Positions 1-34,605 of a stretch of 34,605 nt of DNA are shown piece by piece. The notes beneath the pieces were generated by a model, which did no database searches, was not told where the DNA came from, and was given only the letters and a program-made list of their open reading frames with translations. Source of the DNA: a virus. The DNA lies in the IMG/VR virus record IMGVR_UViG_3300017951_000052, positions 1 to 34,605 of that record; one strand, given 5' to 3'. Position numbers and translations under genes: made by a program. Positions within the stretch are counted from its first letter, which is position 1. Each line of letters opens with the position of its first letter.

Positions 1-714
1 GAACGGGCTCGTATCAACGAAACACGCATCATCCTCTTTCTTGGCGATTGCCTCACCGAAAAGCTGCGTCAGGTAGGGCACGAGCGGACGAATGGCATCC
101 TGCTGGATCTCCATTGTCAGCTCGTCAACCGCCGCGAGCTTTTTGGCCTCTAAGGTGACTTGGCGGAACGTCGCGCTCGACGCCGTAATAGTCGCGTCCT
201 CGTCCTCGAACGTAACCGAAGGCCCAGCCGTATCGACCGGAATCTTCAGCGTCAAGGAAGTCATCGGAATACGGTCGAACACCCGCCGCGCAACGCCGTG
301 CTTCTCGATGATGTGAACGATCTGGTTATCCAGCGGAGTCGGTACAGTAGCACCGCCTTTAGCAGCGGTAGTTGCCTCCTGATCCGCACGCGACTCGAAG
401 CCGAGACTGCGGTTGTAGAGGTTCGTCATCCAATCCGAGAACGCACGCTCGTGGCCCTCGTCGTTGTCCGGGTAATACTCGTTCAGAACCTCAAGGCCCT
501 CTGCCGCCGGTCCCGCGTTCTCAATGGCCTCAAGGCGTCGCTTCTGCTCCTCGATGACCTCGCCAAGCTGGCTGAACTCCTTCTTGGCGTCCTCAAGCTG
601 CGATCCGTACCGCTGCTCGATCTGTGCGATGCCCTCAAGCAGCGCGTCCGCTTTCTGTTCAAAAGTTTCCGGTGCCGCCTTTGTCTCAGGCGTTACCTTA
701 GTTTCTTCGCTCAT
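1..714 (-). CDS. HK97-type major capsid protein (C-terminus cut by window edge)
   Basis: This is the N-terminal 238 codons of a major capsid protein; the frame is open to the left edge. Residues 1 to about 70 are charged and helical (Glu/Gln/Lys-rich, with segments such as EQKADALLEGI and EFSQLGEVIEEQ). This matches the delta/scaffold domain that the prohead protease removes in HK97-like phages. A typical HK97-fold start follows (FSDWMTNLYNRS, then GGATVPTPLDNQIVHIIEKH and RRVFDRIPMTSLTLKIP). The ATG at 714 is preceded by a strong SD (AGGAGG, 7 nt away). It is the last visible gene of the leftward head block, directly after the protease. The head fold is read from sequence pattern only. Confidence 0.9.
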   Translation of the reverse strand, partial: MSEETKVTPETKAAPETFEQKADALLEGIAQIEQRYGSQLEDAKKEFSQLGEVIEEQKRRLEAIENAGPAAEGLEVLNEYYPDNDEGHERAFSDWMTNLYNRSLGFESRADQEATTAAKGGATVPTPLDNQIVHIIEKHGVARRVFDRIPMTSLTLKIPVDTAGPSVTFEDEDATITASSATFRQVTLEAKKLAAVDELTMEIQQDAIRPLVPYLTQLFGEAIAKKEDDACFVDTSPF

Positions 715-747
715 AACTAATCCTCCTTAGCGCGTAGCTAGCCGCCG

Positions 748-891
748 TTACTTGGACGGCGTTACCTTGGATTTTCGCTTGCCGCTTTTCGTCTTACTGA
801 CCTTCATGTAAGCCTTGGGTTTCCCCGGCGATTTACCGAACCCAGTGCCAGCACCAGTGCGGCCCCAATCCTTGAAATCAAAACTATCCAT
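748..891 (-). CDS. small basic protein between protease and capsid genes
   Basis: This is a 47-residue protein rich in Lys, Gly and Ser, starting MDSFDFKDWGRTG and ending KSKVTPSK. The frame is open further upstream, but the ATG at 891 is chosen because it has a good SD (GAGAGG, 7 nt). The longer reading would run back through the protease stop in an unlikely Arg-rich sequence. No family is recognised. Its place between protease and major capsid suggests a minor head or decoration component, which is inference. Two similar Lys/Gly-rich mini-proteins are encoded upstream of the terminase (7437-7656). Confidence 0.6.
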   Translation of the reverse strand: MDSFDFKDWGRTGAGTGFGKSPGKPKAYMKVSKTKSGKRKSKVTPSK

Positions 892-940
892 TTGTTTTCC
901 TCTCGTCTCGGTCATGAGGTGCGCTACGCGCTCCAGACCA

Positions 941-2092
941 TTAGTCCTTGGGCAAACGCGCAAGAACCGAATCAATCCACGCCGTCTGATCGCCGCTAGG
1001 CGCGGTAGGCGTGTTTTTATCAACTAAATTACGACCGGCACTGCGATGTGCCATCTCAGTCACTTTATTCAACACCTCGTCGAATCGGTCCATGATACTC
1101 GATAAGTCGTCTGACCTTTTCTCATCATCTGGTGCGGCAACCTCTTGCTCCGGCTCCGGTGCCACGTCCTCAGCGACTTTTTCGGCTGAGTTGACGACGC
1201 TGTTGATGAGGTCAGTCGCTTGCTGTAGTTTTCCGCGATTGGCGCGATTCAGCACTGCACCAGCTCGCTCCGTCGCAGCCTGTACATGAGAAAGGAAGTC
1301 GTTGTAGTCGCCTTCCGACAGATTCCGAATGTCGAACTCTGTCATGGCCGCGATGGTTTGAATAACCCCACGCTGTTCTGCTAACGCTGCGCGCAATGCC
1401 TCGGTTTCGTCCGATTCTTCGGCCATCGTTTGCGGTTGCTCAGTAGATGGCGCGCTCAACTCATAGGACGAAGGCACTTGCACCTGCACAGGATCGGCGT
1501 TCTCGATCCAGTTCATGACCTCACCACGCAATTTATCAATGTCCTCTACGCCACGAATCTGATGTGCGTTCATAGCGTGATTGTACGTCATTAGCTCGAC
1601 GTGGTTTGCGGGGACAATGCCGTCACGTAAAGCTAGAGTAAGAGCATCAGCATTGCCCGGAACCGGGACCGGCGACAGCTCAACAAGCTCATTGCTCAGT
1701 AAGTCAACCGCTTTCATCTCTTTGTTGAACTTGCGCTCAGACGGAATAAATCCAGCACTGATCCCCTTGAGGAAGCCGTCACGGGTCAGGCGATAGACAG
1801 TATCCGCGAACTCGTAAGTCTCTTTCTTGGCAAACTGAATGTTTGCGCGCAGAACCTCGTCATCCTCGCGGACATTGATAGCTCGCCCGATAGGGGGCAT
1901 CTGTTTGTTGTGCGCCCAGAGAACGACGGGATTCTTCGTGTAGTTATCAAGATTCCAGCCAAGCACTCGTGTTCGGTAACGATCAACCCCGCGTGTGGAC
2001 GCAACGTACTCAACGACACGATCTTCCTCGGAAAGAGTGCGGATCTCTACGTCGAGCGAGCGCTTTTCGATCTCGCTTTTATGCTGTTCCAT
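941..2092 (-). CDS. HK97-family prohead protease (S78) with long C-terminal extension
   Basis: Head-maturation serine protease of 383 residues. The protease domain fills residues 1 to about 190. The catalytic His is His61 in LWAHN, the Ser is Ser112 in KGISAGF, and an acidic residue near ELVELSPVPVPGN completes the site. The usual family length is about 200 residues. Residues 190-383 are acidic, Ala/Glu-rich and helical, and could act as a scaffold or capsid-targeting segment. The ATG at 2092 follows GGAGAA and lies 15 nt past the portal stop; a longer frame back to 2137 overlaps the portal gene and is rejected. It sits between portal and capsid, the standard order in these phages. Confidence 0.9.
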   Translation of the reverse strand: MEQHKSEIEKRSLDVEIRTLSEEDRVVEYVASTRGVDRYRTRVLGWNLDNYTKNPVVLWAHNKQMPPIGRAINVREDDEVLRANIQFAKKETYEFADTVYRLTRDGFLKGISAGFIPSERKFNKEMKAVDLLSNELVELSPVPVPGNADALTLALRDGIVPANHVELMTYNHAMNAHQIRGVEDIDKLRGEVMNWIENADPVQVQVPSSYELSAPSTEQPQTMAEESDETEALRAALAEQRGVIQTIAAMTEFDIRNLSEGDYNDFLSHVQAATERAGAVLNRANRGKLQQATDLINSVVNSAEKVAEDVAPEPEQEVAAPDDEKRSDDLSSIMDRFDEVLNKVTEMAHRSAGRNLVDKNTPTAPSGDQTAWIDSVLARLPKD

Positions 2093-2106
2093 CTTTTCTT
2101 CTCCCT

Positions 2107-4086
2107 TTAGGCAACAGGCAGCGTCAAACACGCACACCTAGCGCGATAATCTTGCGCGGGATACGCAATGCCATTGCTAAAATCTGCGCCAATGTCGCGT
2201 ATTTCCCCGTCATTGACATGGTTACATGAACCCTTCGATCTCGAAGCGATCCACTGGTGTTTCTTTATGCCGCATGAGGCCATTCCCATGAGGCGACCCG
2301 CATTGAACACATGGGCTACTTCCATGTGCGCCAGTTGTTTCAGTTTATTAGTGACGCCACGGATGATTTCCTTGGCATCGGAGTTTGTATCTTGAATCTT
2401 ACGTAAGACCACTACGGGCGTTTTACATAATCGCTCTACTAGACGGTTGTAGGCTAGGCCGTCCACTTGATCTTCTAAGTAGAAAGCATCGGCTCGGCTG
2501 AGTTCATCGAAGACGCTCTGGCCGCCTTTTTCCAGTATGTCGCCTACCTGAGCCGCTACCAACTTCTTGAACTCGTTGACCTCGTAAGTCTCGTCGAGTT
2601 CATCGCCACGAACGACGCGCCCACGTAACTCGAACATATACCGCGACATCTTGCGTTCCATTTGAGATGTCATGCGTTTCAGGATTTCTCGGTAACTGTC
2701 GATATAGATTTGTCTATCTTCGTAGGTCGATGGATCTATTGCATCCTGTGCGATTGCACGGTCCTTGTCGGTTGATTCCGCGTCGCCCTTTTTCTCGGCC
2801 TGCTCTTTCTCTTTTATGATCGACTTGTCGTCTTTTATCTGCTGTAGCCCGGAGGCGGCGGCAACGTCAGCGGGCACCATCGAAATCGGTATCCACCACT
2901 TTTTTTGCCACTCGTGCTCATCGAACGGGAGACGGAACGCCGAAATCAGTTCGGCTAGCGGAACGCCCGCCTTGTTGAGTTCGATCGCCTGAGTGATTTG
3001 CTCTGAGATCGCCTCGCGCAATCCGGGTGCCTCCCGCGTCTCGAACACAACCGTCAGTTCAGGTGCGTACTTAGCGAAGAACTGCGCGTCTAGCGTATCC
3101 TCGATGTACCTGACCTTTGGCAACCAGTTCGCGTCAGCGAACAGGCGCATTTCGACTGACGCCGTAGAGTAGTTGCTGTTATTGGGGTCGTTTATCAGAA
3201 GACCCGGAACACCATAGACAGCCGCTATCTGCTCACGGCTAAATCTGCGCTGCTCTAGGTATTCCATGTCAGCCTGACCTAAACCGACCTGCTGATAGGA
3301 CCAATCACCCGCTAAGACGGCAGTGCGGTGTGATTGATTGACTCCTCCGTATTCTTCCTCGAACTGCGACTGAACCTGATCGCGCTGTATGCGGGATAGC
3401 GGTTTTTTGTGCAGTAAGATTCCACCCGGCTGAGCATTGTTCTCGAAGAACTTCTCGTTATAAATAGCCGCGTTCACGTCCGTGCGAATTGCGTGCATCG
3501 CTGGCGTCAGCGGACTCATTCCCCAGTGCTCGCTCTCTGGGTTGAAGTTCTTGAAGTGAATCAGCTCGTCCGGTCGGAAAAAGATATGCCTTGCCGAATC
3601 GGTTGGCTGATACTTGTAGCTCAATAATTCCCCGGTGCGGTCGCTGATTATTGGCTCCACCCGGCGTGGATTGAGCGGCACCAAGGGGAAGGGCGATGTA
3701 GCGTTTTTCTTTCCGCCGCCTGTCGCCCACAAGCTATTGCCCGCAAGTTCATAGTGGGCAATGAGGGAGAACTTGAAATCGTAAGCAGATTTTCGTGGCG
3801 CTGGCCGACGAAAAAGCTCGGCAATCGGGTGCGAATCCGGCACCGGCTTGCCTGTGACCCGGCTTTGCACCGTAACTGGAATCGAGGCAACTAGCCGTGC
3901 AATCGCGGTTACGCAAGCGTACACCCACGACTGACGCATATAGGCGGTTTCCTCCGTGACAGTCGCAGCACCACGAACTGCGTCGTAAGGCAGGCCGCGT
4001 AGGAACGCCTCAGTAACTTGGTCTAGTGTCGTTCGTTCCTCAAGCTCTAGCCCCTTGATCGGTCTGTCGTAAGCGTCGCGTAACAT
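2107..4086 (-). CDS. Portal protein fused to a MuF-like head-morphogenesis C-terminus
   Basis: 659 residues. Roughly residues 1-400 are an HK97/SPP1-type portal: YMRQSWVYACVTAIARLVA near the start, then GNSLWA, FFRPDELIHFKNF, FFENNAQPGGIL and YGVPGLLIND. The portal forms the dodecameric DNA entry ring. The last 220 or so residues are a separate helical region ending in HVNDGEIRDIG... and YRARCACLTLP. That is the Cys-containing ending typical of MuF (Mu gpF-like) minor head proteins (compare R-x-R-C-x-C). Portal and MuF are usually separate neighbouring genes, so this looks like a fusion. The ATG at 4086 is preceded by GGGTGA. Confidence 0.92.
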   Translation of the reverse strand: MLRDAYDRPIKGLELEERTTLDQVTEAFLRGLPYDAVRGAATVTEETAYMRQSWVYACVTAIARLVASIPVTVQSRVTGKPVPDSHPIAELFRRPAPRKSAYDFKFSLIAHYELAGNSLWATGGGKKNATSPFPLVPLNPRRVEPIISDRTGELLSYKYQPTDSARHIFFRPDELIHFKNFNPESEHWGMSPLTPAMHAIRTDVNAAIYNEKFFENNAQPGGILLHKKPLSRIQRDQVQSQFEEEYGGVNQSHRTAVLAGDWSYQQVGLGQADMEYLEQRRFSREQIAAVYGVPGLLINDPNNSNYSTASVEMRLFADANWLPKVRYIEDTLDAQFFAKYAPELTVVFETREAPGLREAISEQITQAIELNKAGVPLAELISAFRLPFDEHEWQKKWWIPISMVPADVAAASGLQQIKDDKSIIKEKEQAEKKGDAESTDKDRAIAQDAIDPSTYEDRQIYIDSYREILKRMTSQMERKMSRYMFELRGRVVRGDELDETYEVNEFKKLVAAQVGDILEKGGQSVFDELSRADAFYLEDQVDGLAYNRLVERLCKTPVVVLRKIQDTNSDAKEIIRGVTNKLKQLAHMEVAHVFNAGRLMGMASCGIKKHQWIASRSKGSCNHVNDGEIRDIGADFSNGIAYPAQDYRARCACLTLPVA

Positions 4087-4098
4087 CTATGTCACCCA

Positions 4099-4320
4099 TC
4101 AACTGAAAAACTCTACCATCATCTGCGTCTTTGCGACCTCGAACCATGCAATGCAGTCCGTCGCCGGGACGCCATGAATTGAGATGTTCACGTTGCCTTC
4201 CTCATCCTCGTACATCACTAGAGCCCGTTTCCAGCTCACGCCCGCAGCAACCTTATCCCGTAACGCCTCCATATCCTCGGTGCGATGTTTGTCTATGGGG
4301 ATCACGTTGGATTTCTGCAT
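4099..4320 (-). CDS. Hypothetical small protein upstream of portal
   Basis: 73 residues; not recognised. It begins MQKSNVIPIDKHRTED, continues with an amphipathic helix (EALRDKVAAGVSWKRALVMY) and ends in a short beta-like segment (NVNISIHGVP). There is no signal or membrane segment. It overlaps the end of the HNH gene by 19 nt and ends 12 nt before the portal start, so it belongs to the leftward head operon. Its function cannot be inferred. Confidence 0.7.
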   Translation of the reverse strand: MQKSNVIPIDKHRTEDMEALRDKVAAGVSWKRALVMYEDEEGNVNISIHGVPATDCIAWFEVAKTQMMVEFFS

Positions 4321-4865
4321 GATTTACTCCGATGAACATTGTTTCCCCACGTCGGGGTTTTTTTGTGGCATGAGAAACACAGCGTCCTGCCGTTCCTCAC
4401 ATCGAATCGTAACTCAGGATGTGTTTTCTGTGGCTTGATATGGTCAACCTCTAGCTTTTCAGCCGAGCCACACATGACGCATCGGTAATTGTCGCGCTCT
4501 AAAACGTATCGCTTGAATCTCTTATAACGCGGGGAACGCGAAATATTCGATTCCGCCACACCGCCTTTCCATGCTGGCGCTCTATCCCCCCGCCGTCGCC
4601 CGGTGCGTTTTTGCGCTAGGAAACACTTACGGCAAAGGTTCTTTTTCTCAGTAGGCCGGCGCTTCCGGCATGACGGGCAGCGTGAGCCGCGCATCGAACC
4701 GCTTTTTGCGTCGATCTGCCAGCGCTCATGATTGCGGGTATTTATCTTCTGCGAGGTGATCCCGCGATAACTGTACCTGCTGGCTATGCGTACTGGCTTG
4801 AACCCCAGCAATAGTAGTAGGCGTATGTTGGACCAGACTTTATTTTTGCCAGATGCCGCTACCAC
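4302..4865 (-). CDS. HNH endonuclease with N-terminal zinc ribbon
   Basis: 187-residue nuclease-like protein. In order it has: an N-terminal HTH-like segment (SNIRLLLLLGFKPVRIASRY); a CPSC...CRKC zinc ribbon around residues 62-80; a basic linker with an APAWKGG motif, as in NUMOD3-type homing endonucleases; and a C-terminal HNH domain (RDNYRCVMCG, then LEVDHIKPQK, then TLCFSCHKKT). The metal-binding CxxC pairs and the central DH are present. The GTG at 4865 overlaps the upstream stop as GTGGTAG, and the gene end overlaps the next start by 19 nt. Such genes can be free-standing homing endonucleases; phages also carry HNH proteins that assist terminase. Both fit this position. Confidence 0.88.
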   Translation of the reverse strand: MVAASGKNKVWSNIRLLLLLGFKPVRIASRYSYRGITSQKINTRNHERWQIDAKSGSMRGSRCPSCRKRRPTEKKNLCRKCFLAQKRTGRRRGDRAPAWKGGVAESNISRSPRYKRFKRYVLERDNYRCVMCGSAEKLEVDHIKPQKTHPELRFDVRNGRTLCFSCHKKTPTWGNNVHRSKSCRNPT

Positions 4866-5134
4866 TTTACCTTGTCGGCCCAGTAGGCGGCTGACATTTT
4901 GCCTTTTGCGATGTTTTTCTTATGCCTAGCCTTAAACGATTCACGCCTACGCCGCGCCGCATCAGATTCGTTCGCTTTTTTCGGTGAACCACTAACACCT
5001 TGCTGCCCGAAGCGGATTAGCTTTACCTTTTCGCCCTCTTTCGCCAGCACGGCGTGGCTCTTTTCTGGGTGCTTAGGCGTCCGCTTGGGCTTGTTGTAGC
5101 CTTGAAACTTTTCGCCGTGATAATCTATTGCCAT
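4859..5134 (-). CDS. Conserved small basic phage protein beside terminase
   Basis: 91 residues, strongly basic. The core KLIRFGQQGVSGSP and the ending RHKKNIAKGKMSAAYWADKV match a small conserved phage protein that I recall from many tailed-phage genomes, where its role is unknown. It carries no signal peptide or membrane segment and is probably soluble and possibly nucleic-acid binding, from its charge. It lies 9 nt downstream of a 54-residue gene and overlaps the HNH gene start by 7 nt. The ATG at 5134 is used. Confidence 0.8.
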   Translation of the reverse strand: MAIDYHGEKFQGYNKPKRTPKHPEKSHAVLAKEGEKVKLIRFGQQGVSGSPKKANESDAARRRRESFKARHKKNIAKGKMSAAYWADKVKW

Positions 5135-5143
5135 CGTCTTGCC

Positions 5144-5308
5144 CTACTCCGAGAAACTTTCCAAGAAATCGAACGCGATGATTTCAAGTGCGCGTCCCTC
5201 GTCCAGATCCTCGTTGGTCCACTCGCGGCACTTTTGTATAGCCGCGTCAATCATGTGCCGCTGATGTCCTGTCAGTATAATCGGCTCTGTCGGCTGTTCG
5301 GACTTCAT
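5144..5308 (-). CDS. Short acidic protein coupled to terminase
   Basis: 54-residue frame starting MKSEQPTEPIILTGHQRHM and ending FDFLESFSE. It is acidic and mostly helical, with no recognised family. The start overlaps the TerL stop as ATGA (5305-5308), the coupling used throughout this block. That overlap and the short distance to the next gene support it as real despite its length. Confidence 0.65.
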   Translation of the reverse strand: MKSEQPTEPIILTGHQRHMIDAAIQKCREWTNEDLDEGRALEIIAFDFLESFSE

Positions 5309-6753
5309 CGCACGCTCATATCTACAAAGCCGATAAACCCCGCTGAATATTCATGAAACGCGAGTAATGCCGCATCCGTAATATCCGGGGAATGGTCGAT
5401 CTTTTTTTTCATGTCGTCTTTGGAGTCTACCCGTCTGCGTCCGTCCGCTGTAAATGCGTATTCCACCGGCAAGCACTCTTTGATAAGTTGCTCGACAAGA
5501 TCAGGGTCGATTTCCTTACTGAACGCAAGCTGTCTATCGGCTACTCTGTCAGCAAAGGTGAACCACAACTCATCACGCAACCGCACGTACTCATCCGAGC
5601 GCGCGGCATTTTCAGCCACATCGACGGGGATTATTTCGATTATTGGTGATATTAACCCCTGATTCTGTTGATCTTGTAACATATCAACCAGCCCGCCACC
5701 GACCCCGATTGAGTCTATGTTGACGAACTGAATCATCGGATAGTCCTGCAACAACTGAAGTATGATGCCGCAAGTCTCCGCTACTGAGTTGCCGTGCCAG
5801 CGTTCAAGGTACTTGACGTTCTGACCATGCCTGATGCAGATTGCCGTCATGTCGCTGCCGAATCGTGCTACATCGCACCCTAAATACCACGGCTGGCTAG
5901 CCCTGACATCGAACTCCTCTCGCTCTTTACAGTATGCCATGTCAGCCCTGTTTATTAAGGTATTCTCCGAAATGTGCGGGAATTGTCCGTCGATACGCAC
6001 CTGCACTATTGCGGAATCTTTCCCGTACTTGGTTTCCATCCTTTCGATGTGCGCTTTGCTCACCAAGTTGGATTCACGCGCACTGAATTGCAGTGTGTGC
6101 CACACGTTATTGTCGTCGTGATGCGACTCGTAAAACGTGCCGTATGGCAATGTCGGGTTACTTATCATGAGCGCAAGGTTGTGGGGTTCTGACAGGCCAC
6201 CGAGTAGCGCCTCTAGGAACCGATCTTCGACGCCGGACGCCTCGTCGATCACGACCAGCATATGCTCGGCGTGCTCCCCTTGCAGGCCCTCAACGTCACG
6301 GGCTGTTTTCGCAACAGCCGCCCATTTCAACGGCCCCCCTCTTACCTGTACGCGAGTCGCCCGCCACTCTAGGAATTGGTTTAAGAACGCGCTACCCCGA
6401 ATCTGCTTGTCGAGTTCGCCCCAGAGAACTGAATGTAACTGCTTCTCGGTCGGGGCGGTGCAATAGACGAAGGCGTTCTCGAAAACCGTGAGGAACCAAA
6501 GTATCCCCATAGCGGCACCAGTGGTTTTGCCGCAACCTTGTCCACTGGCTACCGAAACGCCGAACTTCCCTTGCCCCGGAGTGAATGACCAGAGAGCCTG
6601 TAGTAACTCTTGCTGGTGCTTATTGGGGTGTAGTCCGATAGCCTCTCGAACGAACTTGATCGGGCCGTTCTTGTCCTCGCGCCATCGGACTATCCTGCGA
6701 CGAACCTCGGTAATGTCGTCGTAAGTCCACTCCTCATGTAACGGCTTTGCCAC
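5305..6753 (-). CDS. terL: Terminase large subunit (packaging ATPase and nuclease)
   Basis: 482 residues. The ATPase domain has Walker A at about residues 70-78 (SGQGCGKTT), Walker B with acidic pair at 165-171 (MLVVIDEA) and a coupling-like segment near 198 (SNPTLPYG). The RNase H-fold nuclease domain has Asp294 in GCDVARFGSD, Asp347 in VNIDSIGVGGG and a third acidic site in DITDAALLA near the C-terminus. The protein pumps DNA into the prohead through the portal and cuts concatemers. The start is GTG at 6753, overlapping the TerS stop as TAGTG; no good SD is seen, so coupling is likely. Confidence 0.95.
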   Translation of the reverse strand: MAKPLHEEWTYDDITEVRRRIVRWREDKNGPIKFVREAIGLHPNKHQQELLQALWSFTPGQGKFGVSVASGQGCGKTTGAAMGILWFLTVFENAFVYCTAPTEKQLHSVLWGELDKQIRGSAFLNQFLEWRATRVQVRGGPLKWAAVAKTARDVEGLQGEHAEHMLVVIDEASGVEDRFLEALLGGLSEPHNLALMISNPTLPYGTFYESHHDDNNVWHTLQFSARESNLVSKAHIERMETKYGKDSAIVQVRIDGQFPHISENTLINRADMAYCKEREEFDVRASQPWYLGCDVARFGSDMTAICIRHGQNVKYLERWHGNSVAETCGIILQLLQDYPMIQFVNIDSIGVGGGLVDMLQDQQNQGLISPIIEIIPVDVAENAARSDEYVRLRDELWFTFADRVADRQLAFSKEIDPDLVEQLIKECLPVEYAFTADGRRRVDSKDDMKKKIDHSPDITDAALLAFHEYSAGFIGFVDMSVR

Positions 6754-7244
6754 TAATGTACGGTAGGCTTACTGGTGACTGGAAATCCGTCGCCATCTTG
6801 CTTTTCCGGCGGCTCATGGAAAACACTGAGAGTCGGACCCTCGACCTTGTGCTTGACGATCTTGTCCTTCGTCTCGTAGACGCCTAGATCCTGCCCGACA
6901 TTGATGACGGATTGGTCTAAAGCCTTCATGTTCTCAACGGCACGCATAGCCGTGTCGAGCTTACCCTCTTTGATCGCCCTCTGCCTGATGCTTTCAAATT
7001 GACGGTAACGCGCCTCTAATTTCGCAAAGAACTTGGGCCAGACCTCTTTAGCATCCCATGCCCGTTTCCGCAGCATCGACATTCTGTATTTATACTGCCG
7101 GACTGTCAGTTTCAGCTCTTTGCGGATTTCAGCGGGTTGATACCCCGCCGCGAGGTAGTTGCCGATCAGCCTCGCCTCCTCGCGCACCTTTTCGGTTCGC
7201 GGACGGCCACGCCGTACTTCAGGCTTGTTGTCGAATATTGGCAT
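6753..7244 (-). CDS. terS: Terminase small subunit
   Basis: 163 residues immediately before TerL. The N-terminal half has a basic segment (VRRGRPRTEKVREEARLI) and an HTH-like region (YQPAEIRKELKLTVRQYKYR), as expected for the DNA-recognition domain. The middle (FESIRQRAIKEGKLDTAMRA) is helical and suited to oligomerisation. The ATG at 7244 has an excellent SD (GGAGG, 6 nt); the frame extends to 7277 but that part is untranslated. Assignment rests on size, HTH, gene order and the TAGTG overlap with TerL. Its cos or pac target is not identified, though a structured element lies directly upstream. Confidence 0.82.
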   Translation of the reverse strand: MPIFDNKPEVRRGRPRTEKVREEARLIGNYLAAGYQPAEIRKELKLTVRQYKYRMSMLRKRAWDAKEVWPKFFAKLEARYRQFESIRQRAIKEGKLDTAMRAVENMKALDQSVINVGQDLGVYETKDKIVKHKVEGPTLSVFHEPPEKQDGDGFPVTSKPTVH

Positions 7245-7274
7245 TATTGCCTCCTCGCAAAATACACCCCACAC

Positions 7275-7411
7275 CACTGTCGCAGCGGATAGCCTTTAGA
7301 GCCGTCCTCAGTCATGCCCAGACGTGGGGTTCAAATCCTTGCGGCGTCCAGACTGCGACATCTGAGGGCATGAGGACCGCAAGGCTAAAGCCTCGCCTAC
7401 GGGAACCGCTG
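7275..7411 (-). other. Large imperfect inverted-repeat element (structured DNA/RNA) upstream of terS
   Basis: The intergenic space holds nested complementary arms: CCGCTG/CAGCGG (7406-7411 with 7283-7288), CTTTAG/CTAAAG (7294-7299 with 7385-7390), GTCCTC/GAGGAC (7304-7309 with 7372-7377) and CATGCCC/GGGCATG (7313-7319 with 7366-7372). A second pairing, TGTCGCAG/CTGCGACA (7278-7285 with 7353-7360), would compete or form a pseudoknot-like contact. The centre (around 7323-7349) reads like a tRNA T-arm, but no full tRNA can be built. In the transcript this would lie in the leader of terS. It could be a regulatory RNA, a packaging signal or a mobile repeat. Confidence 0.55.
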
Positions 7412-7436
7412 AACGAGACTCCAGAAAAACTATCTG

Positions 7437-7532
7437 TTACTTGCTGACCTTGCCGCCGCGCTTTCCGCCGCCGGCCCTCTTCTTGGCGTCTTTCTTTGTC
7501 ACGGCCTTCTTGCCGCCCTTGTTCATGTACAT
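7437..7532 (-). CDS. Lys/Gly-rich mini-protein
   Basis: 31 residues from the ATG at 7532, or 29 from the ATG at 7526, ending GGKVSK. It is almost entirely Lys, Gly, Ala and Arg (for example KKAVTKKDAKKRAGGGKRGG). It follows the stop of the next mini-gene by one base, and a purine-rich AAGGCGGG lies before the start. It could bind DNA or RNA by charge. Real but uncharacterised, or possibly a chance frame; the compositional match to the small protein at 748-891 supports it. Confidence 0.45.
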   Translation of the reverse strand: MYMNKGGKKAVTKKDAKKRAGGGKRGGKVSK

Positions 7533-7533
7533 A

Positions 7534-7656
7534 TTAATTACCCGCCTTCTTTGTTTTTGGCATAGGGCGCGGTGCCGTCACGCAATATGCGCTCCCCTTG
7601 ACCATGCCGGTGCCCTCGCCTCTCGGAACTTGGTTCTTGAGTCCTCGTCTGTCCAT
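7534..7656 (-). CDS. Small basic protein downstream of the modification genes
   Basis: 40 residues, starting MDRRGLKNQVPRGEGTG and ending KTKKAGN. The ATG at 7656 has a near-perfect SD (GGAGGAG), better than most genes nearby, and lies 9 nt after the CmoA-like stop. That makes translation likely. No family is recognised. It and the following 31-residue frame are the last genes before the structured element and terS. Confidence 0.6.
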   Translation of the reverse strand: MDRRGLKNQVPRGEGTGMVKGSAYCVTAPRPMPKTKKAGN

Positions 7657-7665
7657 GCTCTCCTC

Positions 7666-8373
7666 CTATTTTACGGCTAGCCAGCCCTTGAACCCTAATG
7701 CCTGAAAAAAAGACTCCGTGTAGAATCCAGCCGTTTCAAGCATTTCGAGCGTTGCGTCCGCCGGAAGCGGTACGAGCACGTTTTCCAGTGCCGCCGCTTT
7801 CTTGTTTATCTGATCGTCGGTGTACCCTTTGGACTTTTTGTATATCTCGTAGATAAACTTCCACGGGTTGTCGGTATGCTCAAAGCATTTTTCAACGACA
7901 ATAAACGCCCCGCCATCGTTTAGTGATTCATAGGCGTTTTCTATAATGCCCCTACGGCGCTCGACTGGTATAAATTGTAGTGTCAAGATCGCCCAAATCA
8001 CACTGACGCTATATAAATCGCTGGGAAATCCAGAGCGCAGGTCGTGGCGTTCAATCGACTCAACGCACTTTCCCTTTAGTTTTGTCTTAGCCGCAGTGAC
8101 CATACTGGCCGACTCGTCGTATCCCGCATATGTGAATCCGACTGGCCTCGACCACGAATCGTGGTAGTGCGCCCATTGTGTCCCGGTGCTACACCCAAGG
8201 TCTACGCACAGCGAATACTTTTGCGCGTATACACGGGTCAGTAGTGAAACCATTTCGCGCAACCCAGATAAGCCCGGTATGCTGCGTGCGAGCATATCAT
8301 CGAAACAATCAGTGACCGATTGATCGAACTTCCACGCACGACCCGGTACATGATAGCGACTATCCAAAGACAT
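7666..8373 (-). CDS. cmoA-like: CmoA-like protein (carboxy-SAM synthase family), divergent
   Basis: 235 residues and similar to E. coli CmoA over the whole length. Matches include FDQSVTDCFDDMLARSIPG at 17-34, motif I VDLGCSTG at 57-64, LTLQF near 130, GGAFIVVEK near 154, GYTDDQI, ALENVL near 195 and a C-terminal AGF...GWLAVK. CmoA converts SAM plus prephenate to carboxy-SAM, used by CmoB on tRNA. The E. coli carboxylate-binding Arg199 (in QKRSMLENV) aligns with Ala193 here (NKKAAALENV), so chemistry may differ. The ATG at 8373 follows GGAGG and overlaps the DNA methyltransferase stop by 14 nt. No CmoB is nearby, so the partner is more likely the methyltransferase. Family membership is strong; product is inference. 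Confidence 0.85.
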   Translation of the reverse strand: MSLDSRYHVPGRAWKFDQSVTDCFDDMLARSIPGLSGLREMVSLLTRVYAQKYSLCVDLGCSTGTQWAHYHDSWSRPVGFTYAGYDESASMVTAAKTKLKGKCVESIERHDLRSGFPSDLYSVSVIWAILTLQFIPVERRRGIIENAYESLNDGGAFIVVEKCFEHTDNPWKFIYEIYKKSKGYTDDQINKKAAALENVLVPLPADATLEMLETAGFYTESFFQALGFKGWLAVK

Positions 8374-9361
8374 ATTCCAACAACCTCCGCGCAATAGATT
8401 CCGCCACCATCGGCGGAACACACCTTGCTACTCTTTCGAGCTGTGCCTGCGTCCCGCCAGTCAACTTGAAATCCGCCGGAATTGTAGAAAGGGCCTTCGC
8501 CTCATCTGGAGTTATTTTTCTACGAATACCGTCGTCGGTCAGGATGTTTAAGTTGCTGCCGAAAAAACTCTTTGCGTTCTTACCAGCGCGTACCTGCGCT
8601 ACGGTAATTGTTGGAATCGGTGTCTTGTCCGCCGGTAGCCACGAGATACGGCTCGCCCTGTCTTTGCCGTGTACGTGGACCCTTTTTGCGTAGGGTATGG
8701 CATCTCGAACCGTATAGATGTGAGGAGACGGCTTAGGCCATACTGGGTTTTTGCCGAGGTCATCGCGGACGCCAATGAAAAACAGTCGGCGTCGCTTTTG
8801 CGGCACCCCGAGGTATTGCGCGTCGAGTATTTTGGCCTCAACTTTATAGCCCAGTTCGCGGAACAGCCTCATGTATGCCGAGAAAAAAACTCGTGACCTT
8901 CTTTCCGCAAGTCCGGGTACATTCTCGGCCACAAAGACTTTAGGGCGAACCTCTTTGACGATTCGTGCAAGCTCTGGGAATAGGTCGTCTGTACGCTGTT
9001 TCTTGGCACCGGAGTAGTGAGACTTTACGCCCCAGCCATCTTCGCATAATCCGGCGACCGAATAGCTCTTACACGGCGGTGATCCGGTGAGAACGTCTAC
9101 CTCAGTTGTCGGTATCTTGCTGAGAATATCGGTTTGCCCGTTGATCTTGCGTATGTCCCGAGTGTCGAGTATCGCTTTACTGTCATTGCGGGCGTATGTT
9201 TCGGCGGCTGAGCGCACAAACTCATTCGCCCACATTACCTCGTAGCCGCAAAATCGGAACCCGAGGTCCATCCCCCCCATGCCTGAAAACAACGACACGA
9301 CCTTGGGCCCATTCGGCTCAGGAATGTCCGCCATTGATTTGATTCGGTATGGCGGTTTCAT
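8360..9361 (-). CDS. C5-cytosine DNA methyltransferase with altered motif X; candidate carboxymethyltransferase
   Basis: 333 residues with the C5-MTase motifs in order: I (LFSGMGGMDLGF, about 24-35), IV with catalytic Cys97 (GSPPCKSYS), VI (ENVPG, 146-150) and VIII (QKRRRLFFIG, 188-197). A target-recognition region follows, then motif X near 310-317. Motif X normally reads Q-I-G-N-(A/S)-V-P-P; here it is R-V-A-R-C-V-P-P, so the near-invariant Asn is Arg313 (codon 8423-8425). The start is ATG at 9361, overlapping the upstream stop as ATGA. With a CmoA homologue next door, the cofactor may be carboxy-SAM rather than SAM. Plain 5-methylcytosine formation remains possible. Confidence 0.93.
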   Translation of the reverse strand: MKPPYRIKSMADIPEPNGPKVVSLFSGMGGMDLGFRFCGYEVMWANEFVRSAAETYARNDSKAILDTRDIRKINGQTDILSKIPTTEVDVLTGSPPCKSYSVAGLCEDGWGVKSHYSGAKKQRTDDLFPELARIVKEVRPKVFVAENVPGLAERRSRVFFSAYMRLFRELGYKVEAKILDAQYLGVPQKRRRLFFIGVRDDLGKNPVWPKPSPHIYTVRDAIPYAKRVHVHGKDRASRISWLPADKTPIPTITVAQVRAGKNAKSFFGSNLNILTDDGIRRKITPDEAKALSTIPADFKLTGGTQAQLERVARCVPPMVAESIARRLLEYVFG

Positions 9362-9819
9362 TCAGCAATAAACCCAAACGTCAATAGCCGTCCTTGTTTT
9401 CCGCCGAGTGAGCCTTGGAACCAAAGCGGCAGCTTATTGCGTACCGCGCGTAAGTACAGTTGCATCAATAGCGCCGGACTTTCGTCGTCCCCGGCCTCAG
9501 TCATTAGCAAGAACTCGACATTCTTGATCGTCGTAGGGATATGAAACTCTTGGTCGTCCGCGAGTAACGCCACTCGGCCCCTGTCGTCAATCCCGCCATA
9601 CACCGGGAACTCAAGCGCCGGATGTGCGAGCTGATCGAGGTAGGGTATATCATCCAATTTCTCGGATTTTTCGTAAGAGCGAAATCGTCTGCCGCAAAGG
9701 CGTAGGCGGAAGGTGGACTCGTACCCTATAACCCCATTCGTCATCAGCCGCATATACCACGGACTGTAGACGCCTAAAGCGCCGTGATTTAACTCAAGCG
9801 GTACGCTGACGTGTTCCAC
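9358..9819 (-). CDS. Unknown protein of the putative modification operon
   Basis: 153 residues, GTG start at 9819 with a GGAG SD and TAGTG overlap with the upstream stop; it ends in an ATGA overlap with the methyltransferase. Not recognised. It looks like a compact, mixed alpha/beta soluble protein (for example STFRLRLCGRRF, HPALEFPVYGGI, IPTTIKNVEFLLM, QGRLLTFGFIAE) with no signal, membrane segment or nucleotide-binding loop. An N-terminal Cys, as in class II glutamine amidotransferases, is absent. Its tight placement between the ATP-PPase and the methyltransferase implies a shared task. Confidence 0.8.
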   Translation of the reverse strand: MEHVSVPLELNHGALGVYSPWYMRLMTNGVIGYESTFRLRLCGRRFRSYEKSEKLDDIPYLDQLAHPALEFPVYGGIDDRGRVALLADDQEFHIPTTIKNVEFLLMTEAGDDESPALLMQLYLRAVRNKLPLWFQGSLGGKQGRLLTFGFIAE

Positions 9820-10775
9820 TAGAACTCCGCGAGCGTACTTGAATCGTAGAATATTTTTATACGTGGCGAGACAACGTGGACCTCGTGCCGATACGGACCT
9901 ATCCGCACTGGATAGTAGTAATCAGCGCCAAATCTCACGCCGCGTTCTTTCGCCATTTGCTGATAGACTTTTTGTACCCGCACCCAGCCTTTTTTGTTCC
10001 ATCTCGTTTTAAGTAAGCGGTCATGAAACTGGCGCAAGCCAGATGCAATTTGGTATGGTGACGGTGCCCGATACATCGGCCTCATTTTCCAATAGTCGAG
10101 AAAGGGCTTAACCAATCCCCACTTCGCTTTGCGTTGGTTGAAGGCTTTTACCGAGATTTGCCGCACCCACCTATATGCGTCCGTAAACGCATAGAAGTCT
10201 ATGTAGTCAATGCCCGCGCGTTTGTACGTGCGCTCATACTGTAGGCCGTCGTCATCTACGACGCGCCTGTCGCACCTCAGTTCGTCAGCGACCTCCTCGC
10301 CGCCGTGATAAACGTCTATCGACGCACCGCGCGAGTCGATACTGAGTTTTCCGCCGCTCAGACCAGCTACTACTCGTGGCTCCTCTATGGCTTTCGTGGT
10401 ATAGAGCAGTGGGTGCATGGTCTGAATCGTCACTTTCCGAAGGCCGGGGTAATAGTTCCAGTCAACCTCGTCGATTATTGCGAATGTGTCGCGCGTCAGG
10501 TCGTCAAGCGTTGAAGGTATTCCGATCTCAATGAGTTCGAGCCCGAAGTGTTCTGTTACTTTACGAGCGGCGGCCAGATCGGCACTGCGGTGGCCGCTCA
10601 AATAAAACGTATAGCACCGAGGCTTATGGCCGTACTCTAAGGCCGCGAATAACGCGGTCATTGAATCTACGCCGCCGCTTAGTAAGAGTGCGGTATCGGT
10701 GCTGGCGATGTCCGCCCACCTTTGCACGAACATTTCACGTCCGCGCCTTGCAACATCATCGGGGATTGTACTCAA
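9819..10775 (-). CDS. Asparagine-synthetase-like ATP pyrophosphatase without glutaminase domain
   Basis: 318 residues. The N-type PPi loop SGGVDS is at 33-38 (TALLLSGGVDSMTALFAALEYG), and a second glycine-rich site reads VVAGLSGGKLS, resembling the synthetase domain of AsnB. The N-terminal Cys2 glutaminase domain of AsnB is missing, so ammonia or another amine would come from elsewhere. AsnB-type enzymes activate a carboxylate as acyl-AMP and then amidate it. In this operon the carboxylate could be on a modified DNA base; that is inference. The reading starts at TTG 10775 with a 20-nt overlap; an ATG at 10733 (MFVQRW) is an alternative. Queuosine-type or tRNA-thiolation PPases fit less well. 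Confidence 0.8.
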   Translation of the reverse strand: MSTIPDDVARRGREMFVQRWADIASTDTALLLSGGVDSMTALFAALEYGHKPRCYTFYLSGHRSADLAAARKVTEHFGLELIEIGIPSTLDDLTRDTFAIIDEVDWNYYPGLRKVTIQTMHPLLYTTKAIEEPRVVAGLSGGKLSIDSRGASIDVYHGGEEVADELRCDRRVVDDDGLQYERTYKRAGIDYIDFYAFTDAYRWVRQISVKAFNQRKAKWGLVKPFLDYWKMRPMYRAPSPYQIASGLRQFHDRLLKTRWNKKGWVRVQKVYQQMAKERGVRFGADYYYPVRIGPYRHEVHVVSPRIKIFYDSSTLAEF

Positions 10776-11307
10776 AATCTTTACCGCAATGCGGGCAGGT
10801 GATTATTGCGTCCTCGTCCTCCTCGGCGCTCTCAAAGTCGTCAAGGAGATCGTCGTCGTCGTCGTCGGGAAGTTCCGGCATTCCGTAATCTAGCCCCGGT
10901 AGGTTAATGAAATCGTCGATGCCTATTGCGTCGATGTCCTCAATAAACCTGTCCAAGCTCTCTTGCGTAATGACCCCGTGCTGAGACGAAATCATGAGCA
11001 CGATGCGCTTTGCGGCCTCTTTGTTGTCCGCGTCAATATGTATGACGGGTAATTCGGGCACGACAAAGCCCTCGCTTTCCAATTCCTCTAGGGCTAGGCA
11101 ACGTCCAGTTCCGTCCAGCACGTAACGATGATTGGACCAAATAAAGAATGGCGTCGTGAACCCATCGTTCACAATCGCGTTCTTGAGCTTGGTTACGTCG
11201 CGGTTGTTTTCTTCTTTGAGGTCGTTGCGTTCGTAGGTGCGTAATTCGCCCCACGTCATCATGTCGAAGCCGCTGATTTTACTGACTATTTCCTTGTTTT
11301 CAATCAT
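10756..11307 (-). CDS. ParB/Srx-like domain protein with C-terminal zinc ribbon
   Basis: 183 residues from ATG 11307. The N-terminal half matches the ParB/Srx fold: MTWGELRTYERNDLKE, VTKLKNAIVNDGFTTP, then YVLDGTGRCLALEELE (the D-G-x-G/H-R site) and ELPVIHID. A helical part (QESLDRFIEDIDAIG) follows, then an Asp-rich linker with six consecutive Asp, then CPHCGKDFEY. Only one CxxC is present, so a zinc site would need a dimer. ParB-fold proteins in phages can be CTP/ATP-binding switches or nucleases; which applies is unknown. It is the first gene after a structured leader and heads the modification operon. A frame to 11421 runs through the leader and is rejected. Confidence 0.82.
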   Translation of the reverse strand: MIENKEIVSKISGFDMMTWGELRTYERNDLKEENNRDVTKLKNAIVNDGFTTPFFIWSNHRYVLDGTGRCLALEELESEGFVVPELPVIHIDADNKEAAKRIVLMISSQHGVITQESLDRFIEDIDAIGIDDFINLPGLDYGMPELPDDDDDDLLDDFESAEEDEDAIITCPHCGKDFEYNPR

Positions 11308-11309
11308 GT

Positions 11310-11430
11310 CATCCGCGAAGGGTGGGGGGACTAGCGCCGTGAGATGCACAAGCCCCCCACCCCGTGATCGGCAGGGGGTAGCCGATGCGTAGGAACCTGT
11401 TGCCGCCACAAGGCCGCCCAAGCCTTATGA
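11310..11430 (-). promoter_or_regulatory. Structured leader with three consecutive hairpins ahead of the ParB-like gene
   Basis: Reading leftward the transcript would form: a stem AAGGC/GCCTT (11410-11414 with 11422-11426), a 6-bp stem ATCGGC/GCCGAT with 8-nt loop (11367-11372 with 11381-11386), and a perfect 10-bp GC-rich stem GGGTGGGGGG/CCCCCCACCC with 23-nt loop (11320-11329 with 11353-11362). The last stem ends 13 nt before the ATG at 11307. No U-run follows, so it is not a standard terminator. It may control translation of the modification operon, as a cis-regulatory RNA or protein-binding site. Confidence 0.5.
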
Positions 11431-11440
11431 CCCACCATAA

Positions 11441-11469
11441 AGTATGAAAAACTTGAGTCCTCATTTCAA
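11441..11469 (-). promoter_or_regulatory. Possible sigma70-type promoter for the modification operon
   Basis: On the minus strand TTGAAA (11464-11469) is followed after 17 bp by CATACT (11441-11446), with a TACTTT just downstream. It sits between the small HTH gene and the hairpin leader, so transcription from here would begin with the structured leader. The match is moderate and the region may instead be read through from upstream. Confidence 0.3.
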
Positions 11470-11498
11470 CTACCAACACGCGCTATATGGCGGCGATC

Positions 11499-11705
11499 CT
11501 ATGTTGACTGCGTTTTTTCAGCCCCGCCGCGTTGCTGTTTGTACCATTTGTCTATTTCGCTTCTGGTCGAGCGCCACTTACCCTTAGAGAAGAACACCGG
11601 AAAGTCTCTTTCCACGGTCCACTCGGTGAACTCGTCACGGGAGCAGCGCGCGTAAAATGTGATTTCCTCAATCCCTCTCAGGGCCTCGGGCGACTCATAG
11701 GTCAC
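11499..11705 (-). CDS. Small MerR/excisionase-like winged HTH protein
   Basis: 68 residues from GTG 11705. The pattern FYARCSRDEFTEWTVERDFP, then VFFSKGKWRSTRSEIDKWY, is that of compact excisionase/MerR-type HTH_17 domains (helix, wing with GKWR, then SEIDKW). Such proteins act as excisionases, small regulators or terminase-like DNA recognisers. The GTG overlaps the upstream stop as GTGA, with an AAGGGG SD 6 nt ahead. An open frame extends to 11825 but would overlap the previous gene by over 120 nt. Confidence 0.7.
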   Translation of the reverse strand: MTYESPEALRGIEEITFYARCSRDEFTEWTVERDFPVFFSKGKWRSTRSEIDKWYKQQRGGAEKTQST

Positions 11706-12019
11706 GTAGACCCCTTGCTGGAAGCGGGTTGAAGCCACCCCCGAGACTCGAACTGATCCCTCAACGCTTTCATCGCCGTCACTATCTGTGAAGTGTAGGA
11801 TTCTAGGGTGAGCTTTTTCCCGCATAATTGACGTACCGCCTCGACTTTATTTAACCCATAGACCGCGCCTGTAATCGGCATATTACTCAGTGCGAACTCA
11901 GCCTGTATGCACGCACACTGAACTTCGCTCAAGGTAGCGTCTATAACCTTGCCCACGTCCGCCATTTCGAGAACCCCCTCGCCCCCGCCAGCCGGACTTG
12001 CCGATACCTGTTCATCCAT
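11702..12019 (-). CDS. Hypothetical protein upstream of HTH gene
   Basis: 105 residues from ATG 12019 (MDEQVSASPAGGGEG). It is mainly helical (VGKVIDATLSEVQCACIQAE, NKVEAVRQLCGKKLTLESYT, IVTAMKALRDQFESRGW). Not recognised. The start is uncertain: a TTG at 12103, directly after the upstream stop and behind GGAAGG, would add 28 residues. That extension crosses a terminator-like hairpin and looks non-coding, so the ATG is preferred. The gene end is coupled by GTGA to the HTH gene. Confidence 0.6.
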   Translation of the reverse strand: MDEQVSASPAGGGEGVLEMADVGKVIDATLSEVQCACIQAEFALSNMPITGAVYGLNKVEAVRQLCGKKLTLESYTSQIVTAMKALRDQFESRGWLQPASSKGST

Positions 12020-12052
12020 TCGGCAGGATGTTGGCACCCCTAGCGTACTGCG

Positions 12053-12087
12053 TAAATAAAAATGCCGCGTCAGTGCCGAGCTGACGC
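12053..12087 (-). terminator. Possible intrinsic terminator (leftward)
   Basis: On the minus strand GCGTCAG (12081-12087) and CTGACGC (12067-12073) form a perfect 7-bp stem with 7-nt loop, followed by GGCATTTTTATTT. The U-rich tract begins four bases after the stem, so efficiency may be low. It lies just after the stop of the 12104-12754 gene. Confidence 0.4.
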
Positions 12088-12103
12088 TAGTGTAGCGGTA
12101 CAA

Positions 12104-12754
12104 TCAATCGCCTTCCGCCAGACTATCCAGTCCGTTGTATTCATTCTCGACTTGTTCGCGCGCAAGTTCCTCCGCCGCGCGGATTGTCGCCAGTGCTCTT
12201 TCAAGTCCAGCCACGCAGTCTGTAATGTCGTCCGGTTCGTCTTTCCACACGCGGACCCAGTCCATTTCTACCGCGTCCTTACAGTTTCCGACCATCCTAC
12301 GCATCAGTTTGGTAGGGTGCATCGGCTGATCGTACACGTTACGGCCTGACACAGCCTCGCGTAATTTAGTGACGCTCCAGTTATTGTCTGATGCCTTGGC
12401 GGCCCATTCGCGCAATTCCTCTGGGCTATGCTTGCCGCGCTTAGTCAACTCCCGCCAGTGCCCATAGGACATGAACGGGAACTCTGCACGCATAGACGGC
12501 TTGACGAGCCGATCTACCCGAGCGGCGTCTTTTACCGTTTGATAGCCTTGTCCTAGCTCGGCACAAAACGACTTGAATGACTTCTTGTGGCTTTCCAGGT
12601 CGGGGCTGTCGAATCTCATGTCAGCTACTCTGTTCGCTAGCCGTCCGAGCATCCAGTAACTCTCAGTTCCGAGGGCGACGATCTCGATACCTGTGTTGAT
12701 GACATCATCCCATGAGTTCGCTGAATCAATCACATCATCAACATTCAGTTTCAT
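12104..12754 (-). CDS. Hypothetical helical protein in the replication/recombination block
   Basis: 216 residues, largely helical, no recognised family. An N-terminal stretch (VDDVIDSANSWDDVINTG) is followed by a region that resembles phage replication-accessory or ParB-HTH-like proteins in character (QGYQTVKDAARVDRLVKP, GHWRELTKRG, SPEELREWAAKAS, NNWSVTKLREAV), then an acidic C-terminus. The ATG at 12754 has a strong SD (GGAGG, 7 nt) and overlaps the HNH gene end by 17 nt. DNA binding is plausible but unproven. Confidence 0.75.
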   Translation of the reverse strand: MKLNVDDVIDSANSWDDVINTGIEIVALGTESYWMLGRLANRVADMRFDSPDLESHKKSFKSFCAELGQGYQTVKDAARVDRLVKPSMRAEFPFMSYGHWRELTKRGKHSPEELREWAAKASDNNWSVTKLREAVSGRNVYDQPMHPTKLMRRMVGNCKDAVEMDWVRVWKDEPDDITDCVAGLERALATIRAAEELAREQVENEYNGLDSLAEGD

Positions 12755-13007
12755 TCTTTAACCTCCACTCCTCTTGCAGCTTTACCATGCACGCCTCAAC
12801 TCTCACCCTGTAACGCCGCTGGAACTCCAGTATGCCAATCGCGTGTCGTTCTGTGTGGTGTTTACGGCACAGGGGCCAAGTCCGCTCATCTGACCACCGG
12901 CCTGATCCTCGTGTCGGATGATGGTCGGGGTCTGAAGGTAAAGCCCGACAGACACTACATGGCTTGTTCCTGATGAAGCTCAGGTAGTGCTTATTTTCAC
13001 GCGACAC
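12738..13007 (-). CDS. HNH-like zinc protein (NinG/DUF968-type)
   Basis: 89 residues. The pattern HYLSFIRNKPCSVC, then DPDHHPTRG, then RTWPLCRKHHTERHAIG fits the small phage family with an HNH-like CxxC...HH...CxxHH core (DUF968/NinG-like), associated with recombination. The GTG at 13007 overlaps the RuvC-like gene end by 11 nt. No ATG is available in frame before the conserved region. The SD is weak, so coupling is likely. It sits with RuvC-like, SSB and exonuclease genes, which supports a recombination role. Confidence 0.78.
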   Translation of the reverse strand: MSRENKHYLSFIRNKPCSVCRALPSDPDHHPTRGSGRWSDERTWPLCRKHHTERHAIGILEFQRRYRVRVEACMVKLQEEWRLKNETEC

Positions 13008-13473
13008 GCACTACTACCTTAGCCGCATACATGGCTATCCACGCCGCGTCAGCCGCGTCCTGTAGCTTTATTCCGAACGATTCAGACGCCGTGCGTAAGC
13101 TCATACCCTTAATTGTCTCGCCTTGGCGCTTCCCCCCGTAGTCCCTTGCGAGCGCTTGCCATTCGGCTGGTTTTATATCTATGCACGTATGGCCGAAATC
13201 CAGCGACTTTTCCTCGATCATTGCTTTGACCAACGCTAGTTTCTTGGCGACCCCAATTCCACGCGACATAGGATCTTCGATGGCTACGACGAGTTTTCCG
13301 GCATCGAGTAATTGTCCATACAGGTCAACCACGCGCGCTCTCAAGTCATTACGGCGTTCCGTGAAGTTCTTTTTTTTATCTAGCTCTATTACCCCGTGCC
13401 GAGTGACCTCGCCATTCATGACGAGGCACCATCCGGTGACGTGACTGCCGGGATCTATGCCGATTACGTTCAC
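12997..13473 (-). CDS. RuvC-like Holliday-junction resolvase
   Basis: 158 residues with the RNase H-fold RuvC pattern: Asp7 in VIGIDPGSHVTGW, Glu66 in VVAIEDPMSRG, and the acidic pair Asp139/Asp142 in LQDAADAAWIAMYA. Spacing and length agree with RuvC (about 170 residues). It probably resolves branched DNA before packaging. The start is GTG 13473, overlapping the previous stop as GTGA. It belongs to the recombination cluster with YqaJ exonuclease and SSB. Confidence 0.9.
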   Translation of the reverse strand: MNVIGIDPGSHVTGWCLVMNGEVTRHGVIELDKKKNFTERRNDLRARVVDLYGQLLDAGKLVVAIEDPMSRGIGVAKKLALVKAMIEEKSLDFGHTCIDIKPAEWQALARDYGGKRQGETIKGMSLRTASESFGIKLQDAADAAWIAMYAAKVVVRVA

Positions 13474-13925
13474 GGGAACCAGTTATACTGATTTCTCGTC
13501 TCAATATCGACTAGCTCATATATGCCGCGCCTTATTGTGTCGGATGACAATGAAAAATCGCATAGTGTTTGCAAGTTCTCAATGACGAACTCGAAGGAAA
13601 AGTACGGATATGCCGTGTTCGATCTATCGTTGAAGAACCATTGACCACAATCAAGCCAATCATCATCACGCCGTCGCAAGTAGGAGTGCTTGCTGTTGCC
13701 GTGCTGACTTATTGGTAGTCCGCGTAGGAAAGTACGCAAAGCATCGCCAAGTATAGCCCACAAGAGCCGCGTTTCGTCAGTTGAGAGAAATGAGCGGCTT
13801 TGCGCGTAGTACAACTCCTCGCCATCTAAGCAGGCGTGGATTACTAAATGCAGTGTGGTCTTTTGTTGCTTGGTGAGCGCGTGCTTGGGGTCAATCTCGT
13901 AGCCCCTGAGCATCCTGTTCGCCAT
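13470..13925 (-). CDS. Hypothetical protein between SSB and RuvC-like genes
   Basis: 151 residues, ATG at 13925, 3 nt after the SSB stop and coupled by GTGA to the RuvC-like gene. Not recognised. It contains LTKQQKTTLHLVIHACLDGEE, ETRLLWAILGDALRTFLRG and an aromatic-rich C-terminal half (DWLDCGQWFFND, YPYFSFEFVIENL). No signal, membrane or nucleotide-binding motif is seen. Its position suggests DNA metabolism. Confidence 0.75.
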   Translation of the reverse strand: MANRMLRGYEIDPKHALTKQQKTTLHLVIHACLDGEELYYAQSRSFLSTDETRLLWAILGDALRTFLRGLPISQHGNSKHSYLRRRDDDWLDCGQWFFNDRSNTAYPYFSFEFVIENLQTLCDFSLSSDTIRRGIYELVDIETRNQYNWFP

Positions 13926-13928
13926 ACG

Positions 13929-14297
13929 CTAAAACGGTATGTCGTTGTCCTCAAAGGCAGGCACGGCATCGCTATTTTCGGTGGACCTGCTTTTCCCGCT
14001 TGGTACTAACTTAACCTCGTTCGGCCAGATGTCACAGCGGCCCTCGTCGTCCACTGAAATCCGTCCATCTACTAAGATGAAGTCCCCCTTTTTGTACAGA
14101 CGCGCCGCCGATTGTGCTCGGTCGCCATGCAAGAAGACGCTGAACCACGACGTTTGCTCGCCCCATTCATTCGTATCCTTATTGAGCCTACGGTGGTTAG
14201 CCGCAATGCGAAGGCGGCAATACTCGCGCCCATCCCGTGTCGATCTCATATCAGGCTCGATGCCCAGTCTGCCTAGTATCTGAACTCTTGCGTACAT
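13929..14297 (-). CDS. ssb: Single-stranded DNA-binding protein
   Basis: 122 residues with an SSB OB-fold: ARVQILGRLGIEPDMRSTRDG, then EYCRLRIAAN, then TSWFSVFLHGDRA, then YKKGDFILVDGRISVDD. A flexible linker leads to the acidic tip DNDIPF, which matches the bacterial SSB tail that recruits repair proteins. That implies it can engage host SSB partners. The start ATG at 14297 overlaps the upstream stop as TAATG. It binds ssDNA at replication and recombination intermediates. Confidence 0.95.
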   Translation of the reverse strand: MYARVQILGRLGIEPDMRSTRDGREYCRLRIAANHRRLNKDTNEWGEQTSWFSVFLHGDRAQSAARLYKKGDFILVDGRISVDDEGRCDIWPNEVKLVPSGKSRSTENSDAVPAFEDNDIPF

Positions 14298-14887
14298 TAC
14301 ATTGCCCCTTTCGACTTCATGTTTTCGACGATGCCTGTAATTAACTGGTTCATGTCATCGTCAGATTCGTTGTTTTCGCCAGCCTCGAATGTTGGTGCCG
14401 GTACTCGTCCCTGCTGCCACCCGATAAAAAAGGCGATGGCAATTTTTTCACACGACTCCAGCCGGCTGTCCGCGCTCGCGTCTGGGTATGCGTTATCGCA
14501 TACCGCTTTTGCGGTGAGCATGAACCGAGAAAAGATTTGTGCGGTTTTTTCGTAGTCGAGCTTCTGCGGGGTTGGCCGAGATCCACTAACTTGCGGGGGT
14601 GCCGCCTCCGGCTCTTGGCTCGACGGCTGCCCGGCACGTTCAACCGCCGTTGGCGTAATCCAGTATTGTGTCGTGCCGTTGTATTCGCCCTTTTGTGTCA
14701 TCTTGGCGGTAATAACGTCACCGGCCATAATCGTGCCGTTTGTAGGTCCGTAAGATCCGCCCCACACCGTGCAATAGATGCGCTGTCCGTCCTTCTCAGC
14801 CTTGAAGTTCAAGCCCGACTTGCCGTTCTTAGTCTGAAACTCGTTTGCGTCTGATGTCGCTGTAACTTTCCCGATGTTATCGGCCAC
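14297..14887 (-). CDS. Probable OB-fold protein of the recombination block
   Basis: 196 residues. Residues 1 to about 85 look like a small beta-barrel (FQTKNGKSGLNFKAEKDGQ, RIYCTVWGGSYG, IMAGDVITAKMTQKGEYNG, TTQYWITPTAVE). A Pro/Ser linker and a helical C-terminal half (FMLTAKAVCDNAYP, EKIAIAFFIGWQQG) with acidic stretch follow. It could be a second ssDNA-binding or annealing partner for the YqaJ exonuclease, but no known annealase motif is seen. The GTG at 14887 lies 5 nt past the exonuclease stop; AGAGG is close to the start. Confidence 0.72.
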   Translation of the reverse strand: MADNIGKVTATSDANEFQTKNGKSGLNFKAEKDGQRIYCTVWGGSYGPTNGTIMAGDVITAKMTQKGEYNGTTQYWITPTAVERAGQPSSQEPEAAPPQVSGSRPTPQKLDYEKTAQIFSRFMLTAKAVCDNAYPDASADSRLESCEKIAIAFFIGWQQGRVPAPTFEAGENNESDDDMNQLITGIVENMKSKGAM

Positions 14888-14892
14888 AACCT

Positions 14893-15804
14893 CTACCCCT
14901 CTACGCGACGATTAAGTCGTCTGGTTTTCCTCCCCCGGTACGAATACTTGACGTTCGTGCCGGGTATTCTACCGAAAGCGTTCTCCCCTATCGCATCCTT
15001 AAAGTAATTTTCCGACCTCTGTTTAACCTCTTGCCAATAAGCGATCTGATCTCGCGCTTCCGTCAGTTTTGCGTCATGTTCTGCTGATTCATTACCAAGG
15101 TCTACGGTGCGTTCCTCGTCGTATTGCGTATATCGTGCTTTAATCGCTTCCTTGGTCGTCTCGTGGCCGTCAACCGGAACCGGGATTACGTTTATAACAT
15201 GGTCCCAGAACTTTTTTTCAGCCTCGCGTAGTTGCCCGATGAACCGCTCGTCGCGCGGCACGTAGATGTGCTTATATTTTTGTCCGCCAAGCAGCACGGC
15301 AAAGTAGGCATAACCCGCGCCAGTAATCGCCATGTAGTGATAAACTTGTATGAGGTAGTGTTGAGGTATCGCGCCGTCGTCCCACCAATGCGACGTGTAA
15401 GCCCCGCCGGTCTTGACCTCAAGTATTCCGAGCCGTCCGTGTTCATCGAGGATGTAGCCATCCGGTGTCCCGAGGATGAAATCGTCGGTCGAATCCTGAC
15501 GCAATGACCACGGGGGGTCTTGGTGTACACGCAGCCCCGTGCTCTGCCTGAATACCTCTATGACGTGCGGCTCTAAGGTGCGCCCCCAATATGCGGGTCC
15601 GTAATCCTCGTCCGCCGATGAAGACTCCTCGCAAACCTGTCCTGTCAGTAAGCACCAGAAGTAATACCGGGACATATACGGATTGACGCCGCACGCCTTC
15701 GATGCGCCGGTGCCGGTGATCCCGTTCTCGCGCGCCTGTAGCCACTCGGATTCACTGGAGCACCGTATTAGCCGGCCCCCGATCTTTACCCCAACCTCGT
15801 CCAC
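14893..15804 (-). CDS. YqaJ-family (lambda-type) exonuclease
   Basis: 303 residues. The family pattern is clear: SESEWLQARENGITGTGASK (substrate-site start), YWGRTLEPHVIE (Glu78), ILGTPDGYILD (Asp115) and LGILEVKTGG (Glu129, Lys131), then HYLIQVYHYMAITG. These are the PD-(D/E)xK nuclease residues. Such enzymes resect 5' ends to give single strands for annealing. It is the first gene of the long leftward block; GTG at 15804 is used because no in-frame ATG precedes the conserved part, with AAGGA somewhat far upstream. Confidence 0.92.
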   Translation of the reverse strand: MDEVGVKIGGRLIRCSSESEWLQARENGITGTGASKACGVNPYMSRYYFWCLLTGQVCEESSSADEDYGPAYWGRTLEPHVIEVFRQSTGLRVHQDPPWSLRQDSTDDFILGTPDGYILDEHGRLGILEVKTGGAYTSHWWDDGAIPQHYLIQVYHYMAITGAGYAYFAVLLGGQKYKHIYVPRDERFIGQLREAEKKFWDHVINVIPVPVDGHETTKEAIKARYTQYDEERTVDLGNESAEHDAKLTEARDQIAYWQEVKQRSENYFKDAIGENAFGRIPGTNVKYSYRGRKTRRLNRRVEG

Positions 15805-15901
15805 AGCTCATCATCCTTATTGCACCATCCGGGGTGGGTACAACCTATTTGCCCACAGCCCGATTGATTATCACTATTACGGCGTGAAGTTTTCGCCGCC
15901 A

Positions 15902-16501
15902 ATGTCGCCGCTGCCTAAACAGATGCCGCGCGACCTCGAACGATCATCAGTCTACCAGTGGGAACAAGAAAACTTTTCGGATAGCGAGATTCCTGATCGT
16001 GATTTTGTCCACAGCCTTGTCTATAAGATGTGCGCTGATTATTGCGTGCCCGTGCCGGAAATAAAGTTCATCAAGCGGCCTGATAGCGTCAGGAGTTTCG
16101 GTGGGCCAGCACAGATAAAACTTTCCCCGACAGCCGGGGTGCAGACCTTAATACATGAGTGCTGTCATGTAATAGCCCCGTACTACTGTTATGCACATGG
16201 GGACGTGGAGCCGTGGCACGGCCCTACTTTCAGGCGTCTGCTCTTGACGAATCTCAGCAACTACGATCAGTGGCCGATAAAGAGGGCAGTAATTTCAGCC
16301 CGTGAGTACGAGCTGTCTATAGCCCGTGCGATGTCGTGTCCGATACCGCCGGGGCCAATTCGGCGGCGCACCGCCGCAAGATTCGCTCTTTACCTCGATA
16401 GTGTCGGGGGAATCAACAAAGCGTCGTTTCGAGAACAGATCACCCTACGGTGTTGGCAAGAAGCAGCCGTATGGCGGAACAGTTTGCCAAAAGCACTGTA
16501 A
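15902..16501 (+). CDS. SprT-like zinc metallopeptidase-like protein
   Basis: 199 residues from ATG 15902. It carries HEccH in TLIHECCHVIAP, and a downstream EPWHGPTFRRLLL whose His is the likely third zinc ligand, as in SprT/WSS1-like proteases. Its role could be protein turnover at DNA or virion maturation; neither is shown. The frame is open back to 15683, but that part is antisense to the exonuclease gene and Pro/His/Ser-rich. The start is uncertain: no SD precedes ATG 15902, and a GTG at 15884 is possible. It is transcribed divergently from the leftward block. Confidence 0.78.
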   Translation: MSPLPKQMPRDLERSSVYQWEQENFSDSEIPDRDFVHSLVYKMCADYCVPVPEIKFIKRPDSVRSFGGPAQIKLSPTAGVQTLIHECCHVIAPYYCYAHGDVEPWHGPTFRRLLLTNLSNYDQWPIKRAVISAREYELSIARAMSCPIPPGPIRRRTAARFALYLDSVGGINKASFREQITLRCWQEAAVWRNSLPKAL

Positions 16502-16506
16502 AAGCA

Positions 16507-16534
16507 TTGACACAATGTCCGCGTGGTGTATCTT
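16507..16534 (+). promoter_or_regulatory. Promoter TTGACA-16-TATCTT
   Basis: A perfect -35 hexamer (16507-16512) is followed after 16 bp by TATCTT (16529-16534), 27 bp before the start of the next gene with its AGGAG site. The same 16-bp spacing recurs at 19031, 19441 and 32895. It would drive the tRNA-containing cluster. Confidence 0.6.
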
Positions 16535-16560
16535 GCCCCTGATATTAGGAGCGTGCTGAC

Positions 16561-16740
16561 GTGGTAATCGAAAAAAATCATCAGTGTGACCCGAGTGAGT
16601 CGTGGAACGAGTACGACGCACGAGGGCTTTACTTATGCCGGGTGTGTGTCAAGTGCGAGGAGCAAAAAATGAGGTCTTACCGTCCTGATGTGCTTTCGGA
16701 CCCGCAATATTGGCACGATGAACCTCTGGACGAGGATTGA
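16561..16740 (+). CDS. Conserved small Cys-containing phage protein
   Basis: 59 residues from GTG 16561 behind AGGAG. The core WNEYDARGLYLCRVCVKCEE with a following YRPDVLSDP and an acidic DEPLDED ending matches a small conserved phage protein that I recall from many genomes. Three to four Cys (CRVCVKC) could bind zinc. Its function is unknown. It is the first gene after a good promoter and directly precedes tRNA-Leu. Confidence 0.8.
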   Translation: MVIEKNHQCDPSESWNEYDARGLYLCRVCVKCEEQKMRSYRPDVLSDPQYWHDEPLDED

Positions 16741-16749
16741 CCAATGCGC

Positions 16750-16834
16750 GCCAGAGTGGCGGAACTGGCATACGCAGGGGACTTAAAATCCCCCGGCTTC
16801 GGCCTTGCGGGTTCGAGTCCCGCCTCTGGCACCA
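16750..16834 (+). tRNA. tRNA-Leu (anticodon UAA)
   Basis: A complete 85-nt type II tRNA. The acceptor arms GCCAGAG/CTCTGGC are followed by A and an encoded CCA. The anticodon arm GGGGACTTAAAATCCCC carries TAA, the long variable arm is CGGCTTCGG-like, and the T-arm GCGGGTTCGAGTCCCGC is perfect. It is co-directional with and just after the small Cys protein gene. Confidence 0.97.
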
Positions 16835-16847
16835 ATGAGGGTCTGCT

Positions 16848-17180
16848 GTGAATGACGAACAATTCGATAAGTGGGGTACTTTAGTCCGTGAGGTCCGTAG
16901 TCATGGGCTTGACGCACTGCGTACACTTGATGGATCGTCGGTTTATCTGCGGCTCGTACAAGAGGGCAAGACTACCTCAAGCAAGATAGAAAAAAACATA
17001 GCTCATCGACGGTTCCACCGCGACCGGGATGAGATACCTCACGCTATTGCAAGGATTTGCAATTACGAAAGGCTTCGGTCTATTGCTGGCAGGGGGATCG
17101 TCCGGCGTCTCGGCGCGGACGGGCTTATGGATGATTTAATCAAAGCGCAAGATCGTGTTTGTCCTGTCTGTGGGGAGTGA
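16848..17180 (+). CDS. Hypothetical basic protein with C-terminal CxxC
   Basis: 110 residues, GTG at 16848 with GAGGG upstream. It has a helical middle with many Arg/Lys (SKIEKNIAHRRFHRDRD) and ends DRVCPVCGE, a half zinc-ribbon. No family recognised. It lies between the two tRNA genes and could bind RNA or DNA from its charge, which is only inference. The next gene starts 1 nt after its stop. Confidence 0.7.
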   Translation: MNDEQFDKWGTLVREVRSHGLDALRTLDGSSVYLRLVQEGKTTSSKIEKNIAHRRFHRDRDEIPHAIARICNYERLRSIAGRGIVRRLGADGLMDDLIKAQDRVCPVCGE

Positions 17181-17181
17181 G

Positions 17182-17394
17182 ATGAAAAAGCCAGATCACG
17201 GAACAATCGAGTTTTACCTTTCGTCGGCACAGGCCCTAGCCGCGACCGGCGATTTGCAAGGCGCATCCTCTATGGCCCTCACGGGTCTATACGAAATGAT
17301 GCCCCATGTGCCAGACGATGCGAGGCGTTTTCTTGTGAATCGCATGATGAACGCCGATGATTTATTCGGCCCCAGTGCTCAGGAGTCCTCTTAA
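17182..17394 (+). CDS. Hypothetical small helical protein
   Basis: 70 residues from ATG 17182, SD GGGGAG. The pattern FYLSSAQALAATGDLQGASS, then ALTGLYEMMPHVPDDARRFL, suggests a short TPR-like helical pair. No signal or membrane part. The gene ends 12 nt before the second tRNA. Its function is unknown. Confidence 0.7.
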   Translation: MKKPDHGTIEFYLSSAQALAATGDLQGASSMALTGLYEMMPHVPDDARRFLVNRMMNADDLFGPSAQESS

Positions 17395-17406
17395 CGCTCC
17401 GCGTTA

Positions 17407-17483
17407 GGCCCTGTAGCTCAGTCGGTTAGAGCGGTGGACTCATAATCCATTGGTCGCGGGTTCGAGTCCCGCTGGGGCCACCA
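17407..17483 (+). tRNA. tRNA with CAU anticodon, Ile2-like
   Basis: A complete 77-nt tRNA with encoded CCA. The anticodon loop is CTCATAA (anticodon CAU). Its acceptor (GGCCC...GGGGCC) and GACTCATAATC anticodon region resemble E. coli tRNA-Ile2, whose C34 becomes lysidine and reads AUA, more than elongator tRNA-Met. A phage copy would help translate AUA codons. Met identity cannot be excluded by eye; the lysidine synthetase would be from the host. Confidence 0.93.
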
Positions 17484-17548
17484 ATTTTAACGAATAATTC
17501 CTTGTGCTTGATACAAACGTGCCTAATTTAGAGGCACGAGGTTGAAAG

Positions 17549-17842
17549 ATGAACTACAAGGAAAGTATGAGCGATTACGAATCACTGTGGGGCTTGGGCT
17601 ACGACCCGGAGGTCTGGTCAGAGCAGCGGGGTTCGTGCGAAGACGGATACCGGCTGCTGTTGTGGCACAGCGCGGACTTCGGTCGGCGTCTTTTCGCCCG
17701 CAAGTCACCGTTGAAATGGCGGCGAAAGGAAGACGGGTGGGTGGATTGTTCCGTGAGGGAGTGCATGGCTCTTGAAGCCTCATTCAATGTGTCTAGGAAG
17801 GCGGGACTTTTCCGTTCAGAGGGAGGTGATTTCAGTGAATGA
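17549..17842 (+). CDS. Hypothetical small protein after tRNA
   Basis: 97 residues; ATG 17549 with GAGG 7 nt ahead. The overlapping frame from 17542 lacks such a site. The sequence is Trp- and Arg-rich (ESLWGLGYDPEVWSEQRG, RRLFARKSPLKWRRKEDG) with three Cys. Not recognised. Its stop overlaps the next start by 8 nt (GTGAATGA). Confidence 0.65.
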   Translation: MNYKESMSDYESLWGLGYDPEVWSEQRGSCEDGYRLLLWHSADFGRRLFARKSPLKWRRKEDGWVDCSVRECMALEASFNVSRKAGLFRSEGGDFSE

Positions 17843-18098
17843 TTCTGCCGCTAAAATCGGGCCGAAGCCGATTACTGTGGTCAATGATAGATACGCCGAT
17901 CTTTTCGAGGCGTGCCGCAAGTTTGCGGTTGTCCACGGCCTGATCCGTAAGCACGACAAGTTCAATACGGGCATACGGCAAAGGAACCTGATTGAGCAGG
18001 TGGTCGGCATCATTACCGACAGGCAACTAACGGATAAAATCTCATCTGAGGTGGTTTCCTCGCGTCAAAAACTGCACGAGGCGATGTCCGCCCTATAG
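17835..18098 (+). CDS. Hypothetical small helical protein
   Basis: 87 residues from GTG 17835 with a good SD (GGGAGGTGA, 8 nt). Sequence features include DLFEACRKFAVVHGLIRK and NLIEQVVGIITDRQLTDKI, both helical. No family recognised. It converges with the leftward gene that ends at 18093, overlapping it by 6 nt; no terminator is visible at this junction. Confidence 0.7.
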   Translation: MNDSAAKIGPKPITVVNDRYADLFEACRKFAVVHGLIRKHDKFNTGIRQRNLIEQVVGIITDRQLTDKISSEVVSSRQKLHEAMSAL

Positions 18099-18734
18099 GC
18101 GGGCACCGACCCTCGTGACGTATCCGATGAACCCCTCGCCATCCTCGGGCAGTGGTAAAAGTCCGGGTTGTTTCCAGTCCTCGGCTACGGGTAGGTTCTT
18201 GTCAACATCTCGTACCGGGGTCAATGCCATGTCATACGGGATTTCGACCTCGGAATCCCTGAAAGCCTGACCCCAGTCGCACGTACAGATCACTGGTACT
18301 CGCCAGACGTTCGGGTTGATTTGCGGCCACATCGCCATGAACGCCGATTGGCTGTACAGGGCGTAGTCACGGCTTTCCTCGGGATTCCTCAATGCCGTGA
18401 CCATGCCGACATTCTGACACACCGAGCAATGAGTCTTCGGCTTGCGCTTCTTGCTGATTTCATCGACCAGCGCTTCCTCGAACTCTCGTTTGCCGACTCG
18501 CCAGTTGCTCGGCAACCCTGATAACTTCTCGATTGCCGCGAGTACGATGTCCTGATCTTTGCCGCCGTTGTCGGCGTGCTTCTGGCACACTCGCCAGAAA
18601 ACGAAGTGCGCCTCTGAACAATCGTTGCGCCCAAAGGCCCAGTCGCGCACAGCGTTGTAGAACCACCCCGGAGATTTGTTGCCCGCGTCGCTTTCTACGC
18701 TCTCAAGTTCGTCGTCTATGCCGTCCCAACTCAT
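18093..18734 (-). CDS. Hypothetical protein with zinc-knuckle Cys, leftward
   Basis: 213 residues, ATG 18734, weak SD. N-terminal acidic region, then FYNAVRDWAFGRNDCSEAHF, then VGKREFEEALVDEISKKRKP, then a Cys cluster THCSVCQNVGM with a later CTC, and Pro-rich C-terminus. The arrangement (helical domain followed by a CxxC..CxC ribbon) is reminiscent of phage replication-initiation or helicase-loader-like proteins, but similarity is not clear enough to assign. It is the only leftward gene in this stretch, next to an AT-rich palindrome-bearing gap. Confidence 0.72.
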   Translation of the reverse strand: MSWDGIDDELESVESDAGNKSPGWFYNAVRDWAFGRNDCSEAHFVFWRVCQKHADNGGKDQDIVLAAIEKLSGLPSNWRVGKREFEEALVDEISKKRKPKTHCSVCQNVGMVTALRNPEESRDYALYSQSAFMAMWPQINPNVWRVPVICTCDWGQAFRDSEVEIPYDMALTPVRDVDKNLPVAEDWKQPGLLPLPEDGEGFIGYVTRVGARL

Positions 18735-19030
18735 GTCTCGGTTCGTTCCCTACGGACAGACCTTTAGCCTAACAGCCTTTAGCTATAGCTAAATTAAACT
18801 AAATACTGTCTCTTGTCTGTATTCACTATTGAAAATAAGTTTTTACTAAATTAGCTAATCGGCACTACGTGCCGACTAAGTAACTAATAAGAAATATGTG
18901 AATGAATAAAAGCTATCTGTCAAGACCTCTACGCACAGTCCTTGATTTCATTACGTTTTTTCGATTTTGACTTCGCGTTGTCAAAAAGGCCGAATCCGCA
19001 CGTTTATGCTGTCTTTTGGTTGTGAAAGTC
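18735..19030. promoter_or_regulatory. AT-rich intergenic region with several palindromes
   Basis: No gene is seen here. The region is far more AT-rich than its surroundings and holds perfect dyads: TTTAGCTATAGCTAAA (18778-18793), ATTAGCTAAT (18850-18859), TCGGCAC/GTGCCGA with 3-nt loop (18859-18875) and TTTTGAC/GTCAAAA with 8-nt loop (18965-18971 with 18980-18986). A leftward TTGACA (18918-18923) with weak -10 could serve the 18734 gene. It separates divergent genes and precedes an RHH regulator, so an operator array or a replication origin are both reasonable readings. Confidence 0.5.
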
Positions 19031-19058
19031 TTGACATTATGGCGCGTGATACTACTTT
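19031..19058 (+). promoter_or_regulatory. Promoter TTGACA-16-TACTTT
   Basis: TTGACA at 19031-19036, 16-bp spacer, TACTTT at 19053-19058. It lies 33 bp before the RHH gene start, leaving room for the AGGAGG site, and belongs to the recurring 16-bp-spacer family. Confidence 0.65.
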
Positions 19059-19090
19059 ATGCACACATAAAAACTCAGGAGGTAATTGAG

Positions 19091-19423
19091 GTGCCGAGAG
19101 TCAAGAAACCCGGTGCGGACGAAAAGATGCTCGTACAGATTCCGTTGACGGAATGTATGTTCAACCGTCTCGATGAGAAATGCCGTGAGGATGTGCGATC
19201 ACGAACGAAGATGCTTGAGGCTCTGGTCCGAACAGGCGTGAGGCAGTATGAATCAGGCTCCGAGCTGAATATCCCCAAAAGAGACAGCGGGGAAAAAGTG
19301 CTCGGCGTGTGGACTCGGCTAGACCCCGAGACGGTCAGCCGCGTCAACGAGCTTGCCGCCGATGACGACAGGCCGAGAACGGCGTTCCTGTCACGTCTGG
19401 TTAGTGCGATGCTCACAGCATGA
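19091..19423 (+). CDS. Tandem ribbon-helix-helix DNA-binding regulator
   Basis: 110 residues from GTG 19091, chosen for its strong SD (AGGAGG). Two similar units follow each other: KMLVQIPLTECMFNRLDEKC with RSRTKMLEALVRTGVRQY, then GVWTRLDPETVSRVNELAAD with RPRTAFLSRLVSAML. Each has the beta-strand, helix, turn (R-S/P-R-T), helix plan of MetJ/Arc-type RHH domains, so one chain could supply a whole DNA-binding unit. It probably regulates nearby phage promoters, perhaps through the palindromes upstream. An earlier open frame to 19016 lacks an SD and would cross the promoter. Confidence 0.82.
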   Translation: MPRVKKPGADEKMLVQIPLTECMFNRLDEKCREDVRSRTKMLEALVRTGVRQYESGSELNIPKRDSGEKVLGVWTRLDPETVSRVNELAADDDRPRTAFLSRLVSAMLTA

Positions 19424-19440
19424 AAAATAACAACTAGACC

Positions 19441-19468
19441 TTGACTTGTGCGTAACAATCTATAGTTT
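19441..19468 (+). promoter_or_regulatory. Promoter TTGACT-16-TAGTTT
   Basis: TTGACT at 19441-19446, 16-bp spacer, TAGTTT at 19463-19468. It lies between the RHH gene and the HTH gene at 19511 and matches the recurring promoter form. Confidence 0.55.
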
Positions 19469-19510
19469 GTTTGTCGCTACGAGCAAATCGAATTACTGCC
19501 GAGGTTCTGT

Positions 19511-19993
19511 ATGTCAGATTCAGAGACAATGATTACGCCCGATGAGTTCTTTTGCCAGAGGTTTGCTGACCTCTACGATTCACTCACGAAAAACCACAAC
19601 CTGTCCCGCAAAGACGTGTGCTCGCTGATCGGCGTGTCGCACGGCACGCTGGACAACTGGCGCTACGGACGAACGTGCCCTAGTGGCGAGGACAACGAGT
19701 TTCGGAAAAAGTCCGAAAGTCTTTTCGTCCAGCATCAGATCGAGCTGCCGACTGAGCATCGTAAGCTCGCCGCTTCGTCGGCACGTAAGCCGAAGAAGGC
19801 TAAGCGCAAGTCCGAGGACCAGCCCCGACAGTCCGCCAAGACGATTCGGCTCAAGATTGGGGGTGCGAAATCGTCCTCTGTCGGCACGCTACAGGGCACC
19901 TTCGGCGGCAAGGATGGGTTCGAGGGCACGCTTACCTTGAACAAGGCTCAGGCGATGGCACTGATGCAGGAATTACTGAGTCAGTGCGTCTAG
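19511..19993 (+). CDS. HTH (XRE-like) DNA-binding protein with basic linker
   Basis: 160 residues, ATG 19511 with GAGG about 10 nt ahead. An N-terminal HTH is visible: FADLYDSLTKNHNLSRKDVC, then SLIGVSHGTLDNWRYGRTCP. Then comes a Lys/Arg/Ser-rich linker (SARKPKKAKRKSEDQPRQ) and a compact C-terminal beta-rich region (GTLQGTFGGKDGFEGTLTLN). It is likely a repressor or nucleoid-like regulator; the two-domain layout suggests a dimerisation part at the C-terminus. It follows its own promoter and precedes a highly structured untranslated stretch. Confidence 0.78.
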   Translation: MSDSETMITPDEFFCQRFADLYDSLTKNHNLSRKDVCSLIGVSHGTLDNWRYGRTCPSGEDNEFRKKSESLFVQHQIELPTEHRKLAASSARKPKKAKRKSEDQPRQSAKTIRLKIGGAKSSSVGTLQGTFGGKDGFEGTLTLNKAQAMALMQELLSQCV

Positions 19994-19997
19994 GCTT

Positions 19998-20170
19998 GGT
20001 GGTGGTGAGGGCGGGTTATCCAAGAGGGGGTTCGCCACGGTCCTTCCAGTCGGTCCTCACCGCCACCTCCCGTTCCAACCCCGTGAGAGGCGGCTTATGC
20101 ACCCACCGCCGTCGTCTCTCACGCCGAGGCCCCTCGGCTCAGCACCCGCGAAGCGCATGAGCCGAGGGGC
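19998..20170 (+). ncRNA. Candidate structured RNA with three large hairpins
   Basis: The gap between the HTH gene and the gene at 20369 contains nested inverted repeats. Stem 1: GGTGGTGGTGAGG (19998-20010) with CCTCACCGCCACC (20055-20067), 12 of 13 pairs plus a G-T. Stem 2: CGTGAGAG (20082-20089) with CTCTCACG (20116-20123), enclosing GGCGG/CCGCC. Stem 3: GCCCCTCGGCTC (20129-20140) with GAGCCGAGGGGC (20159-20170), or the alternative GCCGAGG/CCTCGGC (20123-20129 with 20132-20138). No credible coding frame fills it. The rest to 20368 has a CTGTCAG/CTGACAG dyad (20327-20358). Whether it is a separate RNA or a leader is open. Confidence 0.5.
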
Positions 20171-20368
20171 AGTCACCCACTACGTAGTCACTCGCTACGG
20201 CCCCGAACGGGGACAAGTGACAATCACCCGCCACCCGCGCTACCTATCCTCGCTGCCTGTCGAACGTATCGGAGTCTGCGATTGGTTTTTGCCGTCTGAC
20301 TCGTTAAATCTAGCATATTCGGTCCTGTCAGACTTTACAGACAATGCCCTGACAGAACTCAGTTGCTT

Positions 20369-20731
20369 ATGGCTGGCAAGAAACGCATTGATCTCATCGA
20401 GACGCCCGTTCCTGACGATCACGAGGGACCAGTTGTCGATGGCCTTGACGCAGACATAGATATTTTCCTCGATGCCGTCGAGGATGACGAGCTAGACCTT
20501 GAGTTGATCGTTGATGAGGATGATGAGGACGTGCGGCGGATACCAATTCGAGACTACTTACTTTTCGATACAAACTGGCAGTTGCGCCGTTGGCGTAGCT
20601 TTCTAGCAGAACTCAGGCAACGCTACCCTGACCTGTCACACAATGGCGAGCGGGTGGTTAAGTACCTCAACGACACCTACGGTACGATCAACCAAAACTC
20701 ACGTCCCGGAAAAAATAAAGATCAGGATTGA
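20369..20731 (+). CDS. Acidic hypothetical protein
   Basis: 120 residues from ATG 20369 (MAGKKRIDLIETP). Residues 15-60 are extremely acidic (for example DADIDIFLDAVEDDELDLEL and VDEDDEDV), followed by a basic helical part (WQLRRWRSFLAELRQRYPD). An acidic half with a DNA-like charge pattern may serve as a decoy or protein-interaction segment; that is speculation. The SD is poor. The stop overlaps the next ATG as TGATG. Not recognised. Confidence 0.68.
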   Translation: MAGKKRIDLIETPVPDDHEGPVVDGLDADIDIFLDAVEDDELDLELIVDEDDEDVRRIPIRDYLLFDTNWQLRRWRSFLAELRQRYPDLSHNGERVVKYLNDTYGTINQNSRPGKNKDQD

Positions 20732-21009
20732 TGACTGTGCGTTTCCTCGTCGTTAAAGCACTCTTGTCTGTGCAAAATATCTTGGGTCTGTTACAAGACC
20801 AACTGGCTCAGGGGCGAACCGAACTCGATACGTTGGTATGTGACCACGTATGGAACACCCAATGCCCCAACTGCCCGCCGGTTCATGCACGCTGTACAAA
20901 TTGCGACACGTTCTGGCCGGTGTTCGTTTTTCGGTATCTGCAAGAAATAAAGAATAGAACCACCTTATGTCCGAGGTGCAGGAGGTTTAGTGATGGGGAA
21001 ACGATATAG
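20731..21009 (+). CDS. Small zinc-binding protein
   Basis: 92 residues from ATG 20731 with AGGA upstream, coupled to the previous stop. The N-terminus is hydrophobic and helical (VRFLVVKALLSVQNILGLL). Cys pairs follow: CDHVWNTQCPNCPPVHARCT, NCDTFWP, and a C-terminal LCPRCRRF. This is enough for two zinc sites. It may bind nucleic acid or a host protein. The end overlaps the next HTH gene by 17 nt. Confidence 0.72.
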   Translation: MTVRFLVVKALLSVQNILGLLQDQLAQGRTELDTLVCDHVWNTQCPNCPPVHARCTNCDTFWPVFVFRYLQEIKNRTTLCPRCRRFSDGETI

Positions 21010-21250
21010 GGGCAAGTGGAACAACTCACTCGCGTACACGATGGAAGAAACTGAAATCACCTGTAGCGAGATCGCCCGGCGTAGTGAGGGAAAGATTCAT
21101 CATTCGTCCGTGGTGCGTATTCGTGACGGCAAGTGGATGCCGAACGTGCAGGACGCCATGACAATCGCCAATGCCATCGGCAAGTCCATCGAGGAAACTT
21201 TCTTCAACCCCGATGGTATCCTTGACCTCGAAGACGAACGAGGTGAGTAG
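20993..21250 (+). CDS. XRE-family HTH regulator
   Basis: 85 residues, ATG 20993 with GGAGG 7 nt ahead (a GTG at 20990 is less well placed). The Cro/cI-type pattern is clear: LAYTMEETEITCSEIARRSE, then IHHSSVVRIRDGKWMPN, then VQDAMTIANAIGKSIEETF. It resembles phage repressors or antirepressor-type single-domain regulators. It lies among small early-type genes and could control the local promoters. Confidence 0.82.
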   Translation: MGKRYRGKWNNSLAYTMEETEITCSEIARRSEGKIHHSSVVRIRDGKWMPNVQDAMTIANAIGKSIEETFFNPDGILDLEDERGE

Positions 21251-21251
21251 A

Positions 21252-21608
21252 GTGAGACTAAAGGCACGGGTCGCGGATCTTGAGGAACAACTGAACACGT
21301 TGCGCGGGCGCGTCTCGCAGAACGAAATGTTCGATGCGCGGAACATGGCTCAGTCGCAGTCGAACGAGGACCAGATCAAGGAGGTCAGAACTCGGATGTG
21401 GCCGTTATTCGCTCTCGGTGAACAGGGGAATAACGAGTTACTGAGAACTGTACGTGACCTACAGGACGCTGTTGCTAACTTTCCTAACAACCTCGTCGAG
21501 ATCAACGGTGTCGTTGATGCGCTTAGGGCCGCTGTAGTGGAGCTGAAGGATGAAATCTCGGTCATCAACCGAGCGCTGAAGTCCAAGCCTACTGGACAGA
21601 AGAAATGA
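21252..21608 (+). CDS. Coiled-coil protein
   Basis: 118 residues from GTG 21252 behind GAGG. Heptad-like repeats run through it: RLKARVADLEEQLNTLRGRV, then EQGNNELLRTVRDLQDAVAN, then VVDALRAAVVELKDEISVIN. It resembles in style the short coiled-coil protein at 26601-26828. Function unknown; oligomer formation is likely. The gene is joined to the next by ATGA. Confidence 0.72.
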   Translation: MRLKARVADLEEQLNTLRGRVSQNEMFDARNMAQSQSNEDQIKEVRTRMWPLFALGEQGNNELLRTVRDLQDAVANFPNNLVEINGVVDALRAAVVELKDEISVINRALKSKPTGQKK

Positions 21609-21730
21609 AAAAGCCGGAGCCCGCCGAGTTCTGCGATGTCTGCGGCATTGACAGAAATAAGGGCTTTTGCCCGACGTGCAGGAAATGCTCAGCCGAGATG
21701 CGCAAGAAAAAAAAGCGCCTGACGTGCTAA
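21605..21730 (+). CDS. Zinc-ribbon mini-protein
   Basis: 41 residues with two CxxC pairs (FCDVCGI, FCPTCRKCSA) and a very basic C-terminus (MRKKKKRLTC). The ATG overlaps the previous stop as ATGA. A zinc ribbon with a basic tail suggests nucleic-acid binding. Not listed in any named family I recognise. Confidence 0.65.
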   Translation: MKKPEPAEFCDVCGIDRNKGFCPTCRKCSAEMRKKKKRLTC

Positions 21731-21736
21731 TATAAT
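21725..21736 (+). promoter_or_regulatory. Possible extended -10 promoter
   Basis: The sequence TGCTAATATAAT offers TGC-TAATAT (extended -10) and a perfect TATAAT at 21731-21736. No good -35 is seen. It lies 28 bp before the next start, which has its own strong SD. Confidence 0.4.
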
Positions 21737-21763
21737 TAGTAGGCTTTGTAGGAGGTTACACAA

Positions 21764-21928
21764 ATGTCCAACATCACTAGAGAGGGTATTGAGCACTGCC
21801 TTGCTTACGGCAATGAGGGCTCGTTGCGTAAGCTGTTACGGCAGTTGCTAGAGATTCACTATCCGGCTCAAGCTCCCGCCCCGCGTTTCGCTATTCCTCA
21901 GTCCGATACAGAACCCGAAAAAGAGTAA
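21764..21928 (+). CDS. Small hypothetical protein
   Basis: 54 residues from ATG 21764, SD GGAGG 8 nt ahead. N-terminal helix (REGIEHCLAYGNEGSLRKLL) and a Pro/Ala-rich C-terminus. The stop overlaps the next ATG as TAATG, supporting real translation. Function unknown. Confidence 0.68.
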   Translation: MSNITREGIEHCLAYGNEGSLRKLLRQLLEIHYPAQAPAPRFAIPQSDTEPEKE

Positions 21929-22203
21929 TGCCTGATACGCTGGACGAGATACGGAATTGGCAGCACGAGCGTTTGCCCATGTCCGAGATCGTCCAGTATT
22001 TCATTAAGAGGGCTCAGACAGTGCGCCGCAGGCAAGATGCGACGATTACGGCTATAGCCTCACGCTACCGCACGATGATCTCCTGTCAGTCCTGCGGCGC
22101 ACTAGGATACGATTGGCAATTCCGCTGTTTCAGTTGCCAGACGCCAACCAGATACATACACGAGGAACAGTTCGATGCCGGAGAACGAAAAACATCGGAC
22201 TAG
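21928..22203 (+). CDS. Hypothetical zinc-ribbon protein
   Basis: 91 residues. An N-terminal helical half (DTLDEIRNWQHERLPMSEIV) is followed by a zinc ribbon (ISCQSCGALGYDWQFRCFSC) and short tail. No family assigned. ATG at 21928 is coupled to the previous stop. It ends inside the next gene (28-nt overlap), which is a membrane protein with its own SD. Confidence 0.7.
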   Translation: MPDTLDEIRNWQHERLPMSEIVQYFIKRAQTVRRRQDATITAIASRYRTMISCQSCGALGYDWQFRCFSCQTPTRYIHEEQFDAGERKTSD

Positions 22204-22336
22204 CCTGTTCAGGCATTTCGTAGAATCTACAATCGAGCTGTTCGCGGCCTTTTGTACGGCCTTCATCTATCTCATAATCTTTTTATGGTTTCTGTGGGCG
22301 TTCTTCCTGTCATACCCAAATATGACCGCCCTGTAG
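22175..22336 (+). CDS. Small single-span membrane protein
   Basis: 53 residues from ATG 22175 with GAGGA ahead. A basic N-terminus (MPENEKHRTSLFRH) is followed by one long hydrophobic helix (FAAFCTAFIYLIIFLWFLWA) near residues 23-45 and a short tail. It starts inside the preceding gene by 28 nt. It could be a lysis- or envelope-related peptide, but no specific family is evident. Confidence 0.65.
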   Translation: MPENEKHRTSLFRHFVESTIELFAAFCTAFIYLIIFLWFLWAFFLSYPNMTAL

Positions 22337-22342
22337 CAACAA

Positions 22343-23719
22343 ATGCCATACAGTATAATCAATTCTGATGTTACCGATGCCCGCCTATCATGTCTTTATC
22401 ACGCCGTTCTGTGTGACCCGCCATATGAACTAGGTTTCATGGGTAAAAAATGGGATGCGACGGGCATCGCGTTCGACCCATCGACTTGGCGAGGTATTTC
22501 CAGTAATTTACATCCGGGCGGTTTCCTGATGGCCTTTGCCTCCAGCCGGGGCTGGCACCGTATGGCGTGCGCCATTGAAGACGCCGGTTTCATTATTCAT
22601 CCGACAATATTCGGCTGGGCGTTCGCAAGCGGTTTCCCGAAAGCGACGCGGATAGACACGCAAATCGACGCGGGGTTAGGTGTTGAGCAGAATGTCGTCG
22701 GCAGACATAAATCACCCCGCAGCGCCCGAAGTCAAAATCTCGCAATGAACGGCGGGTGGCAAGATTCACCTGACGTAACCGCGCCAGTGTCCGAAATGGC
22801 TGTTGCGTGGCATGGTCATCGTTACGGCCTGCAAGCACTGAAGCCAGCCGTTGAGCCTATCATAGTGGCGCAAAAACCTTATGACGGACGCCCTGTCGAT
22901 TGCATCAGCGCAACCGGCGCGGGGGCACTGAACATCGACGCCGGTAGAATCCCGGTAGATTCCGCCCCCGCCGTTGCGCCCGCGCCCCAGCAAACCCTCG
23001 ATCTCTTTGGGGTGGACCCTAGCGAAAGCACGGGTTCGCCTCATTCCGGGCCGGGGGGACGGTGGCCGTCCAATCTGATATTGCATCACGACGCCGATTG
23101 TGGCATCGACGATTGCGTTGATGAGTGCGCTGTATCTCGTTTCTCCGCGAACGCCGGTCAGTCTCGCAGTAATAGCGGGGGTAAGCGTCGCAATCACGGC
23201 ATCATGAGGAAACTGGAGGGGCGGTCTATTACGGACAATGGGGGATATACTGACAAAACCAGCCGTCAAGACCGGGGAACGCGCGCACGGTACTTTTTTA
23301 GAGTCAGGCATCAAATCGACAGCGCCGACCCAATTTATTATTGCCCCAAGGCGTCCCGGCGGGAACGCGACGCCGGGTGTGCCGATTTACCCAAAAGCGT
23401 GTTCCAGAGTGGATGTTCTGGCGATATGCCAATATCTGACACCGGCATTGAACGTGATAGATTCAAAGTCTGTGGGCACAATAATCACCCGACGGTGAAG
23501 CCTATTGCCTTGACGCAATACCTAGCAAGCCTGCTACTCCCGCCGGATTTTTATGCCCCGCGTCGATTATTGATTCCTTTTTCTGGTAGCGGTAGCGAAA
23601 TGATCGGGGCGCTGTTAGCCGGATGGGACGAGGTGACGGGCATAGAAATGGATGAAGCGTATGCCGAATTAGCTAAGCGGCGAATTGCTCACTGGACGCA
23701 CGATCAAACGAGGATTTGA
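22343..23719 (+). CDS. N4/N6-type DNA methyltransferase
   Basis: 458 residues. Motif IV DPPY is near the N-terminus (AVLCDPPYELGFMGKKWD) and motif I-like SAM-binding F-S-G-S-G near the C-terminus (LLIPFSGSGSEMIGALLAGW, then VTGIEMDEAYAELAKRR), with HPTVKPIAL before it. This order (IV first, I last) is the beta-class arrangement. It methylates exocyclic amines of adenine or cytosine and may protect phage DNA from restriction. A long middle section likely holds target recognition. ATG 22343 has no SD. A homologous GP88-like gene overlaps its end. Confidence 0.9.
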   Translation: MPYSIINSDVTDARLSCLYHAVLCDPPYELGFMGKKWDATGIAFDPSTWRGISSNLHPGGFLMAFASSRGWHRMACAIEDAGFIIHPTIFGWAFASGFPKATRIDTQIDAGLGVEQNVVGRHKSPRSARSQNLAMNGGWQDSPDVTAPVSEMAVAWHGHRYGLQALKPAVEPIIVAQKPYDGRPVDCISATGAGALNIDAGRIPVDSAPAVAPAPQQTLDLFGVDPSESTGSPHSGPGGRWPSNLILHHDADCGIDDCVDECAVSRFSANAGQSRSNSGGKRRNHGIMRKLEGRSITDNGGYTDKTSRQDRGTRARYFFRVRHQIDSADPIYYCPKASRRERDAGCADLPKSVFQSGCSGDMPISDTGIERDRFKVCGHNNHPTVKPIALTQYLASLLLPPDFYAPRRLLIPFSGSGSEMIGALLAGWDEVTGIEMDEAYAELAKRRIAHWTHDQTRI

Positions 23720-24503
23720 CATAAAAAGCAAAATAAAACGAGTCAGCCGGGTAATTAAGAAGACCCGTGGTCTAACACCGTCTGACAAAACACCGGCATC
23801 TTTGCTGTCTAGTAACAAGGTGACGGGCTACTCTCTTAACTTCCCCATCGCCGGAACGTGTTTGCCATCTAAGTTATGCGTTGAGACGTGCTACTATGCG
23901 GCTGGCGCTAGTTCTTGGGACGCGAGCTTGCGTAAGCAAATGTGGCTGCTCGACGAGTGCCGTGCCGACCCAATTAGTTTCGCTAAGCGCGTCGTGAAAG
24001 AGTACCGTAAGAAACGCTTAACATTCCTGCGCTGGAACGGTGGTGGCGACTTATTCCCGGAGGCTGTGGAATCAATCAACCATATCGGTTCAGTGTACCC
24101 CGACGTGGTGCTTTGGATCGTTACCCGTAATGTCGATCTCGCACCAACCGTAGCGGACCACCCAAATCTACACCTGCATTTCAGCCTAGACCAGTACAGC
24201 TTGGACCGTGGCGCAAAGGTCAGGCCGCAAATGTCACGCCCTATCTTTTTTTCATATCAATGCGCTAAGGGCGAAAAACCCGACATCCATAGACTTGCTG
24301 AGGAGCATCACATCTCGTTGTTCTTTTTCGATAACTACGTATTGACGGACACCCGATATGTTGATGATGATTACAGGCGGTACATTTGCCCGCTCAACTA
24401 CAACCGCACATCAACGGGCGACATTACCGGCAGTTGTGGGCAGTGCCGCAAGTGCTTCGACGGGCATTGGCTTAGGACCGCGCACGATGAAACGAGCATA
24501 TGA
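23685..24503 (+). CDS. GP88-like protein with Cys cluster
   Basis: About 272 residues if started at TTG 23685. The core fits the phage GP88 family: GYSLNFPIAGTCLPSKLCVE, then TCYYAAGASSW, then LTFLRWNGGGDLFPEAVESI, and a C-terminal Cys cluster (CPLNYN...GSCGQCRKC). Cys-rich N- and C-terminal clusters suggest metal or an iron-sulphur centre, though a CxxxCxxC radical-SAM motif is not clear. Function unknown. The start is doubtful: no ATG or GTG precedes the conserved part, and the gene overlaps the methyltransferase by 35 nt. It might start at a rare codon near the GAGGA at 23710. Confidence 0.75.
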   Translation: MLTGRTIKRGFDIKSKIKRVSRVIKKTRGLTPSDKTPASLLSSNKVTGYSLNFPIAGTCLPSKLCVETCYYAAGASSWDASLRKQMWLLDECRADPISFAKRVVKEYRKKRLTFLRWNGGGDLFPEAVESINHIGSVYPDVVLWIVTRNVDLAPTVADHPNLHLHFSLDQYSLDRGAKVRPQMSRPIFFSYQCAKGEKPDIHRLAEEHHISLFFFDNYVLTDTRYVDDDYRRYICPLNYNRTSTGDITGSCGQCRKCFDGHWLRTAHDETSI

Positions 24504-24744
24504 AAAAGTAATCAGTAAGACCGCCGAGGGTGCTCACGCCACATTCTCACAGGCCGAGATACAAAACCTGTTCTGGGTACGGTCACTGATGCAGCAATCT
24601 ATGCTCGATTTTGCCGCCGCACTTGACGGCTACGAGTTGAGTAACGACCAAGCGTGCGCGTTGCGGATCAATCAAATCGCTAAAGAAATGAAAATACGCC
24701 TGCCGGAAAACTTACGCACATGGATCTCAGAAAAAATTGACTAG
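24487..24744 (+). CDS. Hypothetical small protein after GP88-like gene
   Basis: 85 residues, ATG 24487 with AGGAC upstream, overlapping the GP88-like gene by 17 nt. Predominantly helical (KRAYEKVISKTAEGAHATFS, LMQQSMLDFAAALDGYELSN, INQIAKEMKIRLPENLRTWI). Possibly DNA-related by position. Not recognised. Confidence 0.72.
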   Translation: MKRAYEKVISKTAEGAHATFSQAEIQNLFWVRSLMQQSMLDFAAALDGYELSNDQACALRINQIAKEMKIRLPENLRTWISEKID

Positions 24745-24938
24745 CGTGCTCAACGCATGATAAGTAGGTGATGCTTTCCGGGTACGTGAATTGTTTAGGG
24801 ATTTGGGTTTACGTACTCGTGTACGACGTTGTTGTTCTTGCTCACGGCAGTCGGGTAAGGACACCATGCGTTGCAACGTCGTACAGTCTCCTCCAGAGCA
24901 CAATATCCCCGAGTGGGTGAGAGGCCCACGTAATTAAA
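24745..24938. other. Non-coding gap with an 11-bp inverted repeat
   Basis: No gene is seen. GTACGACGTTG (24821-24831) and CAACGTCGTAC (24874-24884) are perfect inverted repeats with a 42-nt loop; a short GTGGG/CCCAC dyad (24914-24928) lies further on. It could be a stem-loop RNA or a protein-binding site. Confidence 0.4.
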
Positions 24939-25100
24939 GTGCAAGACGAAACAGAGATCAGAGAATGTGCTGGCAAGGCCGAATTGCAAGGCGGCACGTT
25001 GGCGTCAAGCTACACAGGTCTTACTTATGAGGACGGCGTGGTCGCGGCGCTGAGGTGGGTTTTAGGTGACACGCAAGAGTACCCCGTCGAAGAAGACTAA
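24939..25100 (+). CDS. Small acidic hypothetical protein
   Basis: 53 residues, GTG at 24939, ending EYPVEED. The segment LTYEDGVVAALRWVLGDTQE resembles a short conserved stretch in other phage mini-proteins that I recall. There is no good SD: an AGAGG lies about 14 nt away. An in-frame stop at 24918 limits the start to this GTG or a later TTG. Confidence 0.55.
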   Translation: MQDETEIRECAGKAELQGGTLASSYTGLTYEDGVVAALRWVLGDTQEYPVEED

Positions 25101-25113
25101 CTACAGGCGCGAT

Positions 25114-25191
25114 ATGCTTGTCCTTGCTGTGTCCTTAGTCATGTTCTTTGCGACGCTCGCATACATTGTCGAACGCATAAGTAGTCACTAG
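25114..25191 (+). CDS. Possible single-span membrane peptide
   Basis: 25 residues from ATG 25114: MLVLAVSLVMFFATLAYIVE and a short polar end. It is nearly all hydrophobic. No strong SD. Several such mini-membrane proteins occur in this phage, which gives it some weight, but chance is possible. Confidence 0.35.
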   Translation: MLVLAVSLVMFFATLAYIVERISSH

Positions 25192-25200
25192 ACTGTAGGT

Positions 25201-25566
25201 GTGCGAAACATTATCGTGTGCGGCGGTTCTAATTATAGAGATCGCAAAACGCTTTATCGCGTTTTAGATAGGATTCACGAGGATGATCCTATCAGCAAGA
25301 TTTTCTGTGGCGATGATTTCGGCGTTGATCGCATTGCTCGGATGTGGTGTAGAAAAAACTCAGTCGAAATCCATCAGGTCCAGTCTACAGACCTAGCCGT
25401 ATTCGCCGCCGCCTACACAGTTAAAAACTCACGCATTATCAAGGCCGCGCTAGACGAGGGGCTTTCAGCCGTTGTCGCATTTCCTGGCGACAGAGCTGTT
25501 GACGACATGATCGCACAAGCACGAGAGATGGATATTCCAACTGTGACTATTCCTCAGTACCACTGA
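25201..25566 (+). CDS. SLOG-like protein (DUF2493 type)
   Basis: 121 residues. The pattern NIIVCGGSNYRDRKTLYRVL, then ISKIFCGDDFGVDRIARMWC and the C-terminal VVAFPGDRAVDDMIAQARE, is the Rossmann-like fold of DUF2493/SLOG proteins (GG-x-x-Y-x-D start, G-x-x-x-G-x-D site). SLOG proteins bind nucleotides or their derivatives; the specific ligand is unknown. The start is GTG 25201 with little SD. It lies just after the membrane peptide. Confidence 0.82.
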   Translation: MRNIIVCGGSNYRDRKTLYRVLDRIHEDDPISKIFCGDDFGVDRIARMWCRKNSVEIHQVQSTDLAVFAAAYTVKNSRIIKAALDEGLSAVVAFPGDRAVDDMIAQAREMDIPTVTIPQYH

Positions 25567-25611
25567 CATACAACAACAGCGGGCCGCTCATCCGGCGGTC
25601 GGGAGGATTTC

Positions 25612-25857
25612 TTGAGATTTATTAAGTTAGGCATGGCGGGTAGAAAGGGCAGCCCTCACCACTGCATCGCGGCTGACGACATCTGTGAATACTGGCACGA
25701 GACATTGCCGGGTGGCAGCAAGGAGTACACTTGGTACCGTGACCGTACCGGCGAGCATCATAAGGTCAACATGACAGTCAGTGAGTTTGAGGAATTACTG
25801 AACCAAGAGAATGTCAAGCGTGGGCGACCCCCGAAAAAAGATAGTAAGTCCGATTGA
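25612..25857 (+). CDS. Hypothetical protein with TTG start
   Basis: 81 residues. TTG at 25612 is strongly supported by GGGAGG 6 nt ahead, and no nearby ATG fits as well. Sequence: MRFIKLGMAGRKGSPHHCIA, then ICEYWHETLPGGSKEYTWYR, then a basic C-terminal tail (VKRGRPPKKDSKSD). Likely beta-rich and possibly nucleic-acid binding. Not recognised. It overlaps the next gene by 47 nt. Confidence 0.7.
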   Translation: MRFIKLGMAGRKGSPHHCIAADDICEYWHETLPGGSKEYTWYRDRTGEHHKVNMTVSEFEELLNQENVKRGRPPKKDSKSD

Positions 25858-26263
25858 TGTCCTAACTTCAGCCAGAGATAAACTTGACGCGGGTTGGTGC
25901 CGCAAGGATTTCGCCCGTGACGACGAGGGGCGTCGCGTAGATCCCGTCAAGAAAGCCGCCGCGTATTTCGACATTGAGGGTGCTATAGTTCATTCCGCTC
26001 ACTGGTTGGCGCGTCCGCCTCACAGGCCAGAGGTGGCGTGGCGGCTAGAACGGCAGCTAGTGGATTTACTGGCGTCACTTGTCTGTAAACCCGGCGAGAT
26101 AGACGAGATCGGGTCAAGTTACGTTCTCGAAAAGTACAACGACGCCAAGCGCCGCAAAAAGTCCGAAATCTTAAAACTGTTCGATGTAGCAATCGAACTG
26201 ATCGGGGCTGAGATCCTTGCCGAACAAACAAGACTCGAAAACGGTCAAGAACCCGAAGCATGA
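25811..26263 (+). CDS. DUF6197-like protein
   Basis: 150 residues. The N-terminal half fits DUF6197 in pattern: PIDVLTSARDKLDAGWCRKD, then FARDDEGRRVDPVKKAAAYF, then DIEGAIVHSAHWL. This family appears in phages and actinobacteria with unknown function. A second copy of the same pattern is at 28747-29082. The C-terminal half is helical and charged. ATG 25811 is used; a later start near 25850 is possible. Confidence 0.75.
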   Translation: MSSVGDPRKKIVSPIDVLTSARDKLDAGWCRKDFARDDEGRRVDPVKKAAAYFDIEGAIVHSAHWLARPPHRPEVAWRLERQLVDLLASLVCKPGEIDEIGSSYVLEKYNDAKRRKKSEILKLFDVAIELIGAEILAEQTRLENGQEPEA

Positions 26264-26600
26264 CATCGGGCAGCGCAAGCCCACCTTCCATCACATTCCA
26301 CCTAGCGCGCTAGTCCATATGGGGGCCGCCTGTAAAACTGGCGGCGATAAGTATGGCATAATGAACTACCGCGAGGCGGGCGTGACGGCATCCGTGTACT
26401 ACAACGCCATGATAAGACACTTGTTGCGGTATTGGGACGGACAAGACGTTGACGAGTCCGGGTGCCTGCACCTAGCTCATGCAATGTCCTGTTGCGCTAT
26501 TCTTATCGACTGTGCGGAAAAAGGTGTACTGATTGACGACCGTCCGGTAAACGGGAACGTAGATTCTGTTCTTAACCGAATGACTAAAGAGGTAAAGTAA
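26217..26600 (+). CDS. DUF5664 protein, dATP/dGTP diphosphohydrolase-like
   Basis: 127 residues. The pattern KPTFHHIPPSALVHMGAACK, then GGDKYGIMNYREAGVTASVY, then RHLLRYWDGQDVDESGCLHL and LIDDRP matches the DUF5664 family, which includes MazG-like dATP/dGTP diphosphohydrolases from phages that replace adenine by 2-aminoadenine. This phage shows no PurZ in the window, so a role in nucleotide-pool control is only a suggestion. The start is TTG 26217 with 47-nt overlap; no in-frame ATG is available early. Confidence 0.8.
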   Translation: MPNKQDSKTVKNPKHDIGQRKPTFHHIPPSALVHMGAACKTGGDKYGIMNYREAGVTASVYYNAMIRHLLRYWDGQDVDESGCLHLAHAMSCCAILIDCAEKGVLIDDRPVNGNVDSVLNRMTKEVK

Positions 26601-26828
26601 ATGTCCGTATCACCACAGGTACAAAATGCCATGAACAATCTGTCAGAAGAGCTGACTAATCTCGATGGGGTACAGCAGCGCCTAGAGGCGTTGTCGGCAC
26701 GAGTCGCACAATCAACCGAGGCCAATGCGAACGAGATCGTCGGCATGATTGACCAGTTACGCGATCACATGAACCAGCGTCTCAACTCGATCTACGCGCT
26801 TATCCAGAAAATCGAATCCTTCTCTTGA
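26601..26828 (+). CDS. Short coiled-coil protein
   Basis: 75 residues, ATG 26601 with a good SD (GAGG). It is one long heptad-bearing helix (NAMNNLSEELTNLDGVQQRL, EALSARVAQSTEANANEIVG, QLRDHMNQRLNSIYALIQKI). It resembles small phage scaffolding, tail-chaperone or holin-accessory coiled coils, none specifically. The same style of protein is encoded at 21252-21608. Confidence 0.7.
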   Translation: MSVSPQVQNAMNNLSEELTNLDGVQQRLEALSARVAQSTEANANEIVGMIDQLRDHMNQRLNSIYALIQKIESFS

Positions 26829-26840
26829 AAGTCTCTGTCG

Positions 26841-26924
26841 TTGCAACGTAGCGGGTTTCTCCTGAACCTGTTTACGTTGTCGATGGTTGCGGGTCTTGCA
26901 ATCGCATATTACCTAGCCGGTTGA
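26841..26924 (+). CDS. Possible membrane mini-peptide
   Basis: 27 residues in the same frame as the previous gene, from TTG 26841 to the stop at 26922-26924. A hydrophobic helix (LLNLFTLSMVAGLAIAYYLA) ends it. No ATG or SD. It may be real in view of other membrane peptides here, or a chance frame. Confidence 0.25.
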   Translation: MQRSGFLLNLFTLSMVAGLAIAYYLAG

Positions 26925-26931
26925 TTCCGCA

Positions 26932-27162
26932 ATGGGCGATTCACGCGAATACATGACGGTGAAAGTGTGGAAACCGGCATGGGCCAAGTTCCTAGCGATT
27001 GACAAGCACGGACGGGTTTTCTTTTTTGAGAAGGAGCCCGTTATGGACGAGGATGTAGAAACGTGGTGTTGTGACTACGACAAGAGTCGTAATTTTCACT
27101 ACGCCTACCGCGTTGCACCCTGCCCGGATGACCGATGGATGCAGACGGTTAAAAAGATATAG
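26932..27162 (+). CDS. Small hypothetical protein
   Basis: 76 residues from ATG 26932, no SD. Contains aromatic and charged segments (VKVWKPAWAKFLAIDKHGRV, WCCDYDKSRNFHYAYRVAPC). No family. It precedes the nucleotide-related gene at 27171 by 8 nt, so the two are probably transcribed together. Confidence 0.65.
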   Translation: MGDSREYMTVKVWKPAWAKFLAIDKHGRVFFFEKEPVMDEDVETWCCDYDKSRNFHYAYRVAPCPDDRWMQTVKKI

Positions 27163-27170
27163 GGGGAAAT

Positions 27171-27611
27171 ATGCGTAGGGTTTATCTTGCTGGTCCGATA
27201 AACGGGCTAACTGTCTCGCAAGCAACAGCTTGGCGTAATCACGCGGCGCTGCTACTGGAATACACCGACTTCGAGTGCATAGATCCATTGAGAGGGAAGA
27301 TTTCAATGCACGCTGACGGCGACCGCCTCATGGACGGATACGACAATCTTTTCAGCGATGACAAGTCGGTAATCGCACGCGATCTCTACGATATTGACCG
27401 TGCCGACGTGTGCCTTCTCAACACCCGTTGGGCTAACTCGGCCTCTTTGGGTAGCCTTGTCGAGTTGGGCTATGCGAAGTGCCGCAATATCCCAATCGTA
27501 ACGGTCATCGACAATGAAGGCCCGTGGGCACACTCTGCTTGGGTACGTGTACTCTCAACATTCATTGCGGAGTCCCTAGAGGACGCTACCGACATTATCA
27601 GGACGCTGTGA
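27171..27611 (+). CDS. Nucleoside 2-deoxyribosyltransferase-like protein (DUF4406 type)
   Basis: 146 residues, ATG 27171 with GGGG at 5 nt. The family pattern is visible: RRVYLAGPINGLTVSQATAW (start of the Rossmann-like fold), then ARDLYDIDRADVCLLNTRWA (acidic D-x-x-D site) and SASLGSLVELGYAKCRNIPI with IVTVIDNEGPW. This family cleaves or transfers the glycosidic bond of nucleosides or binds nucleotides. A phage may use it to handle modified or excess nucleosides. The gene end overlaps the leftward phosphoesterase by 14 nt. Confidence 0.82.
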   Translation: MRRVYLAGPINGLTVSQATAWRNHAALLLEYTDFECIDPLRGKISMHADGDRLMDGYDNLFSDDKSVIARDLYDIDRADVCLLNTRWANSASLGSLVELGYAKCRNIPIVTVIDNEGPWAHSAWVRVLSTFIAESLEDATDIIRTL

Positions 27612-28668
27612 TTGCCGTGCCGTCAGGTAAGATCGCACGTCCATCATGTATCTGTATTTGATACTGCGTCCAATCCTCCGGGTTGTTATCAGAGATGAAA
27701 ATTACCGATACGCCCTGCACCCACGATGTCGGTCTACCGTCAGTGAAGTAGATTGGTTGTAATAGCGACAACGTACCGGGGCAGAAAGCCTGTATAATGC
27801 GCCCGGTCATTGGACAGCGCTCCATCGCAAGGTCAACCCGATGACAATGACCGTAAACTACCGATACCGATTTGGCGTATCGCAGGTGCGTTGCGGCGGC
27901 GTTCTGGGAAAAACTCCACCCATGCACCGCTAGCAAGTTAGGAGTTATCCAGTAACCATGCGACGAATCCTTGACGGACTTAATGTACGGAATGTGTGTG
28001 AATCTCGCGTCCGGTATACCGTCAAACAGCAGTTTTTCTGGTTGAGTGGCATTGTACAGCTCTACGCCGGGTATGCCGTGCTTGATGCACGAGCGTTGCA
28101 CGCGGTATTCGTGATTGCCGTCGGATTGCACCCAGTGCCCACACGCCTTCAAGCCGCGTTTAATCATTTCGCGGGCTGGCTTGATTTCCATTTCGATGAA
28201 ATCGTAGCTACGTACCTCGTCGATAGTGTTTCCGCCGTGAGATGAAAACGGCCCACAATCTAGGAGGTCGCCTAAGTGAACAACCCGTCCGGGCCGGTAG
28301 TGCTCGACGATCCTCATGGCAACTTCTACGGCCTCGGGGTCATGGAAAGGAAAGTGCGTGTCAGGCAAGACCACAACAACGTCGTCACGCAGATCCGTTG
28401 GCGGCTTCTCGTCAACTTGTAGGCTAGGTGCCTCGGGTTCTTCGATTACCGCGCTACCACCAACAAGTTCAATCTCAGGCAGTGCGCCGTATTTGATCGC
28501 GTAGGCAACTTTGACCTGATCTATGTATCGTGAAAACGTGCCAAATAATTTCCGCGCCGTGGTTGCCGGAACCTCGCGGCTTTGCGGGAACCTGCCGATC
28601 TCGTGCGTTGTATCAACGCCCCAATCAATCAACGACTGCTTGCACCATTTGTCAGGACGGTCTGCCAT
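27598..28668 (-). CDS. Calcineurin-like metallophosphoesterase
   Basis: 356 residues. The N-terminal 100 residues are separate and HTH-like (QSLIDWGVDTTHEIGRFP, SREVPATTARKLFGTFSRY). The phosphoesterase core has all motifs: LPDTHFPFHD, VVHLGDLLDCG, SDGNHEYR, LAVHGWSF and VVYGHCHRVD. It hydrolyses phosphomono- or diesters; substrate (nucleotide, DNA or protein) is unknown. ATG 28668 has no SD; an AT-rich -10-like stretch lies about 12 bp upstream, so it could be leaderless. It is convergent with the 27171 gene and divergent from the 28747 gene. Confidence 0.9.
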   Translation of the reverse strand: MADRPDKWCKQSLIDWGVDTTHEIGRFPQSREVPATTARKLFGTFSRYIDQVKVAYAIKYGALPEIELVGGSAVIEEPEAPSLQVDEKPPTDLRDDVVVVLPDTHFPFHDPEAVEVAMRIVEHYRPGRVVHLGDLLDCGPFSSHGGNTIDEVRSYDFIEMEIKPAREMIKRGLKACGHWVQSDGNHEYRVQRSCIKHGIPGVELYNATQPEKLLFDGIPDARFTHIPYIKSVKDSSHGYWITPNLLAVHGWSFSQNAAATHLRYAKSVSVVYGHCHRVDLAMERCPMTGRIIQAFCPGTLSLLQPIYFTDGRPTSWVQGVSVIFISDNNPEDWTQYQIQIHDGRAILPDGTAITAS

Positions 28669-28746
28669 ATGACGGATATTAACATATATAAGTTAGTTTT
28701 TTCATTTCGCGTTACGCACAATCACGTCGGAAAATCTTGACCCAAG

Positions 28747-29082
28747 ATGCCTGTATGCTACTTGTACACCTCGGCGGACATTCGCCGTGCATTAACTGAC
28801 GTAGCCGACTACATAGACGGACACTTGGTCAAGGGTGCATATGCGAGAGATGAAAAAGGACGCCCGGTGTCAGCTAATCATCCAAATGTATCTGGCTTAG
28901 ATGTACACGGCGCGGTAGAACGTCTCGTGCCCGGACATATGAGGCATGAGTGCTTGCGACGAATACGTAAAAGCGTCAAGCGGCATGAAGAATCGTGCAG
29001 CATCAGCCGATACTCAGACCGCCCTGAAATAACAGGCTCAGACGTAGCTAAAATAGTGAGGCTAGCGGAACATGAAAAATAG
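28747..29082 (+). CDS. Second DUF6197-like protein
   Basis: 111 residues. The segment TSADIRRALTDVADYIDGHL, then GAYARDEKGRPVSANHPNVS, then GLDVHGAVERLVPG matches the pattern of the 25811-26263 protein (ALTDV..., ARDEKGRPV...). A promoter-like TTGACC-16-TACTTG (28737-28764) overlaps the ATG; if real, transcription would begin inside the present frame, so either that promoter or this start is wrong. The stop overlaps the next start by 11 nt. Confidence 0.7.
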   Translation: MPVCYLYTSADIRRALTDVADYIDGHLVKGAYARDEKGRPVSANHPNVSGLDVHGAVERLVPGHMRHECLRRIRKSVKRHEESCSISRYSDRPEITGSDVAKIVRLAEHEK

Positions 29083-29413
29083 CAAAGAAGCGATACAGCT
29101 CAGAGCGCTCTTAGAAGAAAACCCAACTATCTTAGATGGCATGAAGGTAACGCCTCGCGTCGAAGAAAGTATGCGCTTGCTGGTCGTGCAGTTTCATGAA
29201 TACTTGGGCCAGATTGGCGACTGTCTCGACTTCAATTCCACCGAGACGCTTGGCTTACTGATGAGGGTATGCCCGAGCATCGCGGGTCTGCTCGAACGGA
29301 CCCAAGAACCGGACAATACGACCGACTCACGCATGATGTGCGCGTTCATGAAAGCGGCAGTTGCCTCCCTCATGATTTCCTGCGTCGAAAAAGATCATGG
29401 CGGCGTGAACTAA
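29072..29413 (+). CDS. Hypothetical helical protein
   Basis: 113 residues, ATG 29072. Predominantly alpha-helical (IQLRALLEENPTILDGMKV, EESMRLLVVQFHEYLGQIG, FMKAAVASLMISCVEKDHG). Not recognised. It is joined by overlap to genes on both sides (11 nt before, TAATG after), so it belongs to a translated cluster of small proteins. Confidence 0.72.
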   Translation: MKNSKEAIQLRALLEENPTILDGMKVTPRVEESMRLLVVQFHEYLGQIGDCLDFNSTETLGLLMRVCPSIAGLLERTQEPDNTTDSRMMCAFMKAAVASLMISCVEKDHGGVN

Positions 29414-29541
29414 TGACGATGGCCGAAACCATCAAGTGTGATGATTGCGGGGCTATTCATAAACTTGAGGGGCCGTATTACGCCCAGTTCTATGTTTGCC
29501 GAGGTGACGTGAAATACCATGCTAAACGCAAGAAACTTTAA
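29413..29541 (+). CDS. Zinc-finger-like mini-protein
   Basis: 42 residues from ATG 29413, overlapping the previous stop as TAATG. One CxxC pair (IKCDDCGAIHKL) and a later Cys and His (VCRGDVKYHAKRK) give a possible C2HC-type zinc site and a basic tail. Function unknown. Overlaps the next gene by 23 nt. Confidence 0.6.
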   Translation: MTMAETIKCDDCGAIHKLEGPYYAQFYVCRGDVKYHAKRKKL

Positions 29542-29914
29542 GCTAGCGTCCAGCGTCAAACCCGACGATGCCTGTTGCGCGATTTGTCATGATAGGGATG
29601 AACGCTGCGCCAGTGGATACACCGATATGGGGGAGCGTGACGGCTGGCTCATCGGCACAACGGTATGTGGGCGGTGCGTAGAATACTTCAGCGACGCTAC
29701 GCCAGAAATCCGGTCTGGGCTGTACGGCATTGTCTATTCCCTGCTAAGCATGATGTTGGTTCACGTCTCGATCATCAACGACGAGTCCGAACAAGCGGCA
29801 CTGGATGAGTCCGATGGACAAAAGGGCGCGATTCTGTGCTGGTCTGAAAAAGACGAGTGCTTGTCGCTCGTCTTGGGCAGCAAGGAACCCGTAAAAAGAA
29901 AATTAAACTCTTGA
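29519..29914 (+). CDS. Hypothetical Cys-containing protein
   Basis: 131 residues, ATG 29519. N-terminal Cys pairs (ACCAICHDRDERC and VCGRCVEYF) suggest a zinc-binding head of the zinc-ribbon kind, followed by a helical part (RSGLYGIVYSLLSMMLVHVS) and a charged tail (KEPVKRKLNS). Not recognised. It overlaps the previous gene and precedes the nuclease gene by 10 nt. Confidence 0.7.
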   Translation: MLNARNFKLASSVKPDDACCAICHDRDERCASGYTDMGERDGWLIGTTVCGRCVEYFSDATPEIRSGLYGIVYSLLSMMLVHVSIINDESEQAALDESDGQKGAILCWSEKDECLSLVLGSKEPVKRKLNS

Positions 29915-29924
29915 GGAGATCACA

Positions 29925-30302
29925 ATGCTACATACAGCACCGTGGTATTTACCATGCCGAGTCATGCGCGTGATTGACGGCGATACTTTTGACTGTCAAA
30001 TCATACTGGCCGGAAAGGCGTTTGGACTACCCACAGTAACGGACAGAATACGTCTTGCGGACCTCAATATCTGGGAAGTCCGGGGCGAGGAAAAAGAGAA
30101 GGGGCTTAAAGCCAAGATCGCCGTAGAGGAATGGATAGGCGATGGCTTTCCGCTATGGCTAGCCACGGACGGCGAACGTGAGCTTGCACGAGGCAAGTAC
30201 GGACGCCTGATTGCTGACCTACGCAGAGAGGACGGCTCGTCTTTAGTGAGGCACCTGCGCGAACTCGACGGCGGCATACACATCAAGTCGAGTCTTGTCT
30301 AA
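29925..30302 (+). CDS. Staphylococcal-nuclease-like (SNase/thermonuclease) protein
   Basis: 125 residues, SD GAGGAG before ATG 29925. The SNase pattern is clear: MRVIDGDTFDCQI, then RIRLADLNIWEVRG, then LARGKYGRLIADL. Asp19/Asp21 bind calcium, Arg41 with Asp46 and a Glu near 51, and Arg94 (GKYGR) correspond to Arg35, Asp40, Glu43 and Arg87 of the Staphylococcus enzyme. It would hydrolyse DNA or RNA. No signal peptide is seen, so it likely acts in the cell. It could help host DNA breakdown. Confidence 0.87.
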   Translation: MLHTAPWYLPCRVMRVIDGDTFDCQIILAGKAFGLPTVTDRIRLADLNIWEVRGEEKEKGLKAKIAVEEWIGDGFPLWLATDGERELARGKYGRLIADLRREDGSSLVRHLRELDGGIHIKSSLV

Positions 30303-30700
30303 AGTGATTTGTACCAGTAAAGACTACGCGACAAGGCCCACGGACGGCTGGGGTTGTACAGTAAGAAGCCGGAGCGAATAAGATTGTTGCACGAGGCAAT
30401 GTTATCTGGCGTGCAATCAGTCAGTACGTATTTATATCCACGTACACGGGCATGAGAACAACGGACGTGAATATAGTGACGCTGTAGTCCTTTACCGCGC
30501 TCAGCCGGCAGGACACCGGCGCGGCAAAGATAAACAGAGTCTCGGTATTGAGATGAAGGGGATAACCCGCAATAGCCCTTGTTGCTGTCAATCCACCAAG
30601 TCTCATGTGCGGTTGGCTTGATGCGGTAGTCGTCAGGGAAGCAGATCGCGTCATAGGCACGTAGTATCTCGTAGTCTATAATGGGGTCAACTTTCTTCAC
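30299..30700 (-). CDS. GNAT-family acetyltransferase-like protein
   Basis: 133 residues. A motif-A-like VLPAERGKGLQRHYIH, then YKYVLTDCTPDNIASCNNLI and RSGFLLYN are typical of GNAT N-acetyltransferases, which use acetyl-CoA. Target unknown. The GTG at 30700 lies about 8 bp downstream of a perfect TATAAT with extended -10, so the message may be leaderless. The gene is convergent with the nuclease, overlapping it by 4 nt. Confidence 0.82.
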   Translation of the reverse strand: MKKVDPIIDYEILRAYDAICFPDDYRIKPTAHETWWIDSNKGYCGLSPSSQYRDSVYLCRAGVLPAERGKGLQRHYIHVRCSHARVRGYKYVLTDCTPDNIASCNNLIRSGFLLYNPSRPWALSRSLYWYKSL

Positions 30701-30707
30701 ATTCTTG

Positions 30708-30718
30708 ATTATAACACG
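30708..30718 (-). promoter_or_regulatory. Extended -10 promoter for the GNAT gene
   Basis: On the minus strand TGT is directly followed by TATAAT (30708-30713), an ideal extended -10. Initiation about 7 nt downstream falls at the GTG start itself. Confidence 0.6.
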
Positions 30719-30760
30719 CGGAAATTGCGTAAATCACGGTAAGTCAAACGGAGCTAAGAG

Positions 30761-31684
30761 ATGAGACTCATTAAGATGCTGTTTTTATTGGTGTTTATCG
30801 CCGCAACTACGGGGCAAGGCGTGGCGTCTGTGCCTGATCCACGGGACGACAATTCCATTCCAGCGGCTAGTCACAACGGCGATTCGGACTCAGATTCAGA
30901 CGGCGATTCGGACTCAGATTCAGACAGTGATTCGGATAGCGACTCAAACGGCGGTGCGCCTCCAACGACGCCCACGACGACCGTGCCTACTCGGCCTGTA
31001 GTGAGCAGCACGACCACTACGCAGACAACGAGCACTACCGCACGGAACGTCACTACAACGACCGACGGATTCGTTAGTTCGCGTGAATGTACCGTCGCGT
31101 TCTCGTCTACTTTTGCGCCCGGCCTTGTGGCCGCTATTTCGCTGACCAGCAACCTCTCGTATCCAGACGCAGGGCCGCCGCAGGGCTGGGTCGAGGGGTC
31201 TTGTGTCTACAACTCGGGCTTCGGGCTGAACGCGACATCCGAAGACGGGAACAACATTAACATGGGGGCTATTTCGGCAACGGGTGTCAATATTGATGTG
31301 GGTACGGAAATCGTGCGCTGCAACTACCTGTCGTCTGGCACTGTGATACCTAGCGTGTCTGTGATCTTGACTGATATTGCAGACCCAAACGCGGACCCCA
31401 TAGCAACGCCAGAGACGCCGATTGATGCCCAACAGTCTAGCTGTAGGGACATTCAGTTGCCGCTATGCGGGGATGCAGACAACGACGGTGAGCTAACCGC
31501 AGCCGACCCGATTGTCGCCTTGCGTGCCGCTGTTGGGCTTTCGACTGATCCTTGCACGCCGAGTCAATGGCCTTGCGGTGACAGCGATGGCAATTTGATT
31601 GTTGAGTTACGAGACTCCGCGTTCGCTATGTACTCGATATTAGGCATGAAAAAAAATGAAAGTTTTTGCTTGAATCGCCCTTGA
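30761..31684 (+). CDS. Secreted protein with Ser/Asp repeats and dockerin-like C-terminus
   Basis: 307 residues. Residues 1-22 form a signal peptide (MRLIKMLFLLVFIAATTGQG). A Ser-Asp repeat region (about 38-63) is followed by a Thr-rich linker (about 67-100), then a beta-rich domain with Cys (SRECTVAFSSTFAPG, VEIVRCNY-like). The C-terminus has two calcium-binding dockerin-like repeats (CGDADNDGELTAADPIVALR, then CGDSDGNLIVELRDSAFAMY). Dockerins bind cohesins. The protein would be exported and may act on the cell surface. Dockerin proteins are rare in phages; the style resembles environmental bacterial proteins, so it may be acquired from the host. SD GGAG is present. Confidence 0.85.
   Translation: MRLIKMLFLLVFIAATTGQGVASVPDPRDDNSIPAASHNGDSDSDSDGDSDSDSDSDSDSDSNGGAPPTTPTTTVPTRPVVSSTTTTQTTSTTARNVTTTTDGFVSSRECTVAFSSTFAPGLVAAISLTSNLSYPDAGPPQGWVEGSCVYNSGFGLNATSEDGNNINMGAISATGVNIDVGTEIVRCNYLSSGTVIPSVSVILTDIADPNADPIATPETPIDAQQSSCRDIQLPLCGDADNDGELTAADPIVALRAAVGLSTDPCTPSQWPCGDSDGNLIVELRDSAFAMYSILGMKKNESFCLNRP
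30877..30948 (+). repeat. Three 24-bp tandem repeats encoding Ser/Asp
   Basis: A 24-bp unit beginning CGGCGATTCGGACTCAGATT is repeated twice without change (30877-30900, 30901-30924). A diverged third copy follows (30925-30948). Together they encode the GDSDSDSD-type stretch of the secreted protein. Such repeats can vary in number by slippage. Confidence 0.85.
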
Positions 31685-31730
31685 GTTGCTTTATGTTTGT
31701 TCTGTGAGCGAAACAACGGAGCAACAAAAG

Positions 31731-32057
31731 ATGTTCAACATACCCAAAAAAACACTCGAACAACTCCCTGATCTGTACGCCAACGAGGAAATCGAGGCAA
31801 AAGATGTAAAAGTTCCGCTGAAGGTATTCAACCCCTACGGAATCGGCACTTGGTACATCACCGAGTACGACGCCGAGACGGGTACAGCCTTCGGCCTTTG
31901 CGATCTGGGCTTCCCTGAGTTGGGCTACGTCAATATCAAGGAGTTGCAGTCTGTCAGCCCAGTCCCCGCCATCCCTGAACTCGGGCTTGAGGTTGACGCT
32001 CATTGGGACTCGGACACCAGTCTGGCCGAGGTCATGAGCAAAGTCTGTCACGGTTAG
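31731..32057 (+). CDS. DUF2958 protein
   Basis: 108 residues from ATG 31731 with GGAG upstream. The DUF2958 pattern is clear: WYITEYDAETGTAFGLCDLG, then FPELGYVNIKELQSV, then an acidic end (ELGLEVDAHWDSDTSLAEV). It is a small protein common on plasmids and phages, function unknown. A longer frame to 31686 overlaps the previous gene end and is not used. A strong terminator follows 20 bp downstream. Confidence 0.9.
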   Translation: MFNIPKKTLEQLPDLYANEEIEAKDVKVPLKVFNPYGIGTWYITEYDAETGTAFGLCDLGFPELGYVNIKELQSVSPVPAIPELGLEVDAHWDSDTSLAEVMSKVCHG

Positions 32058-32077
32058 CGCCCCCCGCTGCCGTGACA

Positions 32078-32118
32078 ACGGGGGCGGCAAGTAATCCGGC
32101 TTGCCGCCCCCGTTTATT
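32078..32118 (+). terminator. Strong GC-rich hairpin, probable intrinsic terminator
   Basis: ACGGGGGCGGCAAG (32078-32091) pairs perfectly with CTTGCCGCCCCCGT (32100-32113) over 14 bp with an 8-nt loop, followed by TTATT. The U-run is short, but the stem is very stable. It ends the transcript of the DUF2958 gene. Confidence 0.75.
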
Positions 32119-32139
32119 CCACGGAAAACAGAGGATGAA

Positions 32140-32295
32140 TTGGACGCGCTAGCATTACTACTGACCACCCGGCTCACCGACTACTTGGTTATTTGCTTGG
32201 CAATCATAACTAGCGGACCCGTGGCGGTGATTATAGGGCGACGAATCGACAAGCGGCTCAAGTACAAACACCGGGCGAAGGAGAGACGACGATGA
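32140..32295 (+). CDS. Small single-span membrane protein
   Basis: 51 residues from TTG 32140 with GAGGA 6 nt ahead. One hydrophobic segment (RLTDYLVICLAIITSGPVAV) is followed by a strongly basic tail (DKRLKYKHRAKERRR), a positive-inside arrangement. Function unknown. Its end is coupled to the next gene by ATGA. Confidence 0.62.
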   Translation: MDALALLLTTRLTDYLVICLAIITSGPVAVIIGRRIDKRLKYKHRAKERRR

Positions 32296-32570
32296 AGGAC
32301 GAATCCATCAACGCAAGCTGTGCCATCACGTTTATTATGGACGAACGCGGGTTCCACGTCATCAGTGGGTACAAGCAAGGCGCAATGGCTAACGAAGTTG
32401 CACTTGATCTCTACGGCGCATTAGTCGCGCAAGTGGGGCTCAACGGCGTCGGCAACGGCTGTCAGGATAGCGGGCGAGAGTATCTGTTTCAGATGGTCGA
32501 GGAGATCATCAAGCAGGTACGCGGACAGGATGGGGACGATGTTCTACCGGATAACCCTGAAAGTGAATGA
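32292..32570 (+). CDS. Hypothetical small protein
   Basis: 92 residues, ATG 32292 coupled by ATGA. Beta-rich start (CAITFIMDERGFHVISGYKQ), helical C-terminal half (EYLFQMVEEIIKQVRGQDGD), acidic end. No family. It overlaps the next gene by about 32 nt. Confidence 0.68.
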   Translation: MKDESINASCAITFIMDERGFHVISGYKQGAMANEVALDLYGALVAQVGLNGVGNGCQDSGREYLFQMVEEIIKQVRGQDGDDVLPDNPESE

Positions 32571-32772
32571 CCAGACGCAGCACGTACTGTGTTTTGACTC
32601 GAAAGGTAGCGGCCAGCTAGTGGCCGCTACCGCGCCTTGCCGCCCTGAGTTTCACGGGGGTAGCTATGACGATCTATACCGCGAATTAGCCGCTAAGGGC
32701 GATCTACAGGAAACCGTGGAGTTCATGACAGCAGATGAGTTCAAAGCCCGACTTGGTGACGCATTGCGGTGA
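32539..32772 (+). CDS. Hypothetical small protein
   Basis: 77 residues from ATG 32539 (MFYRITLKVNDQ), with AGGA 8 nt upstream; an ATG at 32530 adds three residues. Contains GSYDDLYRELAAKGDLQETV, then FMTADEFKARLGDALR. Mixed alpha/beta. No family. The stop overlaps the tiny frame that follows as GTGA. Confidence 0.68.
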   Translation: MFYRITLKVNDQTQHVLCFDSKGSGQLVAATAPCRPEFHGGSYDDLYRELAAKGDLQETVEFMTADEFKARLGDALR

Positions 32773-32834
32773 AAATCCTCGTGAAAAAACTGGCGGATTA
32801 CGCCAAGATGCTCTGGCTCCTTTTACAACTGTAA
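32769..32834 (+). CDS. Possible 21-residue peptide before terminator
   Basis: A GTG at 32769 overlapping the previous stop begins a 21-residue frame (VKILVKKLADYAKMLWLLLQ) that ends at the terminator. It is hydrophobic and basic and could be a leader or membrane peptide. The evidence is only position and coupling. Confidence 0.25.
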   Translation: MKILVKKLADYAKMLWLLLQL

Positions 32835-32863
32835 AAAGCCCGCCCCCTCGGCGGGTTTTTTTT
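32834..32863 (+). terminator. Intrinsic terminator
   Basis: CCCGCC (32839-32844) and GGCGGG (32850-32855) form a 6-bp GC stem with a 5-nt loop, followed by eight T (32856-32863). A textbook rho-independent terminator for the rightward cluster. Confidence 0.92.
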
Positions 32864-32894
32864 CGCCCGGATGCAAATAATTCGTGCGTATTCG

Positions 32895-32922
32895 TTGACA
32901 GGTGAGAGCGTTGTGTTACTTT
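32895..32922 (+). promoter_or_regulatory. Promoter TTGACA-16-TACTTT
   Basis: TTGACA at 32895-32900, 16-bp spacer, TACTTT at 32917-32922, directly after a terminator and 30 bp before the next start. It is the best-supported of the recurring promoter set. Confidence 0.75.
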
Positions 32923-32952
32923 CTTGTTGTGACGGAGCACGGAGAAAAAATC

Positions 32953-33378
32953 ATGAACAATACAGCCAAGAAAGTTTCCAAGTCAGTCAAGATCCCGAAG
33001 GCGGTAACGAACCCGCTCAACAAGTCCGACAAGGCGCGTCTTGCGGACGCACTCGGTGAGTCTCACCGCCTGCACGCCGACGTAAAGCGCGAGTTGGACG
33101 GGCTCAAGTCTACTGCCCGTGAGGTAGTGTCTGACGACATTGACACCGCCGAGACTCTGTACGGCGATCTCTGGGAAGTGACGGTAGGCGCGGTGCCTAG
33201 CGTCAAGGTAGCAAAAAAGAACTGGATTGATCTCGTCGGCCCCGAACGTGTTCTCGAACTACTCAAGGGCAGCGAGATTCCATCGGCGGTTGTTGCTGGA
33301 CTCAGCAAGAACGAGCTGGCAAAAGTGACTCGCATCGTGCGCCGTGGTGCGCGCCCTGTGCGAGTCAAGGGAGTCTGA
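32953..33378 (+). CDS. Hypothetical basic protein
   Basis: 141 residues from ATG 32953 with GGAG upstream; the longer frame to 32902 would start inside the promoter. The N-terminus is basic (MNNTAKKVSKSVKIPKAVT), then helical (SDKARLADALGESHRLHADV), then a C-terminal half with WIDLVGPERVLELLKGSEIP and a final Arg-rich part (RIVRRGARPVRVKG). Possibly nucleic-acid binding. First gene of a new transcription unit. Not recognised. Confidence 0.75.
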   Translation: MNNTAKKVSKSVKIPKAVTNPLNKSDKARLADALGESHRLHADVKRELDGLKSTAREVVSDDIDTAETLYGDLWEVTVGAVPSVKVAKKNWIDLVGPERVLELLKGSEIPSAVVAGLSKNELAKVTRIVRRGARPVRVKGV

Positions 33379-33381
33379 ACA

Positions 33382-33660
33382 ATGTCTAAGTACCTCGTAG
33401 GTTTGATCGTCGTTGATGTCGAATCCGGCCAGTCACCGGCAACGGTCTTCGGGCAACTGCACACGGCCAACGACGTGCAGAGCGTCACTGAGGATCTATG
33501 TCACGCACTGGAGGATGAGGGCTGCCGGCCAATTCCGACCGATGCCAACAAATCTGCGGCGGATTGTGCGGCGGAAGTGCTCAGCCGAACGGCGGAGGGC
33601 ATTGAGGATGATGGCGTTGTTGCAAAGAATCCGATAGCTCGCAAGCATCAACTCCACTGA
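33382..33660 (+). CDS. Hypothetical protein, possibly paralogous to the 34159 gene
   Basis: 92 residues, SD GGAG before ATG 33382. It begins with a beta strand (YLVGLIVVDVESGQ) and then SVTEDLCHALEDEGCRPIPT. This resembles EVTKSLWQGLGDAGFVPAPP in the protein at 34159, at similar position, so the two may be distant copies. Function unknown. Confidence 0.7.
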   Translation: MSKYLVGLIVVDVESGQSPATVFGQLHTANDVQSVTEDLCHALEDEGCRPIPTDANKSAADCAAEVLSRTAEGIEDDGVVAKNPIARKHQLH

Positions 33661-33702
33661 GGCGTTGCGTAGGTTTCGCGTAACCGATAGGAGGGAATGG
33701 AC

Positions 33703-33975
33703 ATGATTACTGTAGTGAAAACGGACGGCAGCCATTACCATGTCGCAAGAAATGATGCGCTCGATCAGCATGGTGATATACTCACCTTCTGTCAAAAAAC
33801 AGTTGGCGGGCATATTGAGTTTGCCCCGGTTGCAGCCGGTGAGGGTATACAGGTCGTCGTCAATGAGTCCGGCTTGTTACACGGTTTCGAGCAAAACGAT
33901 TTCGCCACCGTGCTTTGCCAACAGACGATTGTAGGCGACATAGTTGTGCTGACTGAGGAAGATTTGCTGGACTAG
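33703..33975 (+). CDS. DUF3846-type protein
   Basis: 90 residues from ATG 33703, with GGAGG 8 nt ahead; the ATG at 33697 is only 2 nt from the SD. The pattern QKTVGGHIEFAPV, then VVVNESGLLHGFEQNDFATV, then IVGDIVVLTEEDL fits the small DUF3846 family of phage and plasmid proteins (VNE-x-G-x-L signature). Function unknown. It precedes a perfect 16-bp inverted repeat. Confidence 0.85.
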   Translation: MITVVKTDGSHYHVARNDALDQHGDILTFCQKTVGGHIEFAPVAAGEGIQVVVNESGLLHGFEQNDFATVLCQQTIVGDIVVLTEEDLLD

Positions 33976-33977
33976 AG

Positions 33978-34070
33978 TTTGCATGGGCGCGGGTGCCGTG
34001 ACGTTTGAATCTATTGCGTACGCGGCGTCGCTTTCTGTTCTGGGCGATTCTCACCCCGCGCCCATGCAAA
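33978..34070 (+). repeat. Perfect 16-bp inverted repeat with 61-nt loop
   Basis: TTTGCATGGGCGCGGG (33978-33993) and CCCGCGCCCATGCAAA (34055-34070) are exact inverted copies. The loop contains GCGTACGC (34016-34023), itself a palindrome. It starts 3 bp after the previous stop. As RNA it would be a very stable stem; as DNA it could be a cruciform or protein site. No U-run follows directly. Confidence 0.8.
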
Positions 34071-34158
34071 ACAAACGGGGTATATGATGCAGATATTTCT
34101 GGCCGGTGTCTTGACCAAGCTGCGATTGTACTTAGCTAGTGCTTGAGGAGATGAACAC

Positions 34159-34455
34159 ATGATTTCAGTTACGATCACACTTACCAATGTTAACGACCAC
34201 GATGACGCGCCACGAGTGCTTGTCGCCATGCACCCAAAGGGCTCTAAGGTAGAGGAAGTCACCAAATCCCTTTGGCAAGGACTGGGCGACGCTGGGTTCG
34301 TCCCCGCGCCACCGAGCGTTCACGAGGCGTCTATCGGCGTTGGGCATTGCCTGCTCGACTCGCTCTACGATCAATACTCCGGTGTTGAGCAGGACGCTAA
34401 GTGGAAAAGCGTCGAGCAAACACTTCAGCCAAAGGACAAGGAGGACTCTCGATGA
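34159..34455 (+). CDS. Hypothetical protein
   Basis: 98 residues, ATG 34159 with GAGGAG 9 nt ahead. Beta-strand start (ISVTITLTNVNDHD), then the EVTKSLWQGLGDAGFVPAPP segment shared in style with 33382-33660, and a charged end. A weak TTGACC-16-TAGCTA promoter (34111-34138) precedes it. The stop is coupled by ATGA to the next gene. Confidence 0.72.
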   Translation: MISVTITLTNVNDHDDAPRVLVAMHPKGSKVEEVTKSLWQGLGDAGFVPAPPSVHEASIGVGHCLLDSLYDQYSGVEQDAKWKSVEQTLQPKDKEDSR

Positions 34456-34605
34456 GAGTAGTGGCTATGACACTAGCAATGTTTCTAGCGGCAAGCGGGG
34501 CTGACGCGCAGTTGACTACTGAGTCGTGTCAGACACTCTCGGAGTTGGCGCAGACAATCATGGGGGCGCGGCAGACAGGCGTGCCGCTGACGAACATGAT
34601 TTCTC
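34452..34605 (+). CDS. Secreted small protein (C-terminus cut by window edge)
   Basis: At least 51 residues visible. The N-terminus MRVVAMTLAMFLAASGADAQ is a signal peptide with Ala-x-Ala at the end (cleavage after DA or GADA). The mature part (ESCQTLSELAQTIMGARQTG) is helical and resembles small periplasmic phage proteins that I recall. The ATG overlaps the previous stop as ATGA. Confidence 0.7.
   Translation, partial: MRVVAMTLAMFLAASGADAQLTTESCQTLSELAQTIMGARQTGVPLTNMIS

Follow-up and report, generated by a model that had tools for sequence, protein, structure and literature searches.

A slowly evolving non-coding spacer with nested inverted repeats before a putative terS gene, a tentative candidate for a phage packaging site

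The window analysed here is the whole of virus record IMGVR_UViG_3300017951_000052, which is 34,605 bases long and apparently a fragment. Its minus strand carries, in order, genes for a DNA methyltransferase and a second methyltransferase, ORFs of 40 and 31 codons, the inverted-repeat element under study, a putative terS, terL, and genes for an HNH endonuclease, a portal and a prohead protease. The large terminase gene terL (5305–6753, minus strand) matches phrog_5902 (8.9e-53) and phrog_2 (6.2e-36); the putative terS (6753–7244, minus strand, 163 aa, ATG at 7244) was assigned by its position before terL, and no family match was found for its product. Between that ATG and the next gene upstream, a 31-aa basic ORF (MYMNKGGKK..., 7437–7532, minus strand), the ORF ends delimit a GC-rich non-coding spacer of 192 bp (7245–7436, minus strand). 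The 137-base element (7275–7411) lies inside it, and its placement in front of terS in the original prediction was correct: the spacer abuts the putative start codon, with terL following. No conserved ORF was found in the spacer; its single short minus-strand ATG frame, picked out by eye, is interrupted by a stop in the relative described below. The 31-aa ORF and its 40-aa companion, both tiny and basic, occupy 7437–7656, and the changes in the 40-aa ORF in that relative are all synonymous.

The element had been described as a nested inverted repeat folding into one long imperfect stem with an alternative 8-bp pairing. Its complementary arms are present: 7290–7296 pairs with 7381–7387 (7/7), 7291–7299 with 7385–7393 (8/9), 7301–7310 with 7371–7380 (9/10) and 7312–7319 with 7366–7373 (8/8). 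Alternative 8-bp pairings were also found, between 7278–7285 and 7353–7360 and between 7337–7344 and 7377–7384. What did not hold up is any exceptional strength of the stem. As plus-strand RNA the element scores z −1.48 against dinucleotide shuffles; the values against shuffles are −0.43 as minus-strand RNA and −2.16 as DNA (−2.66/−2.79 in a contig-wide scan). By DNA fold it ranks about 14th among 480 windows of the contig, some 13 others folding better relative to their own shuffles. A gapped inverted-repeat score as high as the element's 14.5 turned up in 24 of 1000 sequences shuffled locally; of 60 whole-contig shuffles, 59 contained one. The frequency of the MFE structure in the ensemble is 0.02–0.05 for plus-strand RNA and at most 0.0014 for DNA, and in these folding models the one long stem is just one among many near-equal folds. 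The structure of the element is ordinary in strength.

When the spacer was folded in full as DNA, three adjacent hairpins (7389–7420, 7290–7387 and 7274–7288) were preferred to a single stem, and the arms at the far ends of the reported stem went into the flanking hairpins. Hairpin A (13 bp, minus strand, 7385–7424, or 7389–7420 in the DNA fold) is the most stable local piece, with an RNA z of −3.51 for a hairpin picked after the fact; by strength it is not among the contig's top 30, and many local hairpins there are more stable. Hairpin B (7290–7387), predicted from its arms and the spacer DNA fold, is a central nested stem forming the core of the reported inverted repeat, and hairpin C (6 bp, 7274–7288) recruits, in the DNA fold, the left outer arm of the proposed long stem. 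Closer to the gene, a small predicted hairpin with TTGC/GCAA arms (minus strand, 7247–7260) holds the Shine-Dalgarno-like GAGGAG of terS in its loop.

Conspicuous hairpins occur elsewhere in the contig. Those at 20081–20170, with arms GCCGAGGCCCCTCGGCTC and GAGCCGAGGGGC, are very stable and greatly exceed the reported element in strength, the best 45-nt window reaching −36.6 kcal/mol (z −6.0). Another, at 23001–23045 within a DNA methyltransferase ORF, also has z −6.0, and a strong GC-rich hairpin at 32071–32115 (GGGGGCGGCAAG/CTTGCCGCCCCC), followed by GTTTATT, resembles a transcription terminator.

Besides its source, the element was found in only one contig, IMGVR_UViG_3300006919_000199, where it is 97.8% identical, differing at 7340, 7348 and 7391. 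A covariance model run over 91 sources recovered only these two known copies, and it found no homologue in some 80 phage loci whose TerL is related. Protein searches led no further: after the one relative the next best TerL match was 36% identical, a portal search yielded a third contig from which the spacer is absent, a search with the neighbouring methyltransferase gave 37% relatives lacking this terS, and a TerS search gave no carrier beyond the one relative. Both known copies of the element accompany its terS. Colinearity holds over most of the two contigs, with identity that is patchy along the genome; over 5305–9361 the identity forms a mosaic, dropping from about 97% around terS to about 89% in the DNA methyltransferase gene and about 70% in the latter half of terL.

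Across the whole spacer the two contigs differ at 5 of 192 positions, against 32 of 318 fourfold-degenerate sites in the flanking genes (Fisher p = 0.0013), in a test confined to the locally similar block of the two contigs. With the three adjacent genes only, the fourfold count is 12 of 106 (p = 0.003 against the same 5/192), and within this block the fourfold sites flanking the spacer on either side are about four times more diverged than the spacer itself. Given this slower change than at neighbouring fourfold sites, constraint on the spacer is probable. Such low divergence supports a functional non-coding region, not any particular structure. No pair of the three-hairpin DNA fold is lost to these five differences (G-C becomes G-T, G-T becomes A-T, and the rest fall on unpaired bases), which is compatible with that model, although three to five changes are too few to establish a structure, the covariation comparison being limited to one relative at 97.8% identity.

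The original prediction also pointed to a T-arm-like centre while stating that the element is not a tRNA. The 11-mer GGTTCAAATCC (7328–7338, plus strand) does fit the T-arm consensus, but at chance level: about 0.57 matches are expected in the contig, and the two other matches are the two real tRNAs. These, Leu-TAA and Met-CAT, lie in 16750–17483 (at 16750 and 17407), near the switch between leftward and rightward gene blocks. A GC-skew origin signal was considered for the element and rejected, the skew tracking gene direction with no switch near 7300. That the element is no tRNA was confirmed, as neither ARAGORN nor Rfam found a tRNA model match there, and no tmRNA or Rfam family matched. It is highly improbable that the element is a decayed tRNA, a tRNA-derived attachment site or a small mobile repeat, even with the acceptor-like stretch of sequence that follows the 11-mer. 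The core of a would-be attachment site has two base differences between the two phages, the GTDB genome set contains no match to its 23-nt pattern, and neither contig, both being fragments, contains a tyrosine or serine recombinase; an attachment site was rejected. The mobile repeat suggested earlier found no support either: each of the two contigs has the element once, and no second copy turned up in any collection searched, making such a repeat unlikely.

Tailed phages often keep packaging signals directly before terS. The packaging-initiation regions of lambda (cos) and of P22 and SPP1 (pac) lie beside or inside terS. The spacer resembles these in adjoining terS and in being constrained DNA with dyads, but it lacks repeated TerS boxes and sequence similarity to them. 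A foldback near a packaging end has been proposed as a packaging intermediate for the T7 concatemer hairpin end (Chung, Nardone and Hinkle, 1990, as relayed in PMC9503643); the spacer likewise has a foldback near a candidate packaging end, but the sequences are unrelated. In Sinorhizobium phage phiM5 (MF074189), where the deposited left terminal repeat covers bases 1–357 and terL starts at 393, a packaging end similarly lies just before terL and the TerL proteins are distantly related, though only 30% identical, and the element has no match in the phiM5 region. Publications on packaging sites that have inverted repeats before terS offered nothing directly applicable.

We tentatively favour the reading, at somewhat less than even confidence, that the spacer is a cis-acting region of the terminase genes serving as a cos- or pac-type packaging start. 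The reported repeat would then be the middle of a slowly evolving non-coding spacer directly upstream of terS, whose several imperfect dyads would form a DNA site; a TerS ring would bind this site beside its own gene, and the bound TerS would let TerL cut the concatemer there or nearby. The spacer stands directly before the putative terS-terL pair, and its occurrence as a single copy, only with its terS, is what one would predict if the site and its TerS move as a unit. Its low divergence, the pairs kept in the relative and the terminal repeat of phiM5 also speak for this reading. It has been argued (PMC10386132) that small terminases are often exchanged and recognise their own phage DNA, which would fit such travel. 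Against it, no repeated TerS-type motif or direct repeat was found inside the spacer; these are common, not universal, at cos and pac sites. The better-folding windows elsewhere in the contig and the lack of a homologue in the loci with related TerL also count against it. In both contigs the assembly runs unbroken across the spacer; this does not favour a fixed cut at that place but leaves room for one. A more elaborate version is very improbable: the three tandem hairpins would act as a packaging start by extruding foldback DNA, which a TerS without a known family would read, much as in the hairpin-end step proposed for T7, though in a phage lineage unrelated to it.

A packaging signal and a regulatory RNA are both possible for the spacer, and the main functional rival to a packaging site is a terS leader RNA, a rather unlikely one in our judgement. 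The spacer would act in the minus-strand mRNA, with hairpin A separating the upstream ORFs from terS in stability or processing and Shine-Dalgarno pairing tuning terS translation. The substitution test counts equally for such a leader, and hairpin A is a strong local hairpin on the coding strand (7385–7424) kept in the relative, where a U-G pair becomes U-A; the Shine-Dalgarno-like motif can also sit in the loop of the small hairpin at 7247–7260 in the DNA fold. Minus-strand stability is nonetheless no better than that of shuffles (z −0.74 for the whole spacer, −0.43 for the element), no Rfam family matches, and the spacer has no U-run terminator; an intrinsic terminator was rejected on that result. 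A chance fold in a GC-rich spacer comes close in likelihood to either of the two functional readings. The inverted repeats would then be mostly incidental, and low divergence would come from local exchange between the two phages or from promoter and ribosome-site constraint, an account we judge less likely than not. The matching scores in nearly all shuffled contigs, the several stronger folds elsewhere in the contig and the patchy identity between the two contigs all agree with it, but the roughly fourfold greater divergence of flanking fourfold sites within the same block does not. The spacer is probably functional. Were it to prove otherwise than a packaging site, it would be an ordinary GC-rich leader, and would show that striking nested inverted repeats in spacers of this kind have to be judged against a genome-wide null; if it is the packaging site, it would offer a target on which TerS binding can be tested, in a phage lineage where the putative TerS has no match among known families.
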